A program made the translations under genes and the position numbers. Of a DNA stretch of 64,000 bases, positions 1 to 64,000 are shown piece after piece; the stretch's first letter is position 1; each line of letters starts with the position of its first letter. A model generated the notes under the pieces. It was given only the letters and a program-made list of their open reading frames with translations. It did no database searches and was not told where the DNA came from. Location of the stretch: assembly GCF_018598225.1 (NCBI RefSeq), contig NZ_JAHESF010000012.1:62001-126000 (forward strand), given 5' to 3'. Source of the stretch: Chryseosolibacter histidinae. Its GTDB lineage: Bacteria > Bacteroidota > Bacteroidia > Cytophagales > Cyclobacteriaceae.

Positions 1-1
1 G

Positions 2-184
2 CAGAACATGCTGGGCGCGCATGCATGTGTGACCACGGTATTTCCCGACAGTAACAAGAAATACCTGAGCACAGACCTGGTAAAAGAAGAACCGGCAAGG
101 AATGGCTACCTCTCCGCAGAAATTGCGCTTGCTGAGTGCAAGCCGGTGAGTGGAGCGCGGACCGCCAATGTTTCGATATTATAA
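2..184 (+). CDS. C-terminal end of a PLP-dependent cysteine synthase-like protein (5' truncated)
   Basis: The window opens inside a gene. The second frame reads 60 codons to a TAA stop, beginning [20 protein letters not shown] and continuing [12 protein letters not shown]. The [13 protein letters not shown] string is the pattern seen near the C-terminus of cysteine synthase/cystathionine beta-synthase family (fold type II PLP) enzymes, which act in cytosolic cysteine or related amino-acid synthesis. The catalytic lysine and PLP-binding loops lie upstream of the window, so the exact member of the family cannot be decided. Nearly 390 bases with no gene separate it from the next coding region. 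Confidence 0.55.
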
Positions 185-506
185 GTTGGCTATTGTTGAA
201 TACCCTCTTCCTGTATGCTTGTAGAAGCCCGGGAAGGCATATGCGCAGGGGCATGACCCCGTAAGCAGCGCTGCGAAGCAGTGACATCAAAAGGCTCGGA
301 GCCCACCTTAATGTTCACTGCTTCGCTGGAAGGGGGCCTGTAATAAGACACGTAACATGATCAATGGAAAAAATGCAAAGGCATTCAAGATAAACGGGTA
401 AAAATAGGCTTCAGGACCGTGGCCGGAATCCTAAGACGTAGGATCTCTTCATGATTTTAGGTTAATAGAAAAACTAGCATGTTGGCCGCCGGTTCCTGAA
501 AATTTC
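185..506. other. Intergenic stretch without a recognisable gene
   Basis: No open frame of convincing composition, no tRNA-like cloverleaf and no clear TAnnTTTG promoter box were seen. Two short related strings, GCGCTGCGAAGCAGTG and CACTGCTTCGCTGG, form a weak inverted pair about 50 bases apart. This may be a remnant of an intergenic repeat. Confidence 0.5.
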
Positions 507-549
507 AAATCTCTGATCTCTGATCGAAAGATCCGGAGGTCAGAGATTT
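507..549 (+). terminator. Long hairpin with GAAA tetraloop and trailing T-run
   Basis: A 10-bp perfect outer stem (AAATCTCTGA / TCAGAGATTT) continues inward through a nearly complete second stem to C(GAAA)G, a GNRA tetraloop. About 19 pairs form in all, with G-U pairs and one bulge. Five T residues follow the 3' arm, as in an intrinsic terminator. The next gene starts only 20 bases later, so the hairpin either ends the upstream transcript or sits in the leader of the WGR gene. The arm is made from the repeated word CTCTGATC, which ties it to the word-repeat hairpins elsewhere in the window. Confidence 0.45.
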
Positions 550-570
550 TTCGAATCAAAATTGTACTGC

Positions 571-1920
571 ATGAGAAAGAGTCTTTGGTATGCTGATCAG
601 GATATTTGCCGGTTCTGGGAGATCGAGGTAACGGGTAGCTCGTTCACAGTGGTAGAAGGCTGGGAAGGGACCGTGGGGCAGACCTCTGTTTCTCGTTTCG
701 ACACGGGAGAAGAGTGCCTGGAGCAGGCTGGCTTGCTGATCGCCCGGCAGATGGAGCTCGGCTATATCGAGCAGTGCGAAGGCTACATCAAAAGATTTGA
801 ACCGCCGCAGGATGTGAAAAAAGTGCTCGCCAAACAGCGGCTCATCATTACCCGCCGCGGCATGTTCGCGTTGGACCCACTGGAAGATATCAGGCTGGTC
901 AGTGTAGTGATCCGCCATGAAAGCAGGGATGTGGAAAAGAATGGTATGTTCTGCACTACCGCCTATGCGTTGGTGGTCGACGAAGATTCACAAAGAATGC
1001 TGGTGTGGCTTCCCGTGGCCGGATTCTATGGCACCTGGGACCAGGTCAACCAGCAGCTTTATATTTTTCCCCGTGTCACATGGAGCGATATTGAACCCAA
1101 CCTGCCGACATACCTGCATCATCCCCCAGAGACCGATACCTTTGGCAGCGCCGAAGCTTATGACAGGTTGTGGGATTGTCTTGATTTTATTCCGGATAGC
1201 TTTGTAGCCCAGGCAGAAGAGATCGAAAGCCTGCCCGATGCAGAGAAAATGCGTGCGGCCCGGGCGTTGCTTCATCAGTACGAGCTGCGGTTGCTGCGTC
1301 ATCCGGTAAGCACTCACCTCAACAGTGCCTTCTGTGCGCTGGTGAAACTTTATTGTTCCCTGGCCACATCATTGAAGCGGCAGGAGCGTTATGCCGAAGC
1401 CGCCGCATGGATGGAGCGCAGCCTGCTGATCGTGACACAGTCACAAATTTATCGTACTACGCTGTTTGTCGATATTTATATGCAGCTGAGCCTCTGCTGC
1501 TTCCGTCTCTGTAATTTTGAAGCCTCGCTGCGGTACGTAGCCTTGTATCAGGCATATAACCCCGGTGCACAGGAAGCCTGTGATGAGATCAGGGCATCTG
1601 TTTACCGGGTACGTCAGTTATACCAGCTGGCCATCGATTCAAGGTTGAAAACCCTGAAACAACGATCTGCCGAATGCTACCAGGAGGCTATACGCATTAC
1701 CCAACGCGCGGTGGCCGTGGCTCCTGACGATCCACAGCTTTATTTTAATCTTGCCTGCTTTTATTCGCTGTCCTATAAAACCAAAGAAGCGCTGTTCTGT
1801 CTCGAAGAAGCTTTGAAAAAAGGCTACAAAACCCCCGGCGATCTGCTCACCGAACAGGATCTTCAAAACATTCGCAGCACCAAAGAGTTTGAAGTGATGA
1901 CGGTTCGTTTTAAGGTCTGA
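571..1920 (+). CDS. WGR-like domain and TPR repeat protein
   Basis: A predicted cytosolic protein of 449 residues. The first 65 residues resemble the WGR domain of MolR and poly(ADP-ribose) polymerase relatives: FWEIEVTGSSFTVVEGWEG, then a VGQ turn, an F.TGEE helix and a GYIE end. The name-giving W-G-R is replaced by G-W-E-G, so nucleic-acid binding may be altered. The middle (about 80-220) is an unassigned alpha/beta region. The last 220 residues are helical, with a clear tetratricopeptide unit near the C-terminus (YFNLACFYSLSYKTKEALFCL), suggesting a protein-interaction scaffold. I chose ATG at 571; an in-frame TTG lies 9 bases upstream. Function unknown. Confidence 0.7.
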   Translation: MRKSLWYADQDICRFWEIEVTGSSFTVVEGWEGTVGQTSVSRFDTGEECLEQAGLLIARQMELGYIEQCEGYIKRFEPPQDVKKVLAKQRLIITRRGMFALDPLEDIRLVSVVIRHESRDVEKNGMFCTTAYALVVDEDSQRMLVWLPVAGFYGTWDQVNQQLYIFPRVTWSDIEPNLPTYLHHPPETDTFGSAEAYDRLWDCLDFIPDSFVAQAEEIESLPDAEKMRAARALLHQYELRLLRHPVSTHLNSAFCALVKLYCSLATSLKRQERYAEAAAWMERSLLIVTQSQIYRTTLFVDIYMQLSLCCFRLCNFEASLRYVALYQAYNPGAQEACDEIRASVYRVRQLYQLAIDSRLKTLKQRSAECYQEAIRITQRAVAVAPDDPQLYFNLACFYSLSYKTKEALFCLEEALKKGYKTPGDLLTEQDLQNIRSTKEFEVMTVRFKV

Positions 1921-1937
1921 GGAGAGAAGCCTGCAAT

Positions 1938-2972
1938 TTAAGTATTGGAGATCTTCAGGTCGCTGGGCGGATATCCGAATCTTTTCCTGAAGGCTGCCGT
2001 GAAGTTCGAGGCGTTCTTGTATCCCGTCAGCATAGAGATGTCAAGGATGCTCATGTTTGTTTCGCGCAGCAGCGTAAGCGCTTTCTGCATGCGCTCTTCG
2101 TGCACCAATCCGAACACCGTTGTGCCGTAGATCTGCTTGAACCCTTGCTTGAGTTTGAAATCATTGATGCCTACCTTATGGGCCAGCTCCAGCAGGGTGC
2201 CGGGATTATCGAGATGCTGAATAATGTACTCCCTTGCCTGATGTAATTTTTCCAGGTCTGACTGTCGCAGCGATATCCCTGGTTTGAGGGCAAGATCAGG
2301 CATGTTCTGGAACGCCAGCAGGATCAGCTCGTGCATTTTTGTTTCCAGATACATTTTCTTCTGTATGCCCTTGAAGTTGCAATACAGGATGCTCTGAATG
2401 ATCGACCGTAGCTCGAGTGTTGACCACAGGTTCACCGGGCTGATCACGGCAGGAAGATTGCTTTCAACTTTTTTCAGGAACTCCGACAGCTGCGGGATCG
2501 CCATGATGAAACGCTCGAGATAACCACGTGAATAATGGATCGCGAAGGTGCCATACTCATGACCTTTGTGCAGTGTGTATGCAGTATGGACACGGGGCGT
2601 GAACACCATGTTGTATTGATACTTCAGCATTGGTATCTCCGGGAAGGCACCGGGAAAATCGTCGAAGACGTACCGTAGGTTATTTCTCAGGTTGACGTGG
2701 ATGCCCAGGAACGACTCTTCGTTTGACATGATGAGATTGATGTCCTGCTCCGGAGCATAGTAGCTATGGTGAATGGTGAAATGATCGTTTTTCAGCTCAT
2801 TAAAAACCATAGCCCCGAACGGACCGGTAGCCTGTAGCGATAATGCATCCTCGTCGTTTTCAAAAAGGCCTGGTATGTCGATGGGTGCATCTGTATACGG
2901 AGAACACACGATATTTCCATGCTCCCTGGAGTGCAACGACAATTTGTAAAGCATGTAATCTGCCGGGTTCAT
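1938..2972 (-). CDS. AraC-family transcriptional regulator
   Basis: 344 residues. The last 100 residues form the double helix-turn-helix of AraC/XylS regulators: an LHQAREYIIQHL lead helix, a first HTH around LLELAHKVGINDFKLKQGFK, and the family end motif ISMLTGYKNASNFTAAFRK followed by RFGYPPS. The N-terminal 240 residues are not an obvious cupin and resemble the poorly described sensory part common in Bacteroidota AraC proteins. It is convergent with the WGR gene, 17 bases between stops, and has more than 700 non-coding bases upstream, so its promoter and any self-regulatory site should lie there. The ligand and targets cannot be told from the sequence. Confidence 0.9.
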   Translation of the reverse strand: MNPADYMLYKLSLHSREHGNIVCSPYTDAPIDIPGLFENDEDALSLQATGPFGAMVFNELKNDHFTIHHSYYAPEQDINLIMSNEESFLGIHVNLRNNLRYVFDDFPGAFPEIPMLKYQYNMVFTPRVHTAYTLHKGHEYGTFAIHYSRGYLERFIMAIPQLSEFLKKVESNLPAVISPVNLWSTLELRSIIQSILYCNFKGIQKKMYLETKMHELILLAFQNMPDLALKPGISLRQSDLEKLHQAREYIIQHLDNPGTLLELAHKVGINDFKLKQGFKQIYGTTVFGLVHEERMQKALTLLRETNMSILDISMLTGYKNASNFTAAFRKRFGYPPSDLKISNT

Positions 2973-3699
2973 GCAGTGAGGTTAGGTGGAGAATGACTTC
3001 AGCGCAGGCTATCGGGAGCCTGTTGACGTAAGACGTCCGCCTGCCGTGGATAGTATGACCACGGAACTTCTGCTGTCACACGTGTTCCACAAAACATCCG
3101 TACACCACCTGCTGGGCATCCCGGAAAAACAGTTACTTATTATTGATATCATCTTGGGTTGTATTTGCATGTTTGGAAATAACCTACGCAGCTACCCTGC
3201 CCCCTCTAAAAAAACATCAACCGCGCCATGCGTTAATAACATACGCAGGTTGATGGGCTCAGCAACTAATGTAGAAAAAGTAGACGACCTTACCGAATCG
3301 ACCATTCCAAAGAATAGCCTTTCCACAGAAGCATATGTAACTTTGTTGGTAAAATTGAACAAAAAACAAAGCCATTGACAATTCATTTACCCTGCTGAGG
3401 CCCCTGAATCGTAACGCAACGGCACTTATACTGGAAATTCGCCATCATTCACGATCATTTCATGCTATATTTTTATGAATCATTACAAAAGTAATATCAT
3501 ATTCTATAAAGTCATTTTCCTGTTTTGCGGCCTATTTTATTTATTGTATAGCGCCAGCCGGCATTTTCGGTGAAAGCAATAAACAAACGATAACCTGCTT
3601 TGCACAACGGGGTGGGTGGACACATATAACACCCCCAGGCTACGCGCATAATTGCCTGATTGTCTGTAAGAAAAACTTTTTCAAAAAAGACAGTGCGCA
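2973..3699. other. Long intergenic region upstream of the AraC gene
   Basis: About 730 bases with several open frames of 60-130 codons, none with protein-like composition or a recognised family. An AT-rich segment at about 3460-3530 includes ATTAC-aaa-AGTAAT, a small hairpin. It may hold the araC-type promoter and the 3' end of the MauE transcript. A 62-codon frame touching the MauE stop is discussed under rejected items. Confidence 0.5.
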
Positions 3700-4173
3700 T
3701 CAGGCGATCACGGTCTCCCGGTGCGACTTCTGAGCGTAGAGAAGGATGCCCGTGACTGCCAGTAAAACAAAAAAGATATTAAAAATAAGGTGCTGTGTCC
3801 ACGTCATATCCTGCAGTACGCCACCGCAGGAGCAGGGAACGTAGTCACTGAAGTTCAGGATCACAACGATATAGGCGGTGAACATCACCATCAGACTGAA
3901 TGCAGCGTAAAATGCCACCAGCCGCAGCCGTGGTATGGCCAGCATCGCAGCAATGACGATCTCGATACCAGGTACACCCCACGCTACCCAACCCGCAAAA
4001 GCCGTGAGCAGCGGTGACTGTCCCAACTGTGCCCTGAACTTTTCATAATCGATCAGCTTTGCCAGCGCGGCATAAATAAATAATAAGATGAACAGGAAGG
4101 CAATGGTCTCGGCAACGAGTTTGATGATGACGCCCTTACTCATGGGAGATGATGAGTCCTTTTCTGTTGTCAT
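3700..4173 (-). CDS. MauE/DoxX-family redox-associated membrane protein
   Basis: 157 residues with four hydrophobic helices (about 15-35, 60-82, 85-108, 128-148). The string YVPCSCGGVLQDMTW between helices 3 and 4 is typical of the MauE-like family in Bacteroidota. MauE proteins are inner-membrane proteins linked to handling of disulfides or thiol redox; the C-x-C-G-G pair here is the likely redox or metal site. The upstream side borders a dispersed palindromic element, so the promoter must lie in or beyond about 30 bases of ordinary sequence. Downstream, the stop overlaps an ATG of a short frame (TGATG), which may be chance. The substrate is unknown. Confidence 0.85.
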   Translation of the reverse strand: MTTEKDSSSPMSKGVIIKLVAETIAFLFILLFIYAALAKLIDYEKFRAQLGQSPLLTAFAGWVAWGVPGIEIVIAAMLAIPRLRLVAFYAAFSLMVMFTAYIVVILNFSDYVPCSCGGVLQDMTWTQHLIFNIFFVLLAVTGILLYAQKSHRETVIA

Positions 4174-4246
4174 AGATGAATGGAGGTCGAAGTTACGAAA
4201 AAAGTGGGAGAGTTGAATGGTTCATGGTCCACGACAATCTCTCATT

Positions 4247-4412
4247 GAACCGGCATCCTGAGTGGTGGTTTGGCGGGGGCGTTGAGCGAGCGAAGGATCC
4301 CCCCGATGGTTACTGCGAACTTTATGCGGGCTTCTGTGTCATGCATTCGTACGCTGTTACAACGGGATCCTTCACTCCCCGCCAGCCCTTCGCACTTGCA
4401 TCGTTCAGGATG
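4247..4412. repeat. 166-bp palindromic dispersed element, copy 1
   Basis: Paired ends CATCCTGA (4254-4261) and TCAGGATG (4405-4412) enclose a second inverted pair, GAAGGATCCC and GGGATCCTTC, and matched TGGCGGGG / CCCCGCCA segments, so most of the element can fold as one long imperfect hairpin. A homologous copy of identical length lies at 59091-59256. Both copies are further flanked by GTCCAC/GTCGAC words (here at about 4226-4233 and 4430-4457), giving an outer layer of inverted repeat. No coding capacity. It resembles REP/MITE-type elements, but no transposase is nearby. Confidence 0.8.
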
Positions 4413-4597
4413 GCGGTAGAATTTTCGGGGTGGACGGTGGACCGTCGACAGTGGACTATTTTTGTTGCACAATGTTGCGCAGCGGCGAAAAAAATTATAC
4501 CACATCACTCAACCCGCGAAAAAGATCGGTTGTATAAATTAACCTTAATCATAGGCATTTTTTCTTTATCTTGTTTAGAATCAAAAACCCCTGTTTT

Positions 4598-5038
4598 ATG
4601 CCGGTAACCATCATGATCGTTGACGACGATGCAGACGATCGCATCTTATTCTGTGAGGCTGTCAGACAGGTAGACGATTCTATCCTGTGTCTCCAGGCCG
4701 AAGGAAGTGTAACAGCGCTCGATTTGCTGAAGAGCAAGAAGAAACCCGATTTTATTTTCCTGGACCTGAATATGCCCGGTATCAATGGCAGGCAGTTTAT
4801 GCGTCAGCTCAAGACAATGCCTTCGGTGAGCAATATCCCCGTCATCATTTACACTACCTCAACACTTAGCAGCGACGAACGCGAGCTGAAACACCTGGGC
4901 GCCGATGCTTTTTTCACCAAACCCAGCAAGCTCGTTGAACTCAAATACAACATTGAAAGCGTGCTCACAGGAAAATGGGAACAGATCAAATTCCGTCCGG
5001 ATCCTTACGACTCGGAGAGTTTAAGGTTTAAGGTTTAA
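4598..5038 (+). CDS. Single-domain response regulator (CheY/Rcp1-like)
   Basis: 146 residues forming one receiver domain. Acidic pocket D9-D10-D11 (MIVDDD), phospho-acceptor D56 in FIFLDLNMPGING, a T in YTTSTL and the conserved K in FFTKPSK are all present, so it should accept phosphate. There is no output domain. The insertion-rich loop is like Rcp1-type regulators, which often partner with light- or redox-sensing histidine kinases, but no kinase is adjacent. Start is ATG 4598, after a possible -7-like TATCTTG. The C-terminus SLRFKV and the TAA stop are encoded by the TTTAAGG word of the following inverted repeat, so the repeat has defined or replaced the gene end. Confidence 0.9.
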   Translation: MPVTIMIVDDDADDRILFCEAVRQVDDSILCLQAEGSVTALDLLKSKKKPDFIFLDLNMPGINGRQFMRQLKTMPSVSNIPVIIYTTSTLSSDERELKHLGADAFFTKPSKLVELKYNIESVLTGKWEQIKFRPDPYDSESLRFKV

Positions 5039-5110
5039 AGTTGGTGAAACGGTCTCAACTTGAAACTTCAAACTTGTAACTTTTAACCTGTAACTTTAAA
5101 CCTCAACTCC
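5017..5110. repeat. Inverted repeat of TTTAAAG/TTTAAGG words at a convergent gene end
   Basis: The left arm (about 5017-5044) is TTTAAGG iterated, and the right arm (about 5056-5110) is its imperfect complement (AACTTGAAACTTCAAAC and relatives). The arms contain the stop codons of both converging genes, the response regulator on the left and the SRPBCC gene on the right. A hairpin here could end transcription in both directions. Confidence 0.75.
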
Positions 5111-5533
5111 TTCCAGCAGCTGCTTCAGGTTGCTGAGTAACATTGCCCAATTTTTTTCAGACTGTTCGCGGGCGTTTTCATCTGCGATGTTTTCCTGCCT
5201 CACGGTGAGCGTTATGGTGCCATCATCTTCTTCGAGCTCGTAAGTGATGTTTGCATAATTCTCGGGCACATCTTCGAGGCCTGAGAAAGAGCTGAGATAG
5301 GTGTACTGAAGCAATCGCTGCGGCTCTGACTTCAGGATGGTACCTTTCTCCAGGTATTCTTTCCCTTCCCATTCACCTTTCCATACGATCGGGCTGCCTA
5401 CTTTCCAGTCGGTGATCACTTCGGTATCATAAAAGTATTGCCTGATCATTTCAGGGTCGGTCAGTGCCTGCCATACTTTGTTAAGGGGTGCATGAATGTT
5501 GACGGATGCTTTTGCTATTAAATTCGCTGACAT
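5096..5533 (-). CDS. SRPBCC (AHSA1/START-like) domain protein
   Basis: 145 residues covering one helix-grip domain: the N-terminal strand ASVNIHAPLNKVWQALTDPE, the YFYDTEV..WKVGSPIVWKGEW segment, and the long C-terminal helix NWAMLLSNLKQLLE that closes the cavity. This is the Activator of Hsp90 ATPase homologue 1-like (AHSA1) branch, whose bacterial members bind hydrophobic ligands of mostly unknown nature. It is cytosolic, with no signal peptide. The stop codon lies inside the inverted-repeat arm shared with the response regulator. Upstream there are about 95 bases to the treS stop on the same strand, so cotranscription with treS is possible but not shown. Confidence 0.88.
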   Translation of the reverse strand: MSANLIAKASVNIHAPLNKVWQALTDPEMIRQYFYDTEVITDWKVGSPIVWKGEWEGKEYLEKGTILKSEPQRLLQYTYLSSFSGLEDVPENYANITYELEEDDGTITLTVRQENIADENAREQSEKNWAMLLSNLKQLLEGVEV

Positions 5534-5627
5534 AAGATCTGCATTGAGTGGAAAAAAAATGTAAAACGATCAACTGCACAAGGCGGCGACAACTACGGAA
5601 ACCGGTGGGTCATGCGCAAGTGCATTT

Positions 5628-8600
5628 TTAGTGTATTTCTGCTTTTTCGGTGTACAGGCTGGCGGATGACAACTTGAACGGCTGTTCTTTTCGTACCAGC
5701 GATTTTATGCCTTTGAGTGGAATGATCACCCAGCCCGGCCGGTTGTTGAGCTCATAACCAAGCTCGTAGATAGCCTTCTCCAGCAGGAAAGTGGTCATCA
5801 ATGTATCGAGGTCCTGCTGGCTCTGCGGAATGAACGGCTGGCCCTGCACCGTATCGAGGTAGGCCCTCATAAAGAACCCGCTGACGTAGTGATACCACCG
5901 CTCAACAAAAGGCATCAGCTTGCCGAAGTCTTCCTTCCTGATCTCGTTATCCAGGAAAAGGCTCGCATGCGCAGCATAGTGAAATGAACGGATCATGCCC
6001 GCCACGTCGCGCAGGGGTGAACGTTTCAGCCTTCGTTCACTGTACGTCCGCGCAGGTTCTCCTTCAAAATCGGTGATCACAAAATCCTTTCCGGTAAACA
6101 ACACCTGGCCCAGGTGATAGTCGCCGTGGATGCGGATCTTGGTGACATCGATCTTCTTTTTGTAGATGCCTTTTAAGACGTTCAGGATCTCATCCTTCAT
6201 TCCCAATACTTCCATGGCCTCCTGGTGAACTTCGTCGGAAAGTTTGTCGAGGTTCTTGCTCTGATTCGCGAATGTTCCCCGCACCAGCGATTGTAGTCCC
6301 GCAAAAAGCGAGCGCTGATAATGCAGCGAATATTCTTCCGGCCTGAAATCTGGATGATCTTTTCCCGAAGCCAGGGCAATGTGCATTTGCCCGGTGCGGA
6401 TGCCAAGCACGCGCACCAGTTCTGCCACAGGCCCCTCGATCAGCTCTTTCGCTTCTTCGGGGATCTCTTCATACCGCAGTGGATTCGACAGGCTTCCCTG
6501 CAATGGTGGAGGCGAAATGTTGAGCACAGTCCTGGCGAGTATTTTTTCATTGAAGTCACTGAGCCTTTCAAGCATGTAGGTCCATGCATCGCTGCTGCTC
6601 TCGATCATCTCCTGCATCATACCGAGCACGATTGTTCCTTTGTCGTACCGCCATTCCACGGAGCCGACAAAGGCAGGAATGTACGGAAACTTCGCCTGCT
6701 CGGTAAGGAAGTGTGTGATCTCCAGGTCTGGGTTAATAGCACGGTCTACTTTTCTGAACAGCTTCATGAAGAAACGGTTGTCATACGCCAGCGAAGTGTT
6801 GCTTTGCTCCGCAGAGAGTACCCTGGGTTTGACCTTCTCTTGCTGGCTCACGTGCGCCTTCAGCATTGGGCTACCCGAGAAAACGATCTGGCCACCGGTG
6901 GTGTCAATGCGGGCGCTGCTGGCCATATTGCTGATCAGAAATTCCTGGAAAGGAAGGCCATACAACGCGTCGTACATCACACCTTCTTCATTTTCCGTGA
7001 TCAGCTGCGCGATAACAGATTTTGGACAGAGGTCCCGCAGCTTGAACGCCAGCTGTTGTTTGGCAAATGCTACTGGCAGGTGATAGATCTCGGGCAACCC
7101 GCTCTGATAAGTTACTTCGATGAGCAGGAGCATGACAGCGTTTTCTCCGAAGCTCAGGCCCGCATGATGAATGATCTTCATACCTTCGATCACACGCCCC
7201 TTGCCGCCAAACCAGCGAAGGTTGGTCATGTATTGCGGAAGGATGCTGTTCTCCAGCATTTCACGTTTGTCTTTCTGCAGCAGGTCTTCCAGCCGCCGGA
7301 GGTTGAGCACGGGCAACAACTTGTCCGCACCGGCAGATACCCTTTCTTTCTCCAGCACAAACCACTGGCAGTCGTGCCCGCTCAGCGTCAGGAAATAAGT
7401 GCTGTCTTCCCTGACAACAGGAAACCTGTTTCTGCTGAACACTTCCACGGGAACATACCCTGAATAAGCGCCGAGCTCGAGTGTGGCGGGTTGCGTGTAG
7501 CGCGAGAGGTTGACCACCACCAGCATAGTCTGCTCTTCGTAGGTACGCGTGAAAGCGAGGATCTTCGGATTATCGGCGCCCACGAATTTCATATCGCCCC
7601 GGCCGAAAGCCTTGTATTGTTTGCGTTTGCTGATGAGCCGTTTCATCCACCACAGCAGCGATGATGTATTCCAGCTCTGGATCTCCACGTTCACTGCCTC
7701 ATAGTGATATTCAGGATCGAGGATCACCGGGAGGTATAACTTGTGGGGATTGGCGTCAGAAAAACCTGCATTCCTGTCAGATGACCATTGCATGGGGGTG
7801 CGTACACCGTCGCGGTCGCCCAGGTAAAAATTGTCGCCCATGCCGATCTCATCTCCGTAATAGATCACCGGCGTGCCGGGCAGGGAAAAGAGAAGGTAGT
7901 TGAGCAGCTCGATCTTTTTCCGGTTGTTGCCCATTAGCGGGGCCAGTCTGTGACGGATGCCCAGGTTGATGCGCGCCTTGGGATCTTTCACATAAACTTT
8001 ATACATGTAGTCACGTTCTTCGTCGGTAACCATTTCGAGGGTGAGCTCATCGTGGTTACGCAGGAAGATCGCCCATTGACAGGTTGATGGTATCTCGGGA
8101 GTTTGTTCGAAAATATCGGTGATAGGATAACGGTCTTCCGTCTGCAGCGCCATAAACATGCGGGGCATCACCGGGAAGTGATAGTTCATATGGCATTCAT
8201 CGCCGTTGCCAAAGTAAGAAGCAGAATCTTCAGGCCACATATTGGCTTCTGCCAGCAGCAAGGTTCCGGGAAAATTCTTATCTACATGTGCGCGTAATTT
8301 TTTCAGGAACGCGTGCGTTTCGGGCAGGTTCTCGCCATTGGTTCCTTCGCGTTCAAAAAGATAAGGCACGGCGTCGAGTCGAAATCCGTCAACACCCATG
8401 GCGCACCAGTAGTCAATGATGCGGAACACCTCCTGTTGTACCAGGGGATTGTCATAATTCAGGTCCGGCTGGTGATGGAAGAAACGGTGCCAGTAATATT
8501 GCTGGGCTACGGGGTCCCACGTCCAGTTCGACTTTTCAAAATCCTGGAAAATGATGCGCACATCCTTGTACTGTTTCGGGTCATCGGTCCACACGTAAAA

Positions 8601-9002
8601 ATTGCGTTCATCCGATCCCCTGGGTGCGTAGCGGGCGCGCTGGAACCATGGATGCTGGTCTGACGTGTGGTTGATGACAAGCTCGGTGATCACTTTCAGG
8701 CCGCGGTCATGGGCCTCCTTCAGCAGCTGCTGCAGCTGTGCAACGTCGCCGTAGGATGAATTGATGTTGTAATAGTCGGCAATATCGTAGCCATCGTCGC
8801 GCAGCGGTGAAGGATAAAAAGGCAGCAGCCATATTGCCGTCACACCCAAATCCTGAAGATAATCGAGCTTCTCCAACAGCCCCTTGAAGTCGCCGATCCC
8901 ATCGCCGTTCCCATCGCGAAAAGCCTTGATATGCAATTCGTAGATCACCGCATCCTTATACCAATGCAGTGTATCATCGAGCCCGTTTTTATCATTTTCC
9001 AT
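5628..9002 (-). CDS. treS: Trehalose synthase/maltokinase fusion (TreS-Mak)
   Basis: 1124 residues. The first ~550 are a GH13 trehalose synthase that interconverts maltose and trehalose: nucleophile D210 in GVDGFRLDA, acid/base E252 in LLAEAN and the NHDE motif at 316-319. Residues from about 565 to the end are maltokinase, which phosphorylates maltose to maltose 1-phosphate with ATP; the kinase-type IHGDYHLGQ and DFEGEP motifs lie near residues 955-980. The fusion links trehalose to maltose 1-phosphate, the donor for GlgE alpha-glucan synthesis. No glgE or glgB is in this window. Both active sites look intact, and the size matches known TreS-Pep2 fusions. Cytosolic. Confidence 0.95.
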   Translation of the reverse strand: MENDKNGLDDTLHWYKDAVIYELHIKAFRDGNGDGIGDFKGLLEKLDYLQDLGVTAIWLLPFYPSPLRDDGYDIADYYNINSSYGDVAQLQQLLKEAHDRGLKVITELVINHTSDQHPWFQRARYAPRGSDERNFYVWTDDPKQYKDVRIIFQDFEKSNWTWDPVAQQYYWHRFFHHQPDLNYDNPLVQQEVFRIIDYWCAMGVDGFRLDAVPYLFEREGTNGENLPETHAFLKKLRAHVDKNFPGTLLLAEANMWPEDSASYFGNGDECHMNYHFPVMPRMFMALQTEDRYPITDIFEQTPEIPSTCQWAIFLRNHDELTLEMVTDEERDYMYKVYVKDPKARINLGIRHRLAPLMGNNRKKIELLNYLLFSLPGTPVIYYGDEIGMGDNFYLGDRDGVRTPMQWSSDRNAGFSDANPHKLYLPVILDPEYHYEAVNVEIQSWNTSSLLWWMKRLISKRKQYKAFGRGDMKFVGADNPKILAFTRTYEEQTMLVVVNLSRYTQPATLELGAYSGYVPVEVFSRNRFPVVREDSTYFLTLSGHDCQWFVLEKERVSAGADKLLPVLNLRRLEDLLQKDKREMLENSILPQYMTNLRWFGGKGRVIEGMKIIHHAGLSFGENAVMLLLIEVTYQSGLPEIYHLPVAFAKQQLAFKLRDLCPKSVIAQLITENEEGVMYDALYGLPFQEFLISNMASSARIDTTGGQIVFSGSPMLKAHVSQQEKVKPRVLSAEQSNTSLAYDNRFFMKLFRKVDRAINPDLEITHFLTEQAKFPYIPAFVGSVEWRYDKGTIVLGMMQEMIESSSDAWTYMLERLSDFNEKILARTVLNISPPPLQGSLSNPLRYEEIPEEAKELIEGPVAELVRVLGIRTGQMHIALASGKDHPDFRPEEYSLHYQRSLFAGLQSLVRGTFANQSKNLDKLSDEVHQEAMEVLGMKDEILNVLKGIYKKKIDVTKIRIHGDYHLGQVLFTGKDFVITDFEGEPARTYSERRLKRSPLRDVAGMIRSFHYAAHASLFLDNEIRKEDFGKLMPFVERWYHYVSGFFMRAYLDTVQGQPFIPQSQQDLDTLMTTFLLEKAIYELGYELNNRPGWVIIPLKGIKSLVRKEQPFKLSSASLYTEKAEIH

Positions 9003-9120
9003 ACGCCGCCAGTTATTTCGAATCCCCGCACTTAAGAAATAAAATTATGTACCCGCGGAAATGTGTAATTATTGGGTCAATTGCGTCGGTTTTGGTATCA
9101 TTGAAGCAGCAGGTGAAATA

Positions 9121-9150
9121 GTAGGCAGTAGGCAAAGGCAGTAGGCAAAA
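9121..9150. repeat. Single arm of GTAGGCA word repeat
   Basis: Three tandem GTAGGCA-type units lie in the 245-base gap between the divergent treS and lipoprotein genes. The word matches the arms at 29304-29476 and 51279-51432, but here no full opposite arm follows; only a short GGTGAA/TTCACC pair flanks it. Confidence 0.65.
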
Positions 9151-9247
9151 GGCTGGTTCACCTATTCGAAAAGGGTGTTGATCGAAAAAATTTCAGGGTT
9201 TGTGGCTTTCGCTTCATCTTTCGCCATCATTAAAAAATAAAAGCATT

Positions 9248-9859
9248 ATGAGACCAAAATTTATTTTCGTGATCGCGCTGATGGCCGTGCTGTTTCAGGG
9301 TTGTATTGTTAAATCACTGCATCCGTTCTATAAACCCGAGAACGTCGTTTTCAGAAAAGGCCTGCTGGATAACTGGACAGACCAGGACGGCAACAAATGG
9401 AGCATCAGGCGTCACAAGTTATTGCCTAATGCCTATGAGATGCATTGGCTGCAAAACGGTGACAAGGATGTTGTATTCCTTGCCTACCTGTTCGACCTGG
9501 AAGGCGAGCTGTATTTCGATTTTATGCCGCTGACGGATAACCAGGACAGCAACCTTCCGATCTTCGAGCTGCACCTGATGCCAACCCATTCTGTAGCCAA
9601 GCTGGTGAAACTGAACAACGAAGAAGTGCAGATCAAATGGTTCAACGAAGAATGGCTGAAAAAACTTTTCGAGCAGAACCGGATCAGGATCGCGCACGAG
9701 GCTATTATGGATGAAAACCCCAAAGACGAAGACGATAAATGGTATGTGCTGACCGCGCCAACCGAAGAGCTTCAGAAGTTTATTCTCAAGTATGGCCATG
9801 ATGCAACGGCTTTCAGCAACGACAATTCAGTATGGCTCACGCTCAAAAAGTCCGTTTAA
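9248..9859 (+). CDS. Lipoprotein of unknown function, coupled to a LytS-type kinase
   Basis: 203 residues. A lipoprotein signal ends at LFQGC (C19), so it should be anchored to a membrane facing the periplasm or surface. The mature part is strand-rich with many W/F/Y residues and no domain I can name. The ATG at 9248 places the signal peptide at the N-terminus; the frame is open a further 48 bases upstream. Its TAA overlaps the ATG of the kinase gene (TAATG), so translation is probably coupled. A lipoprotein, kinase and LytTR regulator in one operon suggests it could be the sensed or regulated envelope component (inference). Confidence 0.75.
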   Translation: MRPKFIFVIALMAVLFQGCIVKSLHPFYKPENVVFRKGLLDNWTDQDGNKWSIRRHKLLPNAYEMHWLQNGDKDVVFLAYLFDLEGELYFDFMPLTDNQDSNLPIFELHLMPTHSVAKLVKLNNEEVQIKWFNEEWLKKLFEQNRIRIAHEAIMDENPKDEDDKWYVLTAPTEELQKFILKYGHDATAFSNDNSVWLTLKKSV

Positions 9860-10905
9860 TGAAAAAACGCACTTTTACCTTCAGGATTGCCGGTAAACTT
9901 TTAGCACAGCTACTGTTCTGGACAGTAGCTTATTTCGTTCTGCTGAATATTTTTTCCGGCCCGGGACAATGGAAGAAGATCGACCATCTCTATACCTCTA
10001 TTTTCCTGGTGACGCTGCTCATGCCCGTGACGGTGAACCTCTGGTTCATCGTTCCCCGGTTTCTCAACCGGAAAAAATACTCGTTGTTCGCGCTGCTGAA
10101 TGGTGTCAATATCCTTGCTTTTACGTTCTTCAATCAATTGCTGTTCGACAAGCTGATCGATTACGTGCTTCCGGATTATTATTTCATCTCTTATTATGAG
10201 TACACCGATCTGCTGAAGTTCTTCTTTGCGTTTGTGACGCTCACCACGCTGCTGCACCTGTCGTGGGAGTGGTTTCGGCTTCAGGAAACGCGGCATAAGA
10301 TGGCCATTCTGGAAAAAGAAAAGATCGATGCGGAGCTGAAGGCTTTCACCAACCAGGTGAATCCGCATTTTTTGTTCAATAGCCTTACCGTGTTATATTC
10401 ATTATCGCTCAAGAGTTCTCCTGAAACACCGGGAGCCATTATCAAGCTGTCTGACATCCTTCGGTATGTGATCTATGAATCGTCAGTGGGCATGGTGCCC
10501 CTGGCGTCTGAGGTGAGCCTCATCAACAATTATATCACACTGCAACGGCACCGTGTTGATGATTCTGCCAGGATCGAGTTCAAAACAGAGATCGAAGATG
10601 AGGACGTTCGGATCATTCCCATGCTGTTCCTTCCCCTGGTGGAGAACAGCTTTAAGCACGGTGTAAAAAGTGATGTTTCCGGCACCTTCATCCACATCGT
10701 TTTGCAATCTGCGGATGGAGTGATTACCTTCCGCATCGGGAATAACAAGAGCGACATGGCGTCTGTGGAGAAACCTGCGGGAGGCATAGGACTGAAAAAT
10801 ATTCAACATCGCCTTGCGCTGGTGTACCCCGGCCGGCACTCGTTCGAGGTGAATGAGTCGGAAAAAATGTTTTCGGTTGAATTAAAAGTGGATGTGAAGG
10901 CATGA
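9859..10905 (+). CDS. LytS/YehU-family sensor histidine kinase
   Basis: 348 residues. Four hydrophobic helices fill the first ~130 residues, then a short linker leads to the His_kinase (PF06580) box NQVNPHFLFNSL with phospho-acceptor H171, and an HATPase region with the N-box FLPLVENSFKHG and G-box GGIGLKNI. There is no large extracellular sensor, so the signal is probably read within the membrane or through a partner. It is the middle gene of a lipoprotein/kinase/regulator operon: its start overlaps the previous stop and its TGA overlaps the ATG of the regulator (ATGA). Expected to phosphorylate the LytTR regulator encoded next. Confidence 0.93.
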   Translation: MKKRTFTFRIAGKLLAQLLFWTVAYFVLLNIFSGPGQWKKIDHLYTSIFLVTLLMPVTVNLWFIVPRFLNRKKYSLFALLNGVNILAFTFFNQLLFDKLIDYVLPDYYFISYYEYTDLLKFFFAFVTLTTLLHLSWEWFRLQETRHKMAILEKEKIDAELKAFTNQVNPHFLFNSLTVLYSLSLKSSPETPGAIIKLSDILRYVIYESSVGMVPLASEVSLINNYITLQRHRVDDSARIEFKTEIEDEDVRIIPMLFLPLVENSFKHGVKSDVSGTFIHIVLQSADGVITFRIGNNKSDMASVEKPAGGIGLKNIQHRLALVYPGRHSFEVNESEKMFSVELKVDVKA

Positions 10906-11585
10906 AAAAGATAACCTGTATGATCGTGGAGGATGAGCCGGTGTCGCAGGAGATCCTGAAACGATACATCGCGGACTGTCCGCAGTTGCAACTGGTGGCA
11001 GTATGCAGCAATGCGCTCGAAGCCAATGAAAAGCTTCGAACGGATCCTGTGGACCTGATGTTCCTTGACATCACCATGCCGAAGATCTCCGGACTGGATT
11101 TTTACAAATCGTTATCGGCGCCACCGGATGTGATCTTCACCACCGCTTACCCGGAGTATGCTGTGACGGGGTTCGAGGTGAACGCCGTGGATTACCTTGT
11201 GAAACCGTTTCCGTTCGACCGTTTCCTGAAAGCAGTGAACCGGTTGCATGCGCCTGAAGCCAGTGGGTTTGCATCGCCGGGGTTTATATTGCTGCAGGCC
11301 GATAAAAAAATGCACAAGGTGAATTTCGATGATATCTTTTTCATTGAAGGCATGGGCGATTATGTTAAAGTGCACATGGCCGATAAGACCCTCGTGATTC
11401 ACTATACCCTTCAAAAGATCCAGGAGCAGCTCCCCGCGTCAAAATTCTTCCGTGTTCATAAATCTTATCTGATCTCCCTGTCCCGGATCGATTACCTGGA
11501 AGGCAATATGGTGATCGTAAATAAAACGCAGATCCCGATAGGGCAGACCTACCGGAGTGATTTTCTGAGCGCTCTTCAGAAATAG
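10902..11585 (+). CDS. LytTR-family response regulator
   Basis: 227 residues. Receiver domain with E10/D11, phospho-acceptor D56 in LMFLDITMP, and VDYLVKPF containing the conserved lysine; then a LytTR DNA-binding domain from about 125 with KVNFDDIFFIEGMGDYVKV and HKSYLISLSRIDYLEG. LytTR regulators bind direct repeats through beta-strands. The overlap with the kinase gene by four bases makes this its cognate partner. A copy of the GTTGCCGG element begins 12 bases after the stop. Confidence 0.94.
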   Translation: MKKITCMIVEDEPVSQEILKRYIADCPQLQLVAVCSNALEANEKLRTDPVDLMFLDITMPKISGLDFYKSLSAPPDVIFTTAYPEYAVTGFEVNAVDYLVKPFPFDRFLKAVNRLHAPEASGFASPGFILLQADKKMHKVNFDDIFFIEGMGDYVKVHMADKTLVIHYTLQKIQEQLPASKFFRVHKSYLISLSRIDYLEGNMVIVNKTQIPIGQTYRSDFLSALQK

Positions 11586-11597
11586 TTTTGAGTTGGG

Positions 11598-11728
11598 TTG
11601 CCGGTTGCCAGTTGCCGGGTAGCCGGCTTCGTGCGTCAATACTAACTTGTTTCAGGGCTTCGCCTCATTTGTTTGAAACATTACAGTGAAAGTCACACTG
11701 CATTAACTGGTAACTGGCAACCGGCAAC
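11598..11728. repeat. GTTGCCGG-bounded dispersed element, copy 1
   Basis: Left end TTGCCGGTTGCCAGTTGCCG, right end an imperfect complement (AACTGGTAACTGGCAACCGG). The interior shares ordered blocks with the copy at 31204-31340, notably CGTCAATACTAA and a TTTGAAA-TTACA segment, so the two are copies of one element and not just similar words. It lies between convergent genes; the right end runs into the TAG stop of the small gene on the minus strand. Confidence 0.75.
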
Positions 11729-11982
11729 TAACGCTCCTGCGTCAGCGTAAAAATGAGGATAACCCGGTCGTTGCTTTCCACAACCTCGAGATCATCTATG
11801 GTGCACCAGAGACGGTTGCCGTGATCTGTTTCAACCTGAATGCGACCGCCTTTGCTATAGTGAAACACTTTGAAGTCGTCAGGAGTAAGGATCATTTTGG
11901 TGATGATCGTATGCCCTTCCGTCAACGCTTCCATCTCTTCGTCAGGAATATCGCCGATAATAAAGTTTATTTTATACTCCAT
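11728..11982 (-). CDS. Small protein of unknown function (84 aa)
   Basis: 84 residues, acidic and strand-rich, with no signal peptide or membrane helix; predicted cytosolic. I do not recognise the family. The order of strands (YKINFIIGDIPDEE, then ITKMILTPDDFKVF, GGRIQVETDHGNRLWCTIDDL and DRVILIFTLTQ) suggests a compact beta fold. The stop codon TAG is followed at once by the TTGCCGG arm of the neighbouring element. Upstream there are about 270 non-coding bases. Confidence 0.6.
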   Translation of the reverse strand: MEYKINFIIGDIPDEEMEALTEGHTIITKMILTPDDFKVFHYSKGGRIQVETDHGNRLWCTIDDLEVVESNDRVILIFTLTQER

Positions 11983-12168
11983 TATGAAGATTAGTTCCTA
12001 TAGATAACGGTGAAAGCAAAAAAGTGATAAGCAGGAAGCCGGCCTCAGCGTTTATCTTCTTTGATTCGCTGCATACATCGGTGAGTGTACACAGGTTAAC
12101 GAAAGCCGCTTCGTGGAAAAAAATTATACCAACGTGAGGTTTATGGGCGGCGTGGTAAGGGGATAATA

Positions 12169-12248
12169 CAAGGTACGAAATACGAGGTACGAGGTACGAT
12201 AGCCCGATTTGTATTCATCGTACTTCGTATTTCGTACCTCGTACCTTG
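12169..12248. repeat. Inverted repeat of TACGAGG words
   Basis: Two 32-base arms, CAAGGTACGAAATACGAGG onward and its near-perfect complement ending CGTACCTTG, flank a 16-base loop. The arms match base for base at both ends and differ inside only by exchange of AATACGA and GGTACGA units, which suggests unit-level duplication or correction. The same words form the arms at 35345-35422. It ends one base before the TAG stop of msrB and may serve as its terminator. Confidence 0.8.
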
Positions 12249-12249
12249 A

Positions 12250-12756
12250 CTATTTCTGTTCTTTCTTAAACTCAAGCGACGTAGAGTTCACACAATACCG
12301 CAAGCCGGTGGAGGTGGGGCCGTCATCGAACAGGTGGCCAAGGTGTGAGCCGCACTTGGCACACATGATCTCGGTTCTTACCATGCCATGACTCAGGTCG
12401 CGGGCAGTTTTGATCTTTCCGCCCGCAATTTCTTTATCGAAGCTCGGCCAGCCACAGGAAGAATCGAATTTCATATCGGAGGTGAAGAGCTCGTTTCCGC
12501 AGGCGGCGCAATAGTAGGTGCCTTTATCCTTGTTGTAGGTGAGCTTGCCTGTAAATGGGGCATCGGTTCCTTTCTCACGCAGCACATGGTACTGCTGAGG
12601 GGTGAGCATGCTTTTCCATTCTTCTTCGGTGCGGTTTATCTTTTGTGTCGTATCCATAGCTGATGTTTTTACCAGTGATGCTTTTTTATCCTGCGCTGCG
12701 TTTGGCCTGGTGCAGGCGAAAAAAATAATGGGGATGAGTGCGAAATAACGGTACAT
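12250..12756 (-). CDS. msrB: Peptide-methionine (R)-S-oxide reductase, exported
   Basis: 168 residues. MsrB reduces methionine-R-sulfoxide in damaged proteins. The N-terminus has a hydrophobic signal with a possible lipobox FFAC (C15), so this copy acts outside the cytoplasm, probably as a lipoprotein. The Zn site is C83/C86 and C132/C135; C101 in SSCGWPSF is in the place of the usual resolving cysteine, and C155 in RYCVNSTSL is the catalytic residue of the family. All key residues are present. The gene stands alone, closed by the TACGAGG inverted repeat. Confidence 0.94.
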   Translation of the reverse strand: MYRYFALIPIIFFACTRPNAAQDKKASLVKTSAMDTTQKINRTEEEWKSMLTPQQYHVLREKGTDAPFTGKLTYNKDKGTYYCAACGNELFTSDMKFDSSCGWPSFDKEIAGGKIKTARDLSHGMVRTEIMCAKCGSHLGHLFDDGPTSTGLRYCVNSTSLEFKKEQK

Positions 12757-12941
12757 AATGTCGCTTTTTTAGTTTAACAATGATATGAACTGATTAATTC
12801 CTGATCAATATACGAAGTGTCCATGGCCGTTGGTTTTCGATCGGATTTAAGGCATTGGGCATTAGACAAAAGAGCTACATCAATACAAGCGATTGACAGG
12901 CATCGTAGAAGGTGTCACTGCCTGACGCTTCAACGGCTGTG

Positions 12942-12965
12942 GACTGTCCACCGTGGACCGTGGAT
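12942..12965. repeat. GTCCACGGTGGAC word cluster
   Basis: A short cluster of GTCCAC/GTGGAC words just after the 3' end of the phosphodiesterase gene, related to the outer words around the 166-bp element and to the arms at 16031-16144. It can form a small palindrome, with no second arm seen nearby. A GGCATTGGGCATTAGACA string at about 12851 is another short word pair in the same gap. Confidence 0.45.
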
Positions 12966-12977
12966 TTTTTCAAATGA

Positions 12978-14210
12978 TCACTTTCTGTAGATGGGTTTCA
13001 GCTCTTTCAGCTGCCCATCCACCGGCGGGATCCGGAGCTGCAGGATCTCTGCGATCAGCGGATAAACGTGGATGTTCCTGATCGCCTTTACCTTACTTCC
13101 CGGCTTGATGTTGGGACCTTTCGCGTAAAAGATCCCATGCATGTCCTTTACCTGGTCGGGATCATATCCATGTGCGCCGAATTTTGCGCCCAGGTTCATC
13201 TCCTGCCTGAATTTCACAGGATCGCCCGTAACAATGTATTTGCCTGGCCTGGCAACGATCAGCAGATCGCCGGCGCGTGGATGCGCATAGTGCCACTGCG
13301 TTGGAAAATCTTCCCGCCGGATCACCGTAAAATCTTTTTCTTTGGATTTGAGCAACGTGTAGAGCGAGTCTTTCTTTGCTGGCGACGCTGTATAAAGATG
13401 CGCCTGAGTGCCGCCGTTCGAGACTGTAACAGAACCTTCGCGGGTGGTGACGATCTCGTCCAGGAAAATATAAGTTTCGGGTGATTCTGTTAGCTCGCTC
13501 ATGCCATGATCTGATACGACGACCACGTTGACGGGAAGTTTCGTGCTGTCAACACGGTGCATCAGGTTGCCGAGCAGCGAATCCATCGATAACACGTTTT
13601 GTTTCGTTTCCTCAGCCCATGGTCCATACCGGTGTGCCTCATAATCCGGCGACGAGAAATAAAGCGTGATCATGTGCGGTCTTTCTTTTTCAGGAAGCCC
13701 GAGCCATGCGATCACCTGGTCTACCCTTTTGTCGAAGGGAACAGATTGATCATAGTCATAGTAATAATCGGGATGAAGCCCTTCTGTTTTCAGCTCCGAA
13801 CCCACCCAAAAATAGGAAGCTGAGCGTACGCCCTGCTCTTTGGCCAGGCGCCATAACGGAACGCCTCCATAATAGTAAGGGTCTGTCACCGCTTCCCGGA
13901 TCCTCATACCGTATGGTTTTTTCCTGTCCGGATCGAAGAACGAATTATCCACGAGGCCATGGTTCCCGGGGTATAGGCCGGTGACCAGTGTATAGTGGTT
14001 GGGAAATGTTTTGGACGGAAAGGAGGGGATCAATCCTTCTGAAGCGGCTCCTTCTTTTATGAACGTCTTAAAGTTGGGCAGGTCAAAACGCTCTGTATAA
14101 TCGGCGCGAAAGCCATCGAATGAGATGAGAATAACATAAGGGCGGGGCGATTGGCCCGAAACTAAAACCACCTGCAGCATCACTGCCAGCAGTACAACGA
14201 TCTTTTTCAT
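12978..14210 (-). CDS. Nucleotide pyrophosphatase/phosphodiesterase-type alkaline phosphatase superfamily protein
   Basis: 410 residues from the ATG at 14210, which begins a Sec signal peptide (MKKIVVLLAVMLQVVLVSG). The enzyme core carries the NPP metal and nucleophile pattern: D32 in LISFDGFRAD, the nucleophile T68 in FPSKTFPNHY, then SSPDYEAHRYGP, VVVSDHGM and FGAHGYDP. Members hydrolyse phosphodiester or pyrophosphate bonds of nucleotides or lipids in the periplasm or at the surface; the substrate cannot be read from the sequence. All expected two-metal ligands appear present. It is divergent from the small lipoprotein gene, with about 140 bases between the chosen starts. Confidence 0.92.
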   Translation of the reverse strand: MKKIVVLLAVMLQVVLVSGQSPRPYVILISFDGFRADYTERFDLPNFKTFIKEGAASEGLIPSFPSKTFPNHYTLVTGLYPGNHGLVDNSFFDPDRKKPYGMRIREAVTDPYYYGGVPLWRLAKEQGVRSASYFWVGSELKTEGLHPDYYYDYDQSVPFDKRVDQVIAWLGLPEKERPHMITLYFSSPDYEAHRYGPWAEETKQNVLSMDSLLGNLMHRVDSTKLPVNVVVVSDHGMSELTESPETYIFLDEIVTTREGSVTVSNGGTQAHLYTASPAKKDSLYTLLKSKEKDFTVIRREDFPTQWHYAHPRAGDLLIVARPGKYIVTGDPVKFRQEMNLGAKFGAHGYDPDQVKDMHGIFYAKGPNIKPGSKVKAIRNIHVYPLIAEILQLRIPPVDGQLKELKPIYRK

Positions 14211-14348
14211 GTGCGCTAAATAACGCGAATATTTGCGAGCCGCAAAAGGCCGGATGTTATGAATGGATGACGTTTCTTGAATGGAATAACGTTCCAACCT
14301 TTTTTCCAGCCATGCTGTCTAAAAAACAAGAGCAATGCCCCAAGCCAT

Positions 14349-14729
14349 ATGCGCATGTTTAAAAAATATCTCGTTTGTTTGCTGGCGGTCGTTTCAGTGA
14401 TGGGCTGCACCGATCACACATTTGAACCCCAGTTATCCAACACCTGCTCCGTACAGGATCCCGTTGAAGATCTTCCATGGCTCCGCCAAACGATCGAAGT
14501 CTATCGTCAATCGCCTCAAAAGAACTGGTTTATCCAGCAGGGAACGTATAAAGGACAAACCGTTTTTGCTTTCAATATCTGTTGTGCCAGCTGCAATTAT
14601 GTCATCCCCGTTCACAATTGCAGTGGCGAACGTATCCTCGAGAATATTTACGTACAGGGAAACGCCGATCCGCTGGTAAGCGATCTTGTCACCATCGCCC
14701 AGGCAGAAGGTTTCAAATGCACACCGTAA
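14349..14729 (+). CDS. Small lipoprotein, unknown function
   Basis: 126 residues. The N-terminus MRMFKKYLVCLLAVVSVMGC fits a lipoprotein signal with C20 as the lipidated residue. The mature part contains four further cysteines clustered as CCASC...HNC around the middle and a C-terminal KC, so disulfides are likely. I do not recognise the domain. ATG 14349 or 14355 may be used. It is divergent from the phosphodiesterase gene, and a hairpin (CGTGTTGGT / ACCAACACG at 14763-14796) lies about 35 bases after the stop without a clear T-run. Confidence 0.65.
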   Translation: MRMFKKYLVCLLAVVSVMGCTDHTFEPQLSNTCSVQDPVEDLPWLRQTIEVYRQSPQKNWFIQQGTYKGQTVFAFNICCASCNYVIPVHNCSGERILENIYVQGNADPLVSDLVTIAQAEGFKCTP

Positions 14730-14902
14730 AAGGGCTAACAGCGGTAGAAACGTTGATGGTAGCGTGTTGGTCGTGCTGGTGAAGAACACCAACACGGGCG
14801 CAGGGCGGTTTCACAGGCAACGGTAACAGTCGCGGTGCTGTATCCTGAATCGGACCTCTCCATTACCGTAATTTTCTATCTTTAGAGACAGATAGAAATA
14901 TT

Positions 14903-16030
14903 ATGAACAGATTCAATATTGTTTTGCTGATCGTTTTATTGGGATGTGTGCCCGTGTATGCACAGAAAAGAGCCCGTGACCATGGCATTAAGATCGGCGT
15001 ACTTCAGCCGGGAAAGCTGAATGCCATCACAGACGTTGAAGGCGTTCTTGTGGGACATGTAACGCTTACTTCCGGCGCAACAGTACGGACTGGTGTAACT
15101 GCCATCCTTCCGCATAACGGAAATATCTTCCAGGAAAAAGTGCCGGCCGCTGTTTATGTGGGCAATGGCTTCGGCAAACTGGCCGGCACCACACAAGTGA
15201 AGGAGCTGGGAAATCTTGAGACACCTGTGATACTTACCAACACGCTCAGCGTGGCGGCCGGTATCGACGGCGTGGTGGAGCACAGCCTCCGGCAAAAAGG
15301 AAATGAGAATATTCAGTCGGTGAACGCCGTTGTAGGTGAAACGAACGACGGGTGGCTGAACGATATCCGCGGAAGGCATGTAACGAAAGCGCACGTGCTG
15401 GAAGCGATACAGCGTGCAAAGACCGGCGCTGTGGACGAAGGTAATGTGGGGGCAGGCACCGGCACCGTGTGCTTCGGATTCAAAGGCGGCATTGGAACTT
15501 CATCGCGTGTATTGCCGAAAGCTTCGGGAGGTTTTACGGTAGGGGTGCTGGTGCAAACGAACTTCGGCGGTGTGCTGCAGATCGACGGTGTGCCCGTAGG
15601 AGAGACGTTGAAACAGTTTTATCTCAGCAATCAGGTACAAGACGCGGATGGTTCATGCATGATGGTGGTGGCCACAGATGCACCGGTAGATGCACGCAAC
15701 CTCGAGCGGATGGCGAAAAGAGCTGTTATGGGATTGGCAAAGACAGGTGGCATCGCCTCTAACGGCAGCGGAGATTATGTTATCACATTCTCAACTAACA
15801 CGGGCGTAAGGATACCCCACAACACTGAAGAGAAAACACAGACAGTGTCGCTGCTGCGGAACGATGAAATGTCGCCGCTGTTCATGGCCGTGATCGAAGC
15901 CACGGAAGAAGCGATCATCAATTCACTCTTTATGGCGAGCACCATGGAAGGCCGCGAAGGACACGTGATTAAAGCCCTGCCGGTAGACGAGACGCTGAAG
16001 ATCCTCCAAAAACATGGAGCAATCCGATAA
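14903..16030 (+). CDS. P1-family (DmpA-like) aminopeptidase, exported
   Basis: 375 residues with a signal peptide ending near VYAQ (residue 21). The rest matches the P1/DmpA L-aminopeptidase/D-esterase family, Ntn-fold enzymes that cut themselves to free an N-terminal serine. The NGSGD motif puts the likely self-cleavage between G288 and S289. Supporting family strings are ITDVEGVLVGHVTL near the N-terminus and GTGTVCFGFKGGIGTSSR in the middle. The signal peptide suggests periplasmic peptide degradation. A 7-bp hairpin, TCTATCT / AGATAGA, at 14875-14896 sits just before the start and includes TATCTTTA, near the -7 consensus. Confidence 0.93.
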   Translation: MNRFNIVLLIVLLGCVPVYAQKRARDHGIKIGVLQPGKLNAITDVEGVLVGHVTLTSGATVRTGVTAILPHNGNIFQEKVPAAVYVGNGFGKLAGTTQVKELGNLETPVILTNTLSVAAGIDGVVEHSLRQKGNENIQSVNAVVGETNDGWLNDIRGRHVTKAHVLEAIQRAKTGAVDEGNVGAGTGTVCFGFKGGIGTSSRVLPKASGGFTVGVLVQTNFGGVLQIDGVPVGETLKQFYLSNQVQDADGSCMMVVATDAPVDARNLERMAKRAVMGLAKTGGIASNGSGDYVITFSTNTGVRIPHNTEEKTQTVSLLRNDEMSPLFMAVIEATEEAIINSLFMASTMEGREGHVIKALPVDETLKILQKHGAIR

Positions 16031-16144
16031 GAGTCCATAGACCATAGTCCACGGTCCATAGCCGGGTAGTGCCATTTTCCGGAGCGCTCCACATACGAAG
16101 GTTGCCCCTTATGCCATGGACTATGGACCGTCGACCATGGACTC
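16031..16144. repeat. Inverted repeat of GTCCATAG/GTCCATGG words
   Basis: The left arm begins on the base after the P1 peptidase stop and runs about 32 bases (GAGTCCATAGACCATAGTCC onward). The right arm ends with GACCATGGACTC and includes GGACTATGGACCGTCGACC. The ~50-base centre has a second short palindrome (GGAGCGCTCC). It probably serves as the 3' end of the peptidase transcript. Same word family as 16720-16852. Confidence 0.78.
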
Positions 16145-16223
16145 TCTTTCCTGAAGCTGCTAATACCCGTTTAGACATCCCTTGATGAAAATGAGTATAT
16201 TGAACCAACCAAGATTTTGTGTT

Positions 16224-16715
16224 ATGAAAAATGTGTCAATAGGTTGTTTCCTGTTCTTGCTGGTATCTGCATCGGCTTTCGGTCAGGCGCCGGTCAGGAA
16301 CATCAAAGACCTGTCGTTTATGGCGGGCAAGTGGGTAACGCAAGGTGTATGGGGCGACATGGAAGAGAACTGGAGCGAGCCGATGGGCAACTCCATGATG
16401 TGCTCATACCGATGTGTGAAAAATGGAAAAGTTGTCTTTTATGAATTTATAGTCGTCGAACAGATGCCTGCCGGCCCCGTGATGAAGCTCCGTCACTTTA
16501 GCCCCGGCAACATTGCATGGGAAGATAAGGACAAACCTTATGAATATCCGCTGATCTTCCTGGATGACAACGTAGCCAGGTTCGAACGGCCCGATCAGAA
16601 AACTTCACTGACGTTTCAGCGACTGGCGCCCGACAAAATGAAAGTGATCCTCGAACGACAGGACAAAGACGGCAAGTGGGTGCAGGATGAGTTCAACTAC
16701 GTTGCTTCGAAGTAA
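16224..16715 (+). CDS. DUF6265-like exported protein
   Basis: 163 residues from ATG 16224. A signal peptide (MKNVSIGCFLFLLVSASAFG) is followed by a compact beta-rich domain with LSFMAGKWVTQGVWGDMEENW, the layout of DUF6265 lipocalin-like proteins, where a W-containing first strand is followed by an acidic segment and a GNSMM..YR turn. These small exported barrels have no settled function. The gene lies between two GTCCATG-word inverted repeats, one on each side, and is convergent with the acyltransferase gene. Confidence 0.75.
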   Translation: MKNVSIGCFLFLLVSASAFGQAPVRNIKDLSFMAGKWVTQGVWGDMEENWSEPMGNSMMCSYRCVKNGKVVFYEFIVVEQMPAGPVMKLRHFSPGNIAWEDKDKPYEYPLIFLDDNVARFERPDQKTSLTFQRLAPDKMKVILERQDKDGKWVQDEFNYVASK

Positions 16716-16719
16716 TGAA

Positions 16720-16852
16720 TAGTCCATGGTCTATAGTCGATGGTCCATGGCCTGCTGTGCTGAATTTTGTTTTCAGTGTCTTAAATAACATTATGGGCTG
16801 TTGAGAATTCACACTGCTCTACCATGGACTATGGACCATTGACCATGGACTA
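16720..16852. repeat. Inverted repeat of GTCCATGG words at a convergent gene end
   Basis: The left arm (TAGTCCATGGTCTATAGTCG onward) starts four bases after the DUF6265 stop. The right arm (CCATGGACTATGGACCATTG onward) ends with the TAG stop codon of the acyltransferase on the minus strand. The loop is about 70 bases. The same words occur at 16031-16144 and, as flanks, around both 166-bp elements. Confidence 0.78.
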
Positions 16853-18058
16853 AAGATAGCTCAGCCACCAGTGACTGTGCGTGCTCTTGTAGCGGTTATA
16901 CCATTTGCAGAGCGGATACAGGAAGATCACCACAGAGATCCAGCCAACATAGGCCCAGAAGAGAGAATAGCCCGCCTCCGCTGTAATGCCTCCGAACGAC
17001 TTGTTGAAATGGAAATCGAGCTCTGACCATGAATGTCCTGACTTGTTCATATACAACAGCAGCGCAACGGCATGGATAATGTAAAAGTGCAGCACATAAT
17101 AGAACAAGGGCACCCTGCCGAAAACCATAAAGGGTTTCAGCACACCGGTGCGGGCGCGTTCCATCCACGAAAGGATCATCAGCACCGGACCGAGCGTCAT
17201 GAGGGTATACATCAATGACACGGGATATTTGGTGGTGTTGATAAAGCTCATAAAAGTGAATATTGCATTCTTCTGTGTGCTCCAGGGCGCGGGATCGCCA
17301 TAACCATTAATGAAACGCAGCACTACAAACAACGCAACAGCGGCCAGCCCGATCCTGAACAGCAGCTTGTTTCGTTCTTCCGACCGGAACTGAGGTGTGT
17401 ACAATCTGCCAAGACAATAGCCCAGTATCATGATGCCCAGCCAGGGGAGCAGCGGGTAAACTACAAAGAACGACTTATCGGCAGTTACATTGAAAAAGCC
17501 GGTCTGCCGCAGCATGACCCATACGGGGAACAAGGAGTCAGTAGGCTTCAGTTGGATACCGTCGGTCAGGTTGTGGCCAAAAACGATGAGCAATCCAATG
17601 GCGAGCACAGCACGGTAAGGCAGGTGGATCAGCGCAGCCATGCATACCATCGAGGCGCCGATGACCCAGATCACCTGGAATATGGTGACATCATAGTAGA
17701 GATTGAAAAAGAAGCTGAAGCGGATCACCACCACTTCCAGCAGGATGAGCCAGAGACCACGCGTCAGTAAAAAAATGGAAAGATCTTTTTTGGGCTTACG
17801 CTGGGCGCTGATGAAGATGGAGGTTCCAGCCAGGAACACGAACGTGGGGGCGCAGAAATGCGTGATCCAGCGGGTGAAGAACAGCACCGGCGTGGTAGTG
17901 TTCATGTCCGTAGGATTGTAGGCGAAGCCGCCCAGGTGAAAGAAATCACGGGCGTGGTCCAGCGCCATGATCACCATTACAATTCCCCGCATCAGGTCGA
18001 TAGACGAAATGCGCGGCTTCTCGGTGAGCACATCAGCTGGGGCAGTCAGGGTTGTCAT
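16850..18058 (-). CDS. DUF1624 (heparan-alpha-glucosaminide N-acetyltransferase-like) membrane acyltransferase
   Basis: 402 residues. SSIDLMRGIVMVIMALDHARDFF near the N-terminus is the opening motif of the DUF1624/HGSNAT family, with the conserved DH in the first membrane helix. About ten hydrophobic helices follow. Family members move acyl groups from cytosolic donors to sugar acceptors across the membrane; the acceptor here is unknown. Start is ATG 18058; the longer upstream frame lacks protein character and would overlap the divergent ykgJ gene. It ends inside the arm of an inverted repeat. Confidence 0.88.
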   Translation of the reverse strand: MTTLTAPADVLTEKPRISSIDLMRGIVMVIMALDHARDFFHLGGFAYNPTDMNTTTPVLFFTRWITHFCAPTFVFLAGTSIFISAQRKPKKDLSIFLLTRGLWLILLEVVVIRFSFFFNLYYDVTIFQVIWVIGASMVCMAALIHLPYRAVLAIGLLIVFGHNLTDGIQLKPTDSLFPVWVMLRQTGFFNVTADKSFFVVYPLLPWLGIMILGYCLGRLYTPQFRSEERNKLLFRIGLAAVALFVVLRFINGYGDPAPWSTQKNAIFTFMSFINTTKYPVSLMYTLMTLGPVLMILSWMERARTGVLKPFMVFGRVPLFYYVLHFYIIHAVALLLYMNKSGHSWSELDFHFNKSFGGITAEAGYSLFWAYVGWISVVIFLYPLCKWYNRYKSTHSHWWLSYL

Positions 18059-18119
18059 GGTGGCGTTTTTAAGACTCTTTTTTACGTTATTTGCATCTTG
18101 AAGTTGACCGTCAAGTGTT

Positions 18120-18602
18120 GTGAACCTGGAACAATTTAAGTTACTGTCTAAAAATAAGGAAAAGGAGAACCTTAAATTTCTTGCTGCCCTGAAGAAAAAG
18201 GACTCCCGCAAAGTGGATGATGAGTTCCATACACTGCACCACGAAGTGTTCGAAGAGATCGATTGCCTCACCTGTGCCAACTGCTGCAAGACTACCAGTC
18301 CTATCTTCTATCAGAACGACATTGAGCGGGTCGCAAAAGCATTGCGCATGAAGCCGGGTGACTTCATTGAAAAGTATCTGCGCATCGATGAAGATCGTGA
18401 CTATGTGCTGAAGTCTTCACCATGCCCCTTCCTGGATGGCGACAATTATTGCTCCGTATATGAGAGTCGTCCCAAAGCCTGCCGCGAATATCCGCACACC
18501 GACAGAAAGAAGATGGTGCAGATCACTGACCTTACCTTTAAGAATACACAAGTGTGCCCTGCTGTGCTGGAGATGGTGGAGCGACTCAAAAAAATATTCT
18601 GA
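18120..18602 (+). CDS. YkgJ-family cysteine cluster protein
   Basis: 160 residues starting at GTG 18120. The cysteine pattern CLTCANCC...CPFL...YCSVYESRPKACREYPH...VCP is that of the YkgJ/Fe-S cluster-like UPF0153 family, probably binding a metal or an Fe-S cluster in the cytosol. Its exact role is not known. It is divergent from the DUF1624 gene with 61 bases between starts and convergent with trxA, sharing a two-way terminator. Pairing with thioredoxin may be chance. Confidence 0.9.
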   Translation: MNLEQFKLLSKNKEKENLKFLAALKKKDSRKVDDEFHTLHHEVFEEIDCLTCANCCKTTSPIFYQNDIERVAKALRMKPGDFIEKYLRIDEDRDYVLKSSPCPFLDGDNYCSVYESRPKACREYPHTDRKKMVQITDLTFKNTQVCPAVLEMVERLKKIF

Positions 18603-18665
18603 GGTGTGGTGACAAGGAACCAGGAGTAAAAAGCCAGGAGTCAGGAGGCTTCGCGCTGCGTACAA

Positions 18666-18695
18666 AAAAAGGCACTCCCCATGAAGTGCCTTTTT
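18666..18695. terminator. Bidirectional intrinsic terminator
   Basis: A perfect 11-bp inverted repeat, AAAAAGGCACT / AGTGCCTTTTT, with an 8-base loop lies between the convergent ykgJ and trxA genes. Each arm ends in A/T runs in the right place for both strands, so it should stop both transcripts. Confidence 0.9.
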
Positions 18696-18737
18696 ATAAC
18701 AGACGTTATCTGCTTTCTGTAAACTAACTATGAACAA

Positions 18738-19061
18738 TTAGGCTACCTGAGCCTCGAGTTTTTGAGCCAGTACTGATTTGGGTACAGCGCCTACCTGCTT
18801 GTCAACAATTTGTCCGGCTTTGAATACCAACAGGGTTGGAATGCTGCGGATGCCATAACGTGCAGTAACCGAAGGGTTCTCATCCACATTCAGTTTGCCG
18901 ATCACGGCTTTGCCTTCATAATCGCCTGCAAGCTCTTCCACCACAGGACCGATCATCTTACAAGGGCCACACCATTCGGCCCAGAAATCAACAAGAACAG
19001 GTTTATCTGAATTGATGGTGGCGTCAAAATTGGCGTCATTCAGTACAATTGCTTTGCCCAT
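18738..19061 (-). CDS. trxA: Thioredoxin
   Basis: 107 residues, the usual length of a stand-alone cytosolic thioredoxin. Active site W30-C31-G32-P33-C34-K within FWAEWCGPCKM, the buried D24, cis-proline in GIRSIPTLLVF and the C-terminal helix are all present. It supplies electrons to reductases such as ribonucleotide reductase and methionine sulfoxide reductases. Separate promoter upstream is likely; a TAATGTTTG string 30 bases before the start is close to but not the standard -7 box. Confidence 0.97.
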   Translation of the reverse strand: MGKAIVLNDANFDATINSDKPVLVDFWAEWCGPCKMIGPVVEELAGDYEGKAVIGKLNVDENPSVTARYGIRSIPTLLVFKAGQIVDKQVGAVPKSVLAQKLEAQVA

Positions 19062-19209
19062 TATTTTAATAATTTTAAAGGTTCAATATTCAAACATTAA
19101 GCCAACCGCAATAGTTCAAAAAAATCGCGGCAAAAACAAGGTTTGGGTGCTATTACTTTAAGCCGCAAAACCCGTGACCACAGGGCATTGCCGCCGGTGA
19201 CCAGCACCG

Positions 19210-22200
19210 TTATCGCATCACTTCGTAGTCGACACCGAGAACCTTTTCAATTTTTTTGATGAACTCTGTTGCCGGTGAAACCTGGATCTTTCTCACCAGG
19301 ATCGGCTCGGTCACAATATTCTCTTCCGATGATCTGAGCTTCAGGTAGAGCGATACTTTACCGCTATGCTGTTTTCCGAGATCTTCGATCTTACCGATGA
19401 AGTCCTTCGTAATATCTTCCGTATTCAGGTTCAGGGTAATTCCTTTCGTTCTCTTGAGGCCGATCTCATCCAGCAGGTCTATGTTCCGGATCTTGAATTC
19501 AAGGTTCATCTGTCCCCAGTTGTTCTTCACCACCATTCCCTCGATGAACAGGAACCAGCCCATGGTCATGAAATTTTTGAATCGCAGGTAATCCTCACCG
19601 AAGAGCACAAACGATGCATTTCCGCTGTAGTCTTCGATCGAAAATTTCCCAAAAGGTTTTCCCGTTTTTGTGGTGCGGTGCTCTACGGCGGAAACGATAC
19701 CGCCCAGCTTCAGTTCCCTGCCCAGCAGCGGCTCCAGCTCGTTCAGCTGATTGCAGGCCGCTGTACAGAAGGTCTCCATCTCGAACTTGAAATTATCGAG
19801 CGGGTGTCCTGAAATATAAATGCCTACCACTTCCTTCTCCAGGTTCAGTTTTTCGATCTCACTGAAGGGCTCAACATTCTCGATCCTCGGCTTGGGCATG
19901 GCCGCTCCTGAAGCGCCGCCGAAAAGACTGGCCTGGGCGCTTTGTTCTTCCTGCTGTGTTTTGGCCGCAAACCGTATGGCCTTTTCGATGAGGCTGATGT
20001 CACCTTCACGCGCATAGACGTACTGTCTGCGATGAATGTCTTTGAAACAATCGAGTGCACCCGAGAGCGCAAGACATTCGAATGTTTTTTTGTTCACAGC
20101 GCGCTGGCTCAGGCGTTTCGCGAAATCGAAGATATCGGCATAGTGGCCCTTCTGCTCGCGTTCCTGGATGATGGCCTCTACAGCAGCATCGCCGGCACCT
20201 TTGATAGCTCCGAGACCGAAGCGGATCTCGCCGTTCTTGTTCACTTCGAAATAAACACCCGATTCGTTAATGTGCGGTCCCAGTACCCGGATGCCCAGGT
20301 TGCGGCATTCCTCGATGAAGAAGGTAACGTTCTCGAGGTTGCTTTGGGAGTGCGTGAGCACCGCCGCCATATATTCGGCCGGATAGTTCGCCTTCAGATA
20401 AGCAGTGTGATAAGCCACCAGCGAATAACAGGTGGAGTGCGATTTGTTGAACGCATACTGCGCAAAGGCTTCCCAGTCTGTCCAGATCTTTTCACAGATA
20501 GCCTGGTCGTGACCGTTCTTCTGACATCCCTGGATGAACTTGTCCTTCATCTTGTCAAGCACGGCCTTCTGCTTCTTACCCATCGCTTTACGGAGCACGT
20601 CGGCGTCACCTTTGCTGAAGCCCGCAAGCTTCTGCGACAGCAACATTACCTGTTCCTGGTAAACCGTGATACCATACGTTTCGGAAAGGAACTCGGCCAT
20701 CTCCGGAAGATCGTACTTGATCGGCTCGCGCCCGTGCTTCCGGTTTACGAATGCCGGAATATATTCCATGGGCCCCGGACGATACAGGGCGTTCATGGCA
20801 ATAAGGTCTTCAAATTTGTCGGGCTTCAGCTGGCGCAGGTACTTCTGCATTCCCACACTTTCAAACTGGAACGTGCCTGTTGTTTCGCCGCGTTGGAAGA
20901 GCTGGTAAGTAGTGGCATCATTCAACGGTACCTCGTCGATGTTGATGTCGATGCCGCGGCTCTTCTTGATGTTCTTTAAGGCTGTTCTGATAATGCTGAG
21001 GGTTGTGAGACCGAGAAAGTCCATCTTCAGCATGCCGGCACTCTCCACCACGCTGTTGTCGAACTGGGTCACCAGCATGTCAGAGTCCTTGGCGGTGGAT
21101 ACAGGCACGAACTTGGTCAGATCGTCAGGGGTGATGATCACACCGCAGGCATGCACGCCCGTGTTGCGCACCGATCCCTCGAGCACCACCGCCTGCTGGA
21201 TCACTTCGGCCTTGAGGTCGCTTCCCTTTTTTATGTCGGCGAGCTCCTTCACTTCCTGGAAGGCGGCATCGAGTGTGGTGCCGGGCTTCTCGGGGATCAT
21301 CTTGGCCAGCAGGTTGGCTTCGGTCAACGGAAGCTCCATCACCCTGGCGCAGTCGCGGATGGATGACTTGGCGGCCATGGTGCCGTACGTGATGATCTGG
21401 GCCACCTGGCTCTTGCCGTATTTGTCGATCACGTAGCGCAGTACCTTATCGCGTCCTTCGTCGTCAAAGTCGATATCGATATCGGGCAGTGACACCCGGT
21501 CGGGATTCAGAAAACGCTCGAACAGGAGGTCATACTTGATCGGGTCAACGTTGGTGATACCGATGCAATACGCTACGGCAGAACCCGCGGCGGATCCGCG
21601 GCCCGGCCCAACGCTCACGCCCATCTCACGCGCCTTTGACGTAAAGTCTTGCACGATGAGGAAGTAGCCTGGGTAACCCGTTTTCTGAATGGTGGCCAGC
21701 TCAAAATCAAGACGGTCTGCAATGGCCTGCGTGATCTCAGGGTATTTCTTTTTCGCTCCCTCGTACGTGAGGTAGCGCAGGTACTCGTCTTCCGTGTTGA
21801 ACTCGGCAGGAATGTCGAACTTCGGAAGCAACACGTTGCGCTCCAGCGTATAACTCTCTATTTTACCCAGGATCTCGCTGATGGTCTCGATGGCTTCCGG
21901 CAGATCGCGGAAGATCGATCGCATCTCGTCTTGCGACTTGTAATAATACTGGTCGTTGGCCAGGCCAAGCCGGTGGCCGCGCCCATAGCCAATGGGTGTT
22001 GACATGAACTCGCCCTCTTTGATACAGAGCAGAACGTCGTGCGCCCGGGCTTCTTCTTTATCCAGGTAGAAGCACTCGTTGGCGGCGAAGTACTTTACAT
22101 TGTATTTGGCGGCAAAGCGCAGCAGCGTTTCGTTCACGTGGTCTTCTTCCGCTACGCCGTGACGGTTCAGCTCTATATAGAAGTCGTCGCCAAACGTCTG

Positions 22201-23403
22201 GTGCCACCACTTGAATGCTTCTTCCGCCTGCTTCTCGCCCACGTGCAGGATCAGGTGCGGTACTTCGCTGTGAAGGTTGCCGGTGGTGGCGATGAGGTCT
22301 TGTTTGTACTGCTGTATGAGCTCTTTGTCGATGCGTGGATAGATGCCATACAAGCCTTCCGTAAATCCCAGCGAGCTCAGCTTGGCGAGGTTGTGATAAC
22401 CATTCTTGTTCTTGGCCAGCAATACCTGCTGATAACGTTTGTCAGGATTGTCTTTTGTGAACTTCAGTTTCTTGCGCTCATCGGCGACGAAAAATTCACA
22501 ACCCACTATTGGCTTGAGCTCATGGTTGATGGCTTCGCGCACAAACTTGAAGGCTCCGTACATGTTGCCCAGGTCCGTGATAGCGATGGCCGACATGCCC
22601 AGCTCTTTGGCTTTGGCCACCATCGCCTTGATATCGGGTGTTGCCTGGAGTACTGAGAACTGCGAGTGCGCGTGAAGGTGAACGAAGGGTTTGTCTGAGA
22701 GTGGTACATTCTCTTCGGTGAGAGAGTAGCCGGCTTCTTTCCGTTTTTCGCGTTTGGTGAAGTTGGCTGCTTCCAGGTTCGGCTCTTCGTAAACGATCTC
22801 TTCCGGCGGTGTGACGTCAAAAGGTTTAACTACTTTCTGCGTGATGAGCCCGAAGAAGCATCGCGCGGTGGCGGCAACGTCATACGATGCATCGTGCGCA
22901 TCGCCGAAATCTTTGCCGAAAAGTTTTTCATGCAGCTCCACCAGCCTTGGCATTTTCAGCCTGCCGCCAATACCCCCAGTGAGCTGGCAGAATTCGATTG
23001 ATGCGATGCCTGTATCGATCTTCTCCAGTTTCAGAAAATCGTCAATGGTCAGCTGATGTCGGAGGAACTCTGCACCCAGAATGCTGATATCGAACTCTAT
23101 GTTATGACCGACCAGGAGCGAGGTTTTGGTGAGGTCTTGCGTGAAGATCTCCAGCACCTTGTTGAAGTCGTGGCCTTCTTCCAGCGCGCGTTTGGTGGAG
23201 ATGCCGTGTACCTGCTCGGCTTTGTAAGGAATGTCGAAGCCGTTGGGTTTGATGATGAAATTCTGCCGCGAAACGAGCTTGCCTTTTGAGTCGTGAAGCT
23301 GCCAGGCAAGCTGTACCACGCGGGGCCAGTTGTCAAGGTCACTGATGGGTGCAGTTTTATTGTGCGGAATACCAGTGGTTTCCGTATCGAAGATCAAATA
23401 CAT
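19210..23403 (-). CDS. dnaE: DNA polymerase III alpha subunit with N-terminal DEDDh exonuclease
   Basis: 1397 residues, about 200 longer than E. coli DnaE because of an added N-terminal exonuclease. Residues 1-190 carry the DEDDh set: D7/E9 in FDTETTG, D105 in GHNIEFD and H170...D175 in DAHDASYD. The PHP domain follows (HLHAHSQFS at 242-250), then the polymerase palm with PDIDIDF near 638, fingers, an HhH region and a C-terminal OB fold. In the PHP domain the usual TDHGN reads TDLGN (L278), losing one metal-binding histidine, so proofreading probably comes from the fused exonuclease. This is the main replicative polymerase. Confidence 0.96.
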   Translation of the reverse strand: MYLIFDTETTGIPHNKTAPISDLDNWPRVVQLAWQLHDSKGKLVSRQNFIIKPNGFDIPYKAEQVHGISTKRALEEGHDFNKVLEIFTQDLTKTSLLVGHNIEFDISILGAEFLRHQLTIDDFLKLEKIDTGIASIEFCQLTGGIGGRLKMPRLVELHEKLFGKDFGDAHDASYDVAATARCFFGLITQKVVKPFDVTPPEEIVYEEPNLEAANFTKREKRKEAGYSLTEENVPLSDKPFVHLHAHSQFSVLQATPDIKAMVAKAKELGMSAIAITDLGNMYGAFKFVREAINHELKPIVGCEFFVADERKKLKFTKDNPDKRYQQVLLAKNKNGYHNLAKLSSLGFTEGLYGIYPRIDKELIQQYKQDLIATTGNLHSEVPHLILHVGEKQAEEAFKWWHQTFGDDFYIELNRHGVAEEDHVNETLLRFAAKYNVKYFAANECFYLDKEEARAHDVLLCIKEGEFMSTPIGYGRGHRLGLANDQYYYKSQDEMRSIFRDLPEAIETISEILGKIESYTLERNVLLPKFDIPAEFNTEDEYLRYLTYEGAKKKYPEITQAIADRLDFELATIQKTGYPGYFLIVQDFTSKAREMGVSVGPGRGSAAGSAVAYCIGITNVDPIKYDLLFERFLNPDRVSLPDIDIDFDDEGRDKVLRYVIDKYGKSQVAQIITYGTMAAKSSIRDCARVMELPLTEANLLAKMIPEKPGTTLDAAFQEVKELADIKKGSDLKAEVIQQAVVLEGSVRNTGVHACGVIITPDDLTKFVPVSTAKDSDMLVTQFDNSVVESAGMLKMDFLGLTTLSIIRTALKNIKKSRGIDINIDEVPLNDATTYQLFQRGETTGTFQFESVGMQKYLRQLKPDKFEDLIAMNALYRPGPMEYIPAFVNRKHGREPIKYDLPEMAEFLSETYGITVYQEQVMLLSQKLAGFSKGDADVLRKAMGKKQKAVLDKMKDKFIQGCQKNGHDQAICEKIWTDWEAFAQYAFNKSHSTCYSLVAYHTAYLKANYPAEYMAAVLTHSQSNLENVTFFIEECRNLGIRVLGPHINESGVYFEVNKNGEIRFGLGAIKGAGDAAVEAIIQEREQKGHYADIFDFAKRLSQRAVNKKTFECLALSGALDCFKDIHRRQYVYAREGDISLIEKAIRFAAKTQQEEQSAQASLFGGASGAAMPKPRIENVEPFSEIEKLNLEKEVVGIYISGHPLDNFKFEMETFCTAACNQLNELEPLLGRELKLGGIVSAVEHRTTKTGKPFGKFSIEDYSGNASFVLFGEDYLRFKNFMTMGWFLFIEGMVVKNNWGQMNLEFKIRNIDLLDEIGLKRTKGITLNLNTEDITKDFIGKIEDLGKQHSGKVSLYLKLRSSEENIVTEPILVRKIQVSPATEFIKKIEKVLGVDYEVMR

Positions 23404-23765
23404 GCGGTGTTCTGTAGTGGTGTAAAAGTGTAAAGTTAATCGGCTGAGAGATTTTCCAGTTAAACTCTCACCACTTTATAACAGGCGTCGTTAAAAAAAT
23501 TGCTGCCTGTATTCTGAACACAATTTGTCTTAAAAACATCCATGCTATGAAGCTGGTAAAATACGCAAGGTACCCGGTCTCTCATCATCCTGTTAATCCT
23601 AAAATCCTGTTTAAATCCTGGTCCCATATTGAGAATTCCAGTTGTCAATTGAGCAGCATCTATCTACCATTGGCCTAACTAAAAGTACTTAAATTATTGC
23701 TAATCAATAAGTTATTAAAAGGGCCTGATTATTGATTTATCCCCGTCAAATTCTTAAAACCGCAT
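23404..23765. other. Intergenic region with AATCCTG words
   Basis: About 360 bases upstream of dnaE (minus strand) and of a small membrane protein (plus strand). At 23586-23621 the word AATCCTG is repeated four times with variation, the same word that precedes the ABC transporter gene at 56557-56624. A small inverted pair, GAGAG / CTCTC, lies near 23444-23468. No other gene seen. Confidence 0.55.
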
Positions 23766-23873
23766 ATGAAATCGTTTCGTGAAAAAGTCACTTTATTCTT
23801 TAAAAAAGAGTGGTTTTTGTTGATCATGCTTGTAGCAATTGGTTTGATCTTTTTCCTTTTCGAGATCCTCTGA
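23766..23873 (+). CDS. Small single-helix membrane protein (35 aa)
   Basis: ATG to TGA encodes 35 residues: a positively charged amphipathic start (MKSFREKVTLFFKKEW) then one hydrophobic helix (FLLIMLVAIGLIFFLF) ending in EIL. This is the layout of a genuine small inner-membrane protein with its N-terminus inside. It lies 127 bases before sdhC, but the sdh promoter lies in between, so it is probably its own transcript or a read-in leader gene. It could be an accessory of the respiratory complex or unrelated. No family name known to me. Confidence 0.55.
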   Translation: MKSFREKVTLFFKKEWFLLIMLVAIGLIFFLFEIL

Positions 23874-23932
23874 GCGGGTCATTAGTTCCCAGGACAGGCT
23901 TATTTAGAAATCTTTAAAATAAACTGACTTCA

Positions 23933-23963
23933 TTGTTTGGTAAACCATCGGAGAGTATTTTTG
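23933..23963 (+). promoter_or_regulatory. Promoter of the sdhCAB operon
   Basis: TTG at 23933-23935 is followed after exactly 20 bases by TATTTTTG at 23956-23963, matching the Bacteroidota vegetative promoter TTG-N19/20-TAnnTTTG. Transcription would begin near 23970, about 30 bases before the sdhC ATG. Confidence 0.7.
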
Positions 23964-24000
23964 GCGCCGACCTCAAACTCCTCGGTTTTAAAACTAGACT

Positions 24001-24687
24001 ATGAATTGGTTTACGAATTTTTTCTCCAGCACACTCGGGAGAAAACTCATGATGGCCCTGACTGGCCTGTTCCTCATTCTTTTCCTGGCTGTGCATTTGG
24101 CCGGTAATCTTCAGTTGCTGAAAAGCGATGGTGGAAGAGCGTTCAATGTTTATGCGCACTTCATGACGCACAACCCGCTCATTGTCACCATCTCTGTTGT
24201 CAACTTCGCATTCATTGCCATTCACATTATATGGGCTGCTATCCTGACCAGGAGAAACCGTGCAGCGCGTGGCCCGGTGGGTTATGCCGTAACCAATAAT
24301 TCTTCAAGCCTCACTTCCCGTAACATGGGCATACTGGGAACATTGATCCTGGTGTTCATCGTCATTCACCTGAGGAGCTTCTGGTATGAGACTCACTTTG
24401 GAAACATTCCGCTGGTAGATTATGATGGTTCACCCGTAAAAGATCTTTTCACCGTAGTGGATGTGGCTTATACCCAGCTCTGGTTTGTGGTGCTCTATGT
24501 AGTAAGCATGGCCATCGTAGGTTTCCACTTATATCACGGGTTCGGCAGCGCTTTCCAGACACTGGGCCTCAATCACGTAAAATATAATCCGGCCATCCGC
24601 TTTATCGGCGTGGCGTTTTCTATCGTTGTGCCTGTGCTATTTGCACTGATCCCGATTCTGATGTTTCTTGATATTACAATAGGTTAA
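24001..24687 (+). CDS. sdhC: Succinate dehydrogenase/fumarate reductase cytochrome b subunit
   Basis: 228 residues with five hydrophobic helices and conserved histidines in helices (H32 in FLAVHLAG, the HIIW, HLRSFW and HLYHGF sites) suited to two haem b groups. This single-chain cytochrome b is the type B anchor used with menaquinone in Bacteroidota. It ties the flavoprotein and Fe-S subunits to the inner membrane and passes electrons to or from quinone. First gene of sdhCAB; 15 bases separate it from sdhA. Confidence 0.95.
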   Translation: MNWFTNFFSSTLGRKLMMALTGLFLILFLAVHLAGNLQLLKSDGGRAFNVYAHFMTHNPLIVTISVVNFAFIAIHIIWAAILTRRNRAARGPVGYAVTNNSSSLTSRNMGILGTLILVFIVIHLRSFWYETHFGNIPLVDYDGSPVKDLFTVVDVAYTQLWFVVLYVVSMAIVGFHLYHGFGSAFQTLGLNHVKYNPAIRFIGVAFSIVVPVLFALIPILMFLDITIG

Positions 24688-24702
24688 GCATTTCCTTCCT
24701 TT

Positions 24703-26625
24703 ATGAAATTAGATTCTAAAATCCCTGAAGGCCCTTTAGCCGAAAAATGGTCTAAGCATAAATTCAATCTCAAGCTGGTTAACCCCGCCAACAAGCGCAA
24801 GTATGAAGTGATTGTGGTTGGTACAGGACTGGCCGGTGCTTCTGCCGCTGCGTCGCTGGCAGAGCTTGGCTACAATGTGAAGGCCTTCTGCTTTCAGGAC
24901 AGCCCCCGCCGTGCGCACAGTATAGCAGCCCAGGGAGGTATCAATGCAGCCAAAAATTATCGCAACGACGGCGATAGCATTTATCGCCTCTTCTACGATA
25001 CCATCAAAGGTGGAGACTACAGGGCGCGTGAAGGTAACGTATACCGCCTGGCCGAAGTCAGTGTAGACATCATCGACCAGTGCGTTGCGCAAGGTGTACC
25101 GTTTGCCCGTGAATATGGTGGCCTGCTGGATAACCGCTCGTTCGGTGGTGCGCAGGTATCGAGAACATTTTATGCCCGTGGACAGACCGGTCAGCAGCTG
25201 CTGCTCGGTGCTTACAGCGCCCTGAACCGCCAGATCGCCAATGGCAAAGTGAAGATGTATACCAGAACGGAGATGCTGGATGTGGTGGTGTCAGACGGCA
25301 AAGCGCGGGGCATCATCACACGTGACCTCATTACCGGAAAAATAGAAGCGCACAGCGGCCATGCCGTGCTCCTGTGTACCGGCGGATACGGCAACGTATT
25401 CTTCCTCTCCACCAATGCAAAAGGTTCTAACGTGACCGCTGCCTGGAGAGCACACAAAAAAGGAGCGTTGTTCGGCAACCCCTGCTTCACACAGATCCAC
25501 CCCACCTGTATTCCTGTTTCTGGCGATCACCAGTCGAAGCTTACGCTGATGTCTGAATCGCTGCGGAACGACGGTCGTGTGTGGGTTCCTAAAGTGGCGC
25601 GCCCGGGACTGAAAGCAAAAGATGCTGTAGCCATTCCCGAAGCAGACAGAGATTACTTCCTGGAAAGAAAATACCCGTCGTTTGGTAACCTCGTTCCCCG
25701 CGACGTGGCTTCACGCAACGCCAAATATGCCTGCGATGAAGGAAGGGGCGTGGGCTCAGGCCTGGCCGTGTTCCTCGATTTTGCCGATGCCATCAAACGC
25801 GACGGCAGAAAAGTGATCGAAGCCAAGTACGGCAACCTCTTCGATATGTATCAGCAGATCACCGGCGATAATCCTTACGAGATGCCGATGATGATCTACC
25901 CCGCCGTTCACTATACCATGGGCGGACTGTGGGTTGACTATAACCTGATGACCTCAGTACCCGGCCTCTATGCGCTGGGCGAAGCAAACTTCTCCGATCA
26001 CGGTGCCAACCGCCTCGGCGCCAGCGCGCTGATGCAAGGCCTTGCCGACGGATACTTTGTGATCCCGTACACCATCGGCGATTACTTGGCCAACCTCGGA
26101 TGGAGCGACAAGATCAGCACTGACCACCCTGCTTTCAGGGAATCGCTTGAAAATGTGCAGAGCAGGATCCAGAAGCTGCTGAGCATCAAAGGACGCAAAA
26201 CCGTTGACGAGCTGCACCGCGAGCTGGGCCTCACCATGTGGGACTACTGCGGCATGTCGCGTACGGAAGAAGGCCTGAAGAAAGCCAAAACCAAGATCCA
26301 GGCACTGCGCGCAGAGTTCTGGGAAAACGTGAACGTGCTCGGGAGCAACAACGAGCTGAACCAGGAGCTCGAGAAGGCCGGACGTGTTGCCGACTTCATG
26401 GAGCTGGGTGAGCTGATGGTAGACGATGCGTTGAACCGTTCTGAATCCTGTGGCGGACACTTCCGCGAAGAATCACAGACCCCGGATGGTGAAGCGCTCC
26501 GCAATGACGAGAAATTCACGTACGTGTCTGCCTGGGAATATAAAGGCGACAACCAGCCCGAAGTTCTCCACAAGGAAGAACTGATTTTTGAAAATGTAAA
26601 ACCGAGTCAAAGAAGTTACAAGTAA
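24703..26625 (+). CDS. sdhA: Succinate dehydrogenase/fumarate reductase flavoprotein subunit
   Basis: 640 residues. N-terminal FAD-binding [17 protein letters not shown] (about 40-56), covalent FAD site H72 in [11 protein letters not shown], and the capping-domain and active-site strings PTCIP, RDVASR and [10 protein letters not shown], then [19 protein letters not shown]. It oxidises succinate to fumarate (or the reverse) on the inner face of the membrane. Length fits the type B branch. Next gene sdhB begins one base after the stop. Confidence 0.97.
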
Positions 26626-26626
26626 T

Positions 26627-27376
26627 ATGAAAATCACGCTCAAAGTCTGGAGACAAAAAAGCAAAGACGCGAAAGGTGAATTCAAAACCTATCCGCTCGA
26701 CCACGTGTCGCAGGACATGTCCTTTCTGGAGATGTTCGATGTGCTGAACAACGACCTGGTGAGAAAGGGTGAAGACCCCGTAGCGTTTGACCATGATTGT
26801 CGTGAAGGTATCTGCGGCATGTGCAGCATGTACATCAATGGCCGCCCCCACGGGCCGCTCCAGACAACTACCTGCCAGCTTCATATGCGTACCTTCAAGG
26901 ACGGCGAGACCATCACGGTGGAGCCCTGGAGAGCCAAAGCGTTCCCCATCATTAAAGACCTGGTGGTAGACAGAACTTCGTTTGAGCGCATCCAGCAGGC
27001 GGGCGGATACATTTCCGTGAACACGGGAGGTGTCCCTGATGCCAATGAGATCCCGATCCCGAAGATCGATGCAGATAAGGCCTTCGATGCTGCGGCGTGT
27101 ATCGGTTGTGGCGCCTGTGTTGCTGCCTGCAAGAACGCTTCAGCCATGCTGTTTGTGAGCGCCAAGGTTTCACAACTTGCCCTGTTACCACAAGGACAGC
27201 CTGAGCGTAAAACACGGGTGGAGAATATGGTGGCCCAGATGGATGCCGAAGATTTTGGCGCCTGCACCAACACCCTGGCTTGCGAAGCTGAATGCCCCAA
27301 AGGTATCAGCGTCACCAACATCGCCCGCATGAACCGCGAATACTTCTCGGCGAAGGCTTCGTCGGAGAATGCTTAA
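26627..27376 (+). CDS. sdhB: Succinate dehydrogenase/fumarate reductase iron-sulfur subunit
   Basis: 249 residues carrying three clusters: [2Fe-2S] with C58, C63, C66 and C83 ([16 protein letters not shown]), [4Fe-4S] in [15 protein letters not shown], and [3Fe-4S] in [16 protein letters not shown]. It passes electrons from SdhA to the SdhC haems. The last gene of the operon, followed by a strong intrinsic terminator 20 bases after the stop. Confidence 0.97.
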
Positions 27377-27396
27377 AGGAACTACTAAGTGCTACG

Positions 27397-27424
27397 AAAG
27401 CCGCCCGAGTTAGGCGGCTTTTTT
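27397..27424 (+). terminator. Intrinsic terminator of sdhCAB
   Basis: An 8-bp GC-rich stem, AAGCCGCC / GGCGGCTT, with a 7-base loop is followed by a run of T. It sits directly after sdhB and ends the operon. Confidence 0.92.
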
Positions 27425-27444
27425 ATGCTTCGTAACTGGCGATT

Positions 27445-27560
27445 AGTTTAAAGTTTGAAGTTTAAAGTTTAAGGTTCGATGCGGCTTTGGGTTATACTTG
27501 AAACTTTAAACCTGTAACTTTAAACCTTAACTCATCTGGTAACTAGCAACCGGTAACTGG
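27445..27560. repeat. TTTAAAG-word inverted repeat with a GGTAACTG tail
   Basis: The left arm at about 27445-27478 repeats AGTTTAAAGTTTGAAG, and the right arm at about 27496-27532 is its imperfect complement (ACTTGAAACTTTAAACCTG). A second word family follows at 27535-27560 (CTGGTAACTAGCAACCGG). Same words as at 5017-5110 and 37866-37927. Unlike many others, it sits between tandem genes after an ordinary terminator. Confidence 0.7.
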
Positions 27561-27590
27561 GCTCCGTAACAGATTCTCGCAAAATTAGTC

Positions 27591-27598
27591 TACCTTTG
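27591..27598 (+). promoter_or_regulatory. Probable -7 promoter box of the helicase gene
   Basis: TACCTTTG matches TAnnTTTG and lies 17 bases before the ATG. No good TTG is found about 20 bases upstream, so only the -7 element is supported. Confidence 0.45.
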
Positions 27599-27615
27599 CG
27601 CCTTAACATCTATAC

Positions 27616-29301
27616 ATGCAATCTTTCGAAACCCTGGGATTATCCGGGGAATTGGTTCAGGCCGTCCGCAAACTAGGCTTTGAGCAACCCACGCCAGTCC
27701 AACTTAAAGCTATACCGGTATTGTTAGAGGGGAATCAGGACGTAGTAGCCCTGGCCCAGACAGGTACCGGAAAAACCGCCGCTTTTGGCCTGCCGCTCAT
27801 TGACCTGATCGACGACTTCGACCGCACCACCCAGGCGCTTGTGCTGGCTCCCACGCGTGAGCTGTGCCTCCAGATCACCAACGATTTCGGAAATTTTTCG
27901 AAATCGGTAAAACAGCTGAACATCGTTCCGGTTTATGGTGGCGCCAGCATCGCCGAGCAGATCAGGCGGGTGAAAAAAGGAGCCCAGATCATTGTGGCTA
28001 CGCCCGGACGTCTGATGGACCTGCTTTCACGCAAAGTGATCAACCTGGCAGACATTCGCTTCGTAGTGCTCGATGAAGCCGACGAGATGCTCAACATGGG
28101 CTTCAAAGAAGATATCGACCACATCCTCTCCCATACACCTGATGAAAAGAATGTGTGGCTGTTCTCCGCGACAATGCCCCGCGAGGTGCGTAACATCGCG
28201 AACACGTACATGAACAACCCTGCCGAGCTCACGGTAGGAGAGAAGAACCAGAGCAACCGGAACATCGAGCACCAGTATATGGTGATGGATGAGAAAGACC
28301 GATACGCCGCGCTGAAGCGTGTGGTCGACATCAACCTCGATATTTTTGGTGTTATTTTCTGCCGCACCAAGGTAGATACGCAACGTGTGGCCGAGCACCT
28401 GATCAAGGACGGCTACAATGCCGATGCACTCCACGGTGACCTTACGCAGCAGCAGCGCGACAGGGTGATGCGCAATTTCAAAAGCAAAGCCCTGCAATTG
28501 CTGGTGGCTACTGATGTGGCTGCCCGTGGCATCGATGTGAGCAACATCACACACGTGATTCACATGAACCTGCCCGATGAAATAGAATTTTATACACACC
28601 GCAGCGGCCGTACTGCACGTGCCGGTAAGACCGGGATCTCCATCGCCCTGATCACCCGCAAGGAAGTGGCCAAGATCAAACAGATCGAAAAAGTGATCCA
28701 GGCCAAGTTCGAAAAGAAACAGGTGCCCACCGGAATAGAGGTGTGTGAAAAAAGGGTACTGAATATTGTACGCAGGCTGCGCGAAGTTCACCTCGCCGAA
28801 GAAGAGATCGCTTCGTTTTTGCCTTCTGTCTATGAAGCCCTGAACGACCTCAGCAAAGAAGAGATCATCAAACGTTTTACATCACTCGAGTTCAACCACT
28901 TCCTCGACTACTACCGCGATGCCCCTGACCTCAACAGGAGTGATAAGGCAGAGCGCCACGAGAGAGAGGCAGGCGGTGGAAGCGGCCGTTACGTTACCGG
29001 TGCCCGCCTGTTCATCAACCTCGGCAAAATGGATGGCCTGGATGCCGGCAAGCTGCTGGCACTGGTATGTGACCGCGCCAATATCTCGCGCGACCATATC
29101 GGCAAGATCGACCTGAAAGGCGCCTATTCATTTGTAGAAGTGGATAAGAGTCACGCCGACCTCGTCAAGGATAACCTGCATGGCTTCGAATTCAAAGGCC
29201 GCATTGTGCGCATAGAAGTGACTGACTCCAAGAGTGAATCTTCCAGTAAGAAGAAGAGCTTCGGAGGAAAAAGTAAGGGGCGGGATAGAAGACGCTGGTG
29301 A
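27616..29301 (+). CDS. DEAD-box RNA helicase with DbpA-type RNA-binding domain
   Basis: 561 residues. Q-motif near 5-34, Walker A AQTGTGKT at 47-54, PTREL, DEAD in VLDEADEML near 152, SAT, and the C-terminal helicase motifs ARGIDV and HRSGRTARAG. Residues after about 460 form a DbpA RNA-binding domain (RLFINLGKMDGLDAGKLLAL) and a basic tail ending KGRDRRRW. This layout is the CsdA/DeaD type that helps ribosome assembly or RNA remodelling in the cold. Cytosolic, single gene with its own -7 box. The GTAGGCA inverted repeat begins two bases after the stop. Confidence 0.94.
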   Translation: MQSFETLGLSGELVQAVRKLGFEQPTPVQLKAIPVLLEGNQDVVALAQTGTGKTAAFGLPLIDLIDDFDRTTQALVLAPTRELCLQITNDFGNFSKSVKQLNIVPVYGGASIAEQIRRVKKGAQIIVATPGRLMDLLSRKVINLADIRFVVLDEADEMLNMGFKEDIDHILSHTPDEKNVWLFSATMPREVRNIANTYMNNPAELTVGEKNQSNRNIEHQYMVMDEKDRYAALKRVVDINLDIFGVIFCRTKVDTQRVAEHLIKDGYNADALHGDLTQQQRDRVMRNFKSKALQLLVATDVAARGIDVSNITHVIHMNLPDEIEFYTHRSGRTARAGKTGISIALITRKEVAKIKQIEKVIQAKFEKKQVPTGIEVCEKRVLNIVRRLREVHLAEEEIASFLPSVYEALNDLSKEEIIKRFTSLEFNHFLDYYRDAPDLNRSDKAERHEREAGGGSGRYVTGARLFINLGKMDGLDAGKLLALVCDRANISRDHIGKIDLKGAYSFVEVDKSHADLVKDNLHGFEFKGRIVRIEVTDSKSESSSKKKSFGGKSKGRDRRRW

Positions 29302-29303
29302 AA

Positions 29304-29476
29304 TAGTAGGCAGTAGGCAACCCCCGATAAATCGGGGCAGTAGGCAAAGGACGAGTTACAGCAAATTCAGATAAGCTTCGAATGTATTGAGAGCGTAGCA
29401 CAGTCTTGTATCTCATCGCCTGTACTTTGCCTACTGCCATGATCGCTTGCGATCATGATTTGCCTACTGCCTACTA
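29304..29476. repeat. Inverted repeat of GTAGGCA words with nested hairpins
   Basis: The left arm starts TAGTAGGCAGTAGGCAA and the right arm ends TTGCCTACTGCCTACTA, between the convergent helicase and lipoprotein genes; the right end includes the lipoprotein TAG stop. Each arm is interrupted at the same phase of the word by a perfect small hairpin: CCCCGAT-aa-ATCGGGG (29322-29337) and ATGATCGC-tt-GCGATCAT (29439-29456). Confidence 0.8.
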
Positions 29477-30085
29477 GTCTTCCGCTACCATCTGGAACAG
29501 TGGCTTTTTTTCGAGGAAGGTATCCTGATCGATCTCTTTCAGCAGCATTTTATTTTCATCCAGGAACTTGTTGTATTCCGTGGCAATGCGGTCATATTCT
29601 TCGCGGTAGTTATCTACGCGCTGATCGGCGGTGCGGATCGATTCAACAAGCTTCTGCAGGGTGGAGTTATAAGCAAATTCCGTTTGTGATTCAGCCAGGC
29701 TGATGAGCTCGGTCACCAGCGAGTTCGACGCAAAGTCATATTCTTCAATGACGTGCGCATTCTCCATCGATTTTTGTGTATAACGTGAAAGTACCAGGCG
29801 ATCGAGCCGCTCTTCATAGCTTTTTAAGGCGTCGCGGTTGGCGGGATTTGAAACTTTGAGCTCGTGAAGCAGGTTGTGCATGGCCTTGATCTTCTGGTTG
29901 TCGTCCGTGATCATGGTGTTCCAGGTCTCCAGCATGCTGTCTTTGAGGTTGAGATAGGTCTCTGTAAGCGAATCTACCTTTGTAAAGTGGGGGGCATCAG
30001 TCTTTTGCCGCTCTTCGCAGCTGCAGCAGAGATAGAAAATGCTGCAAGACAATACAATACCCGGTAAATATAGCTTAAAGTTCAT
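29474..30085 (-). CDS. Coiled-coil lipoprotein, unknown function
   Basis: 203 residues. The signal ends in a cysteine cluster LCCSC (C20, C21 or C23 could be lipidated). The mature protein is almost wholly helical with heptad-like L/I spacing. The segment IRTADQRVDNYREEYDRIA near 160 recalls the long helices of LemA proteins, but I am not sure of that link. Probably a membrane-anchored helical bundle facing the periplasm. It ends inside the arm of an inverted repeat and lies 115 bases downstream of paaD on the same strand; cotranscription with paa genes is uncertain. Confidence 0.65.
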   Translation of the reverse strand: MNFKLYLPGIVLSCSIFYLCCSCEERQKTDAPHFTKVDSLTETYLNLKDSMLETWNTMITDDNQKIKAMHNLLHELKVSNPANRDALKSYEERLDRLVLSRYTQKSMENAHVIEEYDFASNSLVTELISLAESQTEFAYNSTLQKLVESIRTADQRVDNYREEYDRIATEYNKFLDENKMLLKEIDQDTFLEKKPLFQMVAED

Positions 30086-30200
30086 GACAAGGGCTCCTTA
30101 ACGTGACTTACGGCACAGGGTGAAAAATGTTTTGACTGGGCCGGGACAAATCCGGGACGATGTACCATTTTTAACGAATTTACAGTGTTTTAAGGGGGTA

Positions 30201-30686
30201 TCACAGGGGTTTAAACTGCTCAAAAGCTTCGTGGCACGTATTGCAATAATGGATCGACCTGCACAGCGTGGGGCCAAAGGCGTTTTTGAGCTCGGTATCG
30301 GTACCATTGCATCGCGGGCAGGGCACATGCTCCAGCACATCAAGGTCCGTGAACAATTCCCCGGAAGGAGGCGGTGCCAGCCCGAACTGCTTCAGTGCCT
30401 GTCTTCCCTTATCGGAGATGAGGTCAGAATGCCAGGGCTTGCGATAAGAGACTTCAATGTCCACCTTCTCCACGCCCTTGCTTTTCAATACTTCCGTGAT
30501 CCCGGATTTCATCAGGTCCAGCGCCGGGCATCCTACGAACGTTGGGGTCATCACGATCTTCACGTCACTGCCTTCAACATTCACTTCCGTGATCACACCA
30601 AGGTCTACCAGCGACAGCACAGGGATCTCCGGATCCTTGACGTCCTCAAGCCAGTGGTAGATCATGGATGATGAAAGCGCCGTCAT
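30201..30686 (-). CDS. paaD: Phenylacetyl-CoA epoxidase accessory subunit PaaD
   Basis: 161 residues. An N-terminal MIP18/DUF59 domain (YHWLEDVKDPEIPVLSLVDLG) and a C-terminal Cys-rich knot CPRCNGTDTELKNAFGPTLC...YCNTCHEAF identify PaaD (PaaJ). It assists Fe-S or di-iron maturation of the PaaABC(E) complex that forms the ring epoxide of phenylacetyl-CoA in aerobic phenylacetate breakdown. Six bases downstream of the DinB-like gene, so part of the paa transcript. The reductase gene paaE is not in the window. Confidence 0.94.
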   Translation of the reverse strand: MTALSSSMIYHWLEDVKDPEIPVLSLVDLGVITEVNVEGSDVKIVMTPTFVGCPALDLMKSGITEVLKSKGVEKVDIEVSYRKPWHSDLISDKGRQALKQFGLAPPPSGELFTDLDVLEHVPCPRCNGTDTELKNAFGPTLCRSIHYCNTCHEAFEQFKPL

Positions 30687-30692
30687 TGATTT

Positions 30693-31160
30693 TTAGTTGT
30701 AAACGATGTCGAACGAACCGGCAATGATCTGGTTCAGGTGGTGCTTCATGTGTTTTACATAATCTTCCGCCAGCCACTGCAGGCTGTGAAGGTTCTCCTT
30801 CTCTTTGCCGGTATTACAGGTGCGGTTGTAGTTCTCAACGGGCATGTTGCTCAGCACTTTCGCGATGCGCTGGTTGGTGAGCACCCACAGGCGGATCACG
30901 TCGTCCTTATCCATGCTTTGATAACCATTGGCCGTTACCCAGAAATCCTGCTGGTAAGTGATCTGCGGTTTATTCTCATACTGACCACAGATAAACCTTC
31001 GCAGGTTATTCTGCCCTGAGTCGATCAGGTGTCCCAGCACTTCTTTCTTGCTCCACTTATGGGGCAACGGCTTCGCCGAAAATTCCTGATCAGCAATACC
31101 GCCGATCTTCGCAGAAAACAAATTCACAATGGCGTTAAGTTCTTCAACAGTGTTTTTCAT
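30693..31160 (-). CDS. DinB/YfiT-family protein inside the paa operon
   Basis: 155 residues, a four-helix bundle of the DinB superfamily. Candidate metal histidines are H45 in VLGHLIDSGQNN and the pair in KHMKHHLNQI near the C-terminus. DinB-like proteins of Bacteroidota include thiol-dependent (for example bacillithiol-type) transferases and proteins of unknown role. Its place between paaC and paaD on the same strand suggests a role with phenylacetate intermediates, maybe detoxifying a reactive epoxide or oxepin product, but this is only inference. The region before its start contains copy 2 of the GTTGCCGG element. Confidence 0.8.
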   Translation of the reverse strand: MKNTVEELNAIVNLFSAKIGGIADQEFSAKPLPHKWSKKEVLGHLIDSGQNNLRRFICGQYENKPQITYQQDFWVTANGYQSMDKDDVIRLWVLTNQRIAKVLSNMPVENYNRTCNTGKEKENLHSLQWLAEDYVKHMKHHLNQIIAGSFDIVYN

Positions 31161-31203
31161 GGTTTAACTCGCTGGGGGTTACAATTGCCGGTTTGGGTTT
31201 AGT

Positions 31204-31340
31204 TGCCGGTTGCCAGTTGCCGGGTAGCCGGTTGGTACGTCAATACTAAATTTATTACAGCCCTCGAATATAAGTTTAATTTGAAATTTACAACGTGTAA
31301 GCCTACACTGACCTAAACCGGCAACTGGTAACCGGTAACT
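31204..31340. repeat. GTTGCCGG-bounded dispersed element, copy 2
   Basis: Shares a 29-base identical left end and the internal CGTCAATACTAA block with copy 1 at 11598-11728, and closes with the complementary CGGCAACTGGTAACCGGTAAC words. It lies inside the paa operon between paaC and the DinB-like gene, so it is transcribed as part of that message and could act as an internal RNA hairpin. Confidence 0.75.
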
Positions 31341-31350
31341 GGCAGCCATT

Positions 31351-32106
31351 TCACCATTCCGCTGTCGGATCGATCCTGAAAACCTCCGACATCTCATCGA
31401 GTAACGGCTGAAGATGCTCGCTGTGTTTTCCAACGCGCCCACCTTGGATCGCTGTGATCGTTCTCAGGTCGGGTAGGCGGAGACTGGTCTGGGCAATGAT
31501 CGCTTCGATGCGTTTGATCCACTGCTCGCGTAAAGCCGCTTCACCTTCAAACACGCCGTCGGCAATAAGCTCCTGCTCAAAGGCTGAGGGCTCGAACATC
31601 CCAAGGGCATAGGGCATGGCATACACCAGCGATTGCTGCAGGCGTGCGATGCTTTCTTCCGTAGCGGAGCCCAGTTGTTTTACCCACGTGTTGGCATGAA
31701 GCGTGTGATATTTCAGCTCGCCCCTGATCTTGTTCGACAGCTCGGCCAGTGGCTGAAACGAAGAAGCGCTGAGCATCTCGAACCGGAAGGCCACCGCGGT
31801 ATCGTATAAAAAGTGGCGGATGAGGCTGAAATCATATTCGCCGTTGGGCAGCTCCACAAAAATGCAATTGTGAAACTGTGCTGCGTTGCGGGTGAAGGCA
31901 ATGGTATCGGGGTCCTGTTCTCCCATGCTGTGGAGGATGGTGTACAGCGCCTGGCTTTGCCCCACTTTATCCTGGGCCATGGAAGAAAAAGCAATGTCTT
32001 CTTCCAGCAGGGGACCGAAGCCTGTCCACTCGGAGTTACGGTGGCCAATGATCAGCTGGTCATCAGCGATCTTATACAAAAGCTCCTTGATGGCTAATGC
32101 GTTCAT
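31351..32106 (-). CDS. paaC: Phenylacetyl-CoA epoxidase subunit PaaC
   Basis: 251 residues, a ferritin-like helical protein: GHRNSEWTGFGPLLEEDIAF and MAQDKVGQSQALY near the N-terminus, and RGELKYHTLHANTWVKQLG in the middle, are PaaC strings. PaaC is the structural partner of the catalytic PaaA subunit and lacks a full di-iron site. Nine bases separate it from paaB upstream. A dispersed element follows its stop. Confidence 0.95.
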   Translation of the reverse strand: MNALAIKELLYKIADDQLIIGHRNSEWTGFGPLLEEDIAFSSMAQDKVGQSQALYTILHSMGEQDPDTIAFTRNAAQFHNCIFVELPNGEYDFSLIRHFLYDTAVAFRFEMLSASSFQPLAELSNKIRGELKYHTLHANTWVKQLGSATEESIARLQQSLVYAMPYALGMFEPSAFEQELIADGVFEGEAALREQWIKRIEAIIAQTSLRLPDLRTITAIQGGRVGKHSEHLQPLLDEMSEVFRIDPTAEW

Positions 32107-32115
32107 ACGTTTCGG

Positions 32116-32730
32116 TTATTTGGCACGTTCCAGGAATTCTTTCAGTTTGTCACCGCCCTTGTAGTCGGAAGCATCCCTGAATTTTTTTTCAGCCAGGGTA
32201 AGCCACAGGTCGCTGTCTTCCGGTGTGGTGAAGCGGATCTCGCTGGTGCGGATAGCCCACACATTGTAAACGGTCTTATCTTTTTTGATCGCAGTTCGCG
32301 CCAGGTGCATGGCCTCCTGCGGGGTGGAGGCCAGAACAGTTCCGGCATGCGTGTGCTGCTTGCCGCGTTTTACCAGGTGATAGATTTCGAAGCTCACTTT
32401 CTCGCCGGGCTGCGACGGCACTTCCGGGATCAGGTCATAAGCATCGGTATTCCCTTCGGTTAAAGGCGAAATGTAAACATTGCGGGTGTCGGTCACATAC
32501 AGGGAGGTGCACAGGAACCTGCGCGTAAAGGCTTCCTTGGCCAGCACATAGGCCATTTCCAGGTTGGGGGCATGCACGATGCCTTCATGCTGAAATGATT
32601 TACCCTCTTTCGGTTGTACAAACACCTCAAAAGTACCAAATTGGTCGAGGGGCGCTTTGGGCACGATCTGCCCGGGTACACCGATTGCAGGAAGCCTGTT
32701 TACTCTGGGATCAAGCGAATTCACGGTCAT
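32116..32730 (-). CDS. paaB: Phenylacetyl-CoA epoxidase subunit PaaB, duplicated-domain form
   Basis: 204 residues, about twice the usual ~95 of PaaB. Two related units are visible: 31-91 (FGTFEVFVQPKEGKSFQHEG ... EMAYVLAKEAFTRR) and 112-170 (VSFEIYHLVKRGKQHTHAG ... EAMHLARTAIKKD), each with the PaaB pattern of strand, QH or H-H-G turn, then an A-x-x-L-A helix. PaaB bridges PaaAC dimers in the complex. This long form may replace a PaaB dimer. ATG 32730 is used; a GTG lies one codon upstream. Confidence 0.88.
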   Translation of the reverse strand: MTVNSLDPRVNRLPAIGVPGQIVPKAPLDQFGTFEVFVQPKEGKSFQHEGIVHAPNLEMAYVLAKEAFTRRFLCTSLYVTDTRNVYISPLTEGNTDAYDLIPEVPSQPGEKVSFEIYHLVKRGKQHTHAGTVLASTPQEAMHLARTAIKKDKTVYNVWAIRTSEIRFTTPEDSDLWLTLAEKKFRDASDYKGGDKLKEFLERAK

Positions 32731-32850
32731 CACTTTGTTTTCCGGTTTAAATATACGGTTCGCAACCGATTGAAAAGCATAATTCCGGGTTGAATTCCCG
32801 TAAAATAAAAACTAAAACCTGCAGGCAGTCGTTTTGTTTTTTGTGAGGAT

Positions 32851-33090
32851 ATGAAATACATAGAATTGTTTCTGGCGCTTGACCTCCTGGCCAAATATTA
32901 TCCGAGGTATTATAGTCACGAGCTTATCTCGCTGGCGGAAGATGTGTTCAAGTGGCTGAACAATGAGCTGCCGGAAGACAGCAGCACCCTGGCATACCTC
33001 AAAAGTTGCTTTAGCTCTCCCACGGAAGCCTGGAAAGCCATCTGGCAGGAGATCCAGCTCATGGCCGGGCCTCACCTTCATCCGAATTAA
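32851..33090 (+). CDS. Small protein of unknown function, antisense within the paa locus
   Basis: 79 residues on the opposite strand to paaA and paaB, filling most of the 355-base gap between them. The composition is protein-like: a helical start ([20 protein letters not shown]), an acidic helix ([16 protein letters not shown]) and a W-rich end. No signal peptide. Its TAA overlaps the paaA stop codon by three bases on the other strand. If expressed, its message is antisense to any paaA-to-paaB read-through. Family unknown. Confidence 0.55.
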
Positions 33091-34073
33091 GCCAACGGCG
33101 TCACATAGGCAGCCTTGGGTGAACGCAGGGCTTCTCTTACCCACCGTCCGCGTTCCTCAGCGATCCGCCTTACTTCAAGCCTCTCCTTGTTACACGGACC
33201 ATCGCCGTTGATCACACGTTTAAATTCTTCCCAGTCGGGTTCCGTATAATCCCAGCGACCTGTTTCAGCATTCTTCTTCAGCTTGGGATCAGGTATAGTG
33301 AATCCCAGCTCCCATATTTTCGGCACGTACATGTCGAGGAACTGGTTTCGCGTATCGTCGTTGCTGGACATTTTTACCTTCCACTTCATGAGCACTTCGG
33401 TGTGGGTGGAGATCTTGTCTGCAGGTCCAAAGAAATGCATCATCGGGGTCCACCACCGGTTGATGGCTTCCTGGAACATTTGTCGTTGTTTTTCAGTGCC
33501 GGTGGCGAGATAGATCACACAATGGTGGCCGAACTTCAGGTGAAACGATTCTTCAGCACAAATCCTGTCGAGCGCGCGGCAGTAAGGACCATAGCTGCCC
33601 TTGGCATTGGCCAGCTGGTTCACAATGGCGCCTGCATCCACCAACCATGAAATGAAACAGGAGTCAGCCCAGGTAAAGGCCGGGTAGTTGAAGATGTTGG
33701 AATACTTGGATTTGCCAGAGATCAGGTCCTGGATCATCTGTTCGCGGCTTTTGCCGAGGGTTTCGGCAGCACTGTAGAGGAGCTGGGCGTGGCCCACTTC
33801 ATCCTGTACCTTGGCCATAAGCGCAAGCTTGCGTTTGAAACCGGGTGCCCGGGTGATCCAGGTGCCTTCGGGCAATGCGCCGATGATCTCACTGTGCGCG
33901 TGCTGCTCGATCATGCGGATCAGCTGCTTGCGGTAAAGTTGTGGCATCCAGTCGGCGGGTTCTATCTTTTCGCCACGGTCGATGCGGGCTTCAAATTCCG
34001 CTAACCTGGCGGGATCTTCCAGGGCGATACTGTCGGTCTTTACACCTTCGAATGTATTTCCTCCTCCGTACAT
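33087..34073 (-). CDS. paaA: Phenylacetyl-CoA epoxidase catalytic subunit PaaA
   Basis: 328 residues from ATG 34073. A di-iron ferritin-like monooxygenase: E62 in HSEIIG, E92-x-x-H95 in [10 protein letters not shown] and the second pair in [13 protein letters not shown] supply the metal ligands. With PaaB, PaaC and the absent PaaE, it epoxidises phenylacetyl-CoA. The [10 protein letters not shown] start matches the family; the longer upstream frame runs into the operator hairpin. It is separated from paaB by a gap holding an antisense gene, unlike the tight paaABC order of E. coli. Likely repressed by the TetR protein encoded upstream. Confidence 0.96.
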
Positions 34074-34092
34074 ACACAATGTGGTTTTATAA

Positions 34093-34140
34093 GGGATGAC
34101 ATCCTTCAAAAGGATGTCATCCCTGATCTTTTCAAAGATA
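34093..34140 (-). promoter_or_regulatory. paaA promoter box and double-palindrome operator
   Basis: On the minus strand TATCTTTG (34133-34140) fits the -7 box. Starting about 10 bases downstream is a perfect 14-bp inverted repeat with a 3-base loop (34093-34106 / 34110-34123). Each half is itself an 11-bp palindrome, GGATGaCATCC and GGATGtCATCC, with centres 18 bp apart. The site follows the TetR gene and precedes paaA, so it is a good candidate operator for that repressor. An RNA hairpin or a dispersed repeat is the alternative. Confidence 0.6.
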
Positions 34141-34173
34141 AGGAAAACCAAACACTTGTTAGCAGGAACAGTA

Positions 34174-34773
34174 CTATTTCGGAGTTTGTTTCAAGCCGTT
34201 TACGAGCATATCGGCCAGCTGTACACCCAGCTCCACGGGTTCGATGATCCCGCCTGACGGATCGTACCACATGGGCATCCAGTTCAAGGACGAGAACAGG
34301 GTCATCACCGCCAGCTTTTTGTCGATGGTGCTCTTGAATTCACCATTTTTGACACCTTCTTCGATGATGGTCTTGAAACGATTGATATAGTTGATGCGCA
34401 ACAACAGGAAGTCGCGCAGATAGGGCTGGCTGAGGTGGCGGTGCTCATTCATGAACACAGCGGAAGCGGTAAGGTCTTTGGCCATCACCTGGATGTGACC
34501 GATGATGCCTCTCCGCAGTTTTTCGCTCGAAGACACATTCTGCTTCTCCACTTCTTCAAGCGATTTGCGGAACTCCGCGGCCATGTCGAAACAAAGGCTC
34601 CGCAGGATCTCTTCTTTTGATTTGATGTGGGAATAAAGACTTGCGGCTTCGATTCCCAGCAGCTGAGCAAGGTCCCTCATAGAAGCTGCCGCATAACCCT
34701 TCTCTCTGAAAAGCTCCGCAGCTTTCCGGATCACTTGTTCCTTCCTCGATAAGTTCGCAATGGCTTCTGTCAT
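34174..34773 (-). CDS. TetR/AcrR-family regulator, probably of the paa genes
   Basis: 199 residues. The N-terminal HTH ([20 protein letters not shown], then [20 protein letters not shown]) is typical of TetR. The C-terminal helical domain, from about 60, would bind the inducer. It lies 100 bases upstream of paaA on the same strand; related TetR proteins (PaaR type) repress phenylacetate genes and respond to phenylacetyl-CoA, which would fit here, but ligand and targets are inferred from position. Divergent from a membrane protein gene. Confidence 0.88.
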
Positions 34774-34846
34774 AATGTACTACAAAAATATACAAAATAT
34801 ATCAGAACATCATCCTGTCAACTTCCCTACCTTTGGGAACTGGGCT

Positions 34847-35323
34847 ATGGAGTTCATCTCGATCGGACAATATTTTCACAAACTTTATAGCACTGTGCTA
34901 TGCATCGTGCTGCTGCCCGTTCTGATGTTCAGCATCGCTTATGTGCTTCCGGTGCCGGCAGGATCTTCATCACACTCACTACCGCTCTTGCTGGCGCTAT
35001 CTGTAGTTGTTGTCAGCGACTGGCTGATCATTCTGATTTCCTTCAATAAAAAAATCAAATCAATCCGACAACATCAAGGACTGAGGCTAAAACTTGAAAA
35101 ATATTTTCGCTTAACAATCGTTCGTTACACACTCATTGCCTCGGGTTGTGTGGTGCTTGCCGCTGGATTGTTCATCACCCGCAACGATCTGTTCACGGTG
35201 TTCTTCGTGATCAACCTGATGCTTACTGGTCTGGTGTGGCCAGTACCCTCGAGGGTTAGCAATGATCTGCGGCTGAGAGGTGATGAGCGGGAGATGGTTT
35301 ATTATAAGAAGGACAAGTTTTGA
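34847..35323 (+). CDS. Membrane protein of unknown function
   Basis: 158 residues from ATG 34847 with about four hydrophobic helices (near 13-36, 43-62, 92-113 and 116-134) separated by short basic loops. No domain recognised. TACCTTTG at 34828-34835 matches the -7 box and would give a very short leader, which favours this ATG over the longer upstream frame. Convergent with the barrel gene and followed by a TACGAGG-word inverted repeat. Confidence 0.65.
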   Translation: MEFISIGQYFHKLYSTVLCIVLLPVLMFSIAYVLPVPAGSSSHSLPLLLALSVVVVSDWLIILISFNKKIKSIRQHQGLRLKLEKYFRLTIVRYTLIASGCVVLAAGLFITRNDLFTVFFVINLMLTGLVWPVPSRVSNDLRLRGDEREMVYYKKDKF

Positions 35324-35344
35324 ATGACTTGAGGATCATGAATC

Positions 35345-35422
35345 AGGTACGAAATACGAAGTACGAGGTACGTAAGGCAGCGCTCCGGCATTCACGTACC
35401 TCGTACTTCGTCCCTCGTACCT
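35345..35422. repeat. Inverted repeat of TACGAGG words at a convergent gene end
   Basis: Arms of 29 bases (AGGTACGAAATACGAAGTAC onward, and complement) flank a 20-base loop. The last arm base is one base from the TAG stop of the barrel gene. Arms are close relatives of those at 12169-12248, including the AATACGA variant unit at the same place. Confidence 0.8.
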
Positions 35423-35423
35423 T

Positions 35424-36455
35424 CTAGAAGATCACTCCAAAGCTAAACGCATTCAGCTTCGGACCTTTACCGGCTGCGAAGAGCTCGTTGAGGTCGTAGT
35501 TAAAGAACAGGTCGGTGCCGTAGAAGCCCAGTTGTAACCTGGCGCCGTAGCGGAAGTTGTTCAGGTAAAAGCTATCCCGGTTCTTTTCCTTTTCCTTATC
35601 ACCGTCGTCTTTATAGACGAGCTTGGAATGGCTGCCAACACGGTAACCGATATAGGGGCCGAGGCCGATGCGGAAAGCGGTTCCGTAGTTATCCCACATT
35701 CTCGGTTTGCGGCCGCGGTCACCGAAGTCGATCACGGGAACAAACGATGCGTTGATGTAGCTGACGGTGAGCTTGCTTTTCTGATGGTCAACGTCACGCG
35801 TGTCTGTCACAAACTCAACGCGGTCGTCATTCTTCACGAGCATGGCATCATCATCCTGGAATTTGAAATTGTACCAGCTCAGACCCAATCCCCATTCGAG
35901 GAAGAAATTCCTTCCTACACGGGTACGTTGGGTAGACGAGGTAGCAATGTACCACGAGCCCCAGGGGCGAACGGAGTACACGGCGCCGTCGCTGTCGGGA
36001 AACTTTCCATTCTGGAGGTAGTTGTTGGTGCCCAGGTCGAAGTTAAACGATTGCCAGGTGCGTCCGATCCTGCGGTAGTGCTTGCGCTTAACCATTTCTT
36101 CCCAATCTTCGTCGTCATCATCGTTATCATCATCAGACCTCATTTCACCCGGGTCGTTGTTCTCAGGCTGCTCCACGGCGGGAGATTCTTCCTGCGGCGC
36201 TTCGGCAACCACGGGCGCCTCCGCTTCAGCCGGCGCCTTTGTGGTATCGCTTTGTTCTATCTTGGTAAGAATATCCTGAAAGAGATCCTGAAAATTATAG
36301 TGACGGAGTATTTCAAGATCGCTGCGGTCCTGCATCGTGAAAATAAGCTTGCTTGTTTTGCCCAACGATACAATCACTGTGTCACTCTTCTGCTGACCTT
36401 GTGCTGCGATCACGGCTGTGATGCCGAGCACAAGTGAAACCATTTTTCTCATCAT
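35424..36455 (-). CDS. Exported beta-barrel protein with acidic linker
   Basis: 343 residues. Signal peptide in the first ~20 residues, a helical stretch (about 25-70), a low-complexity P/A/E and D-rich linker (about 75-120, including DDDNDDDDED), then alternating strands with aromatic girdles and a C-terminal F (AFSFGVIF), which fits an outer-membrane barrel. No family named. It is third in a run with the ECF sigma and anti-sigma genes (3 bases after the anti-sigma stop), so it is probably a target or sensor of that system. Confidence 0.72.
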   Translation of the reverse strand: MMRKMVSLVLGITAVIAAQGQQKSDTVIVSLGKTSKLIFTMQDRSDLEILRHYNFQDLFQDILTKIEQSDTTKAPAEAEAPVVAEAPQEESPAVEQPENNDPGEMRSDDDNDDDDEDWEEMVKRKHYRRIGRTWQSFNFDLGTNNYLQNGKFPDSDGAVYSVRPWGSWYIATSSTQRTRVGRNFFLEWGLGLSWYNFKFQDDDAMLVKNDDRVEFVTDTRDVDHQKSKLTVSYINASFVPVIDFGDRGRKPRMWDNYGTAFRIGLGPYIGYRVGSHSKLVYKDDGDKEKEKNRDSFYLNNFRYGARLQLGFYGTDLFFNYDLNELFAAGKGPKLNAFSFGVIF

Positions 36456-36458
36456 ACT

Positions 36459-37205
36459 TTACTTGTTTTGACTACGTTGCTTTTCACTCTTAAAATTCAG
36501 CGCGAGAATTTCATTTTTCTTCTGCCGGAGATCGCCGAAAGGATCCTGATTGTGTTTCAGGTCATAGGCTTTGTCGAGCAGCTTTCTCAACGTAGATGGT
36601 TTCTTGTCGGCCGGGGTTGCTTCTGCAAGTGATTTTTTATCGAGGTATTTTTTGTTTACTTCTTCTGCCGTATATACAAGCGTTACACCTGCATCTGCCG
36701 CTGCAGCGGAGGTTTCTGCAGTGGGTGCTGTTACAGCCGTAGTAACTTCTTCAGGAATGATCTCTGTGATCTCTTCCTGAACTTCAGCAATTAATTCGGG
36801 TGTGGCCACTTCGGGTGAAGGACTGACCGCCTGTTCTTTTTTCGTGTGTGGTTTAACAGATCGTTTGTTTGTTGTGACCGGTGTTTCACTGGTTGCCTTC
36901 TTTTCAGGCGCTGCAGTCGAAGGCGCAGGTGCAGCTTCGTTCTTTTCCGGAGTCTTGATCTTTTCCACTGCTGCGTTGCCTGTATTTTTTTGTGTGAGCA
37001 TCGGTGCCGTATTTTTCTGAGGCCACAACAACAACAACAACGCGGCGGCAACGAGCAACAGCAACGACGCAGCTACTTTCAGCCAAAGCGTTCTGTTATT
37101 TTTTTTTGTAAGGCCTGCTTCCACGCGGCTCCAGGCATGTGCAGGAGCTGCCTTCTGAAAATTTTCCAACTTCTCGCGGAACAGTCTGTCAGGTTGCTGA
37201 TTCAT
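36459..37205 (-). CDS. Membrane anti-sigma factor-like protein
   Basis: 248 residues. A short cytosolic N-terminus (1-38, with W25 in PAHAWSRVEAGL), one membrane helix at about 41-61 (LKVAASLLLLVAAALLLLLW), then a long periplasmic low-complexity segment rich in A, E, P and T, and a basic C-terminus. No zinc-finger (ZAS) motif. Its start overlaps the end of the sigma gene by 17 bases, the usual sign of a sigma/anti-sigma pair. It would hold the sigma at the membrane until an envelope signal releases it. Confidence 0.75.
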   Translation of the reverse strand: MNQQPDRLFREKLENFQKAAPAHAWSRVEAGLTKKNNRTLWLKVAASLLLLVAAALLLLLWPQKNTAPMLTQKNTGNAAVEKIKTPEKNEAAPAPSTAAPEKKATSETPVTTNKRSVKPHTKKEQAVSPSPEVATPELIAEVQEEITEIIPEEVTTAVTAPTAETSAAAADAGVTLVYTAEEVNKKYLDKKSLAEATPADKKPSTLRKLLDKAYDLKHNQDPFGDLRQKKNEILALNFKSEKQRSQNK

Positions 37206-37809
37206 CGTTGTTCAGTTTAGGGTTCGATGATCCGCCAGCCGAAGCCGTTTTAGCCCAGGGCTGCAGATCACTTTCTGCTAACATTTTTTGTAAGTACACC
37301 CGCGCACGGCTGAGCTGTGACTTGGATGTATTTTCACTGATGCCAAGTTGTTCGGCTATTTCTTTATGAGAATAACCGTCGATGGCATACATATTAAATA
37401 CCAGGCGGTAGCCCGCGGGCAGTTCCTGGATCATCTTCAAGAGGTCTTCGGCTTCGAGGTGGTCGCTCAGACGGTCGTAATCAGGCTCGCGGTCTGCCTG
37501 TTCGAGCTCGGTTTCAAGATACATGGAGCGGCTTTTGCGCAGGTAGGTGAGGGCTTCGTTTACCATAATCCTCCGGATCCACCCTTCAAAGCTTCCTTCG
37601 CCCTTAAATTGTGCGATGCGCTCGAAAACTTTGGTGAAAGCAGTAACGAGGATATCTTCCGCCTCCATGGAATGGCGTACGTACCGGTAGCAAAGGCCGT
37701 ACATTTTTGCGGAATAAAGGTCAAAAAGTTGCTGCTGGGCGTTTCTGTCACGCCTCAGGCAACCCTTGATCAGTTCTTCTTCCTTAGCCCGGTAAATCTT
37801 GAATTCCAT
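37189..37809 (-). CDS. ECF RNA polymerase sigma factor
   Basis: 206 residues with region 2 (QQLFDLYSAKMYGLCYRYVR, and IAQFKGEGSFEGWIRRIMVN) and region 4 (LPAGYRLVFNMYAIDGYSHK, EIAEQLGISENTSKSQLSRA). There is no region 3, as expected for the extracytoplasmic function group. Overlaps the anti-sigma gene. Upstream are word-repeat sequence and a terminator on the same strand, so its transcript begins within about 130 bases. Confidence 0.94.
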   Translation of the reverse strand: MEFKIYRAKEEELIKGCLRRDRNAQQQLFDLYSAKMYGLCYRYVRHSMEAEDILVTAFTKVFERIAQFKGEGSFEGWIRRIMVNEALTYLRKSRSMYLETELEQADREPDYDRLSDHLEAEDLLKMIQELPAGYRLVFNMYAIDGYSHKEIAEQLGISENTSKSQLSRARVYLQKMLAESDLQPWAKTASAGGSSNPKLNNDESAT

Positions 37810-37865
37810 TTAAGGTTCTGGTGCTAAGATGTGTAAACGAAGCCTGGGGTTGCTTGGGGGGAAAA

Positions 37866-37927
37866 TTAAAGTTTAAAATTTGAAGTTTAAGGTTTCAAGT
37901 TGGTTGCCAGTTGCCGGTTGCCAGTTT
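37866..37927. repeat. Composite arm of TTTAAAG and GTTGCCAG words
   Basis: One arm only: TTAAAGTTTAAAATTTGAAG passes directly into TTGGTTGCCAGTTGCCGG. Two word families that form separate hairpins elsewhere (5017-5110 and 11598-11728) are joined here, between the sigma gene start and a terminator. Confidence 0.6.
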
Positions 37928-37957
37928 TGCGGATGGCCCTGTTGAGGGAAGGGTATA

Positions 37958-37990
37958 AAAGGGCCATTTGGGTGTGCCAAACGGCCCTTT
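37958..37990 (-). terminator. Intrinsic terminator after the PspC operon and a 20-aa reading frame
   Basis: AAAGGGCCaTTTGG pairs with CCAAAcGGCCCTTT with one mismatch and a 5-base loop; on the minus strand four T residues end the hairpin. It lies eight bases after the stop of the tiny frame at 37998-38060 and upstream of the sigma gene, so it should end the padR/PspC transcript. Confidence 0.8.
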
Positions 37991-37997
37991 GCTGGGC

Positions 37998-38060
37998 TTA
38001 GATGATCGAAATAATCGTAATGATCAGGTAAACCAGGATCAATAGCAATAAAGAGATCAT
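37998..38060 (-). CDS. Possible 20-aa hydrophobic peptide
   Basis: ATG to TAA encodes MISLLLLLILVYLIITIISI plus one I, a single all-hydrophobic helix. It sits 68 bases after the PspC protein stop and eight bases before an intrinsic terminator on the same strand, a gene-like position. No family known to me. Such short peptides may be membrane regulators, or this may be chance; start-codon context gives no extra support. Confidence 0.35.
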   Translation of the reverse strand: MISLLLLILVYLIITIISII

Positions 38061-38128
38061 GACTTTGAGGGGGTTAGGGGTTTACATAGGACGCTCGTTC
38101 ATGACAGATGTTACAACCACTCTGTATT

Positions 38129-40519
38129 TTAATCACGTTTCACTACATTGGGCGCTCCCCGGTAATCAACCTTGCTGGCCACGCCTTCTTCTATTTCGAG
38201 GTTGCCTGTTACGTTCACCTTGGCGTTTGATGCACCTGAAACCTCCACCATGGCATCTACCACATCGAGGTTGTAGGCCCTCAGTTTCGAAGCAAATTCC
38301 AGGCGGGCGGTCAGCCGTGTGGCATTGCCCGAAAGCTCTGCCTCTGTTTTGCCGGTGAGGTTCAACGAGAGGTTCTGGGAGTTTACATCACCCCGGATGC
38401 GCAAAGGTCCCCGGGCTTCGATGTCGAGGTCATTGGTTTGAAAATTATCGAAGCGGATGGTACCATAGCCACTGGCTTCCAGTTTTTCAAGGTTGGGCAT
38501 GGTGATGTTGATACGCATCTCCTCCACGTTCAGGTCTCTGACCTCAAAGTTGAAGTTTCGCCTTCCCTGGTAATCGATCACCAGTGTTTCGCCTGAACGG
38601 TAGATCTTGTACTTCTCCTTTTCACGCTCCGGCCCGATCAGCTCAACGGCGTAGTCCTGGCCATTGATGATCCGCATGTCGAACTTGCCGCTGACCTCAA
38701 TTTCATCGAAATCACGCAGGGCATTGTTACCTTCTTCATCCACCGTTGCATCGGCGCAGGAAGTGCACTCCAGTCCTCTGTCTTCGGTAATGATCCAGGT
38801 CTGGTTGTCCATGTCGTCGTAATCGATATACTGGGAGATGAACCTGCTCACACCTTCGTCCATGGTGAACGGGAAGTTATAGGGAATGTACAAGGTCATG
38901 TTGAGGCGTTGTGCCCTGAATACAGCGTCGGGTCTGAACCTGAGGTTGCTGTCGAACACAAAGACTGAATCGTCCATGAAGTTAACGTTGTAATCTACCA
39001 TGTGGGCATTTTCGATGGCCTTGGCGCGGGTGGTGCCCTGGGCTTCGAAGTCCTGAACCAGCTTGAAGTCGGTGCCTTCGTGACCTCTCAGCGTGAGATG
39101 TGTAACGTGGTAGTCGTCCATGCCTACTTCATTGATCTTCAGCTTTGCTGTTTTAGCTTTCACCTGGTAGCTGGTCTCCACGCGGTACTCACCGTCTTCC
39201 TTAAAGGAGAACACGATCTTGGGGATGCCCACGGCGAGCATGGCTACGCTCACGAAGAACAGCACAAACAGGGTCCAGCCAGCGGTGGCGCCGAAGACGA
39301 TCCGTTTGGCGATGATGGACACCCCGAGCAGGATGATGAAGATTCCGGGAATGATGGTGCCGATCACCGCAGCCAGGGCAATCCAGCCCGGGAAGGCGCG
39401 CAGAAAAGCATCTACCGGTACCGTTGATTCATTCAATTCTGCCACCCAGGGGAAGGAAAAGGTTGCTGCCGAAAAGATCCCGAACAGGATGCCGGCCGTC
39501 ACCACGATGCAAAACACAAACCCGAGGCCGGTGAACGAGATGATCACACCAATGCCTACACGGATGATATCGATGATGGGCACCAGGATCTTGCCCAGGC
39601 CGGTCAGGATCATTCCGATGAGGCGAAAGGGGAAGAGCAGGATCTTGGTGATGGTGCTTTCTTCTTCTCCCGGTTTTTCAGACTGGCTTTTTTTTATGCT
39701 TGATTCAATGTTAGAGAGGGTTACGGGCTCCCCCTGCATCTGCATCTTGTCGGTGAGGGAACGTGCTTCGGGCAATACCAGCCACATCACGATGTACACC
39801 AGCACGCCGATGCCACCTGCGAAAGCGAAGATGATGAAGAGGATACGCACCGCGAGGATGTCTATTCCAAGGAAGGCAGCCACACCGCCTGAAACGCCGC
39901 CGATCACTTTGCGCTCAGGATCTCTGAACATCTTTTTTCCGGTGGCGGGCTCCTCGAGGTCATACGAGCCCGGGATCACGATCCACATGGCAATATACAC
40001 GAGTCCCGCGATACCATAGGTGGCGAAGAACAGGAGTGCGAACAGCAGCCTGATCCACAGCGCGTCTATATTAAAGTATACGCCTAATCCCGAGCAGATA
40101 CCGCCGAACACTTTTCGTTTCTGGTCGCGCAGCAGTTGTTTGGGACCGGTGAATGGCGGGCGTGCGGTTTGTTCGTCACTGGCTGATGTGGTGTTGCCGG
40201 TGTCGCTGGCTGGGTCGGCCTGTGCTGTTTTCTCAGTTGTTGTTTCGTCGTCTTCAGCCGCCCTGAAGTCACTGACACTACCCATGGTTGCTACCAGTGC
40301 GTTCACATCTTCGGCGGTGATCACCTGTTTCTCTTCGTTCAGCTTTGACAGGAAGATCTCCGCGATGCGGCTTTCAATGTCGGCCAGGATCTCGCTGCTG
40401 TCTTCAAATGTCGAAAAATACTTATTGATCGAGTCCAGGTACTTCTTCAGGGTTTCGTAACCGTCTTCTTCTATATGAAAGATGATGCCGCTGATATTAA
40501 TGCTGATATTTTTTTTCAT
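38129..40519 (-). CDS. PspC-PspC-GIN domain membrane protein
   Basis: 796 residues. 1-95: a conserved helical N-terminal domain (INKYFSTFEDSSEILADIES). Two PspC domains follow, about 129-184 (RDQKRKVFGGICSGLGVYF) and 197-251 (RDPERKVIGGVSGGVAAFLG), then several more membrane helices to about 430. From about 598 the C-terminus is a repetitive right-handed beta domain of the GIN/DUF2807 type (FDEIEVSGKFDMRII ... EASGYGTIRF). PspC proteins take part in envelope stress in other bacteria. Paired with an upstream padR gene 18 bases away, which is the probable regulator. Confidence 0.9.
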   Translation of the reverse strand: MKKNISINISGIIFHIEEDGYETLKKYLDSINKYFSTFEDSSEILADIESRIAEIFLSKLNEEKQVITAEDVNALVATMGSVSDFRAAEDDETTTEKTAQADPASDTGNTTSASDEQTARPPFTGPKQLLRDQKRKVFGGICSGLGVYFNIDALWIRLLFALLFFATYGIAGLVYIAMWIVIPGSYDLEEPATGKKMFRDPERKVIGGVSGGVAAFLGIDILAVRILFIIFAFAGGIGVLVYIVMWLVLPEARSLTDKMQMQGEPVTLSNIESSIKKSQSEKPGEEESTITKILLFPFRLIGMILTGLGKILVPIIDIIRVGIGVIISFTGLGFVFCIVVTAGILFGIFSAATFSFPWVAELNESTVPVDAFLRAFPGWIALAAVIGTIIPGIFIILLGVSIIAKRIVFGATAGWTLFVLFFVSVAMLAVGIPKIVFSFKEDGEYRVETSYQVKAKTAKLKINEVGMDDYHVTHLTLRGHEGTDFKLVQDFEAQGTTRAKAIENAHMVDYNVNFMDDSVFVFDSNLRFRPDAVFRAQRLNMTLYIPYNFPFTMDEGVSRFISQYIDYDDMDNQTWIITEDRGLECTSCADATVDEEGNNALRDFDEIEVSGKFDMRIINGQDYAVELIGPEREKEKYKIYRSGETLVIDYQGRRNFNFEVRDLNVEEMRINITMPNLEKLEASGYGTIRFDNFQTNDLDIEARGPLRIRGDVNSQNLSLNLTGKTEAELSGNATRLTARLEFASKLRAYNLDVVDAMVEVSGASNAKVNVTGNLEIEEGVASKVDYRGAPNVVKRD

Positions 40520-40537
40520 AACGTTCGTGTCGTGAAA

Positions 40538-40873
40538 TTAAGCGTTTGATTTAGTGGTGATCATTTGGGTGGAGTGTACAAGCTCGTCCCAGGTTTCAGC
40601 AAGCTTCTCCAGGAACTTGCTTCCTTTGTCGGTAAGCTTGTAATATTTCCTTGGCGGGCCCGATTTCGACTCGATCCACTTATACTCCAGCAGCCCTGCA
40701 TTCTTCAAACGGGTGAGCAGTGGGTACAATGTACCTTCAACAACGATCATCTTGGCAGCTGTCAGTTCATCCAGCATATCCGATGCATATACTTCTCCCC
40801 GTGAAATAATGTGGAGGATGCAGTACTCCAAAATACCTTTTCTCATCTGTACTTGCGTGTTTTCAAGATTCAT
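40538..40873 (-). CDS. PadR-family transcriptional regulator
   Basis: 111 residues: a winged helix (LEYCILHIISRGEVYASDML, then EGTLYPLLTRLKNAGLLEYK) followed by a short C-terminal dimer helix. These PadR-s2 regulators often sit with PspC-domain genes in Bacteroidota and control them. Here it is the first gene of a two-gene operon. A -7-like box and paired AGTACT palindromes lie 38-64 bases upstream. Confidence 0.93.
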   Translation of the reverse strand: MNLENTQVQMRKGILEYCILHIISRGEVYASDMLDELTAAKMIVVEGTLYPLLTRLKNAGLLEYKWIESKSGPPRKYYKLTDKGSKFLEKLAETWDELVHSTQMITTKSNA

Positions 40874-40910
40874 ACATCCGGTTATTAACTCAATACACCA
40901 ATAACAACGG

Positions 40911-40937
40911 CAAAAGTACTATGCATGACCAAGTACT
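40911..40937 (-). promoter_or_regulatory. Probable padR promoter with paired AGTACT sites
   Basis: On the minus strand TACTTTTG (40911-40918) fits TAnnTTTG, 38 bases before the padR start. Two copies of the palindrome AGTACT (40915-40920 and 40932-40937), 17 bp centre to centre with ATGCAT between them, overlap it, a fair place for self-repression. Confidence 0.4.
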
Positions 40938-41327
40938 GGTTAAAAATGGAAGAAAAAAGTTAAAAATCGGCTTTTTTGGCGTAAAAACGAAGGTGGAGGT
41001 GTTACGACGGTTTGGGAAAATTGGAGAGGAGGGCTTAAAATTGTTCGGTTTTATACGGTGGACTGTACGGTTTTGAGCAGTTTTTGAATGTGTAAACTGG
41101 TGTTTTTCATGGGCTTCTGTTTTATGTACAACTCGCGGGGCCGGAAAAATGCACTGAAAATTTGTACATGTTTTTTGCGATATGCTTTTTGTACATGTAC
41201 AAATGTGTGCTACTGAAAATGACGATCGCTTGTCTTGGGTAATAACCGGATAAGTCCATACCTGACTTACTGGCATATCACATCTAATTTATAGAGTCTG
41301 AGCATTATGTCTGCGTTTGGTATTGAC
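40938..41327. other. Intergenic region with a TTTGTACATGTACAAA palindrome
   Basis: About 390 bases without a convincing gene. A perfect 16-bp palindrome, TTTGTACATGTACAAA, lies at 41188-41203, with a half-site TTTGTACATG at 41161-41170 and TATGTACAA near 41123. The cluster looks like a protein-binding site, for PadR or another regulator, though it is 315 bases from the padR start. Confidence 0.5.
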
Positions 41328-41361
41328 AAAAAAAAGGCTGCCTTTTGAAAGACAGCCTTTT
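41328..41361 (-). terminator. Intrinsic terminator of the lipoprotein operon
   Basis: A 9-bp stem AAAAGGCTG / CAGCCTTTT, followed on the minus strand by eight T residues, lies 35 bases after the stop of the second lipoprotein gene. Confidence 0.9.
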
Positions 41362-41395
41362 GACCTAACTAACGACTACGTTATGCGATTATCTG

Positions 41396-42766
41396 TTAAT
41401 CCCTGTAACGAGGATGGAAATAGATATTGAAATTCCTTGTTTCGCCAGCTACTGGAATCTCATACTGATAATTGTTCTCAGTGTTCATAAAGTACCACCA
41501 CTCTTCAGTGATCACCCTGCGCTTCACTACAGCTGCAGTTGCTGAAGGAATTGAAACGGTATTGGTGCCCGTTCCGGTGTAGATACCAGCAGCGGTGTTG
41601 GCGTTGTTATAATATTTAATATCAACTTCAACGGAACCTGCTTCATTGGTCTGGCCATAGTAGTTGCCACCGTGGGTTGTGAAGCGAGTATGGTTGGCTT
41701 TGTAGTTATCACTGTAGATCTGGATCCAGTCAACAAGCGATGTTTCATCATCATCGCTATACTGTGCCGCAGAAACTACGGGCAATGTGAAAGAGCCGTC
41801 AGCAGCGATTGTGGTAGAAGTGATGAGTCCTTTGTAGATGATCTCGTAGATGTAGCAGTTATCGCCTGTGAAATTGTTATTGGCAAACCGGTCTACTTCC
41901 GGGCGGGCATAGATCTTATGTCCGGCCAGGGCGGTCTCGTTGTTGGCTACGTAGTTGTTACCTGAGATAGACTGACCATAGATATTATAGGGGCTCGGAT
42001 TGTCCCAGTAATAAGTATAGTCGTAGAAATTGTAAGCCGGAGCAGTGATGTAGGTATTGGCTTTTGCACCGAATGCTGCTACAGATCCGTACCTGCGATT
42101 CAGTGTATCGTTGAGTACCGAAGTATTGGCGTAAGCCTTACCGGTGAACTTGGCTGCCAGGTTGCCGGATATCGGGTAAAGGATCACCTGGTTTTGAGCG
42201 TTGAATGATTCTGCCGCAGCAACATCCCAGCCGTCAAACTGATACAGGTATGCTCTGTACTCTACTGAAGTGTGGTTGGGCGCTGAAACGCGAACGTACA
42301 CATAACCTTGCTTCAGCCCTTTGAACAGGTATAAGCCATTAGAAACAGAAGACGGCTCCAGCACGAGACCATTTTGTTCTACCACTACAGTTGCGCCTTC
42401 AAAACCTTTTTTGCGGCCCAGGCTGAGGTCTTCAAAATCCGTTCCGCTCAACGTTGCGTTGGAAGAAGATAATACGGTCACTGTGTAGTGAACTTCTGTG
42501 GGCTGGCTGTAAGGATCCAGCAGCTTTTCTCTCAGCTCTTCCAGCTCCTCGATCTTTCTTTCGGCTTCTTCGTTGCCCACAACAAGGGTGTTACTTTCGG
42601 TATTCAGGGTGGCGTATTGCTGATCTGCGGCCGCGATGGCAGCCAGAAGCTCATTCACCTTGGTGTCGTCTTTTGTTTCTACAAGCACTTCATCCTCACA
42701 CGCCGTAAGACCGAACGTAAGACCGCCGGCAAGAAGCAACATCTTATATATATGACTCTTTTTCAT
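41396..42766 (-). CDS. Surface-type lipoprotein with coiled coil and carboxypeptidase-regulatory-like domain (paralogue 1)
   Basis: 456 residues. Lipobox LTAC (C23), then a charged coiled coil (about 30-88; NEEAERKIEELEELREKLL), a beta domain (about 95-175; GFEGATVVVEQNGLV ... LYLFKGLKQGYVYVRVSAPN) like a carboxypeptidase regulatory/SusC plug-type fold, and a long C-terminal region very rich in Y, N and T ending in YFHPRYRD. The same domain order appears in the upstream gene. The coiled coil could hold a trimer or pair at the membrane. Function unknown. Last gene of a three-gene operon with its own terminator. Confidence 0.75.
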   Translation of the reverse strand: MKKSHIYKMLLLAGGLTFGLTACEDEVLVETKDDTKVNELLAAIAAADQQYATLNTESNTLVVGNEEAERKIEELEELREKLLDPYSQPTEVHYTVTVLSSSNATLSGTDFEDLSLGRKKGFEGATVVVEQNGLVLEPSSVSNGLYLFKGLKQGYVYVRVSAPNHTSVEYRAYLYQFDGWDVAAAESFNAQNQVILYPISGNLAAKFTGKAYANTSVLNDTLNRRYGSVAAFGAKANTYITAPAYNFYDYTYYWDNPSPYNIYGQSISGNNYVANNETALAGHKIYARPEVDRFANNNFTGDNCYIYEIIYKGLITSTTIAADGSFTLPVVSAAQYSDDDETSLVDWIQIYSDNYKANHTRFTTHGGNYYGQTNEAGSVEVDIKYYNNANTAAGIYTGTGTNTVSIPSATAAVVKRRVITEEWWYFMNTENNYQYEIPVAGETRNFNIYFHPRYRD

Positions 42767-42800
42767 TTTTTGCTATTTTAAATTTTCTTACTCTGATTGA

Positions 42801-43931
42801 TTAGTAGGTTGAAGCATAATAATAGAAATCGCGATTGATCACTTCGCCAGCGTACCTGTCGGTATCATCAGATCCTTCCCAATCATTGGCTTTGAACAAT
42901 CTCTTGGCAGTGTACGTCTTGGGCAGGGGCCATGCAGTACGGGGAGCGCCGCCATCGAGAATGCCGTTAGGATCGTAATCCACCAGGGTTTGGTCGGCAA
43001 CGAATTCTTCAAACGCGATCTCCCACCAGTATGCTACGTTATCGCCGTAGGCATCAGAGTAGATAGAAGTTACCGGGAAGTTCATGGTGAACTGATTGTT
43101 GGCATCAAAAACAGCGGTAACCGATGCGTCTTCATAAGCAAGTTGTACCAGGTCAGCGGAGTTTCCGCCGTTGCCTGTTGATGTTGAGAAAGGAACATAG
43201 TTGATGTTCACCCAGAGCTTCGCGGTGATCTTTTTGTTCACTTTTTCGAAGGTTCTGTTGTCGCCCAGCGCACCTTTAACGTTTGTGGCGGGGTTCCTAC
43301 CTTTCCATCCGATGAAAGGCAGACCGTTGTAATGAACGCCACCAGCCGTGTCGTTGGCAAGGTTGGTATTGGCATACAGAAATCCTTTTACAGCATACGT
43401 GTTGGTTGCACCTGATTTGGGGATCATCACGATCCTTGTGTTAACACCGGCGTCTTGCGCGAAGGCAAGCGTAGCATAATAGTTCACGGTAGTATAACCA
43501 GTTGCCTTTACCACGGCGCCAAGGATCCCAGCCCGCACGTTCTCGATTTGAACAGAACCTTTAGCATCTGTGGTCTTGGTTACGAGCGTTCCGTTCTGGT
43601 TCAGGGTAACAGAGGCTCCCTGGATAGGGTTGCCAAGGTTATCCAGCGCGATCACGGTATAGGTAACAGCCTTGCTGTAAAGCTCCTGCAGCTTGGTGAT
43701 CTCTGCCTGCAGCTCGGTCTGTAATTTTTCGAGGTCTTCTTTGTCAACAGTCAACAGCTCATTCGCCACTTGCTTGCCATAGATCTTTTCCTGTAATGCT
43801 CTCAATTCATTTCTGAGCTGGTCAACCCTTTCTGTGTCCTCAACAGGCTGAGGAACCTCTTTCTCTGAACAGCTGGTGTACAATAACACCATGGATGCCA
43901 ATAACATGGCACATAGTCTAGTTTTCATCAT
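42801..43931 (-). CDS. Surface-type lipoprotein with coiled coil and carboxypeptidase-regulatory-like domain (paralogue 2)
   Basis: 376 residues with the same plan as the downstream gene: lipobox YTSC (C21), coiled coil (about 35-88; VDQLRNELRALQEKIYGKQV), a beta domain (about 90-170; GNPIQGASVTLNQNGTL ... VQIENVRAGILGAVVKATGY), then an aromatic C-terminal region ending FYYYASTY. The two share about the first 170 residues in layout and then differ, as in proteins whose outer parts diversify. It lies 34 bases upstream of paralogue 1 and 51 bases downstream of the barrel gene. Possible partners in the outer membrane. Confidence 0.75.
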   Translation of the reverse strand: MMKTRLCAMLLASMVLLYTSCSEKEVPQPVEDTERVDQLRNELRALQEKIYGKQVANELLTVDKEDLEKLQTELQAEITKLQELYSKAVTYTVIALDNLGNPIQGASVTLNQNGTLVTKTTDAKGSVQIENVRAGILGAVVKATGYTTVNYYATLAFAQDAGVNTRIVMIPKSGATNTYAVKGFLYANTNLANDTAGGVHYNGLPFIGWKGRNPATNVKGALGDNRTFEKVNKKITAKLWVNINYVPFSTSTGNGGNSADLVQLAYEDASVTAVFDANNQFTMNFPVTSIYSDAYGDNVAYWWEIAFEEFVADQTLVDYDPNGILDGGAPRTAWPLPKTYTAKRLFKANDWEGSDDTDRYAGEVINRDFYYYASTY

Positions 43932-43982
43932 ATGTGTTTAATAAATAAAAATGGAGTTACTACTCGAAAAAAAAGAAGATGA

Positions 43983-44636
43983 TCAGAACGTGAAGATGTT
44001 ATACGCGAGATATAACTGGATCATCATGAATTTCGGATCGCGGCTTGCGCGTGCCTGGCGTACCGGCTCATGCGTGTTGGTGAGCGCCACACTCATACGG
44101 GCACCTGCTTCCAGGCCGTGATCCATTAAAGTGAAGTTGTACGAAGCACCGGCCAGTGCGCCGAATTGCCAGCGCTCATAACTTTTGAGCTGGTCATTAT
44201 CAGGTAAACCGAATCCGCCGGAATTTTTTGTGATCGACCGGAACTCATCTACGAACAGGGAAGAGAGCACGCCGGCGTGAACGCTCACAGCAGGCATCAC
44301 CCTGTAACTCAGCGAGACAGGAATGTCGATGTAAGAAGCTTGTTGCTCATAATCGATACGTTCGCCATTGACATACTCGCTGAGGTAAGATCCTCTTGTG
44401 GAGAACAGCGCTTCTGCCCGCACCGACATCTCAGAAGAAATAAGGTAATCACCGTAGACGCCTACGTGAAATCCCGTATGAGGTTTGCTCACGTAGTACT
44501 TGCTGCCGGATTGATAGTTGTCGTAAAGATTAGCACCGGCTTTCGCACCTAACATGATCTGCGCGGTTGCTGAACCCGATAAGAGAAGTGTTGCTGTAAC
44601 AATTAAGAGATTAATAGAATTTTTAACCATAGCCAT
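43983..44636 (-). CDS. PorT-like outer-membrane beta-barrel protein
   Basis: 217 residues. Signal peptide ending ATAQ (about residue 26), then repeated amphipathic strands starting IMLGAKAGANLYDNY and ending in F (YLAYNIFTF), the signature of small barrels (PorT/OMP_b-brl_2 type). First gene of an operon with two coiled-coil lipoproteins; it may be their outer-membrane partner. ATG 44636 or 44630 is possible. Confidence 0.82.
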   Translation of the reverse strand: MAMVKNSINLLIVTATLLLSGSATAQIMLGAKAGANLYDNYQSGSKYYVSKPHTGFHVGVYGDYLISSEMSVRAEALFSTRGSYLSEYVNGERIDYEQQASYIDIPVSLSYRVMPAVSVHAGVLSSLFVDEFRSITKNSGGFGLPDNDQLKSYERWQFGALAGASYNFTLMDHGLEAGARMSVALTNTHEPVRQARASRDPKFMMIQLYLAYNIFTF

Positions 44637-45208
44637 TTTTAAGACGATGCAAAACTTGTTAAAAGCGCCAGCGCTTCAAAGCACGCTTCACAAAATTTAT
44701 TTTCATGTAACCTTTTCAAATACCTAGAAAAGACGATGCTTTTTATTTGGATTTTTTTAAGAGGACGACTCACTGAAAAATAAAATTGTGATTTTGTCAA
44801 ACCTTGAATGAGTCGACGCGTTTGAGCGCACAAAAAAAAGAAATGCGACAACTACAAATGGAGAACTTCATCTTCGATGTTACTTCAAAGTGAAACTTTG
44901 GTAACCGGCGAAACGAAAAAAATGATTGGGTGATGAGAGATCAGCAACAAGTGACGCGCAATGCGTTATAAGTGATGGACAATGATTGATAAGTGATCAG
45001 AGATCAGGTGATCAGTGCCCGGTAAAAAGTGATCCGTAACCAATAATTATTTAGCAAGTGATAGTGGATGAGTAATAAGTGATGGGGAATGAGCAATAAG
45101 TGATGAGAGATGAGTAAGAAATAGTCTGTGACGGATAAAGGATGATCAATAACACACAAGCACAACTTCTCAAAAACCGATTACCGAATACCGATCACCG
45201 AATACCGG
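44637..45208. other. Long intergenic region with iterated GTGATGAG and CCGATTACC words
   Basis: About 570 bases without a gene. 44637-44920 is AT-rich and should hold the barrel-operon promoter. 44926-45130 consists of imperfect GTGATGAG/AATAAGTGAT words (about ten copies, uneven spacing, one orientation). 45177-45222 repeats CCGATTACCGAATACCG words and runs into the stop codon of the sulfotransferase gene (CGG TAA). Confidence 0.7.
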
Positions 45209-46129
45209 TTACCGGTCGCCGACTAAAGATTGGTACAAAAAAACTTTCAGCGCCTGCACCTCCTGTTCGTAGTGGAACATTTTGATGTCTTTCTCATAGA
45301 TCCGCGCCACGGTGTCGAACGTTTCCAGGTCGTAGTATGACCGGTAATCGTAGGGATCGGTGCTTTGATTGAGCGTGGGGATCTCCAGGTCGTAGATAGA
45401 AAGGAAAGAAGCGATCTCGCCAGGCTTATCCATTTTGAGGATCACGATCTGCTGTTGTCTTTTTTTGTAATAGTCCAGGAACAGGTGTTGCGGCTTCAGG
45501 TGCTGGTCTTTGAGCAGATCCGGTATCTGCTGCAGACGCCTCACAAATATTTTGAACGACAGGTCTTTTGCGAGGATTCCAAAGAGATAATCTTCGTAAA
45601 GGAACTCATCGGTTGCGTTTTCAAAAAAATCACGGTAAACAGAAACGATCCTCGCGAAAGGGTTCCGCACCGACGTGAAAAAGATCTCGGAGGTTTGCAG
45701 GGGAATGGTTTTTCTCAAGTTGACATCCGCCAGGTAATTGATCTCGGCTGTTGAAAGGTTGCCTTCGCTGATATCCTTATAGATGGTGCGCAGCATGACA
45801 AAGGCCAGCGACGTGCTTGCCGATTTCGGGATGCGTACGTAAGAAATATTAAGGAAGGGGTTGTGCAGGTGCCCGCCTTGCCGGAAGAGACTCGTTTTTA
45901 CAAAGGCGGCTTCAGACATCACGGTTCTTGTGAGCGCATACCGCCAGAAGAACGATCGTATTTTTAACCCAAATGCGGAGCGGCTTGTCGTTCGGCCGGG
46001 AGTAAAATTTCTCAGGGCCTGGAGGCTGTCGTGCCGTTTGCGACTGAAATCGTGGCCGCTGTGCATAAAGCTGCCGTGACGAGCGATCAGATACAGCAAA
46101 CGGAAATATTTCAGCAGGTTTGAGATCAC
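45209..46129 (-). CDS. Sulfotransferase family 2-like protein
   Basis: 306 residues, starting at GTG 46129. PAPS-binding motifs are visible: the 5'-phosphosulfate loop RIPKSASTSL (99-108) with K102, and the 3'-phosphate site with R155 in SVRNPFARIVSVYRDF. It should move sulfate from PAPS to a sugar or lipid acceptor in the cytosol. Sulfotransferases of this kind in Bacteroidota often modify polysaccharides, but no such cluster is near. The C-terminal GDR and TAA are encoded by the CGGTAACCGG word of the adjoining repeat, so the gene end may have been reshaped by it. Confidence 0.85.
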   Translation of the reverse strand: MISNLLKYFRLLYLIARHGSFMHSGHDFSRKRHDSLQALRNFTPGRTTSRSAFGLKIRSFFWRYALTRTVMSEAAFVKTSLFRQGGHLHNPFLNISYVRIPKSASTSLAFVMLRTIYKDISEGNLSTAEINYLADVNLRKTIPLQTSEIFFTSVRNPFARIVSVYRDFFENATDEFLYEDYLFGILAKDLSFKIFVRRLQQIPDLLKDQHLKPQHLFLDYYKKRQQQIVILKMDKPGEIASFLSIYDLEIPTLNQSTDPYDYRSYYDLETFDTVARIYEKDIKMFHYEQEVQALKVFLYQSLVGDR

Positions 46130-46162
46130 TTAGATATACTTGGTTAAAGATATAAAACAAAT

Positions 46163-46243
46163 GCAAAACGCAAAGACCGCAAAGAAGGCGCAAAGACCGC
46201 AAAGAAACCTCTGCGGCCCTCTGCGTCCTCAGCGGTTATCTGC
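46163..46243. repeat. CGCAAAGA word repeat with an opposed CTCTGCG arm
   Basis: CGCAAAGACCGCAAAGAAGG words (46163-46206) are followed by CTCTGCGGCCCTCTGCGTCC, a partial complement, giving an imperfect hairpin. It lies between the divergent sulfotransferase and PorU2 genes, so it is in the 5' side of one or both. Confidence 0.65.
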
Positions 46244-46351
46244 ATTAAATTTGGCAGCGAGACCTTTACTTTACTGCTTCTTCCAGTATTAAACAAGACG
46301 TTCCGTTTTTGTATATTTACCGATTAACTGAAGGGGCTGCTGCGCATATCC

Positions 46352-49300
46352 ATGAGAGTTTGGGTTCTTGCCATTCTAGGATTTTTTATCGCTTTACCCG
46401 GGTTTGCCCAGGTAGGTAATGAATGGATCCATTTCGGCCAGCCATACTTCAAGATCCAGGTCGCCCACGATAGTCTGTACCGGCTTACTCCCGCCACTTT
46501 GCAGAATGCCGGCTTCCCGTCCGGAGTAGATCCACGTACTTTCCGGCTTTTTCACCGGGGTGTGGAGGTTGCCATTCACGTTGAGGGTGAAACAGATGGC
46601 CTGTTCGATGCCGGCGACTACATTGAATTCTACGGCCGGCATAACGACGGCACCCTCGATACAGAGCTTTACAACGATCCCTCGTCGCAGCCCCATACAC
46701 TCTACAACCTCTACGCTGACGCCTCGGCTTACTTTCTTACGTTCGACTTCAACAACGGAAAACGAATGCCGTTTTCAGCGCCGTCAAACCCCGGACTCTC
46801 TCCGCAAGCCCATCACATTGATGAGAAGCTGCTCGTTTTAAAGGATCAGTACTCGCCAGGAATGGACTACGGCGATATCATGGCCTCCACATTTGATATA
46901 GGAGAAGGCTGGATGGGTGGTCAGATCATCCAGGGGCAAACAGGAAGTTACCAGCTGGAAGGAATTATGAACACAGTGCCGGCAGCGGGCGAGCCGTCGG
47001 TCGAGATCCTGCTGACAGGTAGAGGCCCCATGAATCACAACGTGGAGATATACGCAGGGGCTAGGCTGCTCACAACCGTGACTTTTCCGGCCTATCAGTC
47101 TTATAAGCATACACAGCAGCTGATGTGGAGCGATATCAGTGGCGATGGAAAGGTGACCATCAGGGCAAAGGTTACAGGATCGCCGGACCGGATCAGCGTG
47201 GGCTACATCCGTTTGCGTTACTCCCAGCAAACAGATATGGCCCTGGCGGCTGACAAGATCTTTACGCTCGCCCCCAACGCTGGCGGTACTGCCTATATCG
47301 AGATCAAAAATCCGGCGGCGGGCACCCGGCTGTATGACATCACCGATCCCCAGAACGTAAGGAGGATCTTCACCACACAACCTGGTACCACGCTGAATGC
47401 CGTCATCAATTCTGCGGCAGTGTCGCGAAAGATCCTGGCGACGAGCGCAACATTTACGCCGCCTGTAAAACGTGTGATCTTCCGTAACATCAATCCGTCA
47501 CAGCAGGATTTTGTGATCATCACCCACCCGTTGCTGCGAAAACCCGCCTCGGGATATACCGATCCTGTGAAAGCTTATGCCGAGTACCGGGCTTTGCCCC
47601 AGGGTGGGCAGTACGATACCCTGATCGTCAATATCAACCAGCTTTACGATCAGTTCAGCTATGGCGAAACCACACCGCTGGCCATTTACCGTTTCCTTAA
47701 ATTTTTAAAAACAGGAAAGCTTCCAGACTACCTGTTTTTGGTCGGCAAGGGGTTAGACATCAACACAAATTATTACAGGAACCCCGGTCCGTTTACCGCG
47801 CACAAGGATCTTGTTCCAACCGGAGGATTTCCTGGCTCAGATATGATATACTCGGCCGGTCTTTCTGCTGGTACGGCTGCTGCCGCCGTTGCCACGGGAA
47901 GGCTGTCTGCCATGGGACCTGAAGATGTTGCCGCCTACCTTAACAAGGTCAAGGAGACAGAGGCTTTGCCCTATGACAATCTCCGCAGAAAGAATGTGCT
48001 TCACCTGAGCGGAGGTATTTTTCCGGGCGAGCCGCAGCAGTTCCGCACGTTCCTGGAGCAGTTCGGAACCGTGGCCAGCGCGTTGTACCTGGGAGGAAAA
48101 GTAAAAGCCATTGCCAAACAGTCTACTGATATTGAAGTGATCAACGTGGCAGACGAAGTGAACAGCGGGCTGAACCTCATCACCTTTTTCGGTCATTCTG
48201 CCGCCAACACCTCTGACTTCGATATCGGGTATGTTACCGACCCTGTGATGGGATATAACAACAAAGGAAAATATCCGCTGTTGCTGATGAATGGGTGCGC
48301 TGCCGGATCGTTCTTTCTGAATGTCACCAATTTCGGAGAGAACTGGGTCAACAGCTCCAACAAGGGAGCTATTGGCATGATCGCGCACAGCTCGTTCGGA
48401 TTTGCTTCATCGCTGCGTAACTACTCGTCGCTTTTTTACCAGGTAGGTTATGCAGACCTCCAGTTCATGAACAAGGGAGTGGGCGACATTCAGAAGGAAG
48501 TGGCCCGTCGATTCCATAGCATGTTTGGCACGGAGCCCGAACCGACTACCCAGACGCAACAGATGATACTGCTGGGCGACCCTGCCATCAAACTGTTCGG
48601 CGCCCTGGAACCCGATTATCAGATTGGCGCAGAGAATATTTCCATCAACTCGCTCGATGGAGAGCCTGTCACCGCGCTTTCAGGTTCTTTCGTGTTGAAT
48701 TTTATGATCAGCAATTACGGCAACGTTAAAAATGAAGACTTCAGCGTCACGGTGTCACGCACCCTCGGCAATGGAAACGTTGTTACCTACGATTCAACTT
48801 TCCGCCCGATCTATTACCAGGATACCATCAGCTTTACCATTCCCGGAAATGTGGAAGGCGGTTTTGGCAACAACACCTTTACCATCGAGATCGATGCAGA
48901 CCACGCCATCGATGAGCTGCGTGAAGACAACAACACGGCTTCGGCAACCTTTTTTATTCCGCTCAACGGTACCAAGAACCTGTATCCTTCCAACTATGCC
49001 ATCGTGAATTCAAGGGAGGTCAACCTTTCGCTGCAGCACACAGACATGCTCTCTGGCGAACGTGAATTTTTATTGGAAGTGGATACCACTGATGCTTTTA
49101 ACAGTGGATTCAAACAACAGTACACCCTCAGGGGCACCGTGCTGGCCACACAAAAGATCAACCTGCTGCCGAACGATACGCTGGCCTATTACTGGCGAAC
49201 GAAGCTGGTCAATGAGCTGCCCAATGAAAGCAAGGAATGGGACGTTAACTCATTCACGTACATTGCCGATGGACCCGAAGGCTGGGCCCAGGTTCATTTT

Positions 49301-51280
49301 CCCCAGTACGGTGCCAACCCGTCTGAGGGCCTGGTGAAAGATCCACTGTTAAGACGCCTGCAGTTTGAAGAGACAGCTTCTGATATCGCGATCAAAACTT
49401 TCAGCGCCGCGGCAGGTAAACCCATCGACTCCGTTAGTCTTAAAATCAACGGGGCTGAATACAATTTGCAGCAGGAGGCAGGCATCGGAAATTTTGCCTG
49501 CCGTAACAACACCATCAACCTGGTGGCGTTCGATAAAAAAACCACCCAGGCCTACCCGGGAATTTTCCTGACGTGGTACGAGATCCAGAATAGCCATGGC
49601 GGAAGGAAGCTGATCTGCGGACGCGAGCCGTATGTGATCAACAGCTTCATGCCGGCAGAGCTGGCGGTGGGCAACAACGCAGACCTGATAAGATATGTCG
49701 ATAATATTCCTGTCGGCGATTCCGTAGTGCTCTTTAATATAGGTGATGCCGGTTATGCATCCTGGCCTGCCGCGGCGAAGAACAAGCTTGGTGAATTGGG
49801 CATCGCGGTAGCGCAGATCGACGCACTGCAACCGGGTGAGCCAGTGGTGATCTTTGCGCGCAAGGGAACGGCTCCTGGTTCAGCGAAAGTTTACCGCGAT
49901 ATGACCAACCCGCCCAATCAGCAGCGTGTGAAACATACCGGCACCATCACGGGCAGGCTTTCGTCCGGAACATTGCGCACGGCGGTGATCGGTCCGGCAC
50001 AAGCGTGGAGTCAGTTCATGGTCCGTTACACGGAAGCAGGCCCGTCTGATAAAGTGCTGTTCGATGTTACAGGAATAAAACTGGATGGCCACGAAGTGTT
50101 GCTGATGGAAGATATCACGGACGACCACGACCTGACACAGATCGACGCGCAGGAATATCCGTACATCAGGATCGCGCTCAAGCTTGAAGACAACACTTTT
50201 CTCACCGCCGCGCAGCTCGACCATTGGCTGGTGACCTACGAGCCCGTGGCGGAAGGCCTTTTGTTATACCGCGGATCAGTAGCCCAGCAGTTACTTTTTG
50301 AAGGCCAGCAATGGGATGGCCAGTACAGCTTCATCAACATCAGCAACTATGCGTTCCGTGACTCCCTTACGGTGAATTACAATGTAGTGGACCCCGAAAG
50401 TTTCAACGCCCGGCGCCAGGTGATGAAGATCGGTGCTCCGGCGCCCGGCGACACCACACGATTTACAGTAACCTTTAACACGGCAGGGCAGCAGGGATTG
50501 AACAATGCCGAGGTATTTGTAAACCCCAGGGTGGTGGCTGAGCAGAGCTACGACAATAACTTCATTGTGCTTCGCAAGCATTTTAACATCACTGGCGATA
50601 CGCAGGCACCGGTGCTGGACGTTACCTTTGACGGCAGGCATATTTACAGGAATGAATTTGTGTCGCCATCGCCTGACATACGCATCAGGCTCCGCGACAG
50701 CAATCCCTTCATGCTGAAGAAAGATACCACAGGCATGGCTATCTTGTTATCTTCACCGTGCCAGGGCGAAGACTGTGCGCTGAAGGCTGTTCACTTCTCG
50801 CGGCCGGATGTGCGCTGGAAAGCAGAAACCGATACATCGGATTTTATGGTGGACTTTAGCCCTGCGGATCTTCAGAACGGCACCTATATTTTACGTGTTG
50901 AGGGACGCGATGTCAAGGGAAATCCCAGCGGTGCTACACCTTACGAGATCATGTTCCAGGTAAAGACGGAGACAACCGTCTCGATCCTGCCGCCATATCC
51001 CAACCCGTTCAATCACAAAGCGAATTTTTCATTCACCGTATCAGGACAGGATATACCCACTGCATTTAGCTTACAAATATTGTCTCTCACGGGGCAGGTG
51101 GTTCATCAGTTCTCTGAAACGGATGCCGGTACCTTTCACATCGGTACCAATACCATTGCCTGGCCCGCGCTGGACCCCGCCGGCAATCCGCTACCCAATG
51201 GTGTTTATGTCTTCAAGCTAACACTGCGTGTACACGATCAGGAAGTGAGTAGTCAGGGGAAGATCGTGCTGGTGAGATAG
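46352..51280 (+). CDS. porU2: PorU2-like C25 (gingipain-fold) protein with type IX sorting domain
   Basis: 1642 residues. Signal peptide (about 1-19, ends GFAQ). A C25 peptidase-like region spans about 400-760 with the catalytic-type His in ITFFGHSAAN (near 613) and Cys in LLMNGCAAGSFF (near 648). CARDB-like beta domains follow. A type IX secretion C-terminal domain starts near 1546 (PPYPNPFNHKANFSF) and ends GVYVFKLTL...GKIVLVR. Family knowledge: PorU trims the sorting domain of secreted proteins and attaches them to the surface; PorU2 is a large relative in Cytophagales. That it still has its own sorting domain is notable. Confidence 0.82.
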   Translation: MRVWVLAILGFFIALPGFAQVGNEWIHFGQPYFKIQVAHDSLYRLTPATLQNAGFPSGVDPRTFRLFHRGVEVAIHVEGETDGLFDAGDYIEFYGRHNDGTLDTELYNDPSSQPHTLYNLYADASAYFLTFDFNNGKRMPFSAPSNPGLSPQAHHIDEKLLVLKDQYSPGMDYGDIMASTFDIGEGWMGGQIIQGQTGSYQLEGIMNTVPAAGEPSVEILLTGRGPMNHNVEIYAGARLLTTVTFPAYQSYKHTQQLMWSDISGDGKVTIRAKVTGSPDRISVGYIRLRYSQQTDMALAADKIFTLAPNAGGTAYIEIKNPAAGTRLYDITDPQNVRRIFTTQPGTTLNAVINSAAVSRKILATSATFTPPVKRVIFRNINPSQQDFVIITHPLLRKPASGYTDPVKAYAEYRALPQGGQYDTLIVNINQLYDQFSYGETTPLAIYRFLKFLKTGKLPDYLFLVGKGLDINTNYYRNPGPFTAHKDLVPTGGFPGSDMIYSAGLSAGTAAAAVATGRLSAMGPEDVAAYLNKVKETEALPYDNLRRKNVLHLSGGIFPGEPQQFRTFLEQFGTVASALYLGGKVKAIAKQSTDIEVINVADEVNSGLNLITFFGHSAANTSDFDIGYVTDPVMGYNNKGKYPLLLMNGCAAGSFFLNVTNFGENWVNSSNKGAIGMIAHSSFGFASSLRNYSSLFYQVGYADLQFMNKGVGDIQKEVARRFHSMFGTEPEPTTQTQQMILLGDPAIKLFGALEPDYQIGAENISINSLDGEPVTALSGSFVLNFMISNYGNVKNEDFSVTVSRTLGNGNVVTYDSTFRPIYYQDTISFTIPGNVEGGFGNNTFTIEIDADHAIDELREDNNTASATFFIPLNGTKNLYPSNYAIVNSREVNLSLQHTDMLSGEREFLLEVDTTDAFNSGFKQQYTLRGTVLATQKINLLPNDTLAYYWRTKLVNELPNESKEWDVNSFTYIADGPEGWAQVHFPQYGANPSEGLVKDPLLRRLQFEETASDIAIKTFSAAAGKPIDSVSLKINGAEYNLQQEAGIGNFACRNNTINLVAFDKKTTQAYPGIFLTWYEIQNSHGGRKLICGREPYVINSFMPAELAVGNNADLIRYVDNIPVGDSVVLFNIGDAGYASWPAAAKNKLGELGIAVAQIDALQPGEPVVIFARKGTAPGSAKVYRDMTNPPNQQRVKHTGTITGRLSSGTLRTAVIGPAQAWSQFMVRYTEAGPSDKVLFDVTGIKLDGHEVLLMEDITDDHDLTQIDAQEYPYIRIALKLEDNTFLTAAQLDHWLVTYEPVAEGLLLYRGSVAQQLLFEGQQWDGQYSFINISNYAFRDSLTVNYNVVDPESFNARRQVMKIGAPAPGDTTRFTVTFNTAGQQGLNNAEVFVNPRVVAEQSYDNNFIVLRKHFNITGDTQAPVLDVTFDGRHIYRNEFVSPSPDIRIRLRDSNPFMLKKDTTGMAILLSSPCQGEDCALKAVHFSRPDVRWKAETDTSDFMVDFSPADLQNGTYILRVEGRDVKGNPSGATPYEIMFQVKTETTVSILPPYPNPFNHKANFSFTVSGQDIPTAFSLQILSLTGQVVHQFSETDAGTFHIGTNTIAWPALDPAGNPLPNGVYVFKLTLRVHDQEVSSQGKIVLVR

Positions 51281-51432
51281 ACAGTAGGTAGTAGACAAAT
51301 CACAATCGCTTCGCGATTGTGGCAGTAGGCAATGGTGATGTGTGATTAACTCGACTGAGTATCTTTGATTGAAACACAAGCTGGTAAAACTTCACCAACC
51401 GTTGTCTACTGCCATTTGCCTACTGCCTATTG
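51279..51432. repeat. Inverted repeat of GTAGGCA words with one nested hairpin
   Basis: The left arm (ACAGTAGGTAGTAGACAAAT) begins at the PorU2 stop, and the right arm (TTGTCTACTGCCATTTGCC onward) ends just before the slyD stop. The left arm is interrupted by a perfect 9-bp hairpin CACAATCGC-ttc-GCGATTGTG (51301-51321). The uninterrupted right arm shows the empty site, AAATGGCAG. Confidence 0.8.
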
Positions 51433-51433
51433 T

Positions 51434-51904
51434 TTAATGATGGTGTCCACCGGGGCCGTGTACGTGGCCGTGGGCGATCTCTTCGCTGGTAGCGTTGCGT
51501 ACGTCCATCACTTCTACGGCAAAGTTCAGCTCAACGCCGGCGAGTGGGTGGTTGCCATCTACGGTGATGGCATCGAGGCCAACATGGGTTACAGTGACAA
51601 CGCCGCCCTGGTTGGTGGAGAAGCGCATGCCTGTTTTTACTTCCTGATCGCCAAAAGCAGAGCGGGGCACTTTCTGCACCAGGTTCTCGTCTTTTTCGCC
51701 GTAGCCTTTTTCAGGTTGTATTTTCAGGTCGAATTTATCTCCTTTCGATTTACCTTCCAGTCCTTCTTCCATACCCAGTATCAGGTTGCCTGCACCGTGA
51801 AGGTAATTAAGCGGATCGCGGCCTTCGCTGGAATCGATAACAGTACCCTCGTTATCGCGCAGCGTATAATGAATAGAGGCCACTTTGTTTTTCGTGATTT
51901 GCAT
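51434..51904 (-). CDS. slyD: SlyD-type FKBP peptidyl-prolyl isomerase
   Basis: 156 residues. FKBP core (YTLRDNEGTVIDSSEGRDPL, LILGMEEGLEGKSKGDKFDL) with the IF chaperone insertion (EKGYGEKDENLVQKVPRSAF), the SlyD arrangement, and a His-rich tail, GHVHGPGGHHH, that can bind Ni2+ or Zn2+. It catalyses proline isomerisation and helps folding in the cytosol. Shorter tail than E. coli SlyD. Convergent with porU2. Confidence 0.94.
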   Translation of the reverse strand: MQITKNKVASIHYTLRDNEGTVIDSSEGRDPLNYLHGAGNLILGMEEGLEGKSKGDKFDLKIQPEKGYGEKDENLVQKVPRSAFGDQEVKTGMRFSTNQGGVVTVTHVGLDAITVDGNHPLAGVELNFAVEVMDVRNATSEEIAHGHVHGPGGHHH

Positions 51905-52042
51905 AAGAATTGGTTTACGTTAAAATTTCGAGAGGCAGGGATTGTGCAGAGCAGTTACTGAGCAGAAAAGGCTGTCCCTCTGTTATGTTCGGTAAAGGTA
52001 TGAATTTGCCGGTTCAGGTCAGGCAAAGTTACAGCTTCCGGC

Positions 52043-53383
52043 TCAGGATTCAAGCAATTTTACCTTCAGGGTTGAGCCCCGGTCGTTTATAACCTCAATA
52101 CGTTGGCCCTTGTCAATAAAATCTCCCTGCGTGTAAGCATCATAGATCTTCCCATCTATAATAACCTTGCCACTGGGCCGGAGAACGGTCTGCGCTACAC
52201 CCGCTTTGCCGACCAAAGGAATTTCCACAGGGTTTGATGTGTATCCTTTTCCGCTGTCTTGTGTATCGGTGAGGGCCACTTTTTTATAAAAACGTGTTTT
52301 GTCGAGGTTGGCGCCCAGCACGAACAAAAGTATACCACCGCCGAGCATTCCTCCCATGACCGCTGCCAGCGAAACAAGAATGTCGTTCATCTTGACGAAC
52401 TCGAAATCAAACGAGTCATTATTAAGCATGATCAGTACCAGCGATCCTACCGTGAGCACAATGCCTGACACACCGGCGATACCGAACCCGGGGATCACGA
52501 AGATCTCAAAGGCGATGAGCACAATGCCGATGAAGAACGCGATGATCTCCCAATATTCGGCGAGGCCGTTGAGATAGTAAGGAACAAGGTAGAGGATCAG
52601 GGCTACCAGCGCGGCAAGGCCTGCAAAGCCGAGTCCCGGCGACTGCATCTCGAAATAGATGCCGGCAATGATGATGAGGATGAGCAGGCCACTGATGAAA
52701 GGGTTCAGCACAAAGCTGATGATCTTTTCCGGGGCGCCGAGCTCGAAACGGGTGAGCGTATAATCGCTGATGTTGTTGCGTTTCAGGATCTCTTCAATGG
52801 ACTCAACCTTCGCTTCACAATAGCCATACCGTATGGCCTCTGTTGTGGAAAATGTGATGATCCTGCCAGCGGCTTTGATGCTGTCGATCTCCATCTGCTC
52901 GTCTACCATACCTTCGGCGATGCGGGGATCGCGTCCGTTGGTTTCGGCAGTGGAGCGCATGATGGAACGCATGTACGATTGATATTTGTCAGGCGCTTTT
53001 TCACCTGAGCCATCCACCACCGTGGCGGCGCCGATGCTTGCACCGGGGGCCATGTAGATGCTGTCACAGGCAATGGAGATCAGGGCGCCGGCCGATGCAG
53101 CATCGGAGTTGATAAACACCCACACCGGTTTTTTAAAACCCATGATCTTGTCTACGATCTCTTTGGCATCAGTGAGAATACCGCCGTACGTATCCATTTC
53201 GATCAGCACCAGATCGGCATTGGTTTTCTCCGCTTCTTTCAGGGCAAGCTCCACGTAACGTGTCATGCGCGGATCGATCTCGCTTTTGATGTCCAACACC
53301 ATTACGTTCTTTTGCTGCGCGATGACCACCGTCATCCAGAGAAAAGCGATAAACAACAGGGCTGTTTTTTTCATACCTTTCAT
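52043..53383 (-). CDS. nfeD: NfeD-family membrane serine protease
   Basis: 446 residues. Signal peptide, then a ClpP/SppA-like serine protease domain with NSDAASAGALIS (the likely nucleophile S) and GAAT, four membrane helices (about 225-350) and a C-terminal OB fold (GKAGVAQTVLRPSGKVII). This is the long NfeD type (STOPP/NfeD1b class), which cleaves stomatin-like proteins or helps membrane protein quality control. No stomatin gene is adjacent. ATG 53383 or 53374 may be used; its start overlaps the longer start option of the divergent gene. Confidence 0.9.
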   Translation of the reverse strand: MKGMKKTALLFIAFLWMTVVIAQQKNVMVLDIKSEIDPRMTRYVELALKEAEKTNADLVLIEMDTYGGILTDAKEIVDKIMGFKKPVWVFINSDAASAGALISIACDSIYMAPGASIGAATVVDGSGEKAPDKYQSYMRSIMRSTAETNGRDPRIAEGMVDEQMEIDSIKAAGRIITFSTTEAIRYGYCEAKVESIEEILKRNNISDYTLTRFELGAPEKIISFVLNPFISGLLILIIIAGIYFEMQSPGLGFAGLAALVALILYLVPYYLNGLAEYWEIIAFFIGIVLIAFEIFVIPGFGIAGVSGIVLTVGSLVLIMLNNDSFDFEFVKMNDILVSLAAVMGGMLGGGILLFVLGANLDKTRFYKKVALTDTQDSGKGYTSNPVEIPLVGKAGVAQTVLRPSGKVIIDGKIYDAYTQGDFIDKGQRIEVINDRGSTLKVKLLES

Positions 53384-54230
53384 GGGCAAATCCCCTAAAG
53401 CTAAAAAAATCCGATGGGGTAATCAATTAATTTGCGCACGGAACAACTTGTCTGAGACCATACAACTTTCTTTTTCCGGAAAAGTGAACGGGGTGATCTG
53501 GAAAACACTTGCCGATCCCCTTCACCAGCGGTTATATCTCGAAATTCGGGACACAGACCGTAAACAGGTTTCCTTTTCAGCTGTCGATCTGGTATCGGCA
53601 ACCTGGCTGTGGAAGGATGTGACTTTTGAAGAGCCGTGGTGGATCAGCCTGCAGGCGATCGCTGACAACGTTCTGCTGCTGACGATCTATACGGACACCA
53701 ACAACCCGGATAAAAAAAGTGCGCTGGCCGTTGATGTGAACACCCGGCAGGTATTGTGGTGGAAAAACAATTTCACCATTACATCCGTTGCAGGTGGGCG
53801 GGTATGGGGTGTTGATACAAAGATGGGCGCCAGGGAAGAGATCCTTGACCTTGCGGATGGTAAGACACTGCAGAAGCCAGCGGTTTTACCGGACGAACAA
53901 AATTTATTGATCACCCGTCCGTTTCAGTACCGGGAAGGAACGGCTCATTTTGATTCGATCAGGGCCTTTTTGAATAGAAAATGCGATATTTCGCCGATCA
54001 TTTCGATAGAATATTGCGAGTATCATTCGTTGATCCTGATTTCAGCGTTTACAGGGCAGAATGATTTGGCTAATTATTTGTTTGTCTTTAACTCGTCGGG
54101 TGAATTGATGTTAAAAGAAATCCTCGGCGAGCATTTGAACGGAATAGCGCTGGATACTTTTTTCATTTTCTCCGGATATTTAATTTTCGTAAAAAATAAG
54201 TGTGAGTTGGTTAGTTATAAACTGGTATGA
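53382..54230 (+). CDS. DUF4905-like protein
   Basis: 282 residues from ATG 53382, or 260 from TTG 53448, which would leave room for a promoter between it and nfeD. QLSFSGKVNGVIWKTLADP, LEIRDTDRKQVSFSAVDL and WLWKDVTFEEPWW match the DUF4905 pattern of Bacteroidota. WD-like strand repeats suggest a beta-propeller-type or jelly-roll fold; no signal peptide with the TTG start. Overlaps the LysM gene by ATGA, so the two are translationally coupled. Role unknown. Confidence 0.72.
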   Translation: MGKSPKAKKIRWGNQLICARNNLSETIQLSFSGKVNGVIWKTLADPLHQRLYLEIRDTDRKQVSFSAVDLVSATWLWKDVTFEEPWWISLQAIADNVLLLTIYTDTNNPDKKSALAVDVNTRQVLWWKNNFTITSVAGGRVWGVDTKMGAREEILDLADGKTLQKPAVLPDEQNLLITRPFQYREGTAHFDSIRAFLNRKCDISPIISIEYCEYHSLILISAFTGQNDLANYLFVFNSSGELMLKEILGEHLNGIALDTFFIFSGYLIFVKNKCELVSYKLV

Positions 54231-55324
54231 TTAAACTATTGCTTGTTCTGGGTCTCTCTTACGGTTCAGGTGCCCCCCTGGATTCTATCGGTGTGGAAAC
54301 CATCAACGGAAAATTGTTCGTGATCCACAAAGTAGATGAAAAGGAGACGCTGTTTGCCATATCCAGGCGTTATCACACTACCGTTGACGCGATCGTTCAA
54401 TACAACTCCGGCGCCAGCGCTGGACTTGAAATAGGACAGATCCTCAAGGTTCCTTATGCTCCAAAAACATCCGTTAACCGGCCGGCCGATGGCATCGTTC
54501 ATGAAGTAGCGGCCAAAGAGACCATGTTCTCGATCTCGAAAAAATATGGTGTGAGCATCGACGAGATCAGGCAATGGAACAATCTTTCCGACAATACACT
54601 GTCGATCGGGCAGCAGTTGGTGATCAAAAAGAGATCCACCGGCACCACAGCAACCACAACTCCGGTAAGAACCTCTTCGGAGAGCACAAGCCGGAAAGGC
54701 GTTCATACCGTAGGCGCGGCGGAGACCATGTTCTCCATCTCAAAACAATATGGCATCACGGTTGACCAGCTCAAAGACTGGAATAACCTGGAAGGATCGG
54801 AGCTGAAGGTCGGGCAGACCCTGTACGTAACGCAGCCGGAGCGGGGAGCGATCGCCAAGAAACCCGACTCTGTCAAAACCACTACACAACCCGTTGTTAC
54901 CAGGTCCACAAGCTCAACGGCACAGACGTCAACAACACCTGTGGCAGATGTCAAAAAAGATCCGCCTGCCGATGTGAAGAAAGATGCTCCCACCGTACAG
55001 GATCCTCCCGTGCAACCTCAAACCATCCGCATCTCCGAGTCCATCAAGAACGGTTCTGAAACCGTTGAAGGTGGTGTAGCTGAGTTGATCGAAGGCACAG
55101 AAGGGAACCGCAAGTACCTGGCGTTGCATCGCACGGCACCCATCGGAACCATTCTGAAAGTGCGGAACGAAATGAACAACCGCGAAGTGTTCGTGCGTGT
55201 GATGGGCAAGCTGCCTGACACGGCGTTGACCAACAAGGTGATCATCCGTATTTCAAAGTCCGCTTACGACCGTCTCGGCGCCATCGATCAGCGCTTCAGG
55301 GTGGAGGTCACCTACTATAAATAA
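54227..55324 (+). CDS. Triple-LysM protein with RlpA-like double-psi barrel
   Basis: 365 residues. Signal peptide, three LysM peptidoglycan-binding domains (about 31-77, 88-134, 152-199; each with the pattern KETLFAISRRYHTTVDAIVQYN), a T/S/P-rich linker (205-265) and a C-terminal double-psi beta-barrel like RlpA (VRNEMNNREVFVRVMGKLPD). Likely a periplasmic cell-wall protein. The catalytic residues of RlpA lytic transglycosylases are not obvious, so it may only bind. Coupled to DUF4905 upstream and 30 bases before the OmpA gene. Confidence 0.88.
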   Translation: MIKLLLVLGLSYGSGAPLDSIGVETINGKLFVIHKVDEKETLFAISRRYHTTVDAIVQYNSGASAGLEIGQILKVPYAPKTSVNRPADGIVHEVAAKETMFSISKKYGVSIDEIRQWNNLSDNTLSIGQQLVIKKRSTGTTATTTPVRTSSESTSRKGVHTVGAAETMFSISKQYGITVDQLKDWNNLEGSELKVGQTLYVTQPERGAIAKKPDSVKTTTQPVVTRSTSSTAQTSTTPVADVKKDPPADVKKDAPTVQDPPVQPQTIRISESIKNGSETVEGGVAELIEGTEGNRKYLALHRTAPIGTILKVRNEMNNREVFVRVMGKLPDTALTNKVIIRISKSAYDRLGAIDQRFRVEVTYYK

Positions 55325-55354
55325 TTTTGTGCTTCCGCGTCCGTTATAAAGAGC

Positions 55355-56458
55355 ATGAAACAGACGATACCGTTGCTCATGCTGGCGGGTGCTTTTTGCG
55401 CGCAGGCACAGAACCTGGTGCCCAATCCGGGTTTTGAAGAATACGAAGCCTGCCCTGGTAACTTCAGCGAAGCTGCGCATGAATTTCGCGTAGCGCCGTG
55501 GCGTGCGGCAGGTACCGGTACTCCTGATTATTTCAATGCATGCAGCGACGGTGAAGCCAACGTTCCGCACAACTGGGCCGGAGTCTCCGATGCTTATGAC
55601 GGTCATGGTTATGCGGGCATCTACGCATGGATGGACCGTGATGATCCCTATCGTGAATATTTACAGTGCCAGTTGCTGCAACCTTTGGTGAAAGACTCCC
55701 TTTATCACATCGAGTTCCATTACAAGCTGTCGTCCTATTCAAAATATTCCATCGACAGGATCGGCCTTCTGCTGACAGGAAAGCCTTTGAATGAAAGGCA
55801 TGATGACGAGCTGCGCTTCACGCCAACGCTCTCGGTGGTCCGCGATTCAGCGCTGACAAAAACAACCGGTCTCTGGGAAACGGCCAGCATGGAATACAAA
55901 GCTTCGGGAGGAGAACAGTACCTGGTGATCGGAAATTTTTTCAGCAACGAGGCCACCAGGCGATACGAGATCCGTTTCAGGCCCGTATCGCAGGTCATGC
56001 TGGCCCACAGCGCCTATTATTACATTGACGGCGTCAGCGTTGTTCCCAAATACAGGTTGTCTGAGAACGTGATCGCGCAGCTGCCGCCCGAGTTCTCACC
56101 GGCCAGCGCCACGCTCAACACCACGTACGTGTTGAAGAACCTGCAATTCGAGCTCAACAGCTATAAGCTCACACCGTCTTCCTTCTATGAGCTCGATCAG
56201 GTGGCGGATGTGCTCATCATGAACCCCAAGCTGAAAGTGCAGTTTTTCGGTCACACAGACGACCAGGGCAGTGACCAGTACAACCTCCGCCTTTCCCACA
56301 ACCGCGCAAAAACCGCGGGAGAATACCTGAAGACCCTGGGTATCAATCGCAACCGCATCGAGGTCTTCGGCTACGGCAAACAAAAACCGCTCATCCCCGA
56401 AACCACCGACCAGGCACGGTCCGTAAACCGCAGGGTGGAGATCAGGTTCATCAGGTAA
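55355..56458 (+). CDS. OmpA-family cell-envelope protein
   Basis: 367 residues. Signal peptide (MKQTIPLLMLAGAFCAQAQ), an N-terminal beta-sandwich (about 20-225, LVPNPGFEEYEACPGNFSE and DGVSVVP: a carbohydrate-binding-like fold seen in this group), then a C-terminal OmpA domain from about 255 with FGHTDDQGSDQYNLRLSHNR and SVNRRVEIRF, which binds peptidoglycan. Probably outer-membrane-linked and tied to the wall. Together with the LysM gene it forms an envelope operon. The stop codon lies in a GGTAACCGGGTAATC word. Confidence 0.9.
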   Translation: MKQTIPLLMLAGAFCAQAQNLVPNPGFEEYEACPGNFSEAAHEFRVAPWRAAGTGTPDYFNACSDGEANVPHNWAGVSDAYDGHGYAGIYAWMDRDDPYREYLQCQLLQPLVKDSLYHIEFHYKLSSYSKYSIDRIGLLLTGKPLNERHDDELRFTPTLSVVRDSALTKTTGLWETASMEYKASGGEQYLVIGNFFSNEATRRYEIRFRPVSQVMLAHSAYYYIDGVSVVPKYRLSENVIAQLPPEFSPASATLNTTYVLKNLQFELNSYKLTPSSFYELDQVADVLIMNPKLKVQFFGHTDDQGSDQYNLRLSHNRAKTAGEYLKTLGINRNRIEVFGYGKQKPLIPETTDQARSVNRRVEIRFIR

Positions 56459-56624
56459 CCGGGTAATCAGTATTCGGTAAAAGCACTTTCATCGCTAAGC
56501 TTAAGTTTCTTAATTTGTCGACTAATAACAGCCAGCGTTGCGTGTGATTTGCATTTAATCCCGTAATCCTGTAAATCCTTAAATCTTGGTTAAATCCTGT
56601 TAATCCTGTGAATCCAGCAAATCC
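56456..56624. repeat. AATCCTG and GTAATCAG word repeats before the ABC gene
   Basis: 56456-56484 holds GGTAACCGGGTAATCAGTAT words overlapping the OmpA stop. 56557-56624 has at least six AATCCTG/AATCCTT units in one orientation. The last units form the start codon and N-terminus of the ABC ATPase. Confidence 0.7.
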
Positions 56625-57258
56625 TGCTCCTGCTATTGAAGTTCGCAATCTTCTTTACAGCTACACCACTGACAAGGTGCTCCGGTTTCCGGATCTCCAC
56701 GTAAACAAGGGGGGGCAGTGCCTGTTGCTGGGCGAATCGGGCAGCGGCAAGACCACGCTGCTTCACCTGATCGGCGGACTGCTGAAGCCGGGCCAGGGGA
56801 TGATCCGGATCGGCGATACAGATATCACAAAACTTTCCGAACACAAGCTCGATCACTTCAGGGGTCAGCACATCGGTTTTGTTTTTCAGAAGAACCATTT
56901 GATCACGGCATTGACCGTTAAAAAAAATCTGCTGATGGCACCTTTTCTAGCAGGGGTGAGTCATGATGAGGCCAGGGTGCAAACCGTACTGCAGGAGCTG
57001 GGGCTGGCAGAAAAAGCGAATGCAGATGTTCGTCAGCTCAGTCACGGACAGGCGCAGCGCGTAGCCATTGCCAGGGCCGTGCTGAATAAACCCGATGTGA
57101 TCCTCGCGGATGAGCCCACTTCGGCGCTCGATGACAAGAACTGCGACCGCGTGATCGAGCTGTTGCTCAGCGTGGCGAAGCAAAATCAGTCCACGCTGCT
57201 CATCGCCACCCACGATCAGCGACTCAAATCGAAGATCGCACAACAAATAATCCTGTAG
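56608..57258 (+). CDS. ABC transporter ATP-binding protein (LolD/MacB type)
   Basis: 216 residues from GTG 56608. Walker A LGESGSGKTT (41-50), Q-loop FVFQKNHL, signature LSHGQAQRVAIARA and Walker B ILADEPTSALD are intact. The N-terminus MNPANPAP is encoded by AATCCTG repeat words; no ATG lies nearer, so the repeat seems to have replaced the original start. It energises the permease encoded 31 bases downstream. The module resembles export or extraction systems such as LolCDE or MacB, or, from the context described below, a zinc-related system. Confidence 0.9.
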   Translation: MNPANPAPAIEVRNLLYSYTTDKVLRFPDLHVNKGGQCLLLGESGSGKTTLLHLIGGLLKPGQGMIRIGDTDITKLSEHKLDHFRGQHIGFVFQKNHLITALTVKKNLLMAPFLAGVSHDEARVQTVLQELGLAEKANADVRQLSHGQAQRVAIARAVLNKPDVILADEPTSALDDKNCDRVIELLLSVAKQNQSTLLIATHDQRLKSKIAQQIIL

Positions 57259-57289
57259 CCTCAACGATATTTTTACAAATCTGAGAAGA

Positions 57290-58582
57290 ATGAATCTTTT
57301 TATCCTGGTCTGGAACTACCTCAAAGCGCGGCCACTGAACACGGTGTTGAATATCGTTTTACTGAGCCTTGGCATTGCAGTGATCACCATATTGTTACTG
57401 TTCAACAATCAGCTGCAGCAAAAGATCTCCGAGAACGCGCGGGGCATAGACCTGGTGGTAGGGGCCAAGGGCAGTCCGCTGCAGCTCATCCTCTGCAATA
57501 TTTTTCACATCGATTTCCCGACGGGTAACATCAAACTTTCGGAGGCGGAGAAGGTAGCCAGGAACAGGCTTGTGAAAAAAGCAATCCCGATGGCCCTGGG
57601 CGACAGCTACAATGGCTATCGCATCATCGGCACCACACAAGCATACCCCGCCATTTACGGAGCCGAGATAGCGCAAGGTGAGTGGTGGCAGAAAAATATG
57701 GAAGTGACTATCGGCGCTAACGTAGCCGATGTGCTCCAGCTGAAATTGGGTGATGGCTTCACCAGCCAGCATGGACTGACCCAGGATGGCCACGCCCACG
57801 ATGAGCAGAAGTTTGTGGTGAAAGGTATTCTGAAAAGATCCAACTCCGTGCTCGACAACCTCATTCTCACCAACGTGGAGAGTATCTGGCTGGTGCATGA
57901 AGTGCATCATGAAACAGACGGCCAGCATGAAGAGGAGAAGCATGAAGCGCATGGTGAGGCAGATCACGATCATGCGCACGATGCTGACTTTAAACCTTCG
58001 TCGTTGATCCCTTCCGTGGCTGCCGGCGATTCCATTAAGGAGATCACGTCACTGCTGGTTCAGTACCGGTCGCCCATGGGCGCTATTCAGATGCCGCGCT
58101 GGGTCAATGGGCAGAGCAGTCTGCAGGCTGCATCACCAGCTTTCGAGACCGCCCGGCTTTTTTCCATTCTCGGTGTTGGTGTCGATATCCTGAAAGGGTT
58201 TGCCTATGTGCTGATCTTTATCTCGGCGCTCAGCATATTCATAGCCTTGTATAACTCGCTGAAAGAAAGGAAATACGACCTGGCCATCATGCGGTCTATG
58301 GGTGCGGCGCGAAGCACGCTGGTAGTGACCATCCTGATGGAAGGCAGCGTGCTTACCCTGATGGGCAGCGCTATCGGGCTCCTGTTCGGTCATGGGGTGC
58401 TGCAGGTGATGTCAGTTTTTGTTGAAGAAACACAGAAAGCTGGGATAAGCGGTATTGTTTTCTATCCGGAAGAATGGATAATTTTGGTCGGAAGTTTGTT
58501 ATTAGGCTTATTGTGTGCGATTATCCCTGCCGTTCAAGCGTATCGCACCGATATTTCAAAAGTGCTGGCAGGTAACGGATAG
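57290..58582 (+). CDS. FtsX/MacB-type ABC permease with His-rich loop
   Basis: 430 residues with an N-terminal membrane helix (about 15-38), a large periplasmic domain, and three C-terminal helices (about 305-330, 350-375, 395-420) of the FtsX fold. The periplasmic part contains a striking segment at 203-230 with nine histidines among acidic residues (HEVHH, then HEEEKHEAHGEADHDHAH), and HAHDEQ near 168. Such segments bind Zn2+ or other metals. With the ATPase and the DUF3299-like protein it may be a metal-handling or metal-responsive transporter (inference). Confidence 0.88.
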   Translation: MNLFILVWNYLKARPLNTVLNIVLLSLGIAVITILLLFNNQLQQKISENARGIDLVVGAKGSPLQLILCNIFHIDFPTGNIKLSEAEKVARNRLVKKAIPMALGDSYNGYRIIGTTQAYPAIYGAEIAQGEWWQKNMEVTIGANVADVLQLKLGDGFTSQHGLTQDGHAHDEQKFVVKGILKRSNSVLDNLILTNVESIWLVHEVHHETDGQHEEEKHEAHGEADHDHAHDADFKPSSLIPSVAAGDSIKEITSLLVQYRSPMGAIQMPRWVNGQSSLQAASPAFETARLFSILGVGVDILKGFAYVLIFISALSIFIALYNSLKERKYDLAIMRSMGAARSTLVVTILMEGSVLTLMGSAIGLLFGHGVLQVMSVFVEETQKAGISGIVFYPEEWIILVGSLLLGLLCAIIPAVQAYRTDISKVLAGNG

Positions 58583-58588
58583 AAAATT

Positions 58589-59029
58589 ATGAGAAGATCA
58601 CTGTTATTGATTGCATGTTTGGTGGCTGCGGGAACTGTTTTCGCCCAAAAACCGGATACCTGGAACGATTTTGCGAAAACCAAGTTCGAGCCCAAATACC
58701 ACGAGAAGCTGGGCGAATACCTGTTCTACCCCAATTTCTCTGCCGATCTGAAGGCAATGGAAGGAAAGGAGATCACCATCCAGGGATTCTACGTTCCCTT
58801 TGCCCCTGAAGACGGCGAATACATCATCATTTCAAAATACCCCATGAGCCAGTGTTTCTTCTGCGGCGGTGGTGGCCCTGAGTCCATTGCCGAAGTAAAC
58901 TTCGCGAAGAGCCCTGGCAAATTCCAGGTAGATGACCTCATCACCGTAAAAGGCAAGCTCAAGCTCAACGCCGACAACGTGGATCATGTGAATTTTATTC
59001 TCGATCAGGCCGTTCTGGTTAGTAAGTAG
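58589..59029 (+). CDS. DUF3299-like exported OB-fold protein
   Basis: 146 residues. Signal peptide (ends TVFAQ), then a compact domain: GKEITIQGFYVPF, the SQCFFCGGGGPESIAEV centre with a C-x-x-C pair, and VKGKLKLNADNVDHVNFIL. It has the order of strands and the central Cys/Gly-Pro region of DUF3299 proteins, which in gamma-proteobacteria sit beside an ABC ATPase and permease in zinc-regulated operons. Six bases after the permease stop, so cotranscribed. The CxxC may bind a metal. Family link from memory, moderate. Confidence 0.65.
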   Translation: MRRSLLLIACLVAAGTVFAQKPDTWNDFAKTKFEPKYHEKLGEYLFYPNFSADLKAMEGKEITIQGFYVPFAPEDGEYIIISKYPMSQCFFCGGGGPESIAEVNFAKSPGKFQVDDLITVKGKLKLNADNVDHVNFILDQAVLVSK

Positions 59030-59090
59030 AGCGCTCTTACTCAAGAGTCGACAGTCCACTGACGACAATCCACGGCACTTCCCCCTTATG

Positions 59091-59256
59091 GAACCGGTTT
59101 CCTGAGTGGTGGTCTGGCGGCGGGTGCTGAGCGAACGAAGGATCCCCCCGACGGTTACTGCGAGTCTGATACGGGCATCTGTACGATGCGTTCGCACGAT
59201 GTTACAATGGGATCCTTCACTCCCGCAAGTCCCTCGCACCTGCGCCGTTCAGGATG
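59091..59256. repeat. 166-bp palindromic dispersed element, copy 2
   Basis: Homologous to copy 1 at 4247-4412 over its full length, with the same GAACCGG start, GAAGGATCCC / GGGATCCTTC core and TCAGGATG end; many substitutions, no visible indel. Flanked by GTCGACAGTCCACTG words on the left and GTCCGTGGACCGTCGAC words on the right. Lies between the DUF3299-like gene and recQ in the same 350-base gap. Confidence 0.8.
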
Positions 59257-59376
59257 ACGGCCTTCGAAAGCATGGACAGCCGTCCGTGGACCGTCGACTA
59301 TGGACCGTGGACTCTGCATTCCGGCTCTGCAATCCCTCATAAACTTCCCTTATATTAGAGGTAGTAACAAGATAAT

Positions 59377-61305
59377 TTGGAGACTCCATTATCCATTCTT
59401 CAGCGTTATTGGAAACACGGTCAGTTCAGGCCGTTGCAGGAAGATATTATCCGGTCTGCGCTGGAAGGGAACGACACGCTCGCGCTATTGCCTACGGGGG
59501 GTGGTAAATCGGTTTGTTTTCAGGTGCCTGCCTTGCTGCGCGATGGATTGTGTGTTGTGATCACGCCGCTCATTGCGTTGATGAAAGACCAGGTGGAACA
59601 GCTGCAGAAGAAAGGTATCCTTGCTGCGGCTGTGCACGCGGGCCTGAGCAGGCAGGAGATAGACCTGTTGCTCAACAACGCCCTCTATGGCGGTGTGAAG
59701 TTCCTGTACCTTTCGCCGGAGCGCATCCAGACAGAGATGTTCGTGGCGCGGTTCAAACAGATGAAGGTGGGTCTCATTGCCGTGGATGAAGCGCACTGCA
59801 TTTCACAATGGGGTTATGACTTCAGGCCTCCGTACCTGCAGATCGCTTCCTTGCGGGAAATAAAACCGGAAGTGCCCGTGATCGCGCTCACCGCCACCGC
59901 TACCGCGGAGGTGCGTGATGATATCATGGAAAAGCTTGCCTTCCGCGAGGATGCAAAGGTCTTTCAAAAATCATTTGCGCGCGACAACCTTTCCTTCGTT
60001 GTCAGAAAAACGGAAAACAAAGACAAGATGCTGCTCGAGATCCTTCAGAAAGTAAAAGGATCGGCCATCATCTACATGCGCTCGCGCAAGAAGACCCAGG
60101 AGCTGGCGCAATGGCTGGGAAGAAAAAATATCAGTGCTTCATTCTATCACGCGGGCCTCTCGTTCGAAGACCGTACGAAACGGCAGGACGAGTGGATCCA
60201 TAACAAAACGCGCGTGATGGTGGCCACCAACGCCTTCGGTATGGGCATCGATAAACCTGATGTGCGCATCGTGATCCACCTCGATCTTCCGGAGAACCTT
60301 GAAGCCTATTACCAGGAAGCGGGGCGTGCAGGGCGCGATGGCCTTCGTTCATTCGGTGTGATCCTTTACCAGGATGCCGACCTGGTGAACCTGCAGCTGA
60401 AAGCGGAGCAGTCGCAACCTTCACCGGAGTACATCGCAAAAGTTTACCAGGCCCTTGCCAACCATTACCAGCTCGCACTGGGAAGCGCGGCGGGCGAGAG
60501 CTTCGACTTTGAAGTGCATACGCTGGCCGAACGTTTCGAACTGAGCGCCATCGAAGTGTATAATGCGTTGAAGAAGCTGGAGGAGGAAGGCCTGATCCAG
60601 TTCAATGAAAGTTATTACAGCCCTTCCACGCTTCACATACCGCTCAACCATACGGAGCTTTATCAGTTCCAGGTAGCAAACGCCAGGTTCGATCCTTTGC
60701 TCAAAATGCTGCTGCGGCTTTATGGCGGAGAGCTCTTTTCAGGATTTATGAAAATATCCGAGTCTTATCTTGCCAGGGCGATGAAGCTTCCTGAAAAAGA
60801 CGTTGTAGCGCTTCTTCTACACCTCCACCAGCTGAACACCATCAACTATATTCCGGCTAAAGACAAGCCGCAGATCACTTTTGTTTTGCCACGCCAGGAT
60901 GCGGCGCGATTGCCCATCGACAGAGAACGACTGGAAGCCCGCAAGAAACTGATCATGGGCAAGGTGAAGGCAGTTGTGGATTTCACACAGAATACGTTCC
61001 GCTGCCGCATGCAGGTGGTACAGGATTATTTCAATGAAACAACATATCAGATCTGTGGTATTTGCGACGTCTGCATCGGCAAACGCAAGCAGGAGAATAC
61101 CAAAGCGTTTGATGTGCTGAAGGAGGAGGTGCTCATGATCATGAAGGCCCGGTCTCTTTCAGTAGAGGAGCTTGAGCAGCAGGTGTCGCCTGACGACAAA
61201 GAGCTGTTCGTAGACGTTGTTCGCGAGCTGGTCGACGAAGGCAGGCTCGAATATGATAAGACCTGGAAATTGCGGCTGGCCGGCAATAAATTAGGCGCGG
61301 ATTGA
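59377..61305 (+). CDS. recQ: RecQ-family ATP-dependent DNA helicase
   Basis: 642 residues from TTG 59377 (METPLSILQRYWKHGQFRPL matches the family start). Walker A LPTGGGKSVCF at 38-48, DEAH-type AVDEAHCISQWGYDFRPPY near 134, SFxRxNL (SFARDNLSF) and the RecQ zinc site FRCRMQVV...QICGICDVC near 545-570. No HRDC domain; the C-terminus is a short helical region. It unwinds DNA 3' to 5' in recombination and repair. Its start is 120 bases after the palindromic element. Confidence 0.94.
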   Translation: METPLSILQRYWKHGQFRPLQEDIIRSALEGNDTLALLPTGGGKSVCFQVPALLRDGLCVVITPLIALMKDQVEQLQKKGILAAAVHAGLSRQEIDLLLNNALYGGVKFLYLSPERIQTEMFVARFKQMKVGLIAVDEAHCISQWGYDFRPPYLQIASLREIKPEVPVIALTATATAEVRDDIMEKLAFREDAKVFQKSFARDNLSFVVRKTENKDKMLLEILQKVKGSAIIYMRSRKKTQELAQWLGRKNISASFYHAGLSFEDRTKRQDEWIHNKTRVMVATNAFGMGIDKPDVRIVIHLDLPENLEAYYQEAGRAGRDGLRSFGVILYQDADLVNLQLKAEQSQPSPEYIAKVYQALANHYQLALGSAAGESFDFEVHTLAERFELSAIEVYNALKKLEEEGLIQFNESYYSPSTLHIPLNHTELYQFQVANARFDPLLKMLLRLYGGELFSGFMKISESYLARAMKLPEKDVVALLLHLHQLNTINYIPAKDKPQITFVLPRQDAARLPIDRERLEARKKLIMGKVKAVVDFTQNTFRCRMQVVQDYFNETTYQICGICDVCIGKRKQENTKAFDVLKEEVLMIMKARSLSVEELEQQVSPDDKELFVDVVRELVDEGRLEYDKTWKLRLAGNKLGAD

Positions 61306-61352
61306 CTGTTGCAGTAATTTGCAGCGGAGTGTTAGTTTTTAATAGTCAAATC

Positions 61353-62081
61353 ATGGTAAAGAAAATAGGCGCCAGGGTTCCGAACCCCTTCAAACATGCA
61401 TATGTTTTTGTTGTTGTGGCGCTGATATTCACCGGATGCACCTTTACACATTATGCCAAGCGGTCGTACCTCCAGGCCAATAAAGAAAAGCCATACGATG
61501 TAGTGATCGTGCCGGGCGTGCCCTATGAAGGAGAGAAGACAACCAGTGTGATGAAGATGCGGCTCTTCTGGGCCAAGCAGTTATACGACAGCGGTATTAC
61601 ACGAAATATCATTTTTTCAGGATCGGCTGTCTACTCGCCTTACGTGGAAAGCATTGTGATGAAGATGATGGCCGATTCCCTGGGTGTGCCGGCTGAGCAT
61701 CTTTTCTCTGAAACCAGGGCGGAGCACAGCACCGAGAATGCTTACTACTCCTGGAAGATGGCACAGCAGCTGGGATTTAAGAAGATCGCGCTGGCCACAG
61801 ATCCTTTTCAGGCAGGCATGCTGCGATCGTTCCTGAAAAAATATTGCCCCGGCATGCGCTCCGTACCCATCGTTTTTGACGAGCTGAAAGACATCGACGA
61901 TAAAAAACTGCCCGCCATCGATCCTGCCATTGCCTACGTTGAAAACTTTGTCTCCATCAAAGAGCGCGAGTCTTTCTGGACACGTTTCAAGTATACGATG
62001 GGTAAGCGGGTTAAGGAAGAAGCGCGGTCTGAACAAGTAAAGCAGCAACCGGAAACCCGGGGTGAGATTAGTAATCGGTAA
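61353..62081 (+). CDS. DUF218/YdcF-like lipoprotein
   Basis: 242 residues from ATG 61353. The N-terminus has a hydrophobic stretch ending FTGC, a possible lipobox. The DUF218 core (VVIVPGVPYEGEKTTSVMKM, NIIFSGSA, ETRAEHSTENAYYS) matches the YdcF/SanA/ElyC family, Rossmann-like proteins of the envelope with unsettled roles. It starts 48 bases after recQ. The C-terminal GEISNR and TAA are encoded by the repeat word AGTAATCGGTAATC. Confidence 0.85.
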   Translation: MVKKIGARVPNPFKHAYVFVVVALIFTGCTFTHYAKRSYLQANKEKPYDVVIVPGVPYEGEKTTSVMKMRLFWAKQLYDSGITRNIIFSGSAVYSPYVESIVMKMMADSLGVPAEHLFSETRAEHSTENAYYSWKMAQQLGFKKIALATDPFQAGMLRSFLKKYCPGMRSVPIVFDELKDIDDKKLPAIDPAIAYVENFVSIKERESFWTRFKYTMGKRVKEEARSEQVKQQPETRGEISNR

Positions 62082-62140
62082 TCAGTAATCAGTAATCGGT
62101 GTGAGCGCTTACCGATTACTGATCACCACTTACCGATTAC
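62071..62140. repeat. Inverted repeat of GTAATCAG words at a convergent gene end
   Basis: The left arm GTAATCGGTAATCAGTAATC onward (30 bases) and the complementary right arm ending CTTACCGATTAC are separated by 10 bases. The left arm holds the DUF218 stop codon; the right arm ends two bases before the recN stop. Confidence 0.82.
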
Positions 62141-62142
62141 CA

Positions 62143-63795
62143 CTACTGCGCCAGCAGCTCTTGAGCATTCTCCAACGCCACTCTAGAGGGTTTGGCTCCG
62201 CCGATCATTTTAGCGATCTCTTCAACACGCTCGTCTGCGTTCAGCAGGCGGATGTTGCTCACGGTTTTTTTCGCGGAGTTGTCCTTGAACACAAAATAGT
62301 GGGTGTCTCCCTTGGCGGCGATCTGCGGAAGGTGACTGATGGTGATCAGCTGGTGTGTTTTAGACATGCCTTTCATCATGGTGCCCAGCTTAATGGCAAT
62401 TTCACCCGAGATGCCATTGTCGATCTCGTCCAGCACCAGCGTTGGCATGGCCGATTTCTCCGCCATCACATACTTGATGCAGAACATGAGGCGTGAGAAC
62501 TCGCCTCCCGAAGCAACCTGTGCCAGGGGGCGTGCCGAGATGCCTTTATTTGCGCTGAAGAGTATATCGATCTTGTCGATGCCCGAAGCGGTGGGTTCCG
62601 TGATCTGCGTTTCAACAGACAGGGTGGCGTCAGGAATGCCGAGCTCTTTCAGCAGTTTGATCAGCTGTTTTTTCAACGGCTCGAATGCTTTTTTGCGGGT
62701 CTCGCTGAGCTGTGCGGCAAGCTTCTTCACTTGTTTTTCGGCCGTGGTGAACAGTTCCCTCGCCTGCGCCAGCTCCTGGTCGAGGTTAGTGGTGAGGGTT
62801 GCTTTGTGCTGCAGTGTCTCCTGGATGGCCAGCAACTCCCTGGTATCATTCACCCGGTGCTTCTTCTGCAGTTGGTATAAAGTGCTGATGCGTTCTTTGA
62901 TCCACTGTGAGCGCTCGGGGTCGAACTCGATCCTGCTTTCTTCTTTTTCGATCTCGGCGGCAACATCTTCCAGCTCCAGGCGCAGGCTTTCAACACGCTG
63001 GTACAATGAACCGTAAGCTGCCGAGTAAGACGATATGGCCTGCAGCTGACCCCTGATCTCTGCCAGAGAATTCCTGACGGCAAACTCAGCGTTGCTCATC
63101 AGGTCGAGCACACCGTTGAACCTGTTCTTGATCTCTTCGGCATGTTCCATGATCTTCAGCTCTGACTCCAGCTTCTCCTGCTCGCCATCTTCCAGGTTTG
63201 CTTTTACAAGCTCGTCGAGCTGAAACCGTGTATAGTCTGCTTCCTGTCTCAGGGTCTCAGCCTGGCCGTTGAGCGTTTCAAATTCTCTCCTGGCTTTCAG
63301 AAAGGCGCTCCACGCTTCATGGTATTCATCCTGCAGCGGTTGGTTCTCGGCGTAGGCATCGATGAGCTGGAGCTGGAAGAACTGGTTTCCCAGCTGTAAG
63401 GTCTCATGCTGCGAGTGGATGTCCATGAGGCTGCTGCCGATGCGGCGCATGACCTCCAGTGTTACCGGGGTATCGTTGATGAACGCGCGTGATTTTCCGC
63501 CGGGACTGATCTCCCGCCGGATCACGGTCTGGTCATCGTAGTCGAGGTCTTCGGCCTTGAAGACCCCTTTCAGCTTATAATCCTTGATATTGAACGTGCC
63601 TTCGATGATGCATTTGTCTTCCTCATCCCACAGCACTTTGGTGTCGGCGCGGTTGCCCATCAGCAAACCGATCGCGCCAAGCATGATGGATTTACCGGCG
63701 CCGGTCTCACCCGTGATCACATTGAGGTGACCCGAAGGCTCCAGCTCCAGGTGTTTGATCAGCGCGTAGTTTCTGATGGTGAGGTGCTTCAGCAT
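62143..63795 (-). CDS. recN: DNA repair protein RecN
   Basis: 550 residues. SMC-like: Walker A ITGETGAGKSIML (27-39), a long coiled coil (about 150-365), then the signature VASGGEFSRLMF and Walker B TLVLDEIDNGISGE. RecN helps double-strand break repair by holding DNA ends. Its ATG is immediately after the stop of the upstream partial gene (TAAATG), so the two are cotranscribed. Convergent with the DUF218 gene. Confidence 0.95.
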   Translation of the reverse strand: MLKHLTIRNYALIKHLELEPSGHLNVITGETGAGKSIMLGAIGLLMGNRADTKVLWDEEDKCIIEGTFNIKDYKLKGVFKAEDLDYDDQTVIRREISPGGKSRAFINDTPVTLEVMRRIGSSLMDIHSQHETLQLGNQFFQLQLIDAYAENQPLQDEYHEAWSAFLKARREFETLNGQAETLRQEADYTRFQLDELVKANLEDGEQEKLESELKIMEHAEEIKNRFNGVLDLMSNAEFAVRNSLAEIRGQLQAISSYSAAYGSLYQRVESLRLELEDVAAEIEKEESRIEFDPERSQWIKERISTLYQLQKKHRVNDTRELLAIQETLQHKATLTTNLDQELAQARELFTTAEKQVKKLAAQLSETRKKAFEPLKKQLIKLLKELGIPDATLSVETQITEPTASGIDKIDILFSANKGISARPLAQVASGGEFSRLMFCIKYVMAEKSAMPTLVLDEIDNGISGEIAIKLGTMMKGMSKTHQLITISHLPQIAAKGDTHYFVFKDNSAKKTVSNIRLLNADERVEEIAKMIGGAKPSRVALENAQELLAQ

Positions 63796-64000
63796 TTATA
63801 CGATGGCGTCAAAGTAAACTTCATAGAGCTGCTCAAAGGGAAAGAAGGCCTTCTTCAGGCGCATGTTGGTAACTTCCACTCCCGATGCACTGACTGCCTG
63901 CAGCTCGGCAATAATAACCCGGTTGTCAGTCAGCACAATATTAATTTTTTTACCCAGAAACTCCTTGATCCTGCTCCGGATCTGGGCGTTATTTAAACGA
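63796..64000 (-). CDS. C-terminal part of an Sm-like-fold protein upstream of recN (partial)
   Basis: 67 codons to the TAA, with the 5' end beyond the window. KEFLGKKINIVLTDNRVIIA then ELQAVSASGVEVTN and FPFEQLYEVYFDAIV look like the five strands of an Sm/LSm-type barrel, though I am not sure of the family. Joined to recN without a gap, so it is cotranscribed and likely translated by reinitiation. Confidence 0.55.
   Translation of the reverse strand, partial: RLNNAQIRSRIKEFLGKKINIVLTDNRVIIAELQAVSASGVEVTNMRLKKAFFPFEQLYEVYFDAIV

Follow-up and report, generated by a model that had tools for sequence, protein, structure and literature searches.

Small hairpins in one slot of a GTAGGCA-word intergenic repeat of Chryseosolibacter histidinae

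Two intergenic elements in a stretch of 64,000 nucleotides from Chryseosolibacter histidinae (contig NZ_JAHESF010000012.1, positions 62,001 to 126,000; hereafter the window) raise the question of how small hairpins came to interrupt a repeated seven-base word at the same point. The word, GTAGGCA, is present 21 times in the window, compared to 4.8 expected. The first element, at 29304-29476, has mirrored arms on either side of an 81-nt core and lies between a DEAD-box helicase gene (Pfam matches DEAD, Helicase_C and DbpA) and a convergent minus-strand ORF at 29474-30085, which has a LemA match below the cut-off. The second, at 51279-51432, has its arms on either side of a 71-nt core. Read on the minus strand, the right arm of the first element is GTAGGCAGTAGGCAAAT-(C ATGATCGC AA GCGATCAT G)-GCAGTAGGCA, the interrupting hairpin being given in parentheses; the left arm of the second, at 51284, is GTAGGTAGTAGACAAAT-(CACAATCGC TTC GCGATTGTG)-GCAGTAGGCA, and the left arm of the first, at 29306, is GTAGGCAA-(CCCCCGATAAATCGGGG)-CAGTAGGCA. 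The arm at 51403-51430 runs without interruption as AAATGGCAG. A sequence-only reading had described both loci in these terms, and its three hairpins and one uninterrupted arm were found again when the sequence was re-read; the pattern also recurs through the genome, as can be seen below. The features of the window are as follows.

29306..29319, plus strand: left arm of the first element, outer double word GTAGGCAGTAGGCA, 4 nt past the helicase stop codon
29320..29337, plus strand: left slot with hairpin CCCCGAT-AA-ATCGGGG, gap of 18 nt
29338..29346, plus strand: left inner word CAGTAGGCA
29347..29427, no strand: core, in a family of 10 similar cores among 38 sampled paired elements
29428..29436, minus strand: right inner word
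29437..29460, minus strand: right slot with hairpin CATGATCGC-TT-GCGATCATG (plus-strand letters), gap of 24 nt
29461..29474, minus strand: right arm, outer double word, its first G being the final base of the TAG stop of ORF 29474-30085
51284..51297, plus strand: left arm of the second element, outer words GTAGGTAGTAGACA, 3 nt past the stop codon of a called ORF
51298..51322, plus strand: left slot with hairpin CACAATCGC-TTC-GCGATTGTG, gap of 25 nt
51323..51331, plus strand: left inner word CAGTAGGCA
51332..51402, no strand: core, with no similar core in the other 37 paired elements at E <= 1e-3
51403..51430, minus strand: right arm with an empty 5-nt slot (AATGG)
9121..9147, plus strand: single arm elsewhere in the window, with an empty 4-nt slot

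An arm is made up of two GTAGGCA words, a degenerate heptad (e.g., AATGGCA) and a further word, often mirrored around a core of 46-119 bp. Across the genome (8.04 Mb, 122 contigs), GCAGTAGGCA occurs 194 times, compared to 14 for its reversed control. Arms were collected from the window and 80 stretches around listed GCAGTAGGCA places, together 1,496,159 bases (1.50 Mb) with 95 word clusters, with a tolerance of up to two mismatches for the outer double word and one mismatch for the inner. This gave 120 arm matches, among which eight pairs overlap; degenerate arms are under-counted in this figure because the collection was centred on the listed exact GCAGTAGGCA places, three counted places and isolated words on contigs C76, C100, C111 and C122 being left out. 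Taking longest ORFs as genes, 12 of the 120 arms fall inside one.

The distance between the outer and inner words falls into separate classes, with 69 of the 120 arms at 8 nt or less, one at 13 nt and 50 at 18-36 nt. A perfect stem of at least 6 bp is present in 37 of the 50 long gaps, and one of at least 5 bp in 44, compared to a mean of 0.62 and a maximum of 3 gaps with a 6-bp stem in 100 shuffles. Of the 13 long gaps falling short of a 6-bp perfect stem, 11 resemble hairpins of these kinds that have been damaged, and two, at loci L080 and L130, are without any hairpin. When perfect hairpins with a stem of at least 7 bp were counted over the 95 clusters, 45 were found: 30 single ones in the slot, three in cores and 12 others. 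On sorting by eye, 11 of these 12 turned out to be parts of double hairpins, again within the slot, and the last to lie in a TACGAGG word nearby. The earlier description of hairpins inserted at one fixed point therefore holds for 41 of the 42 hairpins outside cores (the 11 in double hairpins included) as one slot rather than one exact base, since the distance from the outer word to the start of the stem, measured in 32 single hairpins, is 2-3 nt for 27, 4 nt for three, 0 nt for one and 5 nt for one. Ten double slots were viewed; their outer hairpins match the TCCCGATAGCTATCGGGA kind but for one or two changes at most, and the inner ones are variable. A clean insertion with constant boundaries was discarded, as hairpin arms keep about 2-5 slot bases, compared to 4-7 in most empty arms.

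The sequence-only reading had also claimed that the stems differ by paired changes. With the inserts anchored on the inner 4+4 stem bases only and compared with 2000 shuffles, this claim stands at the outer pairs 3 and 4 of two stem types. In the TCGC type (17 distinct inserts), these pairs are Watson-Crick in 15/17 and 15/17, with shuffle means of 11.1 and 7.6, and the observed count was reached in 4 and 1 of the 2000 shuffles; in the TAGC type (14 inserts), they pair in 14/14 and 13/14, with means of 7.8 and 6.0, and none of the 2000 shuffles reached either count. Pair 3 of the CGAT type is Watson-Crick in 21 of 30 inserts (mean of 10.2, 0/2000). Pairs 1 and 2 vary little and give no clear excess (70 to 2000 of the 2000 shuffles reach the observed count), and pairing is not clearly above shuffles at pair 5 of the TCGC type (8/17) and TAGC type (4/14) or at pairs 4-5 of the CGAT type (1/30 each). 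Uncompensated mismatches do occur as well, as shown by the 13 long gaps without a 6-bp stem, 11 of them damaged-looking.

Further evidence comes from elements with words on both sides, of which 38 were obtained. Ten of them share a similar core. In nine of these the 5' slot (in core orientation) is filled, with at least five kinds of single or double hairpin and a mismatch in one of the hairpins; the tenth copy has no hairpin there. Because copies with the same core differ in the slot, the slot content turns over faster than the core. Judged by gap length, 11 of the 38 have both slots filled, 23 have one and 4 have neither, a split that describes length only, since the right arm of L076 is parsed as a gap of 6 yet holds a hairpin, and no hairpin is present in the long gaps at L080 (right) and L138:9743 (left).

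The slot is not confined to GTAGGCA. Other heptad families occupy the same intergenic space, namely TACGAGG, GTTGACA, ATCTCAA, GTCCACG/GTCCATG and GGCATTA (loci L065-L144 and L287-L298). Hairpins of the slot kinds are also seen within TACGAGG, ATCTCAA and GTTGACA words. For GTTGACA, 10 of 47 distinct arms genome-wide carry a hairpin; by eye, nine of these hairpins occupy the homologous slot and the tenth is displaced, flanked on each side by GACA.

Regarding the relatives, 8 of 13 genomes have the pattern GTAGGCA-gap-AGTAGGCA, in 88 rows of which some are nested within a single arm, and no row has a stem of even 5 bp at the gaps of up to 30 nt visible to the scan. Both congeners carry an arm with an empty slot, as in GTAGGCAGTAGGCAAAATTGCAGTAGGCA of the congener G002. 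Since these rows, both congeners included, are without a hairpin, the empty slot is probably ancestral. Among the matches listed from several phyla, possibly without this genome among them, 87 arms at 80 loci have no 5-bp stem either, the gap at L179 having a 4-bp stem, under the threshold. The pattern GTAGGCAGTAGGCAA-gap-CAGTAGGCAA is likewise found in several phyla, with gaps that peak at about 5, 12 and 19 nt among the matches listed, i.e., in heptad steps. As far as sampled, the hairpins would be a derived feature of this lineage, and their insertion into a pre-existing word is supported by the empty slots in congeners and other phyla together with the same core having different slot contents.

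The comparison of gene ends indicates turnover of the arm sites as well. With orthology taken as the best match of at least 55% identity among 30 loci, 14 of 24 gene ends were comparable, and no arm lies within 300 nt at the best matches of these 14 in the two congeners (28/28 comparisons; some of the matches, such as the histidine kinases and OmpA-like proteins identified by eye, could be paralogues); in two of the 28, a lone word with one mismatch was seen. At the position of the first window element, the congener G001 carries no more than a short palindrome, and the heptad-like tract of G002 is a different one. The reverse case is an element of G002 that starts at a stop codon and has none here (L309 vs. 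L098), and the sole gene end with arms in both species (L310/L098) has empty slots in both. No orthologous arm was found with a hairpin in one species and without it in the other. Arm sites thus turn over between species. Moreover, GTAGGCA elements of G002 at L299, L307 and L309 face other short-word tracts in the matching gaps here (L086, L143 and L098), which suggests that word families are replaced rapidly. In G001, the palindrome CCCGATAGCTATCGGG recurs within a longer repeated block (L281-L286 except L285).

The reading preferred here, with a probability of roughly 55%, is an intergenic repeat of REP/MITE-like kind that is built in layers, with heptad arms that small palindromes enter. 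The first layer would be the arm of GTAGGCA words plus a degenerate heptad, which is often mirrored and often has its start at a stop codon; the second would be a palindrome of 14-23 bp, which in this species sits within the degenerate heptad of some of the arms and which was not seen in any of the tested relatives. Such palindromes may be very small, non-autonomous REP/MITE-like elements, which spread as they are inserted or copied at a favoured position within heptad tracts; they may also be exchanged between element copies, their perfect stems possibly being kept by palindrome-based copying (template switching) and perhaps by weak selection. There is one slot, it is empty in relatives, its content varies on one core, the stems change in pairs and the same slot is used in two word families; from this, we infer that the palindrome moves as a unit, by some mover.

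It is also possible, though unlikely, that the hairpins were made in place, by a replication template switch within the arms that creates and later repairs a short inverted copy, with no mobile palindrome. Template switching can make and mend perfect stems, as described in the available part of PMC8794818, and paired changes could on that account arise without selection. The hairpins here resemble those of template switching in their perfect stems, kept by paired changes, as far as that source describes them; unlike them, they share stems between many loci and across several word families, with stem letters (GATCGC, GATAGC and CCCGAT) that are not copied from the flanking words. Template switching may therefore account for the upkeep of the stems, but hardly for their origin.

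One class of palindrome deserves separate attention. The palindrome CCCGATNGCNATCGGG has 81 sites in this genome, with none for the reversed control, and is patchy elsewhere, being found in 17 of the 59 genomes searched, its own included; the copies viewed in G001, G003 and G017 lie mostly outside such words. In the form TCCCGAT-N-ATCGGGA, 44 copies were viewed, 30 of them outside GTAGGCA arms and double slots, and exact 4-nt direct repeats stand on both sides of 14 of these 30 and are absent in 16, compared to 0.46% at random positions, a baseline that ignores the period of 7. In most cases the repeats are no more than suggestive because period-7 words confound them, a 4-nt duplication looking like a 3-nt loss since both shift the phase equally. 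The copy at C32:55494 (55494-55537) alone is clear, reading GTT-GACA-palindrome-GACA-AAAGAACAG compared to empty arms such as GTTGACAAAAGAGCAG. The slot hairpins within GTAGGCA arms do not conform to this 4-nt repeat. Another hairpin that recurs between genes, (G)TTGTTGGTG..CACCAACAA(C), was seen several times, once at L091:10099. It is a tentative and rather doubtful proposal that the 18-bp perfect palindrome TCCCGATAGCTATCGGGA and its loop variants form an interior-less transposable unit with 4-nt target duplications, the heptad arms acting as its landing platform. If true, intergenic repeats would therefore grow by stacking minimal elements: words, hairpins and double hairpins.

A more improbable alternative considers the hairpins as a functional RNA or DNA structure, in which a transcript of the element would fold into a three- or four-way junction and so terminate or protect mRNA, especially between convergent genes. 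Structure prediction folds one window element into a four-way and the other into a three-way junction (z of -8.6 and -9.4), and paired elements prefer convergent genes (20/37, compared to 200/1021 gaps). The outer arm ends also gather at -20 to +15 nt from a co-oriented stop codon in 63 of the 120 arms, compared to 1.9 at random and 5.2% (about 6) at random intergenic positions, while only 2 lie at the corresponding edge of an opposite gene. The outer stem pairs covary, as seen above; caution is needed here, as paired stem changes by themselves are no proof of RNA function. Against a structural role, the inner words do not change in step between the two arms (16 mismatches compared to 17.1 shuffled, with low power, as 22 of the 38 pairs are of identical consensus), so that arm-to-arm co-variation was set aside at that low power. 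An intrinsic terminator was rejected because no T run follows the hairpin, the 12 nt after each of 49 long inserts holding at most 3 T, and because there is no tie to gene orientation: hairpins are present in 34 of 80 arms after a co-oriented gene and in 15 of 38 otherwise (p of 0.84). Furthermore, only 38 paired elements were found in the stretches holding the 95 word clusters. A known structured RNA was discarded for the window, where Rfam gave 0 matches at the gathering score, and an integron attC site was set aside for the family core on a by-eye comparison with its consensus. The stop-codon preference itself fits an insertion tolerated at gene ends as well as a 3'-end role. Several unrelated proteins end in ..SRQ or ..RQ, because AACAGTAGGCAGTAG translates as N-S-R-Q-stop and the repeat word can supply the stop codon.

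Least probable is a single REP/BIME system of arm plus hairpin moved by a RAYT (an IS200/IS605-type Y1 transposase) that recognises GTAG and the hairpin: the word does start with GTAG, the tag of one REP superfamily, REP dimers within longer palindromes are on record (both in the accessible part of PMC3733652) and the genome has four Y1_Tnp matches, but the strongest Y1 gene (L225) has unrelated hairpins and no arm alongside, the slot hairpins begin about 3-8 nt past GTAG, and relatives keep the words without hairpins. The RAYT link was rejected since no arm lies within 1.5 kb on each side of the four loci (L225-L228). Two isolated GTAGGCA words are present at L225 and TACGAGG words near L226, and none of the searched words at L227 and L228. 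The two hairpins near the L225 gene, AGAAGCGTAGGG..CCCTACGCTTCT and ACGCAGGG..CCCTGCGT, are unlike the arm hairpins. No GTAG or CGTC tag stands at the hairpin foot, where the 32 single hairpins have AA, AAT, AT and the like before the stem.

The layered repeat with palindromes entering its arms is best filed as kin, in kind, to heptamer repeats and to REP/MITE palindromes: it has the seven-base words in near-tandem intergenic runs of heptamer (STRR-like) repeats and the small, many-copy intergenic palindrome of REP/BIMEs, and lacks the REP tag and RAYT link. Heptamer repeats of TAACTGA are known from Beggiatoaceae, Cyanobacteria and Bacteroidetes, and 36 sets are split by a different but related 7-mer, by a mechanism given as not known in the available part of PMC4679880. 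Like them, the words described here are seven bases long, mostly intergenic and patchy across distant groups, and some overlap gene ends (PMC4679880, same part). The TAACTGA repeats are mostly direct and near start codons, with one inverted repeat and no inserted hairpin mentioned in that part of PMC4679880; unlike them, the arms here have a slot for a hairpin, tend to be found at stop codons and often come as mirrored pairs.

The likeness to REP/BIMEs, which carry a GTAG or CGTC tag, extends to the small palindromes between genes, whose stem letters come in alternative complementary versions, and to the nesting of a few families in longer palindromes, as far as the accessible text of PMC3733652 goes; unlike them, the hairpins here have no tag at the foot, many stems share one slot and no RAYT link was found at the four Y1 loci. 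A third, possible kinship is with MITEs, from which the present palindromes differ in being about 16-20 bp in all, with no interior, and which they resemble as short intergenic inverted repeats, one palindrome class having suggestive 4-nt direct repeats. MITEs are short inverted-repeat elements between genes. They are also named in the consulted part of PMC3733652. In the literature, no paper among the exact-string matches listed holds GTAGGCAGTAGGCA or CCCGATAGCTATCGGG; the nearest in topic, as far as their accessible parts go, are PMC4679880 and PMC3733652, and also PMC4692102, on heptameric G-rich repeats.

Heptamer words stand between genes in distant bacterial groups, and their origin is not known. 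The same arms with and without a hairpin, in one slot and in more than one word family, offer a before-and-after series for the growth of such repeats and for the enzyme involved.
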